Source: Nitzschia sp. pyKryTriq1 (Eukaryota; Bacillariophyta; Bacillariophyceae; Bacillariales; Bacillariaceae). From it: a DNA stretch of 64,000 bases. The position numbers and the translations under genes are program-made. Location: NCBI GenBank assembly GCA_956465555.1, contig OY101130.1, forward strand, positions 124,001 through 188,000, written 5' to 3'. Shown here in pieces: positions 1 to 64,000 of the stretch. Under the pieces are notes generated by a model. The model saw only the letters and a program-made list of their open reading frames with translations. It ran no database searches and was not told where the DNA came from. The stretch's first letter is position 1, and every line of letters begins with the position of its first letter.

Positions 1-1078
1 ATACAGTAATACTCTTTTCCAGGTGTTCTTTGAGATAGGGAACGTGGGCCAAGTGAAAGAGAGTCGTACATGCCGCTTCTTGAATGGAAGCAGCAGCATC
101 AGAAGGATCAGAAGCATTCGCATCAGATCGAACAGCAGCAAAAGAAGACAGGACGTGCAGCATAATGCGTGCTCCACCAAACTTGGCCATGACGACCTTG
201 TAGTAGGAATCCTTCACGAGCTGCGCCAATAGGGCACATTGCTGTTCTACCGTTGCTTCATCGGTCGTTTCCGGTGTAGCCCCGGCTAGTTGGGTCAAGA
301 TGGCCTTGACCTGTTTGGAACTCGAACGTTGAGCAATCATCAGGCAAGAAGCCGGAAGAGCAGCAGTAGTTGTCTCGTTGTGGTTACTGCTGTTATTGTG
401 ATGATTGCGAAAGGATGTATTCTTGTTGCTAGTGGGAGACGGAAAACTGTTATGGTTGTTGCTCCAGTTGGTAGAAGAGCTGAATGAGTGGGGAAGGGAA
501 GAAAAACTGGTACTTGTAGCAGTTGTGAAGGAGGCGGACGTTCGAGACGTCAAGGAACTGGTAGTATGAGAGACCAGTAGAGGAGGTTTGAAGAGATTCA
601 TGTTGTGGGCGAGTCGATGCGGCGCGACTCGGCCCCGAAGAGCGGTTCGAACCCCATGCGGAGAGCCCATAAACTTGCTCGGTCCTCCTCCTCCTCCTCC
701 GGCGGCAGATGAACAGATCGAAAAGGAATCGTTCGACCGTATGGATCGACTCGAAACAGAGCCATTCCCGCTAATACCTCCTTTTCGGTTGCTGTTGCTG
801 TTGCCGTTGCTGCTGTTGTTGTCAGTGTTGCTGTTGCCTCTTGCTGATGATTTGGATGATATTAGCTTGGTAGTATAGTCGCCATTTCCAGTCAATGAAC
901 CGGAGGAGGAGTCGTCTCGCTCAATCATGCCAAAGTTCACATCGGGCAGAGAAGAGCACTCCATCTTTTCGAGTTCATGCTGGGGCTTCTGATGAGCAAG
1001 TATTCTTACGTGCTGAATCATGGAGTCGTTGACAGGGGGGATGTTGTTGGGTTGGTTTCGAGTACAGGGCACCATCAT
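1..1078 (-). CDS. Partial armadillo-like repeat protein (C-terminus off the left edge)
   Basis: The reverse strand is open from an ATG at 1078 (MMVPCTRNQPNN) to the window edge, about 359 residues. The first ~230 residues are Ser/Asn-rich low complexity. The last ~120 look helical and leucine-rich, with stretches such as KQVKAILTQLAGATPETT, EQQCALLAQLVKDSYYKVV and AACTTLFHLAHVPYLKEHL. Their spacing resembles armadillo/HEAT-type repeats. ATG ATG in tandem is the first start after stops. Function cannot be assigned; an ARM-like scaffold is an inference from helix pattern only, and most of any repeat domain would lie outside the window. Confidence 0.6.
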   Translation of the reverse strand, partial: MMVPCTRNQPNNIPPVNDSMIQHVRILAHQKPQHELEKMECSSLPDVNFGMIERDDSSSGSLTGNGDYTTKLISSKSSARGNSNTDNNSSNGNSNSNRKGGISGNGSVSSRSIRSNDSFSICSSAAGGGGGGPSKFMGSPHGVRTALRGRVAPHRLAHNMNLFKPPLLVSHTTSSLTSRTSASFTTATSTSFSSLPHSFSSSTNWSNNHNSFPSPTSNKNTSFRNHHNNSSNHNETTTAALPASCLMIAQRSSSKQVKAILTQLAGATPETTDEATVEQQCALLAQLVKDSYYKVVMAKFGGARIMLHVLSSFAAVRSDANASDPSDAAASIQEAACTTLFHLAHVPYLKEHLEKSITV

Positions 1079-2102
1079 TGTTATTGTTATGTTTGCGTTG
1101 TAGTTGTTATGCGCTGCTACAAAATATGAAGTTTTGTGATGCTGCATGTTTCTTTCCCCTTCTCCTACAACGTGCTGGGTGGATGCGTTTGCGAACACAG
1201 GGGAACACACGATCGCTGTCGAAATTCCACCGGCTTCTTTTTCCTCGGGGAAACCTTCATCCCTGTATCCGAACCGCAGAAGGTGGAAACCTTTCATCCC
1301 CTTGGAAATAATTACCGTACTGATGATTCGGAGAACAAGTTCAGTTGTTAAACGCTTATAATAGCCCTCATTTTATTTCTGCTTCGCTTTACTCGTATTT
1401 TTTTTTTTATTCTACATTTTTCATTCACATACTAACTGTATCACCGATTCGCTACTACATACGAGTACAGTAACTAAAACTACGAGTACGAGCTTTTGTT
1501 CGCCGAGCGTGCCGGGGTAGAGATATAATAAAATTTGGTGGTGCATCAATACATACTTCTCTTTCCCGCCGCCTGCACCTGCGGAAACTTGACTAACTCT
1601 ATCTATGTGTGGACATATTTTAATATTTCTCCGTTATTTTCGACCATATAAGCCTTCCTTCGTGGGAATCTCGGTTCGAATACTGTGGGGAGCTACAAGT
1701 ATGCCAAATCCGAACGCCGAGGAAGGGGCCGGGGAGACGATTCTCGCGCCGCCGTTGTAGTACTGTGGTGAGACAAGAGGAGGGGAGGCCAGACGAAAGA
1801 GGGGCGAAAGCAGACGAAGAACCATCAGAAAAGGGGGAAATCGTACCCCTATACTTAGACAGCACCCTAAATCAATATGTCCCATTACGGAGGGGGTTTT
1901 ACATCGTGATATTTCAAATATCAAGTATCATGCTCCTCCTCCACTTTGTTGCCATCATCGCCATCGCCATCGCCATCATCATCCAATACTTCAATGACAT
2001 CGCCTCGAGTCTGCACTTCTTGAAAGGATTTTGCCGCCAATCACTGTTCTTGGGTGGTGAGAAAAGCTGTCACTTCTTCAATTTCTGCATCCTTCTTCAT
2101 CG

Positions 2103-2543
2103 GAGGCCGGGATTTTCCAGGAATTCAGGCGTACTCGAGATCGTGACCAGCCCGACTAGAATAGATGCTAGCAAATCCAGCCTAATCCGACCGCGTTTGC
2201 CGGAATAAATCCCCACGCCCGCTGGCATCATTCTCCAAGCGTCTGTCTTCCAGCCAAAATTCCCCCAAAGATACCCCCAGCCTTGCTTACCTGCAATGTT
2301 GCCCCTAACTGCAGATGGATTTCTTCCTTCGACAAAAATGCCAGCCTGATCCATAATGTTGGGGTGGGAAATTGAGAGATACATCCTGGGAATTTTGGTT
2401 GGAGAAAAATTCTGGCGAATTCTCCGGGATGCCATTTTCTGAGTATTGGCTTAAAGAAAACCTGACTTTTCATCCATGGAGATTCTCCAAGGAATACAGA
2501 CCTGGAATGCCGAAGACCCCCATTCCTGGAAAATCCTGGCCTC
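2103..2543. repeat. Imperfect foldback / MITE-like inverted repeat, ~441 bp
   Basis: The left end (2103-2124) and the reverse complement of the right end (2522-2543) match at 21 of 22 bases, core GATTTTCCAGGAAT. A second nested pair lies inside: 2250-2264 (CCAGCCAAAATTCCC) against 2388-2402 (GGGAATTTTGGTTGG). Nested arms around a non-coding core are what a small foldback or MITE-type element would leave. I see no convincing target-site duplication, so the outer limits are approximate and the class is an inference. Confidence 0.5.
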
Positions 2544-2960
2544 TGATGTTGGTGCCACAACGGAATTTCCGTTTTCCGGATCCGGAAATTCCGGATCGGT
2601 CTGTCCTCTTATCCTGCCTTCACACGCAAATGCGCGCGATATTACGTACAACCCCAACGAACGAAGGAATAGTGACAAGACATTATCAACCCGACTGATG
2701 GAATAGTGTGAACACACTATTGGGCTTGGGGTAGCTGAAGGGCGACAATAACAGCCTAATCGAGGCTCTCGAAGATGAGCCTATGACCCTAAATAATAGC
2801 AAATGAGCGACAGGCTCTTCTTTTCATGGCCTACGGTCCGCCAACCACCACGTACGAGTACCAGGTATCATACCGTATGCTGATACCACAGCGTATCATG
2901 TATGTGTCGCTCCTCTACTCTAGAGAGTAGAGTAGAGGTCTCTACTATCTACTATTACTC

Positions 2961-2997
2961 TCTACTACTAGTAGTAGTAGTAGTAGTAGTAGCAGCA
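2961..2997. repeat. (TAG)n microsatellite
   Basis: Uninterrupted TAG units following CTACTAC-type sequence, so the whole stretch can fold on itself (CTACTACTAGTAGTAG). The same motif recurs in most intergenic gaps of the window. Confidence 0.8.
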
Positions 2998-3130
2998 GAC
3001 TTGACTTTGTTTACGAAGAATTCTTCGGGAGAGCTAAAACACAACGAATAAATATTGCTACGACTATATACACAGATCGTACGAAAATAGGGTTTCTTCC
3101 CTCCTTCCTTCCTTCCTTTGTTCTTTTTCA

Positions 3131-6100
3131 TCAACCAAAGAGCTCAACCAAGGGAGCTTCATCGTTCATGCTTTCAATCATGTCAAAGTGTCCAATGAAC
3201 GAAAACTCCCCCGTCGTGGTATTTTTGAGAAAGAATTGAGGGTATTTCCCTCGGACGGCGGAGGCGGCGCCACTGCTGATTCCAAACAGTTGATTCCGAA
3301 AATCTTTCCTGGACGGGTCGGATCCGTCGACAATCTCGGGACGGATCTTGTTGGAACGGAACATGACCAAGGCACGTTTCTGATTGGCCTTTTGAGTCCA
3401 ATCTCCAGAAGAAGTCGATAACAGGACTATCAAAGACTTGCCATTGATCACGGTCGGACCGTCCTCGTCACCAGACGATGACGATGGCAGGACTTGCTGG
3501 TCGTCGGTAGTGAAAGAGTCGGCGCCACGACCTCGCGAAGTAGTAGTCGTAGGAGGCGGAGGAGCACTGGTGGTAGTAGCAGCTGCTGCGAATGGTGCTG
3601 CTTTTGATACAATATCATCTCGTCCCAGCATACCCGACTCGTACATGTACTGGAAAGTATCAAAATCACCCACAAAGGTGGTTTCTCCACCGCGCTCCAG
3701 GAATAATTGTGGATAGTTTCCTCGAATACCGCTGATGCTAAAGAGTTTGTTGCGACGTTCTCGTACCTTGGGATCGGCAGCATCCACTGTTTCGTAGGGC
3801 AGATTCTTGCCTTTGAGCATGGCCACTGTATACTCTTGATTGCTCTTTTGAATCGCATTCCCCGACATGCTCGACATTAATAGAATCAAGGTGTCACCCG
3901 ATGGCTTCGGTGGTTTGCTCGACGATTCAGAAACGTGTTGTGCCTTGACTGACGGAAGAGCCATCTGTCTCGGAGAGGTAGGCGGTACATGCTCGGTTTG
4001 TGCCTTTTGGTGCTCCAGTATTCGAAGGCGCTTCCGCTCTTCCTCCATTCTCCAAATCGATAGTAGTCGCTCCTCCTCTTTTGCTCGATGAGCCCTTGCT
4101 TGCTCTTCTTCAACTCTTTGTCGTTCCAGCTTTTCTTCCTCTCTTTTTTTTCTGGCAATTTCCGAATAGGAAGCCGTCAGTGTTTTCTTTTCTGGATGGT
4201 GCCGTTCTGGAGATCGAAGAATGGGACTACTACTGGTCATCTTGGGTTCTGGCAAAATCGATTCTCGAAACTCTTGAGAGACTTGTTGCGCCAATAATTC
4301 TGCCTCTTCCTCCTCTTCGTCCGCTTGTGCCATTTCGGTAAATTCTCCCACGATATCCATGACAACTTGTTCTTCGTCTTCTTCTTGAGACGCGGATCGG
4401 TTGAGCATGACGAGTACATCTTCCTTTCGTTTCGGTAGAGGTGCATACTTTGCGGCCACTTCCCGGGCTGCCTTCACGTCGGCAAGTAATTGAGATTCTT
4501 CTTGGAACCATTGGTCGGCGGCATTCAGCAGTGCGGTATCTTTTTCTTCAGCTTGTGGTTGTTGGGACGACGAAAGTGTGGAGTTTGTTGCTTGCACGAG
4601 ACCTTGGAAATCAGCATCAGCTTCTTCTGCCGAGGAACCAAACTCTTGTAGTACCATGTCTTCGATGGCCTCGTTTTGTTCTTGAATATCGACATCATCA
4701 CTCGGGTTTGTTGGAACCACGTCCATTACGATATCACTTTGCACCGTCTCCAACACCGCATTGGAACCAGTAGAAACAAGGGTCACATCCAAAATACCCG
4801 AAACGTCACTCATCTTGCTAACGTTCGCAGGCTCGCTGTCCTCGTGGCTAATACGAGAAATGTTCTTGTCGGAACTGGCAGCAGCAGAATCCAAAGTGAC
4901 ATCCAAAATGCCACCCGATACTTCACGAAGCTCGGTTATATTGTTGTTGATCTCTTTGTTGATCTTGTTCTTGATGTCATTCATTTCCATCTCTCCTTCG
5001 CTTGGCGGCTGACTGTCTTCGTCACTGATGCGAGAAATATTATTGGTGTGGTTATTGTCGTCGGAAGTTGAAATATCTAGGACGCCCATATTAGCCATAC
5101 TCGCAATGGTTTCTGATCCTTCCACTTGGTTTTTGGACTTGTCAGCTTCGCCGCTGTCGTTGTTAATGTTAATGTGGTTGGTGTTGGTGTTGGTGATGGT
5201 ATTAGAAACCATCGAATCATCATCTGGAACACTTTTGACGACTCGAATGACCATCGATTCCTCCGCAACATCGTATTTGTCTTTGGCTTCTTCTTCTAGT
5301 ACTTCCGTGGTGGATTTATCGACCGATATTCGAACAGTGAGTGATGGTGAGGATGGTTCTTCTTGTTCTGGCTCATCGGATGGTACGCTCTCGATAGTGG
5401 TCGGGGATCGTTCCACGAGTGTCGTTTCGATGGAAGTTTCCTGAAGTATATTGGTAGTAGGCGATGCTGGCGCCGGTAGTAGATTTGGATCAACAACGTC
5501 AGCAGCAGCAGGAGCCATGATCGGCATTCGAACCACATTCGGAGGCGTAAGAGGACTAGTAGGAGGGCTAGTGGCGTGTTTGGGCGTTGTAGTAGTAGTA
5601 GCAGGATTGACCTTGTCGGAAAGATCTATCCTGCTACTACTACTAGCCCGTGACGATGGCGGAGTTTTCGGGGCTGGTTGTTTCTGTTCGTCGTTGACTT
5701 TTTTCTTCTTGTTGGGACTCTTGGGAGTAGACGGAGGCGATTGAGCGGGCGAGTAGACGGTCGTCGTCGTCGTCTTTGGGCTTTTGGGTGTAGTAGAGCG
5801 CCGCTTCTTGGTGGAAGCAGTGCTGGTGGTGGGGGAGGACGGGGCCATTGTTCGACTCTTTCGGGGTGTAGATGGAGGCGATCTCACACTTGTATCGTCC
5901 GACATGACCGACATGATGCTTCTCGTGGGTCGAACCGGCGGGACCTTTTTACCTCCACCAGTCCTACTATTACTACGTTCCGCAGCAGTATCCAAGGCCA
6001 TGGCTAATGCTTTTGAGATTTTGCCTCCACTGTGCATTTGAAGCACTTCCATTGCCTTGTACGGATCCTTTTCAAACCGAAATCCGGAATGTTCAATCGA

Positions 6101-7294
6101 CAACGGCAGAAACAATGGCGGATCAATATCGTAATTCTTGACTCTGGCCAATTGTGTGTCCGGATCCGTCTATCACAATAATAATATAAACACAATAATA
6201 AGAAGAAGAATAGAATGAGCGATGCAAAATAAATGCACAAAATCATGATTGAGAACCATGATTCAAACGAAATAGAACCACCAATGATGTCATCCTCACG
6301 TCACGTCACTTCACTTCACTTCACGTACCTTTTGTTGAAAATCCTCATCGGTCACCGAAGCGACAAAAAAGAGTCGCCGCTTGTATTCATTCGGGAGTAG
6401 TTCGTCATTACTATCTTGTTGTTGTTGTTGTTGTTGTTTGGACTTTTTCTTATTGCTGATGGGACTCTTCTTCTTTTTCATTTCTTTTCTTCGTTTCTTG
6501 AGACTTTCAGTCGGTCGCAAGATCAGTGGCAATATTCCATCCATGGCCGGAATATATCGTAAATCGATTCCTGTCTCTTCCCACACTTCTCGTGCTCCAC
6601 CCGCACGGGAGGCCAGGAATATATTGTTTTCGTGTATTTCAAATTCTTCCGCATCGACATGTCCACCTGGCAATTGATAATGGGGCGGTTTGTTCTTTTT
6701 GCGAGTACAGTGCAATAGAAGTAATCCATGAGTGGGATGGATCAACAACAAAAAGGCGCGGAAATCGTCCTCGGAATATCCCTTGGTAATCCAGGGAGAG
6801 GATTCGGTGGAGGAATCAAAATAATATTCGTCCGACAAATCCAAAATGGCATCCCAGGGCGACGCCGGATGTGCACCATCATCTTCCGGGGGAAGAGCCC
6901 CAGACGAGGAAGACGAGGAAGACGACGATGAGGACGAGGATTCTTCCGAGTCGTCACTACCGCTAGCTTCGTCATCGTCGTCGTTATCCTCTTCTTCTTC
7001 TTCTTCTTCTGGATTTTTGTCTCCTTTCTTTCCGTCCACTTGTTCTCCCTCTTCTTCGTCTTCTTCTTCTTCTTCTTCTTCGCCGTCGGGTGATATCATC
7101 CTGGAACCTTTAGTCCTCAGTTCCCACGCCTCGGCTTCTTGTTTCAATAACGCAGTTCCTCCTTCCACATCATCATGATGATCAGGCAATGTCACTGATT
7201 CTTCTTCGGCGGCGATGAATTTAGTCCGACCCCGATTCGCGATACCTTGTTGAGTATTGGTTCCTCCGATGCAATCGGAAAAGGTATTTCCCAT
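3131..7294 (-). CDS. Nudix hydrolase-like domain fused to two SH3BGR/thioredoxin-fold domains
   Basis: Two exons: 7294-6329 and 6169-3131, with the intron at 6328-6170 (GTACGT donor, GATAG acceptor, phase 0), giving ~1334 residues. The 3' frame has no ATG at its left end and continues the Nudix fold directly, which supports splicing. Exon 1 begins MGNTFSDC, then has an acidic Glu/Asp/Ser tract and a Nudix region with PGGHVDAEEF and the Nudix-box part REVWEETGI; the box carries an insert after the GG. The fold ends in exon 2 (PPLFLPLSIEHSGFRF). A long Ser/Thr/Pro linker and an Arg/Glu-rich coiled-coil-like stretch follow. Two repeated ~95-residue domains close the protein (GDTLILLMSSMSGNAIQKSN and GKSLIVLLSTSSGDWTQKAN), each with YPQLFL/YPQFFL and FVGDFD/FIGHFD, as in SH3BGR-like thioredoxin folds without an active-site CXXC. 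Substrate unknown; cytosolic or nuclear by lack of a leader. Confidence 0.8.
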
Positions 7295-7814
7295 TCTTAT
7301 TGATTCTTGAACAATGGTATTAAAATATTATGAAAGGAGAGAGAGAGAGAGACGACGACTCCTCAATGGTATTACGAATGGGTGATTGATGACGATGATG
7401 ACACCGCATCTATCGAGCGAAGTATATATGAGTACTCGTAGTAGTAGATACAAGTGAAAGAATTTTTGGAGGATATGCATCTTTCTTTTGATTTGAGTGT
7501 TCTTATTGTCGCATACTACTGTCGAGATGGCACAAACACCTGCCTTTTCTCACGTCAGCCGTTGATTCATGTGTTTCCGGTAAATTCGAGGATGCCAGCC
7601 TGGGCGCGCCATCTAACTGACCGGGAACGATCGCAAACGTTCGTTCATCATCTTCTTGCTTGCGTTCCGCCTCGCTCCGTCCGCCGACCGAAAAGTCGCG
7701 ATGCCATCCGTCCGTCCGTCCGACTGTCCGTCCGTCCTGGATCTGCACGGAAAGTAAGATAAGTCGTCATCTACCAACAATCAACGTCCATTCCATTCAT
7801 GATTCAAAATCCCA

Positions 7815-7860
7815 GTCGTGTGAGACGCGGGTCTAACGGTCCCAAAATGAAAAATTTTCG
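7815..7860. repeat. Copy 1 of a dispersed ~45-bp motif
   Basis: Matches 9448-9490 with a few mismatches and small indels. It lies about 520 bp upstream of the Nudix fusion start (7294), while copy 2 lies about 245 bp upstream of the four-helix gene and 310 bp upstream of the FAS1 gene. This gene-proximal placing hints at a shared upstream element. Confidence 0.6.
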
Positions 7861-7925
7861 AACGAAGTATGTATGTTGTATTGAATGAACAACGACGACT
7901 ACTCCTCTTCCATGATGCATGAAAG

Positions 7926-8020
7926 ACTACTACTAGTACTACTAGTAGTACTAGTAGTACTAGTAGTACTAGTAGTACTAGTAGTACTAGTAGTACTAGT
8001 AGTACTAGTAGTACTACTAT
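7926..8020. repeat. Palindromic tandem repeat, unit TAGTAGTAC
   Basis: About eight to ten 9-bp units in a row. Because each junction reads CTAG/GTAC on both strands, the array is largely self-complementary and could form hairpins. It is non-coding and lies between the Nudix fusion gene and the fasciclin gene. Confidence 0.85.
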
Positions 8021-8340
8021 GATACTCTTTTAAAAGTAGAATCTCTGCAGCACGAGGAGTATTGCAGTACGAGTACTAGTAGTCTACTAGCTAGACTAGA
8101 GTACTAGCAGCATATTCTTATTCCTAGTACTATCATTATTACTACTAGTAGTAGATCATTCTTATTTCTTGCTTGATTCACAATGTTTTGCCGATTAGTG
8201 CCTCGTAGCTACTACTACTACTAGACGTTGTTAGTTGTCTTAGTAGAAGAGAGGATAGACGACTCCTTCTTCTTTGGACGAGCAGGACGAGCTTGTCGGA
8301 GGTAGTTGAGCAGTAGTTTCTTGCTACCCACCAGAAGTAC

Positions 8341-9135
8341 CTAGGCAAACTCTGCGGCCGAATCCGATGGTGGTGGCAGCTTCGTTTTGAGTGATTTGAG
8401 TGGTGGTAGTGGTTCTTGTTTGCTAGTACTACTACTAGTAGCAGTAGTAGTAGTAGTAGTCGCCTTCGGAGGAGGGACGCTCATCTGGATGGGACTGGCT
8501 GGCAGTCCGGGACAGCAAGCTGGGATTGGGACTCTGTCACATTTGGTGTCTTCTCTCGGTACCAACACTCTGTCGATAAAGTGGATAACTCCATTCGAAG
8601 CTTCAATGGATTTTCCGTCTTGGATGGTAGCCCAGTGACTCCCCTGACCAAAGTTGATACATGTTTGGGCAATATACTTTGGCGGGACCGAAAGGGAAAA
8701 GACCTCCAACGCCACACCCTCGAGCATGGGACAATAGGCTTGGCCGGAAAAATCGGAAGATCGCAGAATCTTGGTTCCTTCAATCACATGGTAAAACGCC
8801 GTCCGATTGGCCGTATGGCTATCCATAGTAATTCTTGCTGCTGCCACAAGGTAACGGTCGTCGTTGTTGTCCACCACGTTATTGTGGGGCGCAAATACAG
8901 TGAATGACTTGGTGTTATCGGCCAGAAGGTTGGCAAGGAGTTCAGCATCCGCAGCAGCGTTGGTGAGATTCTTGAGATATTCCAAATCCTTACGCTGCGA
9001 GATGAGATCGGCAATAGTCATGTCCACCGTGGTGGCTACTAGTACTGCTGCTGGACGAGGAGCTGCTGATGCTGATAAAGTCGCCGCAGAACTCAAGAAG
9101 AGAACAAGGAGGGATGCGACAGAAAAAAGGTTCAT
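8341..9135 (-). CDS. Secreted fasciclin (FAS1)-domain protein
   Basis: 264 residues from the ATG at 9135. A signal peptide is clear (MNLFSVASLLVLFLSSAATL, cleavage likely near ASA-APR). One FAS1 domain spans about residues 33-195: an N-terminal helix region (TIADLISQRKDLEYLKNLTN), the H1-type box FTVFAPHNNV, the central YHVIEGTKILRSSD, and the C-terminal H2-type box NGVIHFIDRVLVP. The tail is Cys-Pro then Thr/Ser/Pro-rich, with no GPI-like hydrophobic end. FAS1 proteins act in adhesion and extracellular matrix; secretion to the wall or mucilage is an inference. A lone FAS1 domain of this length is ordinary. It is single-exon. Copies of a 45-bp motif lie on both sides of it. Confidence 0.9.
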   Translation of the reverse strand: MNLFSVASLLVLFLSSAATLSASAAPRPAAVLVATTVDMTIADLISQRKDLEYLKNLTNAAADAELLANLLADNTKSFTVFAPHNNVVDNNDDRYLVAAARITMDSHTANRTAFYHVIEGTKILRSSDFSGQAYCPMLEGVALEVFSLSVPPKYIAQTCINFGQGSHWATIQDGKSIEASNGVIHFIDRVLVPREDTKCDRVPIPACCPGLPASPIQMSVPPPKATTTTTTATSSSTSKQEPLPPLKSLKTKLPPPSDSAAEFA

Positions 9136-9734
9136 GGTGATGTATGGTATTCGTAGTTCTTTTATTACCTATTGGGATGAATATATTATGAAGATCAAGA
9201 AGGACAAGAAGATGCGCTTTTTGTTTGGGACGGTCGTCGCGTCGTTGGGCATCGCATTTTTGGGGACGGTGTCGGTCATTCATTCAGGCGGAACGAAGTC
9301 AGGAAGATGATATCAAGAACGGATATATTATTATGCCTTCAAGAACACCAAAAATTGAAAACGGCGTAACAAGACGTCATCACGTCAGTCTGATCCGATA
9401 GATTATTCATCCGGTATTCCATGTAGCCAGCCAGTCGTGTGGCGGGAGTCGTGAGACGCGGTCTAACGGTCCCCAAACGAAGAATTTTCGGCAGTCGACA
9501 CGCATCGCACGCATCATCGACAACCACTTCACCTCTCTGGTCTTTCGTCTGTCGACTACTACTACTACTACTACTACTAGTAGAGCAGCATCACAAATAG
9601 CTTCTGCCAAGTCGGAACAACAGCATTGAGCTCGTCCATATTCGTCATATTCTTCATTAGTTCTACTACAACTACAGACAGTCAACAGTACTACTAGTAG
9701 TAGTAGCACCTCCTCTCTTCCACCACCGCATACC
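9136..9734. other. Divergent promoter region between the FAS1 and four-helix membrane genes
   Basis: A ~600-bp gap from which both neighbours are transcribed outward. It contains the second copy of the dispersed 45-bp motif (9448-9490) and CTA/TAG runs at 9545-9583 and 9690-9707. No gene seen. Confidence 0.6.
9448..9490. repeat. Copy 2 of a dispersed ~45-bp motif
   Basis: Shares GTGAGACGCGG, TCTAACGGTCCC and ATTTTCG, in the same order, spacing and orientation, with 7815-7860. The shared block is non-coding. It may be a regulatory element or a remnant of a duplicated piece. Confidence 0.6.
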
Positions 9735-11216
9735 ATGGCTTGTGAATGTCTCCTCGGTCAACTGGGAAGGTGAGTACGATGGGTAGATCACATCGCAGCA
9801 ACAATGCACGTTTACTGCCGGAGTGTACTTGTACTTGTACTAACGTCCCTTTTCGTCCCGTTCCAATTCACTTCACTTCACTTCATTTCATTTCACCAAT
9901 TAGATTCCTCATTTGTACTCTCCTCGCCGGAGGATGCGTGTGTTCCTATTATGCCGCCCAATCGTGTGAATTCTTTTCGTACGTGAGCCAAGATCCCGAA
10001 TTACTTCCCGAACCGTTCCGGAATGTGACGGCCGCAACGGTCGGACTCTTTGGCTCCTATGTCGATTATGGTTGTACCCACTATGAACATCAATTTGCGC
10101 AAGCGAGTGGTGAAGGAGACTTTAATGCGTACTTTGTGACGGCGCAATTTGCGGCCGTGGTGGGACCCTCGTGTGCCGCCTTGGCCTGGGTCATTAATAT
10201 GATCGAATGGATGGTATGGTCGAATCAAACCACCTACGTCTTGGTCGTCCTACTGCTCATGTTGGGCTTTACCATGCAAGGATTGACCTTTATGATTTAT
10301 GGTCAAAAAGAATTTTGGTAAGTCATCCTCAGCTACTATGACTACTACTACTATTGTTACCACTGCTACCACGGTGAGAGTAGACTACTGCTGGAAGAAG
10401 AGGATTCTTCTTCTACAGTACTACCTGTATACAGACAGACAGACAGACAGACAGAGAGTGTACTTCTTGGTTTTTGGTTTCTCTCTCTCTCACACACACC
10501 ATCCAATATATTCTATACTATTATAATTTTTTTATAGTTTCGATGACCGTATTTCAGAAGATTGTTCCATGGAATTCGGTGCCTACATGTCGATTGGTGC
10601 CACATCGGCCTTTTATATGGCAGCCATTGTATGGTGCTGTATGCCCCGATCGGATCCATTTTGCATCGCCAAGGGCAACAAGAACAACAAGCAAGCGCCC
10701 ATGAGTCAAGAAGATGAAGATACCTATGCCAAGTTTTACAACCAAACGTCCGGCGATCAAAGTGTCACTACGAATCATTTCAATACCTTTGGAACTGGTG
10801 AATCCGTCTATCCAACAAATTCCAACATCAATGATGAAGATAATTATTACAATACCAGCAGTAGGAATGTGGACGCAGCCAATGTCAAGTGGGCGGACAG
10901 TAACAACCGAGGACCGATTCCCCAGCAGCAATCCAAATCATCGCCCCAAGAACTGTATCAAAAAGATCAAGGAGTGGATGAAGTCGATTGGCAACCAGCT
11001 CAGCCACCCTCGTTCGAACAACCGCTACCATTCTCATCATCACAACAACAACGACAACATCCAGATCCTCCCGCTTTTCAAGATCATACCAGCAGTTGGA
11101 CGGCTCATGAAACGACAGAGCAACAGCAGCAAGAACCATTTGCCAATCCCTTTGTATTGGATGATTCTTCTTCTGCGGCCGCTCAACGTCCGGCCTATGG
11201 TAACCTTCAAGGATAA
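9735..11216 (+). CDS. Four-transmembrane-helix protein with Gln/Pro-rich cytosolic tail
   Basis: Three exons: 9735-9769, 9904-10317 and 10538-11216, joined by canonical GT-AG introns (GTGAGT donor, TTAG acceptor; GTAAGT donor, TATAG acceptor), giving ~375 residues. Exon 1 is only 35 nt (MACECLLGQLG). Four hydrophobic segments follow: FLICTLLAGGCVCSYYAA, FVTAQFAAVVGPSCAALAWV, YVLVVLLLMLGFTMQGLTF and ATSAFYMAAIVWCCM. Loop 1 is long and Cys-containing. After WCCMPRSDPFC comes a ~180-residue hydrophilic tail rich in Gln, Ser, Asn and Pro. The topology recalls MARVEL/tetraspan-type proteins, but I recognise no family signature, so the function is unknown. The membrane could be plasma or vesicular. 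Confidence 0.8.
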
Positions 11217-11757
11217 AAGATGAAAGCAAGGAAAAGGAAAAGACGACGACGACGGGGGGGGCATCATCCTGTCAAGTCCACTCTCCACTCTAGTAGTAGT
11301 CGTAGTACTACAAGACTACTACTACTACTACTACTACTAGTAGGACTCGATTAGCACTAGTAGCAGTAGCTAACAAAATGAATAACCAATAGCATAATAA
11401 TGCATGTCATGTCACAGACTTCCCCTTCAAGCACTACGTGTACTACTCCTACTACTAGCTGCTAGTAACTACTCGTACTAACTACTAAATACAGTTCCAA
11501 CTTAATAGTTTGTAATAGACTCACGTAGTTATATACCGGTAGTAGAGTTAATCGAGTAGTAGTACTAGTAGACGCTCCCCTCCAAAGTGTCCACGATGAC
11601 ACTTGAGGATAGAAGAAGAATGAATGAATGAATGAATGGAATCATCATCATCCGACGTCTCTCTTCTCATTCATTAACACACACAGAGACAGACATTTTC
11701 AGTCATCCATCCATCCCTCCCTTTCTCCGTCCCATATTTACTTATTTACTTATTCAT
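11217..11757. other. Convergent intergenic region, TAC/GTA-rich
   Basis: The 3' ends of the four-helix gene and the epimerase gene face each other here. The gap is made of CTACTA/TAGTAG runs (11290-11343, 11440-11475, 11540-11572) and TGAATGAATG/CATCCATCC short repeats. No gene seen. Confidence 0.6.
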
Positions 11758-12855
11758 TTATTTGGTTTCGGCAATGGCAGTGCTGACATCGTTACCCAAT
11801 TGCATGAGAGTATCATCGACTTGTTGGACGATTTCCGACTTGGAGTAGGCCGTGGCATCTCCCCCTTCGTTTTCAATCTGTTCCTTGATCCAAAAGTACG
11901 TCTTACCCAAACCTTCCTTGATGGTAATGGAAGGTTCCCAACCGAGCTTTTCCAGAATCATCTTGTTATTCGAGTTGCGTCCACGCACTCCCATGGGTCC
12001 ATCAATATGCTTGATGGGGAGATTCTTTTCTTCAAAGGACATGGCAATTTGAGCAAATTCAATCATATCGACCATTTCGGTAGTTCCCATATTGATGGGA
12101 ACATCGCAATCCGAAAACATGAGTCGCAAGACTCCTTCCACGCAATCGTCAATGTAGGTAAAGGAACGAGTTTGCTTCCCATCGCCCCACATTTCAAATT
12201 CGGTACTGGAAGTCAGGGCCTTGCGGCAAAAGGCCGCCGGTGCCTTTTCACGGCCACCCTTCCAGGTACCGCGGGGACCATAAATGTTATGGAAACGAGC
12301 GATGCGGACGTTCATTTCAAAGTCGCGTCCGTAGGCCAATGCCATTTCTTCGGCGTACAACTTTTCGAGTCCGTACATGTCTTGGGGACGGGCCGGCCAG
12401 GCATCGCTCTCGATCAAGCCGGGATTGGCCGGATCTTCCTGCTTGGCCTCGTTGTACACGCAAGCGCTGCTCGAGTAGAAAAAGTCCTTGACTTTGTTGC
12501 GGCGAGCCGCCTCGAGCATGTTCATGCTAATCGCGGTGTTGTTAAAGGCCAAGACCGACTCGTTACTTACGATAAAGCCCATCCCGCCCATGTCGGCGGC
12601 CAGATTGTACACTTGCGTGCATCCCTCGCAGGCCTTGCAGGCGACTTCGAGCTTGCGGAGATCGCCGAGGATGAACTCATCGCAGAACTCGTCATTCTCC
12701 ATGAACTCGTTGTGCTTCCAGTCCACGACGACCACGTGCCAACCGTTCGCCTTGAGGCGCTTGGCAATGTGACTGCCGATGAACCCGGAGCCGCCACCGA
12801 CGCAGACTTTCTTGCCTTCGCCTTTCGGGAGATCAAACTTGGAAAATTCGGGCAT
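11758..12855 (-). CDS. GME: GDP-mannose 3,5-epimerase
   Basis: Converts GDP-D-mannose to GDP-L-galactose, supplying ascorbate and galactose-containing polysaccharides; cytosolic. 365 residues from the ATG at 12855 (MPEFSKFDL); plant GME is about 377. The frame runs further upstream but only through a Leu/Thr repeat stretch with no ATG. It is an extended short-chain dehydrogenase fold: NAD-binding CVGGGSGFIGSHIAKRL near residue 20, the acidic end of strand 2 in VVVVDWKHNEF, AADMGGMGFI, and the catalytic SSSACVYNE and YGLEKLYAEE (Tyr-x3-Lys). The GME-type substrate segment ARFHNIYGPRGTWKGGREKA is highly typical, as is RSFTYIDDCVEG. Identification is firm. A Copia element sits ~330 bp upstream. 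Confidence 0.97.
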   Translation of the reverse strand: MPEFSKFDLPKGEGKKVCVGGGSGFIGSHIAKRLKANGWHVVVVDWKHNEFMENDEFCDEFILGDLRKLEVACKACEGCTQVYNLAADMGGMGFIVSNESVLAFNNTAISMNMLEAARRNKVKDFFYSSSACVYNEAKQEDPANPGLIESDAWPARPQDMYGLEKLYAEEMALAYGRDFEMNVRIARFHNIYGPRGTWKGGREKAPAAFCRKALTSSTEFEMWGDGKQTRSFTYIDDCVEGVLRLMFSDCDVPINMGTTEMVDMIEFAQIAMSFEEKNLPIKHIDGPMGVRGRNSNNKMILEKLGWEPSITIKEGLGKTYFWIKEQIENEGGDATAYSKSEIVQQVDDTLMQLGNDVSTAIAETK

Positions 12856-13184
12856 CTTAGTAGTACTGGTGGTGGTGGTAGCAAGTAGAAGTAGAAGTAG
12901 TAGTAGTAGAGTGATGCTTGGTAGCAACAACAACAACAACAACAATGACTGTTATGGTCGGATGAGAAGCATCAGCAGGAAGCGCATCAGGCATCAGCAT
13001 CGACGAGCGAATGAAGGCCCTCCTTCTTGGTCGTTCGGGCATTTTCATCGGATGCGCGCGAGGAGAGGACATCAACGGTCATTCTTCTTCGTCGCCATCC
13101 AGCGAGCGAGAGGAGGCAGGGGAGTCATTGCACTGTCAATGGACAGACTGACAAATCATCTTCGGGGCGAGGAGGGTGCGTGGG
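12856..13184. other. Upstream region of the epimerase, cut by the Copia insertion
   Basis: Contains the (CAACAA)n/(TAG)n stretch next to the epimerase start, then GC-rich DNA up to the 5' LTR. CGTGGG at 13179-13184 is repeated right after the 3' LTR (15730-15735). No gene seen. Confidence 0.6.
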
Positions 13185-13527
13185 TGTTGCGATATGTTGA
13201 TATCAGACTCATAGGACTAACTGAAATGGACACGTCAGTCTATACATATCAAGAGGTCTAATATAAGGGAGCTCACCGAGAACACTATGTGAGAAGGGTA
13301 TGCGAGAACCCTTATGAGAACACATATATGAGACACCCAAGAACCCTACATATGGGAACCCGAGAACCCCATAAACGAGAAGACATACACAATAAACGAG
13401 AAGACTATGGTACAGGAGAAAAAGACAAGAGTCTTGATAAGCTTACTCTTTTACAGAAGCAACACTTGATAAGCTAAAAATACCATTTACTGCGATATAC
13501 AAATAACGTGGTTGATCTTTCGTAACA
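13185..13527 (+). repeat. 5' LTR of the Copia element
   Basis: 343 bp, TG...CA ends, apparently identical to 15387-15729. Contains short repeats of GAGAACCC/GAACCC and AAACGAGAAGAC. Confidence 0.93.
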
Positions 13528-13615
13528 TACCGATCGGTACAAGACGTAAGACAATTGTGCACGTAAATTGATACCGAGCAAAGAAGATAAGTACAAGTTA
13601 TCAAGATAGGAAAAG

Positions 13616-15049
13616 ATGTCAAACACTAACGGAACTACAACGGGAGAGAGGTCAATTAGGATATTGCCCTTCTCCGGACTTAAGAAAGATTGGGGAGTAT
13701 GGAAGCAACAGTATGAGGCAAGGGCCTCTATGAAGGCACTACGTGTCGTACTACTGTCGGCTCCAGAAGACATCCCCAGAGACGCCGAAAGGATCGACGT
13801 CAGTACAGAAGAAGGGACCGCAAGAGAGACCCTAAGAATGAAGAATGCTACAGCATTTAATGATCTCACTCTGTCAATGGACAGCAGCACACAAGCTGGG
13901 AGGGTAGCCTTGAAGGCACTAAGGAGATGCATTACAGACGAATATGCCTCGGGGAATGCCGCCGACGCATGGCACAGAATGATAAAGAAGTTCGAGTCGA
14001 AGTCAGCTCCCACAAGAGCGAGACTCATGGAGCTGTACTACGGGGCGAAGTGCTCCATGAGAACACCTCCAGAAGATTACATAACGTACATGGACGATCT
14101 ACGACTGAAATTAGAAGAAGCTGATGCGCCAGAGATCTCTGACGATCAGTTAATGGAGAGGATATTGAGTTCTCTCCCGGAACAGTACTCAACAGTGGTT
14201 GAGGCACTTGAAGATAAGGTGGGCATATCAGAAGACCCACTCACATTGGATTTACTTGAGACGAAACTTATGCTCAAGTACGAACGCCAAGGCTACGGTA
14301 AATCGAGTAGTGCCACTCGATATAGCCAAGGGCAACAAGAAACCGTACTTTTTACGGAAGGCGGCACTTCGGCCGCACCGAAGAGATATTTCAAGAGACA
14401 GTTTAAAGGTAAGTGCACCCGTTGCGGAAAATATGGACACAAGGGTGTCAACTGTCGATCGGTGTCATCGACAGGTAATCAACTTCAGAGAGAACAACAG
14501 GCTGCCGGAGTCCGATGTTATTTTTGCAACGAAATCGGTCACATAAAACCGAACTGCGAAAAATACAAAGCGACTACTCAAATTCAGCCACAAAGGGAAC
14601 GAGCGTTTGCGCACATCGAAAACAAAAGAAAAAGTATGAATATTCGAGAAAAGGGCAAAGGAAACGACGTCGTACTCTTGTGCTGCGACAGTTCCGTCGA
14701 CGAGGATATGTTGGCCGACGACGAACTATCCGTCAATTTATTCGACGACGAAGACATGTTTGAAGGATCAACATGTGTAACTCCACCACCTCTGAACACC
14801 AATAACTTACAGGTACAAGACATCGCTGGTAGCGATATAATTATCGTTACTCCAAACTCGCACACGTCAACAAGCGTGGACAGAGAAATCGTCGAGACGA
14901 TGATGAGTGAGTTGAGTGAAGATGGAGTCGAAGAAAATAACAAGAAAATTAAAATGTCGCGCGAAGGAATGCGCACATTCGACGAACAGAAGTTACAGAT
15001 TCTGTATCAGAAGCTGCAAAAGAAGTCAAGTTCATCGCCCAATTATTGA
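13616..15049 (+). CDS. Gag-like part of the Copia element
   Basis: An open region encoding a ~477-residue Copia gag-type protein. The N-terminal part has the gag polyprotein look (FSGLKKDWGVWKQQYEARA, then LRRCITDEYASGNAADAW). Two zinc knuckles follow, CTRCGKYGHKGVNC and CYFCNEIGHIKPNC, both CX2CX4HX4C. An acidic tail follows. It is a component of the element above, not a host gene. Confidence 0.85.
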   Translation: MSNTNGTTTGERSIRILPFSGLKKDWGVWKQQYEARASMKALRVVLLSAPEDIPRDAERIDVSTEEGTARETLRMKNATAFNDLTLSMDSSTQAGRVALKALRRCITDEYASGNAADAWHRMIKKFESKSAPTRARLMELYYGAKCSMRTPPEDYITYMDDLRLKLEEADAPEISDDQLMERILSSLPEQYSTVVEALEDKVGISEDPLTLDLLETKLMLKYERQGYGKSSSATRYSQGQQETVLFTEGGTSAAPKRYFKRQFKGKCTRCGKYGHKGVNCRSVSSTGNQLQREQQAAGVRCYFCNEIGHIKPNCEKYKATTQIQPQRERAFAHIENKRKSMNIREKGKGNDVVLLCCDSSVDEDMLADDELSVNLFDDEDMFEGSTCVTPPPLNTNNLQVQDIAGSDIIIVTPNSHTSTSVDREIVETMMSELSEDGVEENNKKIKMSREGMRTFDEQKLQILYQKLQKKSSSSPNY

Positions 15050-15345
15050 TGACTATGGGAATGAAAGTCAAGCTTCCAATAATTTGTCGCGTGGACAACA
15101 TTGGAGCCATCTTCATGGCAGAAAACATTACGACTTCCTCCAGAGCCAAGCATCTCGATCTACGAGCAAGATACATTACCGAATTCATTGATGATGGATT
15201 CGTCAAGATTATTTTCGTGAAGACTACTGAAAACCTCAGCGACTGGTTTACGAAAAATGTGAGTTCGCTGATTTATGATGATCACAAGCATGCATTCATC
15301 AAAGAGCGAGAAACTCAAAGCAAGAAAGAAGACGACGATAAATGA
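15046..15345 (+). pseudogene. RNase H-like remnant of Copia pol
   Basis: Contains the Copia RNase H end: a VDNIGAIFMAEN-type stretch, then RAKHLDLRARYITEFI and TENLSDWFTKN. Only this terminal piece of pol is recognisable in the element, which is treated here as a fossil. Confidence 0.8.
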
Positions 15346-15386
15346 GTCAGTCCTTCAACGGTTGAGTCTTACACCAACAGGAAGGG

Positions 15387-15729
15387 TGTTGCGATATGTT
15401 GATATCAGACTCATAGGACTAACTGAAATGGACACGTCAGTCTATACATATCAAGAGGTCTAATATAAGGGAGCTCACCGAGAACACTATGTGAGAAGGG
15501 TATGCGAGAACCCTTATGAGAACACATATATGAGACACCCAAGAACCCTACATATGGGAACCCGAGAACCCCATAAACGAGAAGACATACACAATAAACG
15601 AGAAGACTATGGTACAGGAGAAAAAGACAAGAGTCTTGATAAGCTTACTCTTTTACAGAAGCAACACTTGATAAGCTAAAAATACCATTTACTGCGATAT
15701 ACAAATAACGTGGTTGATCTTTCGTAACA
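15387..15729 (+). repeat. 3' LTR of the Copia element
   Basis: 343 bp, apparently identical to the 5' LTR, preceded by a purine-rich AGGAAGGG and followed by CGTGGG, the presumed target-site duplication. Confidence 0.93.
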
Positions 15730-16094
15730 CGTGGGGGCGTTGGGATTGTCTTACCGATAGTTTTGGGGGCCGGGGGCGGTAGATAAGGCCTTTATTTTTA
15801 TTCGATGATTAATCGTAGAAGGCCTATCTTTCAAGGCCTTGGATAGGCTGTTATTGTCGTCTGGCACCGGTCCTAATGATACAGTAAGAAAAGGACCGGT
15901 GCTTACAAATTGGACTGGTAGGACTCGTGCGCATTTGTCGTATTTTGAAGCAACATACAGTATGAGTTTCTATTACTCTAACGTAGTAGTATGCAAGAAA
16001 TCGTCTAATGGTAGTATTTTATACTTCTGCGGTAGTAGTAGTAGTGCGGACGAGATGGATGCTCGTAGAGAAAGGGTATCGTCGCCTTTCCTTT
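15730..16094. other. Intergenic region with a hairpin
   Basis: No gene. G-rich start (GGGGGCCGGGGGCGG), AAGGCCTT-type repeats, and a perfect 11-bp inverted repeat GCACCGGTCCT (15864-15874) / AGGACCGGTGC (15892-15902) with a 17-base loop. Confidence 0.6.
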
Positions 16095-18509
16095 TTACAA
16101 GGAAACTATCTTGGGGTTGTTGCTCGTATCTTCTTTTTGTGGTGCTTGTGCTGCCTCCATTTCTTCATTCTTCCTTGCTTCTGCGTTTGCTAGTGCTCCG
16201 TGCCGTTGCTCGGCGTCTGTACTAGTACTGGACGACGACGAAGCCTTTTGTTCTTGTAGTTCTTTTCGCTTGTAATAGTCGTCCAGTTTACTCCAGTGTT
16301 CGATGCATTCGACAAATACTTCCGATTCCGCTTGCGCCCAGAATTGATCCGTCATTTTTTGAGTCAGATCCTCCGCTTGTTGCTTGGACGAATGCAAAAT
16401 CAACCACGGTGCGGCGACCATTCCGATTCCGACACCGGCAATCAGTGGCGCCAAGAGTGGCACACTGGCCGCCACTCCTAGAGTGGCCGCTCCCATGGTT
16501 TTGGCATTCCCAATCGCGGTCGAATGCAAAAACACATCGGCTTGAAGATTGTGCCAATATCCAGTCTTGCAAAAGACAGCGATGCATTCACTGTTGGAAT
16601 GAAAGACATGATACGGTGGTAGGACCGACTCTCCATTGTGCAAGAGCCATCGCGTCCTTGCCAGTACCAATTTGGGCGGATCGGCCTGGGGAAGATCCAA
16701 CTTTTTCTTGCTCTTCTGCTTTTCGTCCTTGTTGTCCGCTGTAGTAGTAGAGTCATCCTCAGCGTCGTCACTACTACTCTTGGCACCACCACTTGTAAGC
16801 TTCCGAAGCAAGCGACCGTCAAAGAGACGTCCTTTTTTAGTCTTGGACGCAGCCTCTTCTTCTTCTTCCTTTTTCTTTTGTTCCATCAGACGTGCCATGG
16901 CAGGATTCATGGATCGGCTGGACAAGGACAAAGAAGAGTCGGGTGGCGTTGTTGATGATTCCTCCGTAGTTCCAGTGCCATCGGCGGGAAGAGACGTGTT
17001 CTCTTGTCCACCTAGTCCTGGTTTGTCGTCTGGTGATATTTCCTTGACCATACTGTCCGACATTTTCTTCCACCATGTCTTCTTGGACGGAGAATCAGTA
17101 GTAGTAGTAGTAATAGCGGCAGCTGCTTCTCCCTCGACAGCATCGCCAGCCGCTGTTTCTTTTGATGATGATGCTGCTGGTGCTGCTGTTATATCCGAGG
17201 TAGAGTTGTTGGTGGACGATCGTTGGAACCATTTTCCTGCTGATCCAAATCCAGAGCTCGTACTACTCGTTGTTTTTTCATCCTTGTCTTCGACGACGAC
17301 AACGTCGCCGCCATCACTACTAGATGCCTTTCCCATTGTCATTTTATTCCACCACTTTTTGCCATTGCTCTCGCCAGCAGCAGCCGCAGCAGCAGCATTT
17401 TGTTCGCCCGCCTCATCGTCGGCCTCTCCGTCCAATCCTGCTCCTCCTGTAGTAGTAGAGTCTTTCTTTCCACCACCACCACCACCAAATCCAAATAATC
17501 CACCAGTATCGTAATTGACCTTTTTCCACTTGCTCCATTCTTTCGGATCTTCCAAGACAACGACATTCAATCGTTGTTTCTTTTCCTTGGCCATTTTGGA
17601 AGGATGCATATTTTGAAAGGATGCGAGAATCTTTTTACTTTGGGCACTCGACTGTTCCATCCAATCTTTCCGAGCCCCTTCGACCTCTTTTGGGTCACTG
17701 GAAAACCAAGACGCTTTCTTTTTGTTTTTTGGTACCGTTTCAGCTTTGGAAGGAGTCGTTTCCGCAGTACTACTATTACTACTACTAGCGACCGTGCTAT
17801 TACTAGCATCTCCTGTTTCGTCTTCAGTACCAGTACCAGTGCCAGTACCTGCTGTCGCTAGTTCTACTGTTCCAGACACGGCTTCTTCTGTAGCACCAGC
17901 ATTAGTAGTAGTAGCTACCGCTACCGCACTGCTGCTGCTGCTGGCCGTCGTCGTAGGCGCCGCTGCCAATCCAAAATCGACCAACACCACGGCATCTTCG
18001 GAACAACTCAAGACAATGCCATGAATTTGAATCGGCCATGCAATGGGTAACATTTCCCAACGAATGACATGATCACCAGGTTGAAAATTATGAGGCTGTT
18101 TAGTGGTGGCAGCAGCATCCTCATCCTCATCCTGCTCTTCGCTACTACCACCAGCAGCAGCAGTATCCTTGGCAGGACCACTACTACTACTGCTAGTAGT
18201 AGTACTTCTAGGACTGCCGTCTACTCCATTCTCGACTGCTTCCGAGGACGGAGTAGTACTATTACGGTCGCCCCATGGATCTCGTAGTAACCCACCGTTG
18301 GGTGTCCTGGGGGTGGTGGGAGCAGCAGCAGTAGCATCATCAGCATCAGCAGCATCGATAGCATCGATATCAGCAGTAGCAGTAGTAGCATCAGCCACCA
18401 ATGCCGGCTCCTTAGTATTCTCATCTACCAATGATGCGGGTTCGCGATCATCATCATTATTATCATCCATCCTCGGCGTCGTCGCTTCCTTTTTCTCTTC
18501 CGACATCAT
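16095..18509 (-). CDS. LRAT/NC-domain-like protein with a very large low-complexity insert
   Basis: 804 residues from the ATG at 18509 (MMSEEKKEATTPRMDD); the frame extends further upstream without an ATG. Residues ~138-170 carry the start of an LRAT/NC (NlpC/P60-like) fold, FQPGDHVIRWEMLPIAWPIQ then IHGIVLS, giving the candidate catalytic His. The remaining half comes only near residues 610-660: LVLARTRWLLHNGE, PYHVFHSNSECIAVFCKTG, where the Cys of NSEC would be the nucleophile. Between them lie ~450 residues of Ser/Thr/Ala/Gly/Lys low complexity with only short ordered islands (NVVVLEDPKEWSKWKKVNYD). A hydrophobic segment follows (LGVAASVPLLAPLIAGVGIG), suggesting membrane association. Family members are thiol acyltransferases or hydrolases acting on lipids; the substrate here is unknown. 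Confidence 0.75.
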   Translation of the reverse strand: MMSEEKKEATTPRMDDNNDDDREPASLVDENTKEPALVADATTATADIDAIDAADADDATAAAPTTPRTPNGGLLRDPWGDRNSTTPSSEAVENGVDGSPRSTTTSSSSSGPAKDTAAAGGSSEEQDEDEDAAATTKQPHNFQPGDHVIRWEMLPIAWPIQIHGIVLSCSEDAVVLVDFGLAAAPTTTASSSSSAVAVATTTNAGATEEAVSGTVELATAGTGTGTGTEDETGDASNSTVASSSNSSTAETTPSKAETVPKNKKKASWFSSDPKEVEGARKDWMEQSSAQSKKILASFQNMHPSKMAKEKKQRLNVVVLEDPKEWSKWKKVNYDTGGLFGFGGGGGGKKDSTTTGGAGLDGEADDEAGEQNAAAAAAAGESNGKKWWNKMTMGKASSSDGGDVVVVEDKDEKTTSSTSSGFGSAGKWFQRSSTNNSTSDITAAPAASSSKETAAGDAVEGEAAAAITTTTTDSPSKKTWWKKMSDSMVKEISPDDKPGLGGQENTSLPADGTGTTEESSTTPPDSSLSLSSRSMNPAMARLMEQKKKEEEEEAASKTKKGRLFDGRLLRKLTSGGAKSSSDDAEDDSTTTADNKDEKQKSKKKLDLPQADPPKLVLARTRWLLHNGESVLPPYHVFHSNSECIAVFCKTGYWHNLQADVFLHSTAIGNAKTMGAATLGVAASVPLLAPLIAGVGIGMVAAPWLILHSSKQQAEDLTQKMTDQFWAQAESEVFVECIEHWSKLDDYYKRKELQEQKASSSSSTSTDAEQRHGALANAEARKNEEMEAAQAPQKEDTSNNPKIVSL

Positions 18510-18660
18510 TGCTGTACTGGTATATGTATATTGGATGATGATGATGATGAGGATGATGTGCACCTTTTGTGAAACTTTTGTGCTTCTTCTTTAACTAAAA
18601 CCTTCTACCAGCAGATGGTGGTGCGTACGTTGTCAGTGAAATGTGCTGTCTTGACTTATT

Positions 18661-18683
18661 GTCTTGTCTTGTCTTGTCTTGTC
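18661..18683. repeat. (CTTGT)n pentanucleotide repeat
   Basis: Four to five uninterrupted units followed by CTCCCC; non-coding. Confidence 0.85.
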
Positions 18684-19189
18684 TCCCCTCTCACTCAAAA
18701 TAAAATAAAATAAAATCTAATAAATATTAGAATGGAATGGGCGACGAGGACGGTGATAATGAGGCAGTATTGACCCGTATACCGTAGACCTACAGTACTC
18801 GTACGAAGCAATGCCAACGGCAAACAGCACCGCCGCCATGGTCGATGCGATCCATCCAACATGCATGCGATACATACGCATGCCGGTACAGTAAGTAGCG
18901 TGGGCGAGCGTGCGTGCGTGGGGTGCTTGCTAGCTTGGTGAGTGGGGTGGTTTACAGCAGTTTCTGATGGTTTGTTTTTGGCCGGGAGGATCGACGCATG
19001 CTATATGTATGTTGCGCCGGCGTCTCCATGTGAATGCGTTTCGCGCCGGCACATAACTTCCAAAATGACGCCGACGCGGATGGAGGACAGACATACGGAC
19101 TGGGAAACAGATAATACAGTACACCTACCGGTACTTTGGATCCTCCTGTCGCAGATCGCGACACGCTTCCAAAGAATTTTGGATACGGT

Positions 19190-19252
19190 CATCGAGCATC
19201 GAGCATCGAGCATCGAGCATCGTCATCGATCGCATCGCATCGCATCGCATCG
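19190..19252. repeat. CATCGAG and CGCAT tandem repeats
   Basis: About four 7-bp CATCGAG units, a short CATCGATCG spacer, then about four 5-bp CGCAT units. Both lie ~150 bp upstream of the start at 19386. Confidence 0.85.
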
Positions 19253-19385
19253 CGACGATGACACATCATCATAATAATATCAAGGATTCGGTATGTATAT
19301 AGTTTGCAAACAACGTAAACGTATACGAGTACTTGTAACAACATCATCAAAAGGGAGATTCTATTAGCTTTTCCGTCCAATAGTA

Positions 19386-21599
19386 ATGGCTCCATCAATA
19401 ATTCTACTGCCCATCATGTCCACCGTCCTCGTCGTCTTATCCTCGCCACGATGGATATTACTACCGGTGCTTGGTAGTATTCCAACAAGGTGTCACGCGT
19501 TTCATCATCATCCTCATCATCATCAGCATCATCATCTACGTCATCATCATCATCATCGTCGTCAGCAGAGAGCCGCAATCTTCAGCACAAGAAGTCAACG
19601 CTCACCTCCAACATCCACCTCCTTCTCCTGGGTCGGCGGTGGCACTACGACATTCTGGAGGCCGGCATCATTGCCATCATCATCATCATCATCATCATCA
19701 ATTTCCCATACTGTCCGTTTCCTTTCCAACCAAAATAATCATGATAATGCTGCTGATGATGATGATGGGCCTAAGAATGAGGATATTATTCAGCTCCAGG
19801 CGTCCGTCTCGGCGTCAAAGCAACAAGCCTCATCGAGGAGCAGTCGTCGTCCTCCAAATGATGATGATGATGGTGATGATGGTAATGCTTCTTCACTGCT
19901 ACCACCACTACAACAGCTAGTAAAAGAAGAAGAAGTGGTGGTGTCTGAAGATGAGCATTTACGACATCAACAAGATGTATTTGATTCGATCAGTGGCTGG
20001 TTTGCCGATCGAGAAAAGGAAGTCACACCGGAATTGGAACCAGTCTATGAGGCCATGGCACAGGATATTCTTGGTAGACTATTACTACAACAACAACAAC
20101 CGAATATTGATCCAGTTCCAGTAGTAACAATAGGCGATGCAGATGCAGATGCAGATGCAGGAGAAGAAGAGGAAGAAGGAGAAGTTCGCACTCTTCATAT
20201 TTTGGATGTGGCGTGTGGAACGGGTGTATTGTGGGAGTTTTTGATTCAAGCCGCCAATCAAGCCAAGAATGTTCAACTGAGGATTACCGGTGTCGACTTG
20301 TCTCCCTCCATGGTCGAGCATGCCGCCAAACGGGCCCAGTTTCTATTATCAACATCATCATCATCATCATCATCATCGGAAGAGGATCAAACAAAAAAGA
20401 ACAAGAAGAACAAGAACGAAATCCATCACAGTATTCAAATTGTCACATCGGACATTCTCACATTTTGTCAAACAACAATGATGAGCAACGACGACGACGG
20501 CGATGCCTATTACGATGGAGCCATTTTGAATGCGTGCTATGGCAACTTTTACAATCCCACCTCGATTTTGGAGGCACTTCGATGCCCATCCATTATCATT
20601 TCCCATCCTTTGGGATCGGCCTTTGTTCAAGAACTACATGATCAAGACCCCAAGACTGTCCCTCATGTTTTGCCGTCGAGTACATTGGAAATGGTGCAAC
20701 AACAACAATCATGGACGTCATCGTCATTGTCATTGTCATTGTCATCCTCGTCATTGTCGTCGCCGCCCATTAGCAATCCGAATAATTATTTGACACCGAC
20801 GTATTTCAAAGCCAAGCCTTACTACCTCATGGCCTTGCAACGTAATAAACGTGCCAAACCCTTGACCGTCCTCCATCGTTATCGTGGAGTCGTCGATCAA
20901 GGCTACGGTCGAGGTGGCAAGAAATTGGGCGTCCCGACGGCCAATCTACCCGCCAGTCTCTTTCAAAATGCTCTCCAAGATGTACGTCCGGGTGTCTACT
21001 TTGGATGGGCCGCTCTCGAAGAAGAAGAACACCTTCCTCCTCCTCCTCCTGCGGCGGCGGCGGCGGCGGCGAATGGTAATCATCCACGAGTCTTTCCTGC
21101 GGTCGTTAATGTCGGATATTCTCCAACCTTTGAAGGTCAAGAAAACAAGGAAAAGATTATTGAAGCGCATTTGATTGTTACCAAACAGAACAAGAAGAAG
21201 GATGGTAACTCATCATCATCAGCATCATCATCCGGCGATGACACTCAAACGACAACATCGTCAACGTCAACATTTGCCTTACAAGACTTTTATGGACAAG
21301 TATTGCGATTGCAATTGAATGGATATCTACGGGACGAACAAAAGTTTGATAGTTTTCCAGCATTGGTCGCTCAAATTCATGCCGATATTGCGGACGCCCA
21401 AGAGGCGTTGCAATCCTTTTCTCCATTTATGGACTTGCAAAATGATGACTTTTTATTAAAGACTCAGAATGAGAATAGTCCCAATTGTTGGATCGGAACA
21501 GGAGGAGGCGACGAGACGGCCAGTTGGGAATTTGTGGATTATTTCGAGACCTTGACTGCCATGGTCAACAACAAGGGCGATGCTACGAATCAAAGGTAG
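19386..21599 (+). CDS. Methyltransferase-riboflavin kinase fusion, plastid-type leader
   Basis: A continuous 737-residue frame. The leader (MAPSIILLPIMSTVLVVLSS...IPTRCHA) is signal-peptide-like and ends in Ala followed by Phe (CHA-FHHH), like the diatom plastid ASAFAP motif; a basic/His/Ser-rich stretch follows. Residues ~265-330 hold a class I SAM-binding core: ILDVACGTGVLWEFL (motif I), ITGVDLSPSMVEHAAKRAQF. Residues ~490-700 form a riboflavin kinase: RYRGVVDQGYGRGGKKLG with VPTANL (ATP/Mg site), VVNVGYSPTFEG, EAHLIV, DFYGQVLRLQLNGYLRDEQK. Riboflavin kinase makes FMN from riboflavin and ATP. The methyltransferase substrate is unknown. Low-complexity Ser/Asp/His tracts interrupt both domains but not the motifs. 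Plastid location is inferred from the leader. Confidence 0.87.
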   Translation: MAPSIILLPIMSTVLVVLSSPRWILLPVLGSIPTRCHAFHHHPHHHQHHHLRHHHHHRRQQRAAIFSTRSQRSPPTSTSFSWVGGGTTTFWRPASLPSSSSSSSSISHTVRFLSNQNNHDNAADDDDGPKNEDIIQLQASVSASKQQASSRSSRRPPNDDDDGDDGNASSLLPPLQQLVKEEEVVVSEDEHLRHQQDVFDSISGWFADREKEVTPELEPVYEAMAQDILGRLLLQQQQPNIDPVPVVTIGDADADADAGEEEEEGEVRTLHILDVACGTGVLWEFLIQAANQAKNVQLRITGVDLSPSMVEHAAKRAQFLLSTSSSSSSSSEEDQTKKNKKNKNEIHHSIQIVTSDILTFCQTTMMSNDDDGDAYYDGAILNACYGNFYNPTSILEALRCPSIIISHPLGSAFVQELHDQDPKTVPHVLPSSTLEMVQQQQSWTSSSLSLSLSSSSLSSPPISNPNNYLTPTYFKAKPYYLMALQRNKRAKPLTVLHRYRGVVDQGYGRGGKKLGVPTANLPASLFQNALQDVRPGVYFGWAALEEEEHLPPPPPAAAAAAANGNHPRVFPAVVNVGYSPTFEGQENKEKIIEAHLIVTKQNKKKDGNSSSSASSSGDDTQTTTSSTSTFALQDFYGQVLRLQLNGYLRDEQKFDSFPALVAQIHADIADAQEALQSFSPFMDLQNDDFLLKTQNENSPNCWIGTGGGDETASWEFVDYFETLTAMVNNKGDATNQR

Positions 21600-21710
21600 A
21601 ACTTTTCAAATAAAGTACTACTTGGGTAGTGGTAGTAGTAGTAGTAGTTCCAGGTCGATAGTTAATAGTTATTAGTTATTATACGAGTGAGTATTCCAGT
21701 TGTATCATCA

Positions 21711-24700
21711 TTACGCAGCAGCTACACGTACTACTTGAACATCGGACGAGTCGTCGTTGAGCTGCTTTTCGGGACGAATGATGGCTGCTTGGAATTCGTC
21801 CGACATGTTTCGTGGCTGAAAGTGCTTCGACATGGTTTGCTCGCCCACTATGCGACGCATTTGATTGCTCTTGATGATACATCCCCACGTTTGATACAGC
21901 GATCGTGCTTCCCGAAAATGCTGCAGAGCCTGCGATTCTTGGCCGCCCCACTCCATTAGACTATGCGCGAGGCGTTCATGCGCCAAAGCTTGCTCGTGGA
22001 CCAAGCCTTGACGCTCGGAATCTTTAATGCTGGATAGCCATTTGAAGGTAGCTACCTCTCGCTGATCCTTGAGAGCGACCAGCTCGGCTTCGACCATGAG
22101 TATCTTGTTGCTCCAGCCTCGTTCCGGACGAGGATATCCAGTGAACTTTTTCAGACGATTCAACGCCTTGACGGCACGTGATCGGTTCCCACGGGGCGAT
22201 GCCGTCCCACTAGCCTTGACTTGGCGAGCCATGATAGCTTCCGACAATGCACGAAGAAACTCGACGTATTGGCACAGGAAACCCGGGAAAGCGGTAGTGT
22301 CACACGCTTCCAGTTTACGCGTCAGCTCCACTGCATTGGCAAAGTCGCCCAGAAGAAGTGCCAATAATTGTTGCGACAAAAGGAGCCATGACTCGCATGC
22401 CGAATAGCTCTTGGCGGATGCTTCCTGAATACTCTGAATCGCATCAAAGTCCTCGCCACTGAGAATGAGCGGATTGTCCGCCAATCCCATTAGATTCTTC
22501 ATGAGTTGAATTGAGCTCTGAAAGTAAAAGTTAATCGAGGCTTGCCCCAATGCAAGGAATTGTGTGTGTAGATTGATAGTCTCTTGATAGACATCATTCA
22601 AGGGAAATCCGGCCAATAACTTGTCTACCACCGAATGGGCGTAGTTCATTCCTGCCATTTCGACGTCGCCGGATAACATTCCGGCACGGGCACCATCCAG
22701 AATCTTGGGAATGCACGCTTTGACAGGCTCCCGCCAAGAAAGGTTATGGGCGTAGCGGATCAAATAGACTCGGCACATGAGCTCTTTGGCAGCAAACTTT
22801 TCATAAATGGTGTATCCAATCTTTTCAAAACGAAGTCCTTCGTCGATCATACCAAGAGGATTACAGAGGACCATACCTAGGCTCGCAAACTGAATGCTGG
22901 AAAAAGGAGAAAGGCCATGTTTCAACGTCAGCTTGACGCCCTTGACAATGAGATCGAGCATGGATTCCGGTTGACATTGAATGACGGGCGGACCAAGGAA
23001 ATGAATAATCCTGAGAGCGGCGATCTTCTTCCAGTCTTTCATGGGACGAAGTTTGAGGACAGTATCTTCTTTGACGTTTCGTACCATCCATAGGATGGAA
23101 ACGAGGGATCGTATATCGCTAAAACCTCCCCATCGTCGTCGGGGCATTGGCTCTTGGAGAAGCTCCAAAATACGAAAGCCAAGCTTGACGGACTCTTGAA
23201 AATCATTGCGTGCACTCAGGGAATGGATTCGAGTCTCATAGGCTCGTAGCTGGTCCTGTAGATCGGAAGTGTTGAGCAGAATTTCCGAAACGAGATTGTC
23301 AACTTGTTCGGCATGCCCCAAAGAACACTCAATCTCGGCCGAGAAATTGAACAATTGCAAGCACAGCTGATAGGTCTGGGGTCCCCAGCGATTCTTCTCT
23401 GGTAATAACGAGATTGCCTTGGCAAAGTAGGAAGCGGCGATATCAAACGCCGAGCATCGAGATGCTTTGGTTCCCGCCAGACCAAAAATCTCGGCCACAC
23501 TATTGCGGTCTTGTTGTTCTTGGATCGTCGAGGCCCTGGGATAGAGTAGCTGTGCTACTAAAAAGGTATGTTCCATAATTTCATCAACAGTCAGATGGGC
23601 CATTAGTTGGCGTCCCACCCACAAGCGATATTCATCTTGTTCTTCCTCTGGGATCAAGGCCAGCGCAGCATTTTGCCATCGATCATGAGCAAAGGCACTT
23701 CTATGACGGGACCGATCTTCCGTACGCATCAATATTCCCCGTTTGTAGAGGACGGAAAGAGCCTGTCGAGAGTCGGCCAGGGTCATTTCTCGGACCCGTT
23801 GAACTTGAGAGATGTGAAATTCCGAACCTAGACAGGCCGCAATCTGAAGGAAATCCCGAATCGCTGGCGACTGAGTGGCAAGCTGCAGCACCGTGACGTC
23901 GAGCATGTGAAGTGATCCAAGAGCAAGATGGCTCTGCTGAATTTCGGATGGATCCCACACCCAGACTCCTTCTTCTTGTCGAAGAAGTTGTTGATCGACT
24001 AGTGTTCGGAACATTTCCATCACTAAAAATGGATTGCCTTCGGTTTGCTCATGCGTAAAGGTGGCTAGCCATAAAAGCTCGTCGGCCGTGGCTTCCTCCT
24101 CCGTATCTATATCCAACAGACTCGATGCACATCGTGCGACTACATCTCGAGTCAACGGTCCCACGGCAATATCGACGATTCGGACTCCTCGGCTTTCGAG
24201 CACTCGCAATGTCACACTCAAGTCAGCCTGAGGATGGACCTCATTTCCTCGACACGTTCCCATGAGCATGAATCCTTTTAAATTTCGAATCAGGGCTATG
24301 GCCTCCAACAATTTGAGTGAGGCCGTATCGAGCCACTGCCAATCATCGATCAAAAGAATGATATTGTGGGACGGGGAACATAATTCTTTTAAAAAGGAAC
24401 AAAACAAGGCGATTGTGGGAGTTTCCATCGTCGATCGACTCCAGGGGCTCATCGAACTATTAGTACTCTCAAAGGATGGGGAGGTGGTGGTAGTGGCGGC
24501 AGTGGCGGCGGCGGCTGCAGTACCACTAGTAGTACCACTAGTAGTACCAGTACGAGTACCTTGAAATAAAGAGGAAGGAATTTGGACGTCCACATCGTGT
24601 TCTGTTTCTCCAAAAAACCCACGGAGGGCCGGGATCATATTGAATAAAACTCCCTTGTCTCCCGAACAACCTTGTGTTGCTCGTTCCACAGCATCGATCA

Positions 24701-25023
24701 CTCTTTGTTTATTGGCATGATGTAGTTTGTTTCCTGAGGATGCTCCACCCCGTGGTCGTCGTTTATGTTGTTGTTTATGTTGTTTATGTTGTTTTTGTTC
24801 TTGTTTGATGACCCGATAAAAGTATCGAGAAAAGGCATGAATAAACGGCCCAAAGGGTTCCGGCCGCTCGACTTGTTGACATTTGGCACTTAAAAAGGCA
24901 CAGCAGCATCCTCCATGATCGTTGGGAGCAGTAGCTCGAGCAATCAAACTTCTCGCCAGTGACGATTTTCCTGTTCCTGCGGCTCCCGTAATCAGTACCA
25001 ACTCGGAGCGATATTGCTGCTGC

Positions 25024-25054
<31 letters not shown>

Positions 25055-25670
25055 CCTGCTCCTGCTCCTGATTGGATAATAATAAAAGAATTCGTTCATA
25101 ACATTCATTCAATATTTGTTGCTGTTCTTCTCGTCCCAACAATTTCCCACGGAGAGATTCCCACATGGCTTCTTGATCGTCGGCATGACTACTAGTAGTA
25201 CTAGTTGTAGTTGTAGTTGTATTCGTCGTATTGTTGGTGAAGCGACTGACATACGTCGATCCTCCATCACCACTTGTTATTGTGGCCGAGGAGTCGTCTC
25301 CACCATAGGCACCACCAGCACCAACAACAGCTCCAGCACCACCGGTCATAGTAGAGGCATCGCTAGTAGTGCTACTAGCAGTAGTACCATTCCCAGTACT
25401 GATATTACTCGTCGAACGGGATATTACTTCTTGTACCGAAGCAATGGGACGACTGTTGTTGCTGGGTTGCGACGTGGAAAGTGGCTGGAACGAAATCGCT
25501 TCGTTTGGCGCCGCTGCTGCTGCTGCTGCTGCTGATGCTCCTTCTGCGGATGATGATGCAACGGCTCGATCATTATCATCATCATCATCATCAGCGGCGG
25601 CGGCGGCGGCGGCGGCTCCGTTTCTGTATTCGTACGTTTTATTAGCCTCGGGGGGCACTGGCAACACCAT
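21711..25670 (-). CDS. Large STAND-type (AAA_16-like) ATPase with helical repeats
   Basis: 1319 residues from the ATG at 25670. An ~170-residue Ala/Ser/Thr-rich N-terminus and a polyQ tract precede the NTPase. The Walker A motif ELVLITGAAGTGKSSLARSL lies near residues 221-240, and Walker B is IILLIDDWQWLDTASL near 437-450. LMGTCRGNEV is sensor-like, and the winged-helix-like part follows (EGNPFLVMEMFRTLV). The C-terminal ~650 residues are helical, probably TPR-like (AGTKASRCSAFDIAASYFAKAI; HERLAHSLMEWGGQESQALQ). The layout matches ATPases of the MalT/PknK/adenylate-cyclase-associated group. Such proteins often sit beside kinase or cyclase domains, but none is present here. It probably acts as a signalling switch or scaffold; the partner is unknown. 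Single exon. Confidence 0.85.
25013..25075. repeat. polyQ-coding CAG/CAA and CAGGAG repeat
   Basis: Within the ATPase gene, read on the minus strand as a QEQEQ/Q run just before the Walker A segment. It is a likely length-polymorphic site. Confidence 0.8.
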
Positions 25671-26500
25671 AATATCTTCTTTCGACGACGACGACTACTT
25701 GATTGTAAGTGGATGTTGTTGCTGCCAAAGATTATGTTCTACACGAGTGTCTATGGTATGTATGTGTGGGTGTGGGTGATGTTGCACATAATGCAATAAT
25801 ACGCTGCAGCACCGCACAGCCTGCAGCTACCATCACCTCTGAAATGTTGTTGGTACCAGTAATGGTAATGTTTACTACCCGGTCTATCTCTGCAGGTACA
25901 CGTACAGTAGTTCTAACTGTTCTCGTAAAAGACATTAAAACTTCAAACAAAAAAAGGAATGAATAATAAAAACGCCAAAAAAGCTGGTACATGCGCATAA
26001 TACTGTGCTGCTGTACTTGCACTTGTTCTCGTCGTGCGTGCGTGGCGGACAATTACATTCGCACGAGAACGAACCACCACGTACGTAATTCTTCCCGCCC
26101 TTTTGACATATATATTATTTGGGGCAATAAATAATGTGGACAGGCATAACAATCATTCCATAATCCAACGCATGCAGCAGTCACGTGTGCATATATACGT
26201 GGTGCGTGGTTGGAAGCAAGTTTTGGATGCTGCTGTGGTTCAACCAAGGCAGGGGCTTGTTAGCCCCTACCTGCTGGTTCAACGCCACGTGTGTGGCCGG
26301 CCGGCCGGCCGATGTGGACTTGTGGACCGCCCCCGCGTGCTGCCAGGGACATAAAAACCCTCCTCTCGGACAATCATACTACATACAGTAAGCTGTAGAG
26401 CTGCTACTAGTAGTAACTACTACTACTACTATATCCCACTAAAGCACCAAAAAAGTGCGCTGCCTAATGTAGTAGTTACTACCTTGATGGTCAAGAGCTA
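25671..26500. other. Intergenic region between two minus-strand genes
   Basis: Contains a GTGTGGGTGTGGGTG stretch (25760), an uninterrupted GGCCGGCCGGCCGGCCG palindromic run near 26293-26310, and CTA/TAG palindromes (26401-26430) close to the 3' end of the next gene. Open frames here are short and unrecognised. Confidence 0.6.
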
Positions 26501-29500
26501 CTAATAGTAAATACGCTCAAGGCCAAGATCTTGTACCAAAGCATCGCAACTGGGAGTCCGAATGATCGTTTCATATTCTCCCCGCCAAAGTACCTCGGAG
26601 GTCATGGTAGCCACACAATCGTCGGCGTCAAACACAAGATGGACCTTGGCGTAGCGACTGGAAGGATCCACAACGTCGGTTCCGCAATACTTCCAACCAC
26701 TTCGTTCGTAAAAGATTAAAGTAGTACTGATGTCAATAGTTCTTGTCTCGCTGTATCTGATTCCTTCACTGCAAAAGTCATCACAAGTCGGCATGAATTT
26801 ATAGTACCAAGAAGAAGGATTGGTACTTTGCGTCGTTGTTTGAAGATAGATTGCATGGCAACCAATGCCATACTGGTCGTTGGCATGAAGTACGCCTGAA
26901 AAGTCTAGTAGTGTACAGTCTTGATCAAACAACGAAGAATAATCGTTGCATTTCGAAGGAGCGGGCGATGGAGAAAACTGGAACTGATCCCCACCATTGT
27001 CATCATCTGGAAGAAGAATATATACCAATCCAATGATTGCCATCATCAGTAAACCAATCCAAAGGAGCCAAACAAAGCCTTCCGAGACAAATTTCGAAAG
27101 AAGAGTCGGCCGTTGTTGTTCACCAACACCCTCATGCGTTTGGTGCGCCGAAAAGCAAGGAAACCAGAATGTCGTCGAACAATGATTGTTGTGGGTACCA
27201 GCAGAACTAGTATTACCTGCTGCCTCGAGATCGACAAGTCGATCTCGTCCGCTTTGTCCACATTCGTGAAACGAACAAACAATGGCACTGCGCGTATAGC
27301 TTCGAGTCGTAATGATGATTCCAGTATCGGCTTGTTGCACAATTCGAAAGGCATCGGTCGGACGCAAATATTCACAAGATAGTCCATTGATCGACAAGAC
27401 AGTATCGCCCTCTTTCAATACGGACGTCGACGTGGCAAAGATACTGTCCACAAGAATTCTTCGGATGAATAGCGATCCGTCCGAAGATGGCTCGGCCCGT
27501 GCGAACGAAACTCCTATCTCGGATCGGGGAGATGATTTGTAGGCCATGGCTTGACAGTAATTGGGATTTCCATTGGGATTTCGGGCCAAAATACTCAAGG
27601 TTCCGGTAGTATTCTCAAGTTCTTGAATGGCTTCTGCTAGTTGATGAGATGCGGAAAAGTGTTTTTGATTGATCGAAAGAATCTGCATAGAGAGCTCCAA
27701 CGGTGTCTTGCTGAAGAGACTTCCCGTCTTTCGAATATGAGAAATCACAATCGCTCCATCCAAGACCGAAAGAGACAATCCAATATTACTGGAACGGGCA
27801 TCTTTGGTCGGTCGAAATGTTTGGACACTGACAAAGCCTGGAATAGGATGCGACACTAGTTCATTGGTGGAATCCGACAACTCGCGTACGACAGCACCAT
27901 CCGGTGGCCTATCCAGTAAATCTTCTTCGACTTGTACAGCAACCAACGTGCTCAAATGGGAAGGCAGGAGTTGGCTTGCAAAGTCAGCGAGGGCATGTAC
28001 CCACGATCGTTCCGTAGAGTCTCTGTTGATGTTGTTGTTGTTGTTGCTGCTGCTGCTGTCAGCCATGGAATAAAAGTTTCGTAACGTCACATCCACTTCG
28101 TCCTGCTTTTGGACTAGAATAGATACTTGATGCGTAGCAGACTGCACGAGTGAAGAAGCCACGTTGGGATGAAAAGGAGGAGGACCTTGTTGTTGTTGTT
28201 GCTCGTCGTAGGATAATGTAGCGGTGATAGTAGTAGAAGTAGAAGTAGTATCGATTCCATTGATAGATTGGACCAAATCTCCGTTTTGCAGTACTGACGC
28301 CATGGCTTGTCTCAAGAGTACGTTCCTTCTCAAAAACAAATCCCAATGAATATAAAGACGACGGAATTTATCGGTTTGGAAACGCAACATTCTCAACAGC
28401 GGCTCCTCCATGGTGCTGTTATTGTTCTTCGTGTTATTATTATCATTGTTTCCATTTCCATTTGGCTGTTTGAAAAAGACAGCCAGTGCCAAATTGGGAT
28501 CGCCATGAGGACGTCGTACCGTCAAGGTCACATACACCGATGGAGTAGTTTGAATATATTGTCGAATTGCTTTGGGGGACCAATTAGCACATGGATGACT
28601 ATCGGCCCACAATACTAAATCGTCTTTTTGAAAGGGTGGTAGCAAAAGAGGAGTATTCGTCGTCGTCGTTGTCGTCGTTTTGATTCCTGTCGTCGTCCCA
28701 CCGCCGCCGCCGCCTTCTCCACTTTCAGGATCGGCAATTTCTTCTTCTTCTTCTTCATCTTCGTCGGATCGAGCAGCAGTAGCAGCAGCATCCGTGTCAG
28801 GAACAGCCACATCATAATACTTTCGAATCGATTTAATGTAAAGTTGGCCTCCTTTTCGTATAAAATACAATCCAAAGGCAGATGATGTTTTGTCGTCCGA
28901 ATGATTTTTGGTTCTCAAAGGAGTATTTGTCTTGTAGAAACGAACGCTGATCAAGGACGGTTCTCGATGAGGATGATGAGAATGAGTATGAGTATGATGA
29001 TGAGCGGCATCCGATCTTCTTCTTATTGATGGACGCTCCTCTATATTCCTCGACGGTGACGATGACGACGACGACGACGACAAAGCTGATGCGGATGGCT
29101 CTTTGATTCGTTCGACTTGGGTAGCCATCTCGATGATTTCTAGCGTCCTTGGAATCTTCATAATAATGTTGTGATTATTGTTGCTGAAATCATCATCGTT
29201 AACTCCTTCTTCTTCTTCTTTTTCTTCTTGCATCGAAAGTAGTAACGGTGGTGGAAGCTTGTAAACATCTGGAACCGCCACTGCTACAGGATAACACGTA
29301 GGACCTGCTGCGACTTTAGTAATAGACGAAGGCAGCAGTGTCGTCTCCTCTGCTGTTGGAGCTCCACTGGTTGTTGTATCGGCACTCCCATACCCGTGGT
29401 TCGCAGAAGACGCTGTCGGAAGAGACATTGGTATTACCTGAATGTTTTCATTATCCTTTTTGGATTTCTTCTTCTTCTTCTTTTTCATTTTCTTTGTCTT

Positions 29501-29680
29501 TTTCATTTTCTTTGTCTTTGTCTTTGTCTTTGTACTTCCATCACCATCACCATCACTACGTGATGATGTCTTACCTACTCCTCCTTTGGTTTTGCCGTCA
29601 TTATTATGCGATGATAACGATAACGATAACGATAACGATGATGATGAGGCTGGTGTTATTGATTTTCCCTGCTCCTCCAT
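26501..29680 (-). CDS. PDZ-like repeat protein with one transmembrane helix
   Basis: 1059 residues, single exon, ATG at 29680. The first ~220 residues are low complexity with a Lys-rich block (KMKKTKKMKKKKKKKSKK). Several PDZ-like segments follow: FGLYFIRKGGQLYIKSIRK, DLVLWADSHPCANW, NGDLVQSINGID, SSNIGLSLSVLDGAIVISHI with MQILSINQKHFSA, and GVSFARAEPSSDGSLFIRRI with KEGDTVLSINGLSCE. The repeated 'gDxvlsING' turn is the strongest sign. A single membrane segment, WLLWIGLLMMAIIGLVYILL, lies near residues 868-888, and a ~160-residue Cys-containing domain follows on the other side. This implies a cytosolic PDZ-rich part anchored in a membrane; ligand and organelle are unknown. Diatom genomes carry many PDZ-like proteins of this style, as I recall. 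Confidence 0.75.
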   Translation of the reverse strand: MEEQGKSITPASSSSLSLSLSLSSHNNDGKTKGGVGKTSSRSDGDGDGSTKTKTKTKKMKKTKKMKKKKKKKSKKDNENIQVIPMSLPTASSANHGYGSADTTTSGAPTAEETTLLPSSITKVAAGPTCYPVAVAVPDVYKLPPPLLLSMQEEKEEEEGVNDDDFSNNNHNIIMKIPRTLEIIEMATQVERIKEPSASALSSSSSSSSPSRNIEERPSIRRRSDAAHHHTHTHSHHPHREPSLISVRFYKTNTPLRTKNHSDDKTSSAFGLYFIRKGGQLYIKSIRKYYDVAVPDTDAAATAARSDEDEEEEEEIADPESGEGGGGGGTTTGIKTTTTTTTNTPLLLPPFQKDDLVLWADSHPCANWSPKAIRQYIQTTPSVYVTLTVRRPHGDPNLALAVFFKQPNGNGNNDNNNTKNNNSTMEEPLLRMLRFQTDKFRRLYIHWDLFLRRNVLLRQAMASVLQNGDLVQSINGIDTTSTSTTITATLSYDEQQQQQGPPPFHPNVASSLVQSATHQVSILVQKQDEVDVTLRNFYSMADSSSSNNNNNINRDSTERSWVHALADFASQLLPSHLSTLVAVQVEEDLLDRPPDGAVVRELSDSTNELVSHPIPGFVSVQTFRPTKDARSSNIGLSLSVLDGAIVISHIRKTGSLFSKTPLELSMQILSINQKHFSASHQLAEAIQELENTTGTLSILARNPNGNPNYCQAMAYKSSPRSEIGVSFARAEPSSDGSLFIRRILVDSIFATSTSVLKEGDTVLSINGLSCEYLRPTDAFRIVQQADTGIIITTRSYTRSAIVCSFHECGQSGRDRLVDLEAAGNTSSAGTHNNHCSTTFWFPCFSAHQTHEGVGEQQRPTLLSKFVSEGFVWLLWIGLLMMAIIGLVYILLPDDDNGGDQFQFSPSPAPSKCNDYSSLFDQDCTLLDFSGVLHANDQYGIGCHAIYLQTTTQSTNPSSWYYKFMPTCDDFCSEGIRYSETRTIDISTTLIFYERSGWKYCGTDVVDPSSRYAKVHLVFDADDCVATMTSEVLWRGEYETIIRTPSCDALVQDLGLERIYY

Positions 29681-30319
29681 TTTATTTGGTTATATAATGA
29701 CAATGCAAATACGAATAATACACAGCAGACCAGACCAGACCAGAGCGAGAGCTAATATCGATCGTCGAGATATCGTCGCGAATTCTTTGATAGGCGATCG
29801 ATAATAATATCGCTAGAGGAATACTTTTTGCGTATGCGTGTGTGATGCATGTATGTACTTTGTTTATTGTTCGATAGAATAATCTGGATAGAGGTGCTGT
29901 TTTTGCGTCTCTCGCGTCTCTGATCGCGCGGGTCGTGTATATAAAAAGTATGTTGAACCGTGTCGCGAAGAATATAAAGGCAGCAAAAGAAAAGATACGC
30001 AGGGTACGAATTATCGGTGTCCATTATGGTCATCCCTAATCCCTACCGGTACGTACCGTATCGGGCGGGTCTGTCCCGTCGTCCGAGCGAAGTATTATTT
30101 GGGGTGCGGGGATCCCCGAGAAAGAAGGGATAGTAACATGAAGTCATCGTCATGGCCGACTTCTAAAAAAGAAGAAGAAGAATGAAGAATCCATCATCAT
30201 CATCGTCATCGATCTATCTATGTACGAACTAATAGTCGTCTTTGCCTATCTTCAATACTATTTCTGGTTCTACTACTAGTAGTTACTGGTGGTGGCAGTA
30301 GTACTAGGCTTGTTGTTGC
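29681..30319. other. Intergenic region, no gene seen
   Basis: AT-rich next to the upstream gene start, with GACCA repeats (29727-29743) and a CTACTAGTAGT palindrome near 30272. No open frame worth annotating. Confidence 0.55.
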
Positions 30320-33300
30320 TTAATTAGTAGTACTCCGTGGCTCCATACTAGTAGGTGCGCCATCGTCGTCACCCACATCCGTAGCACCTTCCGAGTGAGG
30401 GCCGCTACTAGCAGCAGTGGCAGCAGTAGCAGTGGAAGCAGCAGTACTAGTACTACTACTAGTAGTAGTAGTGCTGACTTGGTGTTCTTGCTCCTTTTCC
30501 ACTTCGTGACTATAATCCAAAATCTCATGGAATCTCAAGTCCATCTCTTTTTGGATTTGAGCACTGGTGAATCCCATACGTGCCCACATTCGGACTTGCC
30601 GAAAGAGATCATCATACAAGGTAGAGGTACAAATCATCTGAAGTCCAGCACCTCCTCCTGACCGATGACGACGAGATTCCGCCCATCGATTCAGCTGTTG
30701 TTGTTGTTGTTCTTGTTGTTCAGTATTGTTGGTACTGGTACTGGTACTGGTACTGGCCGACGACGACGCATCATCGAAAGATGAATAACGTTCCTCGTCT
30801 CTATCTTTTTCTTCTTTTTCTTCTTCTTCTGTATCTTGAATCCATTCCTGATGTCGTTCTCCCCGAACCAAGTCGGACTTTTGTTGCAAGATATATTCCA
30901 AGGCTGCGACTCCTTCGGCACGTTCCAAAATGGCACAACAATTCGTGGCATCGACTTCTCCTGCCGTGATGAGGGCTTCGACGGCATTGACCGTCTCTGC
31001 CGTAGTCGGCATGTGTACTAAGCGAGGCAGTTTGGCCATTCTTGCGACTTGCCGCAACATTTCCGCATTCTTCTTTTGTCGTTGTTGTGTAGTAGTAGTA
31101 CTAGTAGACGTAGTAGTAGAAGTCGTATCTTGGTGGTGCTCGTCGGTAGTAGTTGCATCCGAAAAACCTTTTTCTTTGGAAGAACCATCACCGTCCTTGC
31201 TGGTGCTGGTGCTGCTGCTGCTGCTGCTACCTCCTAGCCGGTCCATGGAAGGAGGGTAAAAGGTATCGAGAATTTCCTTGACGCCTCGTTCTTGCCACAT
31301 GTCATACAAGAGTGGATCTTCCATGAGAATTCCCAGCAGAGATGGTGGGATGCCTTGTTGTTCCTCCGCTGATGGCGTTGTAGAACTACCACTACTAGTA
31401 GCTGTTGTACTTCCATGACTGTCCTTTTCTTTGCCGTTTCCACTCGTAGCTTCTGTTTGTTGCTGCTGCTGTTGTTGCTCTTGCTGCTGTTGTTGTTTTT
31501 GCTGTTGATGTTGCTCCTGTTGCTGTTGACGATGATGACTTAGCCACAGGGTTCGCAAATCCAATGGATCATAGATTTCATATCCATAACATTTCAAAAT
31601 CTTTTGCAAGCTTTTGAAATATTCGGGCGACGATGTTTGAAAAAAGATGCGTCGATCGCCTCCGGATGCCACGCGTCGACACCATTCCAAAATCCGTTCC
31701 AATACCGGTGCTCGGGAATCAATCAATACATCAATTTCCTTGGCATATCGGACCCGATGTCGAAGTGTATACGAATGTCCTCCACCCGTTCGAGCAATCT
31801 CTAACGAATTGCCCAAATAGACTCGTACCGTACGAAAGGGTTTATTATTGGGCTGGCCGGGCAAGTGTGGATGGGCCTTGGAAAAACGTTCTTGAATTCT
31901 TCGAAAGCCTTGGGACGCATCATCCAAATTCAAATCCAAAGCCGTATTTCCCAATGCCAACGGATCATGAGGATTGGTAGCATCGGCTTCCAAAATCAAC
32001 AGCTTGGGCGTAGAAGTACTAGTACCAGTACTAGTAGTACTTGAATTCGAAGCATTATTGGCATGTGTCGTACTCGTGTCGTTGTTGTTGTTGAAGTTTA
32101 GCAAGGATGGTGCTGGAGGAATAAACATGGAAGGATCGGCTGGAAAGCGATCCCATGAATAGGCCGAACCATATTTGCCTTCCCGGACACACCAAAACAC
32201 GGGCCGATGTAACTTTTCCGAATGTCGCCAGACCAAATATTGGACCCGATCGGGTTGTTCAAAGACCGGAAAGAGATGGACACCCATTTTTTGGAGGGAT
32301 ACTTCGGTCGTAAAACTATCCCGTCCGCACATGCGAATGACCACTCCAGGGCTTTCCTTTTCCAACAACTGTAACGGTGGTTCTCGTCCGAGTCGAATCC
32401 GTTCTTCGTATTGCGAAAAGGCACCGGCACTGACCCCTGCCGCTCGAACAATACTCGCAATCATCATAAATCCTGCCACAAAGTATCGTGTACTCGATAA
32501 TAGATGAATCCTTAACAAGGCCGTCGCTGATTCCGGATCCAGAATATTGTTGTTGTTGCTGTTGGTGTTGGATAAGGAAAAGTTTCGCAACACCGTATCG
32601 GGATCCAAATCCAAACTTCTTGCGACCCACACGGCATCTTGCGAATCCCAAACAATCGAGGGGATCAATTGATGCAAGGAATACCACCATACAAATTTAC
32701 CGGCATCCCAACTTTCATACCACGGCCATTCTTGGCACAACAATATTCCTTCGAGAGAGGCAATTCCCATGGTCGCCCAGGCCGTGAACACCAATAAATG
32801 CAACGTCGGCGGTTCGATCAATCGATCTCCGGCAATTTTGAGAATTCGCATCGTGGCCTGTTGTCTCCTCAAAGCTTGGGTCCGATCGGGTGGGAATTCT
32901 TCCAACGAAGTCACCATGGGAAGTCGGGGCGACAATTTCGTTTTTATGTTCTTCTTCTTTTGAATTTGGTTGTTGCTCATATTGCTGGTGCTGGTGGTGG
33001 TGTTATTGCTGTTGTTGGTGTTGTTGCTGCTGCTGCTGCTGATCGTGGCACCCAATATAGGATGAGCATCGACCAGATTTGTAGTAGTAGGAGGAGGAGG
33101 AGGTGGTGGAGGTGGGACAGCATCGACACCCTTACCACTCTTCTTTTCGAGAATCGGATTCTCCTCGACAGGACTGATGTCGCTAATACTAGTACTAGTA
33201 CTACTACTAGTAGTAGTAGTAGTAGTAGTATTTTCCTTTTCCGAGTCACTGATTGGTGTTCTTGTTGTTGATGAAAAGTATGTTTTCTTGCAAGTCGGGA

Positions 33301-33490
33301 AAAACAAGCGAATGTGTGTAGTGAAAGTATGACGAAAAGTTGGAAAAGTAGTAGTGGGATGAGGACGATGAGGACGATGATGAGGACGATGACGATGTGG
33401 ATGTGGGATGAGGCCCACGATGAGACGACGGTGATGGTGGTTCGTCGTCGCTCTTCGGCAAGCCACCGAGGAGGACCACATCATCATCAT
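30320..33490 (-). CDS. Large polyQ membrane protein of unknown function
   Basis: 1056 residues from ATG 33490 (four Met in a row, MMMMWSSS). The N-terminus is Arg/His/Ser/Thr-rich with no acidic residues for ~60 positions, compatible with a mitochondrial or other presequence (inference). Hydrophobic segments lie near residues 227-248 (LHLLVFTAWATMGIASLEGIL) and 335-352 (YFVAGFMMIASIVRAAGVSA). The part between ~370 and ~650 is ordered (VVIRMCGRDSFTTEVSLQKM, VQYLVWRHSEKLHRPVFWCV, RYAKEIDVLIDSRAPVLERI). A polyQ/His tract (near 31450-31540) and several Ser/Thr runs interrupt the C-terminal half; the last ordered piece is LNRWAESRRHRSGGGAGLQM. I do not recognise the family. Confidence 0.75.
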   Translation of the reverse strand: MMMMWSSSVACRRATTNHHHRRLIVGLIPHPHRHRPHHRPHRPHPTTTFPTFRHTFTTHIRLFFPTCKKTYFSSTTRTPISDSEKENTTTTTTTSSSTSTSISDISPVEENPILEKKSGKGVDAVPPPPPPPPPTTTNLVDAHPILGATISSSSSNNTNNSNNTTTSTSNMSNNQIQKKKNIKTKLSPRLPMVTSLEEFPPDRTQALRRQQATMRILKIAGDRLIEPPTLHLLVFTAWATMGIASLEGILLCQEWPWYESWDAGKFVWWYSLHQLIPSIVWDSQDAVWVARSLDLDPDTVLRNFSLSNTNSNNNNILDPESATALLRIHLLSSTRYFVAGFMMIASIVRAAGVSAGAFSQYEERIRLGREPPLQLLEKESPGVVIRMCGRDSFTTEVSLQKMGVHLFPVFEQPDRVQYLVWRHSEKLHRPVFWCVREGKYGSAYSWDRFPADPSMFIPPAPSLLNFNNNNDTSTTHANNASNSSTTSTGTSTSTPKLLILEADATNPHDPLALGNTALDLNLDDASQGFRRIQERFSKAHPHLPGQPNNKPFRTVRVYLGNSLEIARTGGGHSYTLRHRVRYAKEIDVLIDSRAPVLERILEWCRRVASGGDRRIFFQTSSPEYFKSLQKILKCYGYEIYDPLDLRTLWLSHHRQQQQEQHQQQKQQQQQEQQQQQQQTEATSGNGKEKDSHGSTTATSSGSSTTPSAEEQQGIPPSLLGILMEDPLLYDMWQERGVKEILDTFYPPSMDRLGGSSSSSSTSTSKDGDGSSKEKGFSDATTTDEHHQDTTSTTTSTSTTTTQQRQKKNAEMLRQVARMAKLPRLVHMPTTAETVNAVEALITAGEVDATNCCAILERAEGVAALEYILQQKSDLVRGERHQEWIQDTEEEEKEEKDRDEERYSSFDDASSSASTSTSTSTNNTEQQEQQQQQLNRWAESRRHRSGGGAGLQMICTSTLYDDLFRQVRMWARMGFTSAQIQKEMDLRFHEILDYSHEVEKEQEHQVSTTTTSSSTSTAASTATAATAASSGPHSEGATDVGDDDGAPTSMEPRSTTN

Positions 33491-35136
33491 ACTACCTCTA
33501 CTACTACTACTACTATTACTCGTAGTGTGTTCTTTGCTGTCTTTGGAAGGAGACTTCTTATTGATTGATTGATCAATAAATCAATCAAGCACTCAATCAA
33601 TCAATTGTGCATATACTGTAGTCGAAATCATGCGTTAGTCGAAATCATGCGTTGCTGCCATAACATGATATTATATGATCCTGATTCCCATCATGCATGC
33701 ATCTTTTTTTTAAAAAGAACAAATCACAAATACCGGTACGAGTCAGTCGTCAATCGCAGTCAGTGCGGTCAGTAGTGGTGGTGAGAATTCCCAATTCTAA
33801 TTCTGGCGGTAAGCGTGCATGCGGTGCGGTGGATCCGTTGGGATGGCCGGCTCGCGCGCTTGCCGTTGAAAAGAAAGATCCAACCGTCTGATCATCACCC
33901 GCCAAAAGAAATCTTTGGCGCGAGGAGTGAGTCGAAACGAGAGACATCATAATATCTTTCAGCAACAATAACAACAATAACAACAACAACAACAACAACA
34001 AACATCCGACTTGGTTCCGGGATAATAATAGCAATAGCGACACGATCCATAAGAATGGAGTCAAGATACAGAAGAAGAAGAAGAAGATGATGATGATGAT
34101 GAGTTTTCATCCGAAGCGACAGCCGAAACGCAAAGTATAGGCGGAATGAATCCGGCCGTCGTCGTCGTCGTCGTCGTCGGTCAGGGAGGGAGGGGAGGGC
34201 TTCAAATGAGGATTTGTGCATCAATCTACTTCTTGTAGGATGATCTCTTTCGTCGTGGAGGACACATGTCGTAGTAGTCGTACTGTATTATGGGATTCAC
34301 AATTGCTGCTGCTTCAAAATCCGAAAAGAGAGAGGAGACGATATTATGGCCTTGAGATTCCTCCATGAAGCGGAAATAGAAATGGAAGATACTACTACTA
34401 CTACTGCTACTATATACTACTACTACTACTGCTACTATATACTACTACTACTACTACTACAAAAGTCGTACAAGGGACTTGGGATGGATGTGGGCGAAGA
34501 CGATGCCGACGATTGGCTCCTTCACCATACCAGATGATGATGATGATGATCCACCACATGCTGGCATGATGATGATGATGATGATGGTTCGTTCTTCTTC
34601 CGGATAGTAGGCTTCTCCTCCTCGCTCCAAAGGAAGGTGATTTTTTCTCTTCGCTGACATGGAGGAATAATTATGAGAGGAGGATAAGATGATGATCATG
34701 ATTGATGATGGGATGATGATTCGTCAAAGTTGTTCTTCTTGTGCCATGTCCTGTGGTACTATACTAGTACTACTATATTGTTGGTGGAGGCGATGGGAAA
34801 ATCTTTTGACAACAACGACGACGACGACAGCTATTCCTATTACGATTACTATTATTTCTACTACGTCGGTTTTCAACACAGCTATTCCTATTACGATTAC
34901 CACTACTTCGTCTGCTGTGTTCAACAATAACATCAACCACCAAACAGCAACCACCAACGCAAAATCATCATCAACAAAGAGAGGACAGCACCACCACCAA
35001 ACACAAGCCGCCGCGACCACCACCACCACCCTGTCCAGCAACTGAAAACAAAAGAGAATCAGCTATCGCTCTTCACTACTTCTTGTTCCTCATCATGACA
35101 AGAGCGCGCGTGTTCTCTCCTTCTTAACAACCTTTT
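33491..35136. other. Long repeat-rich intergenic region
   Basis: No supported gene. It contains TTGATTGATTGATCAATAAATCAATCAA inverted repeats (33560-33605), CAACAACAA and GAAGAAGAA runs, (CTA)n near 34390-34460, (GAT)n near 34540-34590, and a 51-bp tandem duplication starting at 34828 and 34879. From about 34700 rightward it resembles 36640 onward, the left end of a segmental duplication. The frame 34346-34537 is repeat-driven and unconvincing. Confidence 0.6.
34828..34929. repeat. 51-bp tandem duplication (two copies)
   Basis: CAGCTATTCCTATTACGATT starts at 34828 and again at 34879, and both copies end in a TTCAACA-type sequence. The second copy has diverged at its 3' half. Confidence 0.75.
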
Positions 35137-35679
35137 TTAAATGCGGCGACTCTTGCTGCTCTTTGAGGACTTTGAGCTCTTGGAGCTACTGCTCTTGGAC
35201 GAGAGGGCTCGGTGCTCTTGGTCATCGACCAACATGCGGCGACTCTTGCTGGAGGACTTTGAGCTCTTGGAGCTACTGCTCTTGGACGACTTTGAGCTCT
35301 TGGACGAGAGGGCTCGGTGCTCTTGGTCATCGACCAACATGCGGCGACTCTTGCTGCTCTTCGAGGACTTTGAGCTCTCGGAGCTACTGCTCTTGGACGA
35401 CTTTGAGCTCTTGGACGAGAGGGCTCGGTGTTCTTGTTCATCGAACATGGCTGCACCAAGAAGAGCCCCGTTCTTGGGACCGCCAGCAGCAGCAGCAGCA
35501 GCAGCATCAGCAGCAGCACGTCGGAGGTGGCTGCTGGTGGTGTAAGAGGTGAAGGAGGAGGCTTCCTCGCCATCATCGCCGCGACCAGACGTAGTAGTGG
35601 TAGGAGTAGCGCTGGCGGTGGTGGAAACCACCATGAAAGCCACCACAGTGACTTGGATCAAAGAGAGAAGTAGCTTCAT
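35137..35679 (-). CDS. Silaffin-like secreted Lys/Ser-repeat protein
   Basis: 180 residues from ATG 35679. A signal peptide spans residues 1-24 (MKLLLSLIQVTVVAFMVVST, cleavage near ASA). A Thr-rich and acidic pro-region follows (GRGDDGEEASSF), then LRRAAADA. Three tandem repeats come next at residues 79-114, 115-149 and 150-180. Each starts (F/V)D(E/D)QEHRALSS, continues with KSSKSSKSSSSKSSK-type sequence and ends in KSRRM or KSRRI. Cylindrotheca Sil1p (silaffin) has the same plan: signal peptide, acidic region, then Lys/Ser repeats each ending in RRNL/RRIL (established knowledge). Here the Lys pairs are spaced KSSK and there is little Gly or Tyr. RXL-type sites (RRML, HRAL) are candidate processing sites. 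The KXXK spacing fits the pentalysine-type clusters linked to silica deposition vesicles. A role in silica deposition is an inference; no similarity search was run. Confidence 0.8.
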   Translation of the reverse strand: MKLLLSLIQVTVVAFMVVSTTASATPTTTTSGRGDDGEEASSFTSYTTSSHLRRAAADAAAAAAAGGPKNGALLGAAMFDEQEHRALSSKSSKSSKSSSSESSKSSKSSKSRRMLVDDQEHRALSSKSSKSSKSSSSKSSKSSSKSRRMLVDDQEHRALSSKSSSSKSSKSSKSSKSRRI

Positions 35680-37012
35680 TGTGCTAGTAGTAGTAGTAGT
35701 AGTACAAGGGAATAAACAGATGCTTTTCGCTTTCTGATGATTAGAAATTGTGACCGCTTTTGCTCAGCTCTTGTCCTAATAGCGTCTCTTTCAGACAAAG
35801 ATCTTGCATTTTGTCAGTAGTAGCAAAGTCAGAAACTTCTTTCATGCCGAAAAAATGTACGGAATTCTTCTTCGGCACGTGTTGCGACTATTTGTATGTT
35901 CTTGTACTTATGGGACGACACGAGTATTTAGACTCCAGTCCTTGTACTTACTGGTAGTATAAAAAGTACAACGCATGATGCTGGCATTGGTCTTATTAAG
36001 TACCGTCGAGATGTTCTTGTCAAGGGTTTTCATTTTGTGAGGACGACTAGTACAGAACAGTAATGAGACGACAACATCATGCATCAGCATCATCATCATT
36101 CTTCAAACATGGTTACGAAGAATCATCGCTAAACTATGGTAATTAGCGATCATGACTTTTCCCAACCACTAGGCGACGACTCGCGAGGTGATCCTTCCGA
36201 CATTATCCTCTTTAAATGAACACGCTCTGTGCCATTTAGGGACACGTGTCGTTGCGTTCTGTTTTTTTTTAAACTATCTTTCCGATCGACCGCCGTTAGT
36301 TGCTGCCTTCACTACTACTACAATAGACGAAAACAGCCGTAAAATAATTCACAACTTCCACACATGTGCATCACGTTAGCTCTCCCTACTCTACTAGTAG
36401 TAGAGCATAGTAGTAGACGATATCTGTATTACAGGCTGACGTATTATTAGGATCCGATCCGACGAGCGACCGACTGGCTCACGCGACTGGTACGAGTACG
36501 AGTATAACACTACTACAGTACACCCGATCCTCGCGATCCCACCAGCAGATTATCCATCCATATCAGGACGACTCCGGAACAGCATACGTCCAAACGACGG
36601 TGGATTCTTTCTCCATTCCGGAATTGGCTGCGGGAGGAGGATGCGGTGATGATTCGTCAGAGTTGTGCTACTATTACTACCGCGTGAACCTTCGGTACTA
36701 CTACTACTAGTATTGTATTGTATTCTTGTTGTTGGTGGAGGCAATGGGAAGAAATCATTTGACAACAATGACGACGGCTACTATTTTTAGTACTACTACT
36801 ACCACTACTAGTAGAATCTCAGCAACAACAACAACAACATGATAAACAGCAGCAATACAACATGATGATCAAGGAGCAGGAAGACAGCAACAAACATTGT
36901 CGACATGACGACCATCCTGTCCCAGAAACAACAAGAATGCATCATATTTTCCTTGTTCCGCCGCAAGATTTGTAGTACATAGTCTGAGTGTTTCCTCCAT
37001 CCTTCACTTTTT
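35680..37012. other. Spacer between the two silaffin-like genes
   Basis: The promoter side of the first gene has a TAGTAGTAGTAG stretch directly upstream of its ATG. The rest is duplicated DNA (end of copy A to ~36300, start of copy B from ~36640) with CTACTAGTAGTAG palindromes near 36390. No gene seen. Confidence 0.6.
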
Positions 37013-38030
37013 TTAAAAGTGACGCTTGGAACCACTACTCTTCATTTTGCCACCACCCATCATACTACTACTCATGGAGGACATTGATTTCATGGATTCA
37101 CTCATGGATTCACTCATCGACTTTGTGCTCATGGACTTGGGGGAAAGAACTCGGTGCTCTTCATCGACCATGGTTGCACCACGAGGCCCGTTCTTGGGAA
37201 CGCCAGCAGCAGCAGCAGCGGCAGCACGTCGGAGATGGCTGCTGGTGCTGGTGTAAGTCGTGAAGGAGGAGGCTTCCTCGCCATCAACGCCGCGACCAGA
37301 CGTAGTAGTAGTAGTCGTAGTAGTAGCGCTGGTGGTGGTGGTGGAAACCACCATGAAGGCCACCACAGTGGCTTGGATCAAAGAGAATAGCTTCATAGTA
37401 GTACTGGTGGTACTAGTAGTAGTGGCTGTGGATGAAAGGATGAGTCTTCTTCTTGCTTTCTGCTGCCGATTGTTAGAAATTGTGGTCCTTTCGTGGCGAC
37501 GACCCCACGGCTGTTGCTCCTGGTCCTCATGTTTTTGTATTTTGTCCTCAAATGAATGAATGCATTTATTCTCCCAGACAAAGATCTTGCATTCTCTACT
37601 ATGTTGGGTAGTACGTCAGCATGCAGCCAAGTCAGAAACTTCCTGGAAACTATCTACATGCAGCGCGAGTCAAGCTATCAAACGCCGACGAAGAACAACG
37701 AATTATTGTATAGACTTCTTCCTCGGCACGTGTTGCTGCGACTATTCGCATATGATAATATGGTGTTCCCTTCTTGTACTTCTGGGACGACGACATGCGT
37801 ACAGTTACTTTTAGTGAGGTTATGATGATGATGATGATGATGATGATGATTGAAACGACTGATTTCTTCCACGTGACGTTTCAGTTTGTGAGGAGTGGTG
37901 AGACATATTATCATGATCATTCGTACCAAAAGAGCGATTGAAATAAATAAGGACAGACGCTCGGAGGCGATTTATGGACACGTGTCCTGCTGAACCAATC
38001 TTTCCGTCGACAACTCCGTCTGCCATGCGC
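36640..38030. repeat. Segmental duplication, copy B
   Basis: The second copy of the unit described at 34700-36300, in the same orientation, containing the second silaffin-like gene. Landmarks include GATGATTCGTCA (36650), CAGACAAAGATCTTGCAT (37575), GCACGTGTTGC (37726) and GACACGTGTC (37978). Divergence between copies is clear but landmarks align in order. Confidence 0.7.
37013..37396 (-). CDS. Silaffin-like paralogue with a Met/Ser-rich tail
   Basis: 127 residues from ATG 37396. The N-terminal ~80 residues align closely with the neighbour at 35137-35679: the same signal peptide (MKLFSLIQATVVAFMVVSTT), acidic GEEASSFTTY, SHLRRAAAAAAAG and KNG. The repeat section differs. One unit start remains (VDEEHRVLSPKS), followed by KSMSTKSMSESMSESMKSMS and a Gly/Lys end (GGGKMKSSGSKRHF). 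It therefore lacks the three Lys/Ser repeats and most Lys, with Met in place of Ser or Lys. It arose by tandem duplication (same strand, shared flanks). It is probably secreted; it may be a wall protein with altered charge, or a decaying copy. The frame is intact from start to stop. Confidence 0.75.
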   Translation of the reverse strand: MKLFSLIQATVVAFMVVSTTTTSATTTTTTTTSGRGVDGEEASSFTTYTSTSSHLRRAAAAAAAGVPKNGPRGATMVDEEHRVLSPKSMSTKSMSESMSESMKSMSSMSSSMMGGGKMKSSGSKRHF

Positions 38031-38621
38031 CCCAAGTCCCCCAAATGGGTCTCTGGTACATGTCTACGTAAGTCTACCTAGCGCGCATGAAAATCGATGG
38101 AAGCTGTGCAGTACACTACTGTAGTGCGTGGGCCGGCGGCCGGGACCGGTTGTGTGACAGAAGAACGGGGACCTTCGGGAATTCGCCAAAAATGGCGAAC
38201 TCGTTCGACCTCCGACCGTGTCCTTCGCGCCGCTTTTTTCCGATGTTGTGATCTCTTGTTGTGTGATGGATAGCCGGCCGGCGTGCGTCGGCATCAAAAA
38301 ATATCCAACCAATCCCGCATGTCCTTGCGACATCAATTTATTAAATATTCTACGAGTCGTGTCCTCCGTCGTTGAGCCAATCAGATCATGCACAACTTGT
38401 TGTAAACGAACAGTGTGACAAAAGTGTCCACGAATCTCCGCCAATCAGAATCGAGAACGCACGAAATCCGAAAAATAGACCCCCATGATGGGATTTTCAA
38501 CTAAAAGTCTCGCGCATTACATCCACGGCTACGCCGAGTAGATAGACATGCTACGTCCCCTGTGATTTTGTAGGGGGGGGTAGCAGATTATTTCCGCAGC
38601 AACCACCATATCACCCAAAAA
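37397..38621. other. Intergenic region, duplicated on its left side
   Basis: The left ~600 bp belongs to duplication copy B and carries a (GAT)n run (37824-37850). The right part has GGCCGGCGGCCGGGACCGG-type GC-rich palindromes near 38128-38150 and no gene. The open frames near 38064-38444 look incidental. Confidence 0.55.
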
Positions 38622-39863
38622 ATGTCATCATCCTCGCCGTCGTCTTCCTTTCGACGAGGTTTGGTCCCCACACCCTTGGGAATATTGCATTATACTGCCG
38701 TGGGTGGTGGTGGTGGTGGTGGTGGCGAAGACAGGGATGCTGATGCTGATGCTGATGCATCAGGGCTCCTTCCCATTGTCGGATTTCACATGTCTCCACG
38801 ATCCGTAGATGAATACAAGGAAATCATGATGCTGCTGGCTTCTTCTTCTGCTTCATCATCATCATCAGCATCATCATCATCAGCAATATCGCCCACCAGT
38901 CGGTTGTTTGTCGCTATCGATGAATTTGGATATGGCGCTTCGGACAATCCTCGTCGATCTTGTTCGTTGGATGAAATTGCCGATTGTTTCTTGAAGGTGA
39001 TGGATCATTTACAAATAATCCACAACAACAACAACAACAACAACAACAAATGGATTGTGGCAGGATCCCTCATGGGATGCTACATGGCTCTTTCCCTCGC
39101 GAGTCGATATCCGGATCGCATCGCGGGTGTCGTCTGTTCCAATTTGTATTACTTCTTTCCCAAAGAACAAGCACGAGAAAAGGCAGCACTTGCTGCTACT
39201 GCTGATGATGATGCTGCTGCTGCTGAAGAAGAAGAAGAAGCTGATGATGATGCCAACAACAAAGCATTACCACCACCACCAGCAGCAGCAGCAGCTGGTG
39301 ATGATGATGATGATGCCCAAATTTTCGATTCTTGGATATTGCAAGAGGATGGGTCTCATATTAGTGAAATTTGGGGCAAACGCTCGGGATGGCTATCTCC
39401 CGATTTGAACACTCGTGCCACATTGGACAATTTACAATACTTGGTCAAACGAAGAGAACGATATTGTGGACAGGGGGGCATTGGCATTGGCATTGGCGGT
39501 GGTAGTATTTCGATTCAAGACGGAGACACATTTGCTCTGGAGGAAACATGCCGAAACGTCCATTGTCCCGTTTTGTGTGTGAATGGAGCTTCGGCGGCAC
39601 AGTTTTTGGATGCGATCGGAATGGACATGTCGGGACAGTTTCAGAAAGCATTGGACTTTTTTCCAAAAACATCATCGTCAATATCAACGTCAACATCATC
39701 GTCAACATCAGCATCAGCATCATCACTAATATTATTACCATCACCACAAGTCGTCGTCTTGGAACCACCGGGTTCGAGTATCAACATGTTGAATGAAAAC
39801 GCCAAGGAATGGTTGGATCATGTGACGGCATTTGCCGAAAAGATTGAAAGTACCATATATTGA
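38622..39863 (+). CDS. Alpha/beta-hydrolase-like protein
   Basis: 413 residues, ATG 38622. It has the order of an alpha/beta-hydrolase: an N-terminal strand (TPLGILHYTAVG), an oxyanion-side loop (PIVGFHMSPRSVDEYKEIMM), the strand-turn RLFVAIDEFGYGASDNPRR, then the nucleophile elbow region IVAGSLMGCYMALSLASRYP and IAGVVCSNLYYF, and a late strand CPVLCVNGASAAQFLDAIG. The elbow reads A-G-S-L-M-G rather than the usual G-x-S-x-G. The expected C-terminal His is not obvious in VVLEPPGSSINMLNENAKEW. Catalytic activity is therefore uncertain. Asn, Ala and Asp/Glu repeats interrupt the cap region. No leader; substrate unknown. Confidence 0.75.
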   Translation: MSSSSPSSSFRRGLVPTPLGILHYTAVGGGGGGGGEDRDADADADASGLLPIVGFHMSPRSVDEYKEIMMLLASSSASSSSSASSSSAISPTSRLFVAIDEFGYGASDNPRRSCSLDEIADCFLKVMDHLQIIHNNNNNNNNKWIVAGSLMGCYMALSLASRYPDRIAGVVCSNLYYFFPKEQAREKAALAATADDDAAAAEEEEEADDDANNKALPPPPAAAAAGDDDDDAQIFDSWILQEDGSHISEIWGKRSGWLSPDLNTRATLDNLQYLVKRRERYCGQGGIGIGIGGGSISIQDGDTFALEETCRNVHCPVLCVNGASAAQFLDAIGMDMSGQFQKALDFFPKTSSSISTSTSSSTSASASSLILLPSPQVVVLEPPGSSINMLNENAKEWLDHVTAFAEKIESTIY

Positions 39864-40107
39864 CGGCCACAAACTCATAAAGGAGCATGCGAGCATGATC
39901 ATGATCATCGTGTGGATCATGATGCATGATGCCTTTCCGGAGGATTAATGGTTCTTCGATTCAATAAGAATAAAATTAGTATATTATTTTGTCTATTACT
40001 ACTCGTACAGTACATAGAACATAGTACATGATGATGATGATGCTGTTGATGATGATGTTGATGCTGTTGATGTTGATGCTGTTGATGATGATGCTGTTGA
40101 TGCTTTA
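39864..40107. repeat. Short convergent gap with GATGCTGTT repeats
   Basis: From 40028 to 40102 the DNA is an imperfect (GATGATGATGCTGTT/GATGTTGAT) minisatellite. It ends a few bases before the stop of the minus-strand gene. Confidence 0.75.
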
Positions 40108-40385
40108 TTAGGCCGAGTTGGCGGCCACTGTCATCTTTTTCAACAAGCCTCCATTCAAGTGAGTAATAGTATTCGTGCTGCCACCACTACTACCACTGCT
40201 GCTGCTGCTGCTGCTCTTTCGCAAGACACGTCCAAAGAATCGTTCCGAAAAGGCATTGACCTTGTCCCACTTTTGGGATTGATTCGATTCGGCTCGTTCC
40301 GATCGGACCTTTTCCATTGCAATCGTACAGTCAGCAATTTCATCAATCGAATATCCTCGACTCAATAATCTGTCCAGAAAGTAGA

Positions 40386-40416
<31 letters not shown>

Positions 40417-40738
40417 CGAAGGATGAGAATTGATTGGAGGACGCGCGGCTAATAATACTGTATATATATAGGACAATAAGAATAAGAACTTACATTTGAG
40501 CTCGTGTTGGAACAGGCATGACGAGTCGCTTTCGGCTCTTTCGCTTCTTTCCTCGTTCCAACGCATCGATATTCACGATGCCCCTGGCTACCAGGTCGGA
40601 ACCGAGCGCAATCGGACACCCCGATGTGACGCTGGGATTGTCGCCCATAATGTAGTGGAATTCTAGAATTTCGATATTATTGTCAAAGCTGACGACGACT
40701 TGCTTGTTATTTTCGGGAGACGACGAAGAATTGGTCAT
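40108..40738 (-). CDS. Small spliced diatom-type protein of unknown function
   Basis: Two exons, 40738-40494 and 40369-40108. The intron at 40493-40370 has a GTAAGT donor and GACAG acceptor and contains a (CT)n tract. The product is ~168 residues. The start chosen is MTNSSSSPENN at 40738; an in-frame ATG at 40858 would add 40 residues resembling translated leader. Conserved-looking parts are VSFDNNIEILEFHYIMGDNP, a basic cluster GKKRKSRKR, and across the splice PTRAQ-ILLSRGYSIDEIAD then AMEKVRSERAES. The short acidic 'IEILEF..MGDNPS' start and the 'LL..GYS.DEIA' helix recall small uncharacterised diatom proteins (recollection, not searched). The basic motif suggests the nucleus. Function unknown. 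Confidence 0.75.
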
Positions 40739-41726
40739 GATGATGGATACAAGGATGAATGAAAGGAAGCAAAGACGATGTGATGATATGAGGATGGATT
40801 GGAAGGATCGAGTAGTGCGGCAACTGCTGATTTTATTATGCGAGAGAGTGCATAGCAACGCGAGAGCTGATCGTAGAAAAGAAGAGCAGAATTTTCTCCT
40901 ATTATTTTTTGTACGCAGTAGTTCCTCATCGTGTGGTTTCTCATGCTAAAAAAAAGAACAACGGAATAATAGTGGCATTGCTGGGTAGTAGAAAAAAGTC
41001 TTGGCCCAACCAACTTTCTTATCATGTATAATGCCCTTTTTGGCTTTTTTCGGCTGCGAACTGAATGCCCCCCCGCCTTCATTCCGAGTGCAGAAGAGTG
41101 CTACTTCTGTACTACTTCGAGAACTACTACAGTACTTATGATGCTTCTATGACCAGGAGGCATATATTGTTGATACAAGAGAAAGGCCCTACCGTACACA
41201 TGGACTGTACAAGTACAGCACGGTACCAGTACTTTATACTGTTTCGGGGCGTGGCGAGCGTGGTACATTGATGACTGTAAGAAATTGTGTACAGATGACA
41301 ATTTGGAACGGCTGGGTTTTTGGTACAGAACCGGTACTGGTACCTGGTACGGTCGATGATGGATGGATGACCCACGCGTCCGAACGTCTTCCGAACAAAA
41401 GAAAAGGGGGGAAACGAAAATCCAAAAACGACTACTACGATTTCAGTCAGGGAAGCCAGCGGGCGACGCGGGATGATGCGATCGGACGGTGATACTTTTT
41501 ATGTGTATTTTTATTATGCACATATCAGCATGATAAATGATATAAAATTATTATTATACCTGTTATTCACACATCCTCTACTACTAGATGGGACGAAAGG
41601 AAGTTGTTCATGAGTTGCAGCAGAGCCATAATACTGCTGTAGTAGATCTTCTTGTGCGGTGATGCATCGTCGCTGGAACGAAGTGATATTATATTAGGCG
41701 ACGACCACCAGCGCAGCAGCATATAT
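40739..41726. other. Divergent intergenic region
   Basis: No gene supported. Palindromic GGTACC/CAGTAC/GTACCGG sequence is frequent (41170-41350). An upstream exon of the heparanase-like gene could lie between 41580 and 41726 but I cannot place one. Confidence 0.5.
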
Positions 41727-43541
41727 ATGACGATGCTGAAAGATGTGACGGTGGTCATCAATGGTTCCCATGCCGAGGGCGTGGTTGCGCCAGAGCTTGT
41801 CTCCTTCACAATGGACTTTTGGCCCGAACAACATGATCCTTCCTTTGCAAACTCTAGTATCACGGCGAATGCCGACCTTGGCTCTCCGGAACTTTTGGCG
41901 GCGGCCCGCGGCCTATCACCGGCGTTTCTTCGTATTGGTGGTGGATCCATGGCGGACAGTGTGCTATACCAGGTTCCCAATAATACTTCTGCCAGTACGA
42001 ACAACAACGCGACAACAGTGGAATCATCATCATTGTCATCATCATTATCATCATCACCATCATGCAATGACCCGCACACATGCCTTACAATGGATCGATG
42101 GGATGAAATCCTTCGTTTTGCTCAGGACGCCGGGGTGAGAATTGTGTTTTGTCTGGATTACCTCTATCATATCCATGACGAAACAACCGATTGGGACGGT
42201 TCCAATGCATTCGAGTTTTTAAACTACACCAAACACCATGCTCCATCACCCGGTGTGGTGTATGGCTTTGAGTTGGGAAACGAACCATTTCATACAGCTG
42301 AGAAGAATAACAACGTAACGAGATATCAACTAGCATACAAGACGTTGCGAAGCATGATTCTCGAGATTTGGCGGGACGATGATTCTTCATCAACAAGACG
42401 AAGACCAAAAGTTATCGGTCCCGCCGCAAGTGCGGGAGGACAATTTGACAAGAGTATCGCGGCTGTTGGAAAAGAGCTTGACATTGCAACGTACCATTCG
42501 TATTCGGGAGATGGTAGATCTGACTCCATTAGGAAAAAGGCCATGATGCGCGATTTCTTTGCTCCACATCCAAAGCTGGATCAGGTCTCGTCATCGGCCT
42601 TCCAATATGTGAAGGAAGGAACGGAATTGTGGCTGGGTGAGGGGGCAATGGCGATGCACTCGGGTAGAAACAAAGTGACCAACACTTTTATGGGTTCCTT
42701 TTGGTACGCACACCAGCTGGGGCTGTTGGCCAAGACTAAACCCTTGGTGAACAAGGTGTTTTGTCGTCAAACGCTCATGGGCGGATATTACGAGCTGATA
42801 TCACATGACGGACACTTTGCACCCAACCCCGACTACTGGGTAGCACGTTTGTGGAAAGAACTCATGGGCACGACCGCGCTAGATGCGTACGGGAAAGACT
42901 GCTGTGTTCCAGGAAATGATGATCTTCTTGTGCATGCCTTTTGTGCTCGACCATCCGATATTGCGGCACCTGGTGACGTGACCCTCTTGCTCATCAATAT
43001 TGCAGCCGACCAATCATTCAATGTCCAGGTTGGAGCAATAGCAGGCACTACAACTACTACGAGTAGTAGCACCAGTGGTGCGCGCCGATCGGAATTTGTC
43101 GTAGAGTCGGCAAAGGGTGCACACACCCTTGATACGAAACGCATCCATGTCAATGGTGAAACCCCAAAGCTGGGGAAAGGGGGCGAGATATTGCCACCAT
43201 TGGGCACGAAAATAAAAGAGCCGACGGACCCACTTGTCTCTTCCCCACACTCTATAATGTTCGTTGTACTGCACAATGTTTCCGCACCGAGTTGCATCAT
43301 GAAGGAAGTGGTGATGATGGATGAGGATCATCACGTTACAAAGAACACAGCAGGGTCGCACTTGTTGCTGGTACTAGTAGTATTATCAGCAGCAATTGTG
43401 ACAGCCGCGGCAATTGTCGTTTTTCTAGTCTACAACAAGAAGCGGATCTCAAAGAAGGAATATGCTGCTTTGTCCTCTTCTGACATGGAGCTGGTGGTGG
43501 TGCGAACGACGACCGAGCATAGTAGTATCATTTTGACTTGA
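41727..43541 (+). CDS. Heparanase-like glycoside hydrolase (GH79 type), C-terminal membrane anchor
   Basis: 605 residues from ATG 41727 (MTMLKDVTVVING). The frame extends upstream without an ATG, and no signal peptide is visible, so an upstream leader exon may be missing. Heparanase-like features: SPAFLRIGGGSMADSVLYQV, the barrel strand VRIVFCLDYLYHIH, the acid/base segment YGFELGNEPFHT (Glu of NEP), PKVIGPAASAGG, and the nucleophile segment TELWLGEGAMAMHSG (Glu of GEG). NTFMGSFWYAHQLG and FCRQTLMGGYYELI are also typical. A C-terminal beta-sandwich-like part is followed by a hydrophobic helix (LLLVLVVLSAAIVTAAAIVV, near residues 545-566) and a ~35-residue tail. GH79 enzymes cut uronic-acid-containing glycans; an anchored enzyme facing the lumen or outside is likely. 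The true substrate is unknown. Confidence 0.88.
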   Translation: MTMLKDVTVVINGSHAEGVVAPELVSFTMDFWPEQHDPSFANSSITANADLGSPELLAAARGLSPAFLRIGGGSMADSVLYQVPNNTSASTNNNATTVESSSLSSSLSSSPSCNDPHTCLTMDRWDEILRFAQDAGVRIVFCLDYLYHIHDETTDWDGSNAFEFLNYTKHHAPSPGVVYGFELGNEPFHTAEKNNNVTRYQLAYKTLRSMILEIWRDDDSSSTRRRPKVIGPAASAGGQFDKSIAAVGKELDIATYHSYSGDGRSDSIRKKAMMRDFFAPHPKLDQVSSSAFQYVKEGTELWLGEGAMAMHSGRNKVTNTFMGSFWYAHQLGLLAKTKPLVNKVFCRQTLMGGYYELISHDGHFAPNPDYWVARLWKELMGTTALDAYGKDCCVPGNDDLLVHAFCARPSDIAAPGDVTLLLINIAADQSFNVQVGAIAGTTTTTSSSTSGARRSEFVVESAKGAHTLDTKRIHVNGETPKLGKGGEILPPLGTKIKEPTDPLVSSPHSIMFVVLHNVSAPSCIMKEVVMMDEDHHVTKNTAGSHLLLVLVVLSAAIVTAAAIVVFLVYNKKRISKKEYAALSSSDMELVVVRTTTEHSSIILT

Positions 43542-44335
43542 TGTTCCATAGTTGACGAGCAGCTATGAAACAACAAATGACATTTTTGTCTTGCGGAAAA
43601 TATTCCATCTTCGTATACGCTCTGGAGAAAAGTAGACGACTGCATTGACCATGATTGCTCATCTTCCGCATCCATTCCCCCAAGACAGGTTTCCTACACT
43701 AGTTCATTTGAAGAAGGTTCTTCCAAGAAGCTAGTACTACTAGAACTAGACAAGTACCAGTACGCAGTACCCGGGTCGGTTGAGAGATGCAACAGTGAAA
43801 AGTGGTGGGCGGCTATGATGGGTACCAACATCGTAGTGCTAAAAGTACTCCAGCTTTCTCGGACCATACCTTCCTTCTCTCTCTTTGGGTCGAATTCTGT
43901 TCGATTGAGTCAAAACATGATTCGATCGATCGCAGCGGCCGTCTGCCAGCCGTCAGAAAACACACATACGCAGGATTGAAAGAAAAAAACTCTCAACGCA
44001 GCTCTTCGCCATAACTCAACGGATCCTTTTTTTTGCGTTTTCATCCTGCTATGCGCGCTCTGCATCATTCTGCATTTATTATACCGATTCAGTATCATAT
44101 TATTATTATAATCTTGTCTTCCTATTTTTTTTAAACTACGTATTCGTACCGATACCACTACCGCGGTAGTCGTAGTGGTAGTGGTAGTGGTCCGGAATAT
44201 CTGGTACAGCATCATTCTTACGAATCTGCTTTCTTCAGCTCTTCTTCAGCTCCTCATAGAAAACGAAGCATATAATAAGAAGCAGGAAGCAGGAAGCAGG
44301 AAGCAGCACGCAGCACATAGGATACAAGGAATATT
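43542..44335. other. Intergenic region, no gene seen
   Basis: Includes an AGTACTACTAGAACTAG stretch, CGATCGATCG near 43923, GGTAGTGGTAGTGG repeats (44165-44190) and an AGGAAGC repeat (44283-44302) just before the next start. Confidence 0.55.
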
Positions 44336-45985
44336 ATGGCCATCCATGTCGGTCGACGATCGTCAGGAATAAGAACGGCCGCGTTCTCCCACCCTACCCT
44401 GTTCCGGGCCTTACTTGGCTTCGTGAGCACCGTATGCGTGTGCTTGCAAGTGTACTATGCTGGTCTTGGCTCCTATGGTCATACGCTATCTGCACCTGCT
44501 GACTGGGGCGAGGGACGACCGCTGCTGGGGTCGTATTTTTTTCAAGGAGAATCGTCCCAAGAAGCAGAAGAAGACGACGACAACGACATGAGCATCTCGT
44601 CGGTCTCATTCCGGCCTTACCACGAGCTCGCGGACGAGATCGAAAGCATGACTTTAAACGTGCAGCGTAACTCCGAGACTTCGTTTAGTCGAGCCGACGT
44701 GAAATCCAAAAGGAAAAGGAAGCGATCTTGGTTTCAGCCAACAACAAACTGTACGGAAACTTGCTGCGTCCATACCGTTGCCATTAGCATGCACAATATG
44801 CATCGCGAGCAGTCGCCCCAACTTTTAAATACCGAGGATGGCCTTGACCTTGCCGACATTACTTTTCAAGACAATCCAGTACCCGCGCATTTGCATCATT
44901 TGGAATTCCTTGCCAATTCCTTTCACGAAGATATGATTCCTTGTATCCAGCCGGGTACCATCTTTTACATGCCCCCACATGTGCAAATCCAAGAGTATTT
45001 TTGGAAGAAGATTCGACCCCAAATTCATGTGCCATTCACTGTTATGACGAGTAATTCCGACACGAACTCTCCGTTTGGTCAACAATACATCAAACTTCTT
45101 GAGAGTGGTGGTGATCCTCTCTTGATACGATGGTATGGGATGAATCCTCTTCTTCCTGGCCACAACACAACTAACACGCCCAAGTTTCTACCCATGGCTC
45201 TCGGACTCAGCATGAATCACCCACAATCCAAATACTTGACTCCCTATCTGGAACTCACGAACAAAGCCAATCCCTTTGCGGACATGAGTCGCTTTCGCTT
45301 TACGAAGGAACAACCTGTTGATTGGGACAGAGATGTCTTGGTTTTCTTTGGTCGAGACCAATACAAAACACATCGGATCCCGTTATGGGAAAATTTCTGC
45401 GGCACTACTGCTTTTACGACTACTACTACTACTACTAATAAAGACGAAAAGAATGATCATCATGCTTCGGATATTCGACTCTCCCTTTCTTGCTTGGACA
45501 TTACGCATTCCCTGTCACCCCATCAAATCTACACCGAAGCCAGTCATTACAAGTTTGGAATCAGCCCGCCGGGACATGGATGGGACTGCTATCGAACGTA
45601 TGAGTATCTCTATTTGGGCATTATCCCCATCATTGAAGAAAGAGCGCCCTACTCTCAGCTTCTTTTTGAAGGCCTACCGGTGATTCATTTTCCAAATCTT
45701 TCCCATCCAAATACGACCAAGGCAGATATCATGAAAGCCATTCAAGATTACGTCAATAATCTAGACTTTGGCAACAGCCACAACAGTAACAAAGCTGCGA
45801 CTCAAGAAGGATGGGACCGACTCTTTTTACCCTACTGGAGGCGAAAAATGCTACAAGAAGCCAATCGAACTACGATATTCAACAAAGATGGAGACGAATA
45901 CTATGTTGGATATCGATATGAATCCACCAACCCGGCGAATAGAAAGCCGCTGTATTGTAACGAGCCAGGAAACTGTGAGGTTTAA
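44336..45985 (+). CDS. Exostosin-like (GT47-type) glycosyltransferase, type II membrane protein
   Basis: 549 residues, ATG 44336. A single N-terminal hydrophobic helix (residues ~24-43, FRALLGFVSTVCVCLQVYYA) after a short basic end suggests a Golgi type II protein. A ~90-residue stem leads to the lumenal domain. The exostosin signature is KFGISPPGHGWDCYRTYEYL followed by YLGIIPIIEERAPYSQLLFE and LPVIHFPNLS, matching the nucleotide-sugar-binding 'SPpG.G.DcyRtyE.l..GciPiv' segment. Upstream strands include PFTVMTSNSDTNSPF and DVLVFFGRDQYKTHR. Cys pairs near CTETCC and CNEPGNC may be disulphides. It would add a sugar to a glycan or glycoprotein in the secretory pathway; donor and acceptor are unknown. 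Confidence 0.85.
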   Translation: MAIHVGRRSSGIRTAAFSHPTLFRALLGFVSTVCVCLQVYYAGLGSYGHTLSAPADWGEGRPLLGSYFFQGESSQEAEEDDDNDMSISSVSFRPYHELADEIESMTLNVQRNSETSFSRADVKSKRKRKRSWFQPTTNCTETCCVHTVAISMHNMHREQSPQLLNTEDGLDLADITFQDNPVPAHLHHLEFLANSFHEDMIPCIQPGTIFYMPPHVQIQEYFWKKIRPQIHVPFTVMTSNSDTNSPFGQQYIKLLESGGDPLLIRWYGMNPLLPGHNTTNTPKFLPMALGLSMNHPQSKYLTPYLELTNKANPFADMSRFRFTKEQPVDWDRDVLVFFGRDQYKTHRIPLWENFCGTTAFTTTTTTTNKDEKNDHHASDIRLSLSCLDITHSLSPHQIYTEASHYKFGISPPGHGWDCYRTYEYLYLGIIPIIEERAPYSQLLFEGLPVIHFPNLSHPNTTKADIMKAIQDYVNNLDFGNSHNSNKAATQEGWDRLFLPYWRRKMLQEANRTTIFNKDGDEYYVGYRYESTNPANRKPLYCNEPGNCEV

Positions 45986-46600
45986 CAACAGTACACGCAT
46001 GCAGTACACGTTCTTGTACATATTCTACAGCTCTTTCTTCGCCATGGGATGACAGTCTACCAATAATGATGATGATAAAGAATCATCGAGATGGTTTCTG
46101 CAACAACAATATACCCCCCATCTAATACTATATACTACCTGAAACAATATAAGCACCTGATGTTGTGGTCCCTATCGCTATATTATTTTAACCACTATCA
46201 AACTAGTAGGTAATATTATTATATGCTAAGCTGCAGAGCCAGCGACAGACTCTGTCGAAAAGAAGAACTGACCGATACAGTACTAAAATATGTTCATTAT
46301 TCTTTGTAGTATTGTGTGTGTGTGTGTGTGTGTGTATATATACGTACGTATGGGACTTTGTGGTTGGTTTTGTTCCTGTTTTTTTGTAGGTGGACGCGAG
46401 TGGAAAGTGTATAGTAAAGAAAAGGAGCGACATCATCAAGGCGGAGAAAGCAAGCAAGCAAGCAGTGTAGTGTAGTGTGGTTAGATGAATCCATGGACAT
46501 GCAGGCGGTAAGGCAGCGCGACACAAAACCAATCTTCACCATCAACTTACCCTCTGTTTGTTACTTTTTGTCGTCGTTGTCATATAATGAATCATGCTGA
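45986..46600. other. Intergenic region with (TG)n repeat
   Basis: Contains a (TG)n tract at 46312-46334 followed by TATATATACGTACGTA, and an AAGCAAGCAAGC run near 46448. No gene supported. Confidence 0.55.
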
Positions 46601-46972
46601 TCATGCTGATGCTTGTTGTTGTTGTTGACGAGCACTCGGCACTGGCGAAATCTCCTCCCGGAGGGCCATTTCCGACACCGTCATGACTTCCATCAACCAG
46701 CCGGCCATGGCCTTTGTATCACGGTCATCTTTTGGCCGCTTTTTCAGCAGCTCGTCCCATCTTGGATACGATGCAAACGTGATGGCAGGATGATGATGAT
46801 GCTGTCGTCGGCGCCCTCGCCGTCCTCGTGTTCCTCCTCTCAGCATCATCTCATGTTGACGTTCTTGACGATGGGAGGAAGAGCGGCGGCTGGTGGCTGC
46901 AGGCAATACCAACCCTTGCTCGCCTCTATTATTACTCCTAAGTAGCTCATCGTTCTCAGCCATCAGCATCAT
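46601..46972 (-). CDS. Short protein with only the Trp/Leu 'WLLEVM' module
   Basis: 123 residues from ATG 46972 (MMLMAENDELLRSNN); the frame extends slightly upstream but has no ATG there. After an Arg/His-rich stretch (GGTRGRRGRRRQHHHH) it carries YPRWDELLKKRPKDDRDTKA followed by MAGWLMEVMTVSEMAL. This matches the module in the four related genes to the right (RQWRWSSLLGRRPD...ASWLLEVMAISDL). It lacks the Cys/His motif and the long N-terminus of the full genes. The end is Gln-rich. A basic, probably nuclear small protein. Function unknown; I see it as a short family member at the left end of the cluster, or a truncated copy. Confidence 0.7.
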   Translation of the reverse strand: MMLMAENDELLRSNNRGEQGLVLPAATSRRSSSHRQERQHEMMLRGGTRGRRGRRRQHHHHPAITFASYPRWDELLKKRPKDDRDTKAMAGWLMEVMTVSEMALREEISPVPSARQQQQQASA

Positions 46973-49071
46973 CGTTCTTCTTCTTTGCAATACTTCTTGT
47001 TTTATCTCAACTGACTTGTTGCGTGTGTACGAACTTTTGCACTATGATACCGGTAGAATTCAAGACAAGATCAAGCAAGAAACCGGAAACAGGCGGCGCC
47101 ATGTTCAGTTGAAGGTGAAGCGCCACAAAAAGGCAGAGTTAAATCGAAAATCAGTTGTTAGCAGCATAAACACGATGATGCGGGATTGAGATACCCCGCA
47201 AAGCAGGCGGAGTATCGACAAAGGGCTTGAAGTACTCGTATCCAAATAGTCAGTGGCCTCGATGGGCTTATCAAAAACATTACCGGTGAAACGAATGCTG
47301 CGAGCTTGTGTGGCATTACCAAATTTTTCTTCAACGCAAGTGCGTCAGCCATGCATAAAGCGCTACTCGGACGCGTGCCCAAAGCACGTACCTCGAACTG
47401 GTGAGTACACAATCATAGGTTCTCTGTTCTCTTATCATCATCCGCCAACATGAAAATCGCCACGCTGGCGGAGAACTTTCTGATGCTTTATATGCCCTTC
47501 AAGCAGAGCAGCTGTAGTTTCCGGATCCGCCCGGCGGATTAACCGATGTTGAAGTAGGGACGGGGGAGGGACGGACTGGCACTGCGGGCCATGGCTGTTG
47601 CGATGTGTTGATATCAGACTCATAGGACTAACTGAAATGGACACGTCAGTCTATACATATCAAGAGGTCTAATATAGGAGAGCTCACCGAGAACACTACA
47701 TGCGAAGGGTATGCGAGAACCCTTATGAGAACAAATATGGTCATAGTAGTCGTAGAATGGGCGAACGCGCTGGCACGCGCGTTGCACAATGACTTCGGGA
47801 AGCATCCCGAATGACCGCAGCTCAGATCAGAGGAGCGCACAATCTGGAATATTCACATCAGGAACACGTAACGATAGCTCGTGGCAACGAAAAATGATCG
47901 AACACGACTTCGACTCGGTCGACGCAACGGTCACCGAATTCGTGAATTTCTGCGAGCCCATGGAATCCAGGACGCTTTTCATCTGTCCATGGGCGAAATG
48001 TCCAGCAGGCTACGTAGAATCCTACGACCCCTCGTAGCGCAGGAGGGCGTCCAGCCATCAATACGGCGATGCCGATATTTTTTCTTTCCCCTCGTCGGCT
48101 GCTGTTGTTCATGCTGCAGTTGATTCATGATGATAGGGAGATCATCGTCATCATCATCATCAAATACTCCAGAGTATTTGGCAGCATGAATGACACCCTT
48201 GCTAAACATTGTCAAGTTGATAATGACCATCGTGGCAATGCCTTTTATCGTTTCAAAACGGAGAAGGAGAAGATATCTTCTTCTCGCTTCTCACGACGCG
48301 ACTGTGTGCGACGACGACAACGACGACGACGACTCCTCACGATCCATGTAATCGAAGTAATCATGCAATGGAATTCCGCTGGACAGGACGCCTATTTCGA
48401 GCGCATGGTGATAGCGTCCCGCGCAGGGTGTCCAGCGAAGTGCTGGACGCTGGACGGGATTTGCGCGCTGGACGGATTATACGATTGCCCAAACGTGCGG
48501 CTAATGGTTCCGCCGAATGTCTCCGAATATCAGAGACTGGCGAAGAACCTCGGCGATACCCAGCGAGGGTCGGCGAACATCGGAGGAGCTCTCTTCCTTC
48601 TATCAAGGTTTTGAGGATAGACGAAAACACTCGTAAAATAATCTTATAATTTTCATATCACGTTAGAGATAACGCACCGACCCGAGAGGTAGAATGCTGA
48701 CTCGGAGTTTTTGCGTGACGTAATCCGGAGGATTGTTGTACATATGGAAATCTCCCGTCAGGCATCCATCCCGCGGGGTACCGAATTCTCATTAATTAAC
48801 GAGGAGAAGGCGAGTACCGAAACGACTAGATCGCGACAATAATGTCAATTGTTCCGGACAATTATAGAAAAAGAAAATCCGAAAAAGAACGTACGCGAAC
48901 GAGCTCGTAAAGCACATATGCATTAAATAGCTAAGCAAGATTATGGGACCTCGTCCCAGTTGTTCTTTTTGTTCTCTCTGTAGTCTGTTACGAGTATCCA
49001 TGCAAACCGTACCGGTACGCCTCATTATTTTGTAACAACGCAACCGTCGTCGACGTTATTCTATTTCGACC
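46973..49071. other. Intergenic region with an LTR fragment and unassigned remnants
   Basis: Holds a truncated LTR copy (47596-47738, listed) and several short stretches that look faintly coding, but no frame I can defend as a gene. Part of 48614-48667 (ATAGACGAAAACA, CGTAAAATAAT, ATCACGTTAG) resembles 36323-36376. Repeated GCTGGACG/GTCCAGCG motifs occur at 48430-48475. Confidence 0.5.
47596..47738 (+). repeat. Truncated LTR fragment of the same Copia family
   Basis: About 143 bp matching the first part of the LTR at 13185 (TGTTGCGATGTGTTGATATC, then GACACGTCAGTCTATACATA) with a few differences. No second LTR or internal region was recognised next to it. It is an older relic than the element at 13185. 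Confidence 0.9.
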
Positions 49072-49965
49072 ATGACCATGAATCATCATCATCCAACAAA
49101 GTATCCCAAAACGCTCGCTGGAAGATCAGCAACCTTCCGATACCAGGTATCCGAGTGCAGCAGCTCCGATCATCATCATGATCATGATCATGATTATCAT
49201 GATCATCATCAGGTGACACAGCGGAAAAGGCCATCACGCGGCGGCGCTCAGCATCGCGGTCGCCATGATGGTAGTACATCGCCAACCCCAGCCTCAGTCT
49301 CAGTATCAGCCCCACGCCGCAAGGTAACATTCAGTAAGACGGCTGCCGTGGCATCGTCGTCCTCGTCCTTCACGGGGACGCCGCCGCGAGTCAGTGCCGC
49401 CGTGCTGAAGTTGCCTGCGGCATTACCATCACCTGGTGAACCTGGTGAGGGGGGCGGTGCTTCTTTTAGAAGCAGCAGTGCCGCAAGTGCAACTGCAGGG
49501 ACGAGCAGCACTGGTGAAGCTTCTTTGGTTCGTCAGTGGAAATGGTCCGTCCTTCTGGGGAAACGTCCTAGCCTCCATGATTCCGAGGGGATGTCTACAT
49601 GGCTTCAAGATGTCATGAAAGTCTCGGATTCGAGCCTGGCTCTATCTGCCAACGACGACGACATGCAGATGAGCGATCTTTCGGGCTCGGACGACGACGA
49701 CGACTACTACTACTACTCTTCCCGTGATGGCTTTTATACAGCTACTGCCGTGGAAACGCCGCCAAGCAACACCCATCGCTCATCGCCTGCTTCCAAGAAA
49801 ATCCATCGGCATGTCCGTAGACAAAACAAGACTACTACTACTACTACTTTGGGTGCTGCTGCTGCTGCTACTACTAGTAGTCCTCCCTGCGATCAAAAAC
49901 GGACCCATCTCCCGCTGATGAATAATAATGATCGACGGAAACGACAGAAAAATCACCATCATTGA
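49072..49965 (+). CDS. WLLEVM-module protein without the Cys/His motif
   Basis: 297 residues, ATG 49072 (MTMNHHHPTKYPK). The N-terminal half is His/Asp-, then Ser/Ala-rich, with a KVTFSK patch. The family module lies near residues 155-188: VRQWKWSVLLGKRPSLHDSE then GMSTWLQDVMKVSDSSL, matching the neighbours' RQWRWSSLL..RP...D.M..WLLEVM..SD pattern. Then come an acidic (SGSDDDDDYYYYSS) and a basic C-terminus ending DRRKRQKNHHH, likely a nuclear signal. It is a single exon and lacks the CRARGMP..DHNF and RHSHG parts. It stands ~0.3 kb from the 3' end of the full-length gene at 50294, in convergent orientation. Function unknown. Confidence 0.75.
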   Translation: MTMNHHHPTKYPKTLAGRSATFRYQVSECSSSDHHHDHDHDYHDHHQVTQRKRPSRGGAQHRGRHDGSTSPTPASVSVSAPRRKVTFSKTAAVASSSSSFTGTPPRVSAAVLKLPAALPSPGEPGEGGGASFRSSSAASATAGTSSTGEASLVRQWKWSVLLGKRPSLHDSEGMSTWLQDVMKVSDSSLALSANDDDMQMSDLSGSDDDDDYYYYSSRDGFYTATAVETPPSNTHRSSPASKKIHRHVRRQNKTTTTTTLGAAAAATTSSPPCDQKRTHLPLMNNNDRRKRQKNHHH

Positions 49966-50293
49966 GACTACCTAATGCTGCTACTACTAATAGGGCACTG
50001 ATCACGATTGGTGGTGGATGCTCAAGCCCATGCTCATGCCCATGCTACCTACAATTTACTAAAACGATACAAAGAAGAAAACGTATCATTTACTACTACA
50101 CAGCAAGTCCATTACCACCTGGACAATATTTTTAAAAAAAATAATAAGGAGCCAACAGTCCTATACAGGAGACAGTACTTTTGCATTTTACAACGTCGTC
50201 GATCTTTGCCAGAATACTGCACTTGGTACAAAGTACGACGAGTAGATCATTTCAGTGCATATTTTCTCTTTTACTATTAACGTCTCTTCTGGA
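49966..50293. other. Short convergent intergenic gap
   Basis: Between the stops of the WLLEVM gene and the full-length family gene. Includes CTACTACTAATAG and CATGCTCATGCCCATGC repeats. No gene seen. Confidence 0.55.
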
Positions 50294-50819
50294 CTAGGTT
50301 TTTCTACGCTTCTTGCTCTTCTCACGATCTTTTCTCTGGTCGTCTTCGGCGGAGCGTTTGTGAGAACGCTTTTTCTTCTTGTGCGCCGCATGGCGGCCTT
50401 CTTTCTCTTTGGTGGTGGGTCGGCGTTTCTTCTCGTCATGAGAGTCACCATCGGTCTCGGCTTCATCGCCCGTAGTCAAAGAACTCATTAATTCCTCCGA
50501 GCTGTTCTCACCTCCGGCGTCAGCACGACCAGGTTGGTGTTGTCGCTGCTGTTGTTGCTTGATCGTTTGTTGCTGCTGGTCACCACTCGAAGAGTTTGTA
50601 AGGCTCGAAGTCCCTGCACTATTCAAAGGATTGTTCAGGTCAGAAATCGCCATGACCTCCAAGAGCCAGCTTGCCATGGCATCCGAATCAGAAGGATCCG
50701 GTCGACGGCCTAGCAACGACGCCCAGCGCCACTGCCGGGAAAAAGGAATCTCGGGGGCTGTGGCCGCTCGATATCCCGCATCACTCCGTGGTGGTTTGGG
50801 AACGACCCCCTGCTGCTGT

Positions 50820-50852
<33 letters not shown>

Positions 50853-53488
50853 CGGGAACGTTTCCTTTTCACGTGGTGATTATGATGGTTGTGCTCTGCT
50901 TCATTGCTCCTACTAGCCCGCTTGCTGGCTTTCCTGGCAGCGCGCTGATCTTGTTGTTGATCCGTCATCCTCATCACCATCATAGCACCGCTGGCAGCAG
51001 CATGTGGAGGTTGGTGGGTGGAAGCCGGATTGGCTAGCGGTGCTGCTGCTGCTGCTGCTGCTTGTTTGTTGGTGGTGGTGGGAAGAAGAACAGTGGAAGA
51101 AGAAATATTCAAGCCATGGGAATGTCGTTGGTGGAAATTTCGGCGGGCCACTGGCAGTCGACAAATCGAACAGAATCGAAATTTGATTCCGCCATTCCGG
51201 CATTCCTCGTGAGAACAAATGAGATCATCGCCGTGGCGTGTACTAGGACGAACCGTCAAGTAAGCATTCTGTTGGATCGAGAAAAACGTGGTGGAAGGGA
51301 TGGGTCAGTGGATCAGTGGTGAACGGGGGCGAATGAATTGTCATCAAGAATCGAAGAATACAATTACTAGTAGTCCAGTACGTACCTTGAAATTGTGATC
51401 GGCGGGCATCCCACGGGCACCACACGGTAGTAGAGTAGTAGCATCTTGTTGTTGATCATTCCCCGCGTCACTCGACGACGCTGCCGCCGAGGACGACGAT
51501 AGAACCTTCGGTTCGTGTGTTCTCTTGCTGCTGGAACTTCTTCTTTTACCCTTTTCTTTTGAAGAGGACTGCTGTTGCTGAATCGTTATCGCGGAACGAT
51601 CGTGATCCCCTGCTAAGGGCAAACCATCCGACGCGAAACCTTGGTATCTGCTGGTAGTTTGCGATTTCCCGGTTGTAGTAGGCAGAGCTGGTGCCGGGGG
51701 TGCTGGTGGATAAGCGTGTGTCTCACTGCCAGCAGCAGGTTGAGGTGCTGCGGAAGCGACGTGCCAAATGTTGCTGCTCGCTAATAGTCTTGGATCATTC
51801 TGAAAAAAATTTGACGGATGCTGGAAGAGGCTACCGGACCCACCCGTGGTGCTGCTTTTATTGAGGAGTTCTTGTGTTAGATATGGAGCGGCGGAGGACG
51901 ACGCAGCAGCTGGCAAGTGTTGTCGAATCCTTTGGAGCATGTCAATGGCTGCTGGTGGTTCGAGAGGCAAATTCTGCGTATCCCTCATCTGCGATGATGA
52001 TTCAGCGACATCATGGTGGTCATTGTTTGGTGGCAACGGCGCTTGAATGTGCGACGGCGCTGGAGGAACAGTTGCGCTCCCATTAGCAAAACCTCCTAGA
52101 ATGAGCGAGAGGAGAGCACTTTGTAGATGATGTGCGTCGTCTTGGCGATTTCGGTGAGCATGAGAGTGACCCGAAACATCTGCTGGTATCGAAGGCACCT
52201 GAGCTTGTGCTCCCGGTTGTTTATGCGTTGCAGAATCTCCGTTCTGTTGCTGCTGCGCACCGAGAAGAAGAGCGAGAGCCTTTTCCGCTAGCTCAGGCGA
52301 CAATGCCAGCCCATTGACTCCACTACTAGTTGGAGGAGCTTCTGCTTGGTGCTGTTGTAGCTGAAGAGTAGTAGTGTCACGACCACGCATGCCACTGGAT
52401 GCATTCGTGACGGCATGGGTTTGGTTGGTCTGGCGTCCGATACTGCTGATTTCAGGACCAGCAGCAGTACTAGTAGTCGGAGTAGAGGAGGAGGCTGGAG
52501 GAGGAGCGCGAGAAAACATTAAATTCAGCGCTTGTGCTGCATCCACAGCACTACTTTCTTCATTAGGCGCAGGGGCTTTCGCAGCAGTATTCTTCTTCTT
52601 GGAACCTGTTGTTCCTCCGGTACCACCCCCCTCGTTGCTGTCGTTATCGTTGGAACTGCTTGTGTTAGTGGGATCATCCGTGTTCGTACCACTGGTGGAT
52701 GCCGGCCTTGTTATTCCACTGGTGCTCGAGGTGGCGGCCGCTTCCTCTCCTCGCCTATTAGTAGTAGTACCCCCATCCTCGGAAGAAACGACAGCTGGTT
52801 TTTGGGTGTTGCTGTCGCTGTTACTGTTGCTGTCGCTGTTACTGTTGCTGTTACTCCCACTAGCTGGTTTTTGGGTGTTGCTGTCGCTGTTACTGTTGCT
52901 GTCGCTGTTACTGTTGCTGTTACTCCCACTGCTGTTGCTCTGGCTATGGCTGTTCGAGGTATTGCTTCCGCTGGTGGTGCCTGCGGCTTCATCCTCGTTA
53001 CTGTCAGCGGAAGTGCTCGCGTTTGTAGGGTCATCACCGCTGTTCCTCTCGCTACTCAAGTGGGAAGAGCCAACCGCCGCAGTCTGGCCACCACGGAGGA
53101 CTACCCCGCCGTCCGCTGAAGAGACTTGCGCCGCCTTGTCGTTGTGGTGGTTGCTGCTGCTGAGGCTGCTGCTACCGTCGCTGCTGCTAGTAGCGGCTTC
53201 TCCAAGACTATCACCGTCAACGGAACTGCTGTTTCCTCCCTCCAGATCACGATTATGATTGAGCGAAGAAGGCTTGTTGGCTGACGGAAGCTGAAGCACT
53301 TCCGCCGTACCAGTACCAGTATCAGTACTGCTTGCACCATCGATGTGGCTCCCATCGTTCTTCTGGTAGGGAGATGACGTGGAAGCAGATCCCTCCGCTG
53401 CTGCTAGCTGCTGCTGCTGCGTGGCTTCTAACGCAGCTCCGACTGTATCTGTTTCGGGTAAATCGCTTGTACTCTGAGGATCATCCAT
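50294..53488 (-). CDS. Cys/His plus WLLEVM family protein, full length (member 1)
   Basis: Two exons, 53488-51386 and 51268-50294. The intron of 117 bp has a GTACGT donor, an ACAG acceptor and phase 0. About 1025 residues. Start MDDPQSTSDLPETD (ATG 53488) has a good ATCATGG context; an in-frame ATG at 53614 would add 42 residues that look like untranslated leader. The first ~680 residues are Ser/Asn/Thr/Gln low complexity with Leu-rich helices (ALNLMFSRAP; ELAEKALALLLGAQQQQ) and a 23-residue tandem repeat. Then LLPCGARGMPADHNFK is followed across the intron by NAYLTVRPSTRHGDDLICSH and CRNGGIKFRFCSICRLPVAR, then FHQRHSHG. The Cys/His spacing CX4CX9CX2CX12HXH suggests zinc binding. Further on come RQWRWASLLGRRPDPSDSDA and MASWLLEVMAISDL, then a Lys/Arg-rich tail. 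Probably nuclear; function unknown. Confidence 0.8.
52796..52934. repeat. Coding minisatellite, 69-bp unit x2
   Basis: Encodes two copies of a 23-residue unit (SGSNSNSNSDSNSNSDSNTQ plus KPA) in the N-terminal region of the gene at 50294-53488. The DNA unit is a GCTGTTACTGTTGCTGTCGC-type array on the plus strand. Copy number is likely variable. Confidence 0.8.
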
Positions 53489-55153
53489 GATGACGATGAC
53501 TTGGTTTGGATGGTGATGATGATGATGATGATTTGATGATGTTTCAAGGTATTTGAATGAAAGACAATAAGACAAGAACTTGCTTTTATGCGTGCGGGTT
53601 GTGTCGAATACCATCTGTGGAGCCTAATTGTTGCTACAAGAAATTGTCTCGTAGAGCCTAGTAGACTTCCTACATCAAACCAAATTTGATTGCAACAATA
53701 ATTACTTTGTGGCCATCTCGACGCCGCTGCTTCGTAGAGCCTCGTACGTATCCTACTGTTGTCGTGCGGCCTTACAGGACAAGTACCGTAGACTTCTTTA
53801 CGCGAGCACTTGCAAAACAAGTATGTACTGAGGGGATACATAGACTACGAAAAGCAGATGGTGCAGATGGTGGTGCAGCAGGTAGCGATAAAATAACGGG
53901 TTCAGAGAACCACTCACTCCATGGACCTATGCTCAGCGCTTACACCAATCGACAGGTTACCACTCACAGAGAGGAGTCCAGGAAGTCAAAGAACTCGCAG
54001 GGGTCGACTATATTGTTTCACTACCTTGATTGGGAAGCTATTCGGCGCCTTCGCGTTGACGGCAGACCCGGTATGACAAGATCTTTTATGAACGAGAAGC
54101 GCAACATCATCTACAAACACAACTCCAAAAAGAGACCGCAAGAGACAAGCTCAGAAATCCAAAAAGACAACGAATTGCAAGACCCTACGCTACAATTCTA
54201 CTACGCAAACGAAACAGACAACTTGACAAACTTTTAATTTAATTCCCACCCGCCCGCCCGGGCCTTCCAGCTGGCGTCGCTAAGCTCGAAGTCCTAAGGA
54301 TGTAGAGACCTTTGGTCGTCTCACGACAGCCATGGTGACCTACTCTGAAAGACTGACAGTCTCCAGTGTGCCCTTGGATCCCCACGGCCATCGGGTGGTC
54401 GTACCTATTAACCACCACTTTCTTTACCTCATCCACTGTCCCGATAACCGTCTTCCCTTTTTGTCCAATCTACGCACACAAAATACTGCTTTGTAGAGCA
54501 TTCTCTCAGCTTTCCAACGGCGTTACCTGTTTGTTTAACAATCCATACAGATACGTACTTGCTACCTCACGGGCGTCATCATGCGTCATTCCATTTTGTT
54601 TAACTACAGGGGGGAGGGTCGCCTCGGAGTGAGCCAGCGGGCGCGCGGGGCGAGGGGGTGGACAGTAGCCGGTACTGTAGTAGATAGAGTAACAGTGCAA
54701 GTTCGTAGCGGTACGTGTAGGTCGTCACAGTATTCGATGATGATGATGATTCCATGATTCATGATGTTGTATTTAGTATAGAAGGGGGCTGTCTGACTTC
54801 GTTGTTGACATCTAGCTAGAGAGAGGCTAGAGAGACTACCTGCAGATCGTAGTGTGAACGCGATGATTACAACATCTGTTAGTACGAGGCGGTACTTGCT
54901 TTTTGTTCAACTGCTCCCAACAACCCGACTATTTTTCCCCGTTGAAATAATGGTGCCATCTCAGACAGAGCCTTGGCACGGATATTTTCTTGGTGATGGT
55001 GATGCGGCATTTGAATCTGAATTGTTTTAGCGCGGGCGTGCTGTCGTTTCGTCCGTAACAGCCGCCGATAGTACAAAAAACATCAAGATGGAAGCCGCTT
55101 CCGTGAGGCTGAATTCAGGCTCCGCCACCTCTCCTTTCCTCCTGCTACTCCTC
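53489..55153. other. Intergenic region, no defensible gene
   Basis: Contains (CAT)n/(GAT)n near 53510-53530, a repeated TCGTAGAGCC(T)(C/A)GTA motif at 53649 and 53731, and CCCGCCCGCCCGGGC at 54247-54261. Frames 53686-54237 (+) and 54239-54436 (-) are open over 180 and 65 residues without recognisable motifs. They could be remnants. A 43-residue minus-strand stretch ending at 54879 is too short to support. Confidence 0.45.
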
Positions 55154-57944
55154 CTATTCACCTTGCTCAAACAGGGCAGCTTCTTGCTGGGCCTTCTTCT
55201 TCTTGTCTTTCCACTCAGCGAAGCTGCCGCTAAGATGCTGACTGAGCTGCGTGTCCTCGTCCATCCCCTCTTCCACCTTGTACGAAGTTGGCATATCGGC
55301 CTTGTTCCCGCAAAGACGCTGACCTGAAGAAGATTGATTCATTTCGTCTTCTTTGGGTCCCTTCTTCTGCGCGTCTTCTTTGGGTCCCTTCTTCTGCACA
55401 CGGTGTTCAGATCTTCGCTTCTCCTTTGTGCGTTGTTTGTTCTTGCTGGAGGACAACGCTGTCGGTACCTTGGCGCTTGCCTTCGCAGCAGGCGTCCCCG
55501 CCGGGCTACCTGTTGTTGTTGTTGTTGTTGCATGTCGAAGCATCTTCTTCTTGGGATGATGAACTCCAAAACTGGAGTCACTGCTGCTCATGTCTGAATA
55601 GCAAATCATGGAAGTATCACTGCCGGAAAATAGCTCACTTTCATCATCATTCAGCAGAACACTACCACTACTGCTGCTGCCTTGGTCGTCTTCTTCAAAC
55701 TCTTTTCTTCTGCGCTTTGACCTCTGTGCCTTCGTCTTGGATGACTTGACGCCGGACGAGACATTGTTATGGATCAGGCTGGAGGTTCCAGCAGTAGCAG
55801 CAACAACAACAGCAGCACTATCATTATGCATGTTGTTGTTGTTGCTGCTGCTGCTGCTGCTCGGTAAGGGGGTATTCATGTCCGATACCGCCACGACCTC
55901 TAGTAGCCACGCAGACATCATGTCGGATTCGGTAATCTTTGGACGCTTCCCCAACAGAGATTTCCATTGCATTTGCCGAGCCATTGGGATATCACTTGTT
56001 TGAAAGAACTCAAAGGGAGGATTAAGACAGGATGTCGTCTGCTGCTCCGTACCATCAGCAGCACCAGCAGTGGTGCATGCATGGGCACCAGCAGCGCACT
56101 CAGCAATCGGCTTCTTCTTCTTCTTCAAGAAGGAAGACCGTTGTTTCTTCGTCCTCTTCTCCTCCTCCTCCTCCTTGTCCTTTTTGGAAAACGACTTGTT
56201 GGCATCGGTAACAGTGGTAGTATGGTGGGTTTTGGGCAATACTACTACTCCATCCACTGCATCGCTACTACCAGCAGGCAGCAATTCCGTAGTAGCAACC
56301 ACAGCAGCAGTGGTGGTACCAGTAGTAGGATCTGTGTTGGGCGTTTTCTGTTTCCTCTTTCTTCCCATAGTTCGGGGCACGACGGCCGATGCGGCGGAGG
56401 GGTTGGCACACGAAGAAAAGAAGGCAATGCCATGCGAATGGCGTTGATGAAAATTACGTTTGGCCACGGGAACGCGACATGTCTCACAAAAGCGAAATTT
56501 CACACCGGCACTTTGACAGGCTTGATAGGAACAGATCAAGTCTTCCCCGTGACGAACCTTGGCGGGAATTTCAAAATGAGCATTCTTTGAATATAATGGA
56601 ATTGGATTGGACGAATAAATCGGAGGAACAAGAAAGAAAAGAATAATGGGTAAGATGATTGATCATCATTGAGAAAGTAAGTCAGGATGAATCGATACTG
56701 AGCAAGTTCAAAAGCCCAAACATGATGATGAGATGCGGATGAAATATACTAGTAGTACATACCTGGAAATTGTGATCGTCCGGCATGCCACGCGCACGAC
56801 AGGGTAACATCAAGGAGTCTCCCACACTGTCGCCATCACAATGATGGCTGCTCCCGTTGTTGTTGGTGGTGGTGGTGGCCGGAGGAGCAGCAGTAGTAAC
56901 GGCAATTCTCTGACAAGTAGAAAGATCTGCTGCTGCTGCTGCTGCGGTGGTGGTGGTGGATGATCCATCAGTCGTAGCAGTGCGAATGATACTGCTGCTC
57001 CTACCGGTTTTGTTGGAAGATAATTCGAAAGATCTTACCGACTCGGAAGTGCCGGTCGAAAATAAGGAATTAGAAGTCAAAGCCAGAGAACCCCCCGATT
57101 TGGCATTAGTATTAGTAGGTAGTGCTGTCTCCTTTGGAGTAGGAGGAGGCGGCGGCGGCGACGCAATTTGTTGTTGCAACTGCTTTAAACGTTGTATTTG
57201 CAACAGCACGGTTTGTTGCTGCTGCAGGCTCGCGAGTCCCGAAGCCATTTGGGAATCCATGGTAGTAGTGCTAGTAGAAGTAGTAGTAGATCCGAGCGGT
57301 GCTGCTGGTGTCGGTCCTTGTTGACGCCGCTGGCTCGGAAGCGTAGCAAGACTCACCAACTCCTTCAGCAACAGAGCATTACTCGAGGATGGTTCGAGAA
57401 GAACCAGAGCTCGTAGTAGCTCGGCATTCAACCCAGACGATATGAGGGCTGATGGTGCTCGTCCTAACGCACCGCCCATGTTGCGGTGGTGCTGGTTGGC
57501 ATCAATAGCGCTACCTGCCGAACAGTTGCCGTCTCCACTTCCACTTGCACTCACAGCCGGAGCACCACCACGGCTGGAGTTGGAGCTATTAGCTCCGCTG
57601 GCACGAACCAGCGAAGGGAATGAGGAGGCTCCGCTACCGGTACCACCTGCTCCGGTGTTCTTGAGGGACCCAGATTGAAATTGTTCTCCTCCTCCTTCCC
57701 CCAACCACGCACTCGGTGTCTGGTGGCGGTATGTGTAGGAAGGGGCAAGCAAGGCTGCTGCTGGAGATGAATCACCGAAACTAGCGTAAGATGATGATGG
57801 TGACGATCCTTGTCGATGCTGCTGCTGCTGCTGATGCTGCTGCTGGGGGGCTCTGAACGCGCTGATCATCTTCGACGGATCATGATGAGGATGCGGATGC
57901 TGATGCTGATTTCGATGCTGCTGGCTACTATTATGAGAGGACAT
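55154..57944 (-). CDS. Cys/His plus WLLEVM family protein, full length (member 2)
   Basis: Two exons, 57944-56763 and 56584-55154; a 178-bp phase-0 intron at the same protein position as in member 1 (GTATGT donor, AAAG acceptor). About 870 residues from ATG 57944 (MSSHNSSQQHRNQHQ). The N-terminal part is Gln/His/Ser/Gly-rich, with a Leu-rich segment LNAELLRALVLLEPSSSNAL. Family core: LMLPCRARGMPDDHNFQ, then NAHFEIPAKVRHGEDLICSY, CQSAGVKFRFCETCRVPVAK and RNFHQRHSHG. Later ARQMQWKSLLGKRPKITESD with MSAWLLEVVAVSDM (EVV for EVM). A serine/acid region includes a 9-residue tandem repeat (QKKGPKEDA). The end is SGSFAEWKDKKKKAQQE, matching member 3's TFAEWKERKRRK. Basic patches suggest the nucleus. 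Function unknown. Confidence 0.82.
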
Positions 57945-59026
57945 GGTGTGTATACGTCGGAGGGATATTGTAAGAACGAGTGAACGAACGAAACTGGTGC
58001 GTTGTGCTCTCGGAGTACGAGAATATGATGTGCGAGGATCGATACAAGTAATGATGGGGTGATGATGAGAGCGGCAAAGGAATAACGATTACAATAACCT
58101 CAATCTTGATGTCCTCTGCGCAGACTCTATGCCATACAACGCGGATCTGTCGCTCGGCAACACACGCGGAACACTGGAGAGATCGTCGTTCGCACCCGGT
58201 ACGTTTTTTGTCGATTTTACGTACCGCGCGACCGTGTGCTGCGAATGAAGAAAATGGGAATTTTAGAGTTCACTACAGTAGCTACTACTGTAGCATACTG
58301 CTTTACCTGTGCAGTAGCTCTACTACTAGTAGTAGTAGGAGCGTTAAAATTCGCTTTGTGAAGTCGTCGTCGGGGGTGAGGAGTGCCGGTCGTCCTTAAT
58401 TAAAAGCTTCTCTTTGTTATTATAATTAAAATCTACTTATTGGTATTCTTAGATATTATTTAAAGGAAGTCAACTGTCAGGGTCGCACCCACGTCGCTGT
58501 TACAGACAGTACTACAAACAACGTCATCCAAAGAAACGTCATCGGGAACGGGCAGCTATCTGGCAGCCTGTTCATAGCTCGTCTGTTCCTCGGGTCTTGA
58601 AATCGTCATCGGAAATGATTGGGCCGGGCACCACCGAAGCCGAATGATGCAATTACGATGAAATTACACGTGAAATTCTTCCTCTCCGGCTGTAATCACA
58701 ACCGTACGAGGGCTACATGCCCCTACGCGAAAATGGCACGCGAAAGATCACGCAAACGATTGCATGCAAACAAACAACTGCAAGTTCGTACGATCTGTAC
58801 TGTACAACAACTACCTGTCGGTTGCTTTTGCCAGACGGCGCTCCTACAAGCTTTCTAAAATACCACAGGCACTTTCCCTTACCGTACCGGAGCAGCATCC
58901 AACTGAAGAGAGCAGCACAAATGCGCGTAGCGTTAGCATAATACCTACACACTCCAGTAATACGATAAGAAGAACACTCCCACATTGAACTAATACGACA
59001 ACCACAACACGACTACTACTCTCAAG
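57945..59026. other. Divergent promoter region between family members 2 and 3
   Basis: No gene supported. Includes CTACTGTAGCATACTGC and CTACTACTAGTAGTAGTAGG palindromes (58278-58338) and a GTACTGTAC palindrome near 58797. Two members of the same family are transcribed away from it. Confidence 0.55.
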
Positions 59027-61287
59027 ATGAATCAACCTCCCAACAGTGATAGCTTGCACCGGAAAGACATTAACAACGACGAAGCTGGTGCCTCGAATGG
59101 CAGCGGTGGCGTAACAAGGGAAAGCAGGCATGTAGGTAGCGCGATGGAGACCGCAACAAAACGAAGCGGCCCCGAGTCTCCCTCGAACCCGTTAGGCCTA
59201 TCCTCCTCGTCCGCCTTGTATAGGCATAACGATACCTTATCACCCAAAGAGGGACAACGGTCTCTCGGAGTACCCCAGGGAAGCAGGGCGTCGACCGGAG
59301 CCACTGCTCCGGGGTTCCCTCCAGACCTTCTAGGGGCACTGGCCATGCTACAGCAGGCATCCTCTGCACCGCCACAAGCGCCGGCGGTGGGTTTTCTCTC
59401 CGATATATCAGACAACTCCACACAGCAGCAGGATCAGAACTCGGTAGTTGCTTCACTATTGAGCAGGCTCTTGACACCATCCGGGGGGGGACAGCAGCAG
59501 GCAGGGCCAATGGACACCAGCGAGCTATTGCTCAGAGGGCTCACGTCGTTCGTCAACGCAGCACCATCCGGCCCTGCGTCCTATGGGAGTGGATCGAACC
59601 CTCTCTTTCTCTTGGAGGGCCTTCAAGAACAACTCTTGCAGCAGCAGAACTTGCCGAGGAAGCAGGCAGAGGGATTTTCTGCAGTTGGTGGCCTAGGAGC
59701 CACCGTCTCGTTGGCAAGCGCCGGTCTCGTTCATCAAGCGGACGAACGATCCTCTCCGAATAATCAAGATCAGTCTTACAGCAACAAAAATGTCCCCCTT
59801 ACCTCCACAACAGGCGGTGGTAAGAATCCTCGCTCGGGCGATCGAAAGCAAAAGTCCAAGAGAAAGAGAAAGGAAAACTCGTCTACCACAAAAGAACGAA
59901 TCCCCAAGAAGGATGCAAAGATTGGTAGTACTGTGGTACCTACCACGATACCAGCACCTGTCATGGCGCCCGCATCTTCTTCGGTAGATGCGTCGACGGG
60001 AAATGCTCCGGCAGGGCGTCCCTTTTTGCTCCCCTGCCGTGCCCGTGGGATGCCGCCCGATCACAATTTTCGAGTAAGAAACAATTCCTTGTTGGGACCC
60101 CCATATGTTATACTTTTCATTCTTCCAAACTCATCCCGTTTTACCTCTGTTTCATACTATAGCACGCCCACTTTGTGATTCCTAGTACCGTGCAGCATGG
60201 GGAAGAATTAATTTGTTCCTATGAAGCCTGCCGCAATGCAGGTATCAAGTTCCGATACTGTGCGAGCTGCCGAATTCCGGTGGCCAAGCGCAATTTTAAC
60301 CAGCGACATTCGCACGGCCTTTCCCATGTATCCACTATCCATGCCACTTGGTCGAACGTCGTTGACGCACCTGTGGCCGCCGCAGCGGTGGCAGCTACCT
60401 TTGGGGATGAGTTGTCGAATGCTCCTCCTGCGGCGTCCTCCAACGACAATGTTGCTGCTGCACGTGCCCCTGCTGGTGCCAAAGCCCGCAATGCAGGCGA
60501 GAGAGCAGATACTATTACCCACCCCCGTCGCCGCGAGCACCAGGCAGAACAGGACAAGTCATCTCCATCCTCGGTGCCCCCACCAGTGGTCGATAAGGAA
60601 TCGCCGGGCTCCGATGAGTCTTCTTCCGCGAAGATGAGGAAACGAACTAGGATAAGTGTGTTTTCCGGTGATATTGGTACTGCTGAGAAAGCAGAGAAAC
60701 GCAGCAGCAGCAACAACAAGCGAAAGAAGTCAAAGTCAGACCCGCCCATTCCACTCCTTCTCGAACCCAATCCAGATATGCCCCTTGATCGCCAATGGAG
60801 ATGGTCGAGTCTATTGGCATCCCGTCCCGACATGGCAGACTCGGATCGGATGTCGGCATGGCTCTTGGAGGTCATGGCGGTTTCCGATGTCAAGTGTCCC
60901 CTGAGAGATCCAATTACATCGAATTTGTCCCATTCATCCGGTGACTTTTCCAGCAGCGCGGGGAGCAACCACCGTTTGCAGGCTCGTTTGAGTAGCACGA
61001 GGAGCAGGGATGATGATGAATCGACGAGCTCTCTCACCAGTTCTCCCTTGGCGGGAGTCGAAGACTCTGCCGACACGGAAAATGACGAGGAGAGTCCAAA
61101 CAAGAAGAAGGACAAGAAGAAGGACAAGAAGAAGAAGAAGAAGAGAAAGAAGAGCCACAGCAAAAAGTCGAAAAGAAGCGAGGAAGATAAGCAAGAGTTG
61201 AGTGCCACTTTCGCGGAATGGAAGGAACGAAAGAGGAGGAAGTCGGAAGACGCCGCTCGACAGCAGCATGACAGTTCTTCGTCGTAA
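59027..61287 (+). CDS. Cys/His plus WLLEVM family protein, full length (member 3)
   Basis: Two exons, 59027-60073 and 60163-61287; an 89-bp phase-0 intron (GTAAGA donor, TATAG acceptor) at the same protein position as in members 1 and 2. About 723 residues from ATG 59027 (MNQPPNSDSLHRK). The N-terminus is Ser/Gln-rich with Leu helices (FPPDLLGALAMLQQASS; LLLRGLTSFVNAAP; LFLLEGLQEQLLQQQNLP). Family core: FLLPCRARGMPPDHNFR, then HAHFVIPSTVQHGEELICSY, CRNAGIKFRYCASCRIPVAK and RNFNQRHSHG. The module LDRQWRWSSLLASRPDMADS with MSAWLLEVMAVSDVKCPL follows. The tail is strongly Lys-rich and ends SATFAEWKERKRRKS. Least low-complexity of the three, so the best query for a family search. Nuclear location is likely; function unknown. 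Confidence 0.85.
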
Positions 61288-61498
61288 ATCTGTTAATGTA
61301 TAGAATTTTTATATACAATTTTTATATACTTTAGTCGTATTAGCCTTTTCGCTTGATTATTAATAGACGATCTCTCGGCCTACTACTAGCTAGTAGTGAA
61401 AGAACACAGTACCACCAGTGGTCTCGTTTCGATGTAATATATTTCTTATTAGATGATACGCTTCAATACGCAGTGGTACAAGCTCGTAGATGTGATAG

Positions 61499-62698
61499 TC
61501 ATGATAACATTCTCTCTTCTTCCTTTCGTGCGTATTCTAGCCTCCGTCTATGACTGTCCCTTAAAAGCTTGCTCTCTTGTGTGACTGGCATTGCCTCGTA
61601 TGGAACTCCCAAGGCCATGAGTTTGTAGAGGCATTCAGTGTGAGAACCTATCAAGCAAGACAACAATTATTAGAAGAACATGAATGCTCTGCTGGTGTCA
61701 GTGTAATTATTCTGTGTTGTTGCCTGCCGCTGCAGCACAGCAAAAGTTAGCTCTTTTGACGGATGACGCGATGACCTACCTTGAAGCACTCGCATCCGCA
61801 CCCTCAGAAATCGGTTGACTATCAAAGAAAAGGTCTCGGCGACATTAAGCCATGGTGAGTCGTCGACGCATACAAAGAAGGAATCGAATCGGATCGGTAA
61901 TCCTCGAAAGACTTGTGCTAGTCGACGCGACTTTTCCCAGTCCATTCCATTTTCGGGATAGCCGCCATTGTTGTAGACGACATTGACGACACCCAAGCGT
62001 TGGACTGATTCATCCGTCGATATTGAATTTCCCAAGTACCAAACCGCCCTCAAAATGTTTTCACGTCGACGATAGCAGTTGGAGAGTGCCTTGTAATAAA
62101 AGAGTATCTTGCGACCCCCATGGTCCAGTTGGGGTAAAATTTGAACGAACCCAAGCCTGAGCGAATAGAGGTCATCTTCGTCCATGTCGGACAGGTAGAT
62201 TTCTCTTCCCAAGCGCTCGGGACCCCAAAGCTCAAGCTTGCAATCGAAATGAATGGCCATGCGTTCGGCGGCAGCTGCGACATCGAATCGTTCCGCCCGC
62301 AAGAATTTCAACCGAAAGGCCCGATCGCCACTGATATAGCTTGGAAAATCAGTCAGTGCCATGCGCAGGCCTGGGTGTCGAAGCCTTCCTCCGTCGTCAC
62401 CAACAGATGATGATGATGATTCAGCTGCTAATTTCTCAAGCTCTGACGATAGTTGATATAGCGCCGCCTCGACCATATGCTGTGGTTCTTCTACCGGAGC
62501 CATACCTTGGGCTTTCATGGTTCGAGCTTCGGCTCCCGTGAGATCGTTCCACACTTCATCTTGTGCGGCTTCTGGAAGTTCGTTGAACTCTCTCGCCGCT
62601 CCTTCATGGCAAGGGCACACCAGGATGTTCCGAGCAATGCATTGGAGAAGGTTCTGAGAGGAGTCCTCAGCATCGATCAAGTGATGTCGACTCGGCAT
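61499..62698 (-). CDS. CRAL-TRIO-like protein (Sec14-type fold)
   Basis: Two exons, 62698-61780 and 61647-61499. The intron has a GTAGGT donor and GATAG acceptor, leaving one base on the first exon. About 355 residues from ATG 62698 (MPSRHHLIDAEDSSQ). The N-terminal half is helical (LNDL..; PEAAQDEVWNDLTGAEART). A CRAL-TRIO-N-like part (DRAFRLKFLRAERFDVAAAA) is followed by the lipid-binding fold: LPQLDHGGRKILFYYKALSN, AVWYLGNSISTDESVQRLGV, FRGLPIRFDSFFVCVDDSPW. The second exon gives GSHTECLYKLMALGVPYEAM, a C-terminus I recall from diatom CRAL-TRIO-like proteins, and it closes the frame. Unspliced reading gives a different, unlikely end. Probably a cytosolic lipid-transfer or lipid-sensing protein; the ligand is unknown. 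Confidence 0.82.
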
Positions 62699-63617
62699 GA
62701 TTTGATCTTCTTGTTGTACGAGAACAAGTAGTACTATTCGGTTTTGAGTTCCCCTATTACCTTCTATCTCAATGCTATGTCAACCTGATGTAATAATGCG
62801 AGATGCGAGAGCTAATATATAATGACCGCGCTAACTGATGATGACAAATCGGGAATCAGGAACATGACTTTTTTCGATGAGAGTGCGTGCGGTTCGGGAT
62901 TGTTACTCCTAGTACTACTACTAGTACTCGTACGAAGAGCGTCTACCGGTACAGAGGTACGGTACGTACTGTACGTAAGGCCGGCACGTGCCTGTTTATT
63001 ATTATTTTATTATCTACTGTGCCGGTACAATGCCGGCTTCTATCTTTCAGGTTCTCTATTTGACGAGGATTTCATGATGCATTATGTGAGGAACTTTGTT
63101 CGCCATGCGATGCATTAATTAGCAACTACTGCTGGTTCCGTCAATGCGTGCGAGCGAGGACGACATAGTGCAGTCATTCTTCAATAGACTTCTACTACTA
63201 GTAGTAGTAGTAGTAGAGTACTATGCTAGCTCAGTTTTACTACAGTATTCGTTGAATAATACTTCTTGTGGTACGAGTATTGAAAATCCCTCGCTCGTGA
63301 CAGTTAGTAGTCCGAGCAGTATTATCATGATGATTGAACTGAGTCAGTCAGGCAGGACGGAGGAGTTGGCTTCGTCCCCCCACTACTAGTAGAGTAGTAG
63401 TACTACTCTATACGAGTAGATCTACTATTGGCATCTATCGACGAGCAGCAGCAGCATGGTTCAAGTCCACATTTTCTATTGGCTACTACAAGAACTATCT
63501 ACGGACCTGTACCCATGCCATAGTACTGTAAGAAGTAGTAGTAGTCTAGTTGTTACTCGTAGTAGTCTCTAACAAAGACGGAAGGTGACGATGATCATAT
63601 TTGTAGCGAACGTTACT
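62699..63617. other. Intergenic region rich in TAC/GTA palindromes
   Basis: No gene supported. Contains CTAGTACTACTACTAGTACTCG (62908-62930), GGTACGGTACGTACTGTACG (62957-62976), and CTACTACTAGTAGTAGTAGTAG (63191-63216 and again near 63380-63425). Open frames at 62822 and 63144 are repeat-driven. Confidence 0.55.
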
Positions 63618-64000
63618 TTAGACGATGTATTGCTGATGTCGTTGCCGCTGGGAGTCTCCCACCGCGCCCGGTTCCTGCGTCCATGGAGAGCAAACGATAT
63701 ACCCAGGTACTTTCTTGGTCTCAATGATAGAATGGACCTTGGCAACTTTGCTCAGTGGGACGCGCTCCAGTACATCTGGATTCAGTCGTTTCTTCTCCAG
63801 TAATCCAACCAGGTGTTCAAGGTCTCGTTTCGCAAGTTTGGGATCTGCGTCCCAGGAGTCGAAGACATTGTAGGCAAAGGATCTGCTCATCAAACTGCTT
63901 TTGATCGATTTGCACATGAGCTTGGTTGGATGATTATTAGGCGAGGATGGGATGGGCGACGCAAGTACATTCGGAGATCGACAGTCCATCCCTGGCGGAC
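63618..64000 (-). CDS. Partial C-terminus of a quinone oxidoreductase / medium-chain dehydrogenase-like protein
   Basis: The minus strand is open from the right edge to a stop at 63618, about 127 residues. The recognisable stretch is LMSRSFAYNVFDSWDADPKL, AKRDLEHLVGLLEKKRLNPD, then LERVPLSKVAKVHSIIETKK and VPGYIVCSPW. The 'V..RVPLskVakvh.iietkkv.G.iVC' end is the cofactor-side C-terminus of zinc-type/quinone oxidoreductase-like dehydrogenases. It is a C-terminal fragment whose 5' part lies outside the window; ATG 63989 is probably internal. NAD(P)H-dependent reductase activity is expected from the family, but substrate and subcellular site cannot be told here. Confidence 0.7.
   Translation of the reverse strand, partial: PPGMDCRSPNVLASPIPSSPNNHPTKLMCKSIKSSLMSRSFAYNVFDSWDADPKLAKRDLEHLVGLLEKKRLNPDVLERVPLSKVAKVHSIIETKKVPGYIVCSPWTQEPGAVGDSQRQRHQQYIV

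Follow-up and report, generated by a model that had tools for sequence, protein, structure and literature searches.

Two small genes lie in tandem on the minus strand of the window, which is the whole 64-kb stretch of DNA that was analysed. The original prediction had not said which strand carries them. Each was taken as one uninterrupted frame, with its start codon and the lack of introns assumed, and both probably encode small secreted proteins. Of the 182 frames in the window that run from stop to stop over 100 amino acids or more, that of the larger gene, gene A, is the only one with at least three K[SGT][SGT]K motifs. Neither protein matches any Pfam family at E ≤ 1, and both look disordered, by judgement. 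The features of the pair are as follows.

35137..35679, minus strand, including the stop codon: gene A, encoding a candidate silaffin-like precursor of 180 amino acids (open frame, paralogue, dN/dS)
35608..35679, minus strand: signal-peptide-like N-terminus of gene A, residues 1-24, cleavage point approximate (hydrophobicity and (-3,-1) rule)
35425..35607, minus strand: pro-region of gene A, residues 25-85, Thr/Ala-rich and weakly acidic, up to the first RXL site (EHR/AL)
35341..35424, minus strand: basic unit 1 of gene A, residues 86-113 (28 residues), net charge +7
35314..35340, minus strand: acidic linker 1, MLVDDQEHR, flanked by two RXL sites, net charge -2
35236..35313, minus strand: basic unit 2 of gene A, residues 123-148 (26 residues), net charge +8
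35209..35235, minus strand: acidic linker 2, MLVDDQEHR, 9 residues, identical to linker 1, net charge -2
35140..35208, minus strand: basic unit 3 of gene A, residues 158-180 (23 residues), net charge +7, ending in SRRI and then the stop codon
37013..37396, minus strand, including the stop codon: gene B, a tandem paralogue of 127 amino acids
37016..37150, minus strand: tail (payload) of gene B after HR/VL, residues 83-127, Met-Ser-rich with KSMS/ESMS, no KxxK, net charge +5
35848..35885: CACGTG-bearing block upstream of gene A, 82% match to 37699-37736 upstream of gene B
36231..36250: second CACGTG-bearing upstream block, 90% match to 37967-37986 upstream of gene B

Gene A: leader, basic units and putative processing sites

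The protein encoded by gene A starts with MKLLLSLIQVTVVAFMVVSTTASA, where the best 11-residue window reaches a Kyte-Doolittle mean of 2.53, and the heuristic combination of hydrophobicity and the (-3,-1) rule places possible cleavage sites after residues 19, 22, 23 and 24. The overall layout is the one originally predicted, with a start that is signal-like by this heuristic, a pro-region and three basic KSSK units. The pro-region had been described as acidic, which is an overstatement because residues 1-85 carry a net charge of merely -2 and are rich in Thr and Ala; it is weakly acidic.

The units themselves are as regular as had been claimed: EHRALSS opens all three, their ends read SKSRRM, SKSRRM and SKSRRI, and KSSK takes the place of KK, which is absent from the three unit cores. 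RXL sites occur at residues 85, 113, 122, 148 and 157, that is, before unit 1 and on both sides of each linker, so that RXL opens every basic unit and closes the first two. Shuffling of residues 25-180 gives a mean of 0.62 RXL sites, and none of 20,000 shuffles reached the five found in gene A; since each of the three units is a copy of the others, these five sites are not independent events. The distinctive feature of gene A is the pair of twin RXL sites that flanks each 9-residue acidic linker. These linkers could act as spacers that maintain the solubility of the precursor or hold the cut sites apart.

The Lys residues follow a spaced pattern, with ten K[SG][SG]K motifs in the protein. Inside single, hand-cut unit cores, the number of KxxK motifs has shuffle P values of 0.004, 0.07 and 0.03, and the departure of the Lys spacing from random order is moderate.

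Gene B and the shared leader

Gene B starts with the same kind of signal-peptide-like sequence as gene A. Residues 1-89 of gene A are 85% identical to residues 4-88 of gene B (E 8.4e-24). When gene A, gene B or this 89-residue piece served as query for a protein search of the genome, nothing but the pair appeared below E 0.02. The weaker matches, at four places for the gene A query (E 0.02-0.99) and at one place for the 89-residue query (E 0.69), were not counted as relatives. Following the leader and the pro-region, gene B keeps one RXL site (EHRVLS) and then switches to KSMSTKSMSESMSESMKSMSS, a tail which contains neither KxxK nor a pentalysine cluster and ends in SKRHF, not in RRM(L). The RXL motif is short, and the single one of gene B (HRVL) is within chance when taken alone (shuffle P 0.11); it gains weight because it aligns with the first RXL site of gene A. 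The original prediction had announced tandem genes with Lys/Ser repeats and RRM(L) ends, a description that holds for gene A and fails for gene B. The possibility that gene B is a second KSSK silaffin was likewise rejected, as it has no KxxK at all.

At the DNA level, the start regions of the two genes align at 79% over 325 bases, with additional short blocks upstream. The 88 aligned codons comprise 58 identical, 12 synonymous and 18 residue-changing pairs, which corresponds to dN of about 0.13-0.14 and dS of about 0.25-0.26, and the dN/dS of the pro-region is about 0.52-0.55. With a ratio near 0.5, slightly below 1, the pair may be read as a not very old duplicate under mild constraint. In the DNA alignment of the N-terminal part, the lengths of all six indels are divisible by three, a result that trinucleotide slippage would give as well. 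The combination of one leader with two different payloads makes the pair mildly unusual.

CACGTG occurs at window positions 35876, 36243, 37727, 37870 and 37979, which places 5 of the window's 14 such sites within 2.1 kb. All five are upstream of genes A and B, and two pairs of them are inside the blocks common to both copies; the clustering is explained in part by the duplication itself. These sites may point to bHLH or bZIP control. A genome DNA search with part of the gene A upstream region returned itself alone, and since it missed even the gene B counterpart, it is uninformative on distant copies.

Known silica proteins and the host genome

The repeats of Sil1p of Cylindrotheca fusiformis open with R-x-L-S-S-K and close with R-R-x(-L), approximately in this order. 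Gene A resembles Sil1p in this opening and closing, and also in its signal-like start, its pro-region and its tandem basic repeats. According to excerpts of PMC4557024, Sil1p has seven basic repeats in addition to its signal peptide and an acidic N-terminal domain, and RRIL/RRNL is missing from the mature forms of these repeats. Unlike Sil1p, gene A has three units, KSSK instead of KK, no Tyr or Gly in the units and a weakly acidic pro-region, and two RXL sites surround an acidic 9-residue linker where Sil1p has one RXL between repeats.

Silacidins are acidic Ser/Asp peptides. The gene A precursor is like them in having RXL-type sites at repeat ends (RXL in silacidins according to a part of PMC4557024), and unlike them in that its acidity is confined to the linkers. 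More broadly, RXL is reported in silaffins, cingulins, silacidins and frustulins, and excerpts of the same literature treat cutting at RXL as a hypothesis for which proof is still pending (PMC4557024; PMC5647440).

A screen for silaffin-like proteins (SFLPs) in Thalassiosira pseudonana, as outlined in part of PMC5501833, looked for a signal peptide and for KXXK motifs (X = S or G) spaced by 1-6 residues. Ten new proteins are given there, all ten with a protease cleavage site (RXL) and eight of the ten with pentalysine clusters (PMC5501833). When compared by motif layout, gene A is like these SFLPs in its signal-peptide-like start, its repeated K(S/G)2K and its RXL sites. The repeated KXXK appears as KSSK-SSSS-KSSK in unit 2 and as KSSK-SS-KSSK in unit 3, and the five RXL sites compare with a requirement of one or more; gene B, which has no KxxK, falls outside this class. 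Judged by its motifs, gene A would therefore count as silaffin-like in the published sense. Unlike eight of the ten new T. pseudonana proteins, it has no pentalysine cluster. Such clusters, five Lys in 12-14 residues, occur at least once in all known silaffins according to an excerpt of PMC9650480. The tightest five Lys of gene A span 15 residues, and because of this failed test, and with its silica association putative, gene A is not filed as a strict silaffin.

Cingulins offer a further comparison. In the excerpted text of PMC9650480, lysine-enriched regions are K(X)2K clusters at most four residues apart, and KSSK stretches are present in such regions of CinW2 and CinY2. Gene A likewise has lysine-enriched regions with KSSK, as grouped from its K(X)2K motif starts (90, 93; 104, 107; 127, 130, 138; 167, 170, 173). 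It differs from CinW2 and CinY2 (383 and 248 amino acids) in its length of 180 amino acids and in lacking Tyr- and/or Trp-rich domains, as it contains a single Tyr and not one Trp. KSSK in place of KK had been put forward as the mark of a distinct silaffin-like type. As KXXK (X = S or G) is already a published criterion (in the part of PMC5501833 considered here) and KSSK already occurs in cingulins (likewise PMC9650480), this claim is not supported and KSSK spacing was rejected as a new type.

The genome searched comprises 40.65 Mb in 20 contigs and very probably belongs to a diatom, as judged from its gene content. Searched for the silicic-acid transporter family, it gives eight matches, each of them above the cut-off and seven at 873-885 bits; among 14 control genomes, none had a match over the cut-off and one had a match below it. 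Three of the transporter matches form a cluster within about 10 kb at C1:307-317 kb. In addition, 72 chlorophyll-binding matches were found, counted per exon, and one of the 14 control genomes, a cyanobacterium, was also over the cut-off. For one FCP of the genome, 13 PDB matches reach E 1e-60 or lower; they are related and not identical, and the best of them is named 'Fcpb7, Fucoxanthin chlorophyll a/c-binding protein' (E 1.7e-83). Another FCP query gave more distant matches to light-harvesting chains of many kinds. An origin from a parmalean was considered as well and is far less likely than one from a diatom. Parmaleans, the sister group, have genomes of 31.0-43.6 Mb and silicic-acid transporters of their own, and silicanins are fewer in them, 0-2 versus 4-13, according to part of PMC10328945.

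Written as a DNA pattern, K-S-S-K-S-S-K is matched 47 times in this genome, and its reversed control 27 times. The reading covered loci for 30 of the 47 matches and 7 further stretches; three matches are gene A itself, and those at C9:130930, C13:186741, C14:328040 and C16:48000 were left out. Besides gene A, these loci contain 15 frames that are rich in K and have 50 amino acids or more. A signal-like start is present in the same frame in five of them, which represent four distinct loci (L022 and L025 being near-copies), and all five have RXL between this start and the Lys cluster as well as five Lys within 14 residues. The other ten lack a signal-like start in frame by the heuristic rule, and KSSK alone is therefore not diagnostic; some of them resemble intracellular proteins (L021/L024, L046), and for others the first exon may lie elsewhere or the end of the locus may truncate the frame. 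By these motifs, gene A appears to stand among other silaffin-like genes, from which it differs by the absence of a strict pentalysine cluster. The HR[AV]LS-x-K pattern has nine genome matches, three in gene A, one in gene B and five elsewhere, and these five are at chance level because the reversed control gives seven. A collection of viral contigs yielded 461 pattern stretches and no relatives; diatom genes are not expected in that collection.

Several of the loci have features of their own. Two on the same contig, L034 (C5:1.244 Mb) and L040 (C5:1.706 Mb), contain silaffin-like frames with KSSK clusters and RXL sites, and their PT-rich middles with Asp runs are near-identical while the ends differ. 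At C14:747-749 kb (L051), a short frame with a signal-like start has repeated MSMSGKGKGGKGKGG units, of which two are each succeeded by SDDD, and its Met-Ser steps recall the gene B tail. Furthermore, near-identical matches follow the same order at about 4.28-4.64 Mb of C1 and about 3.14-3.50 Mb of C3 (L021/L024, L022/L025, L070/L072), with a near-constant offset of 1.136-1.139 Mb. This suggests one of two things: that a large segment close to two contig ends was duplicated recently, or that the assembly contains duplicated haplotypes.

A putative role in the frustule

The reading we favour, at a probability of about 0.7, is that gene A encodes an RXL-processed, silaffin-like frustule peptide precursor of a diatom, and that gene B is a tandem duplicate with a different role. 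The silaffin-like label is well supported for the 180-residue gene A protein, given the diatom-type genome, the signal-like start, RXL and K(S)2K, and it does not extend to gene B, which lacks the features claimed for it. The signal peptide would take the gene A product into the ER, and cutting at the first RXL (EHR-AL) would remove the weakly acidic pro-region. Two more RXL pairs (RR-ML, HR-AL) would then free the two 9-residue acidic linkers together with three Lys/Ser peptides, each about 23-28 residues long. Lys, which recurs at every third position in runs, may be modified with polyamine or methyl groups and the abundant Ser phosphorylated; the resulting zwitterionic peptides, assembled together with polyamines, would promote the deposition of silica inside the silica deposition vesicle. 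Gene B would have arisen by tandem duplication with its leader, pro-region and RXL kept and its tail turned to Met, Ser and Lys, and since it keeps the first three and differs in the last, its product probably reaches the same compartment in a different role.

The alternative that survives best, although it is unlikely, is that gene A encodes a secreted Ser/Lys-rich surface protein, such as an adhesive, mucilage or casing glycoprotein, which is silaffin-like in its low complexity and has no role in silica. Runs of Ser could suit glycosylation, the strict pentalysine cluster is missing, and the association of gene A with silica is drawn from known families. However, repeated basic units that lie between RXL sites and show K(S)2K spacing are typical of the biosilica proteins published so far, as far as the cited excerpts go, and the order of signal-like start, RXL and Lys cluster recurs at four other loci.

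It is considerably less probable that genes A and B are repeat-expansion products of little function, descended from a duplicated secreted-protein gene whose tails drift by slippage. Such drift is in line with surroundings rich in trinucleotide repeats, with units 1 and 2 of gene A, whose DNA is 95% alike over 85 bases, with the dN/dS near 0.5, and with the different repeat, free of KxxK, in the gene B tail. Nevertheless, the Ser codons of the gene A repeat region (16 AGC, 6 AGT, 12 TCC, 6 TCG and 6 TCA) mix 22 AGY with 24 TCN, which sets the K-S-S pattern apart from a pure expansion of a codon repeat; the Lys spacing is kept while the Ser codons alternate between these two sets, and both genes retain the leader and an RXL site. 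Finally, plus-strand ORFs do overlap gene A (35141-35545, 134 amino acids) and gene B (36988-37263, 91 amino acids), but the idea that the first of these is the real gene and the minus-strand frame an artefact is very unlikely, as the minus-strand frames carry the signal-like start and SFLP-type layout and their proteins match each other from near the first residue.

A wider and rather speculative reading would have a single conserved leader for secretion and processing (signal, pro-region and the EHR-x-LS cleavage site) serve two unrelated payloads: in gene A the triple KSSK polyprotein with its acid linkers, and in gene B the peptide rich in Met and Ser. The pair would then form a prohormone-like cassette for different frustule matrix peptides, where twin RXL cuts co-release cationic peptides and short acidic counter-peptides. 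Among the silica-forming proteins of diatoms, layout is shared to a greater degree than sequence, and every new precursor in which processing sites are clear therefore helps to define the rules. The same leader with different tails offers a natural test of which part targets silica and which part shapes it, and the KSSK peptides are short enough for direct synthesis and assay. The combination of a shared leader and divergent payloads would merit more interest if both products occur in the frustule. As for the neighbourhood of the pair, an ORF at window positions 41652-43541 on the plus strand, about 4 kb away, matches the N-terminal domain of glycosyl hydrolase family 79 (E 7e-36).
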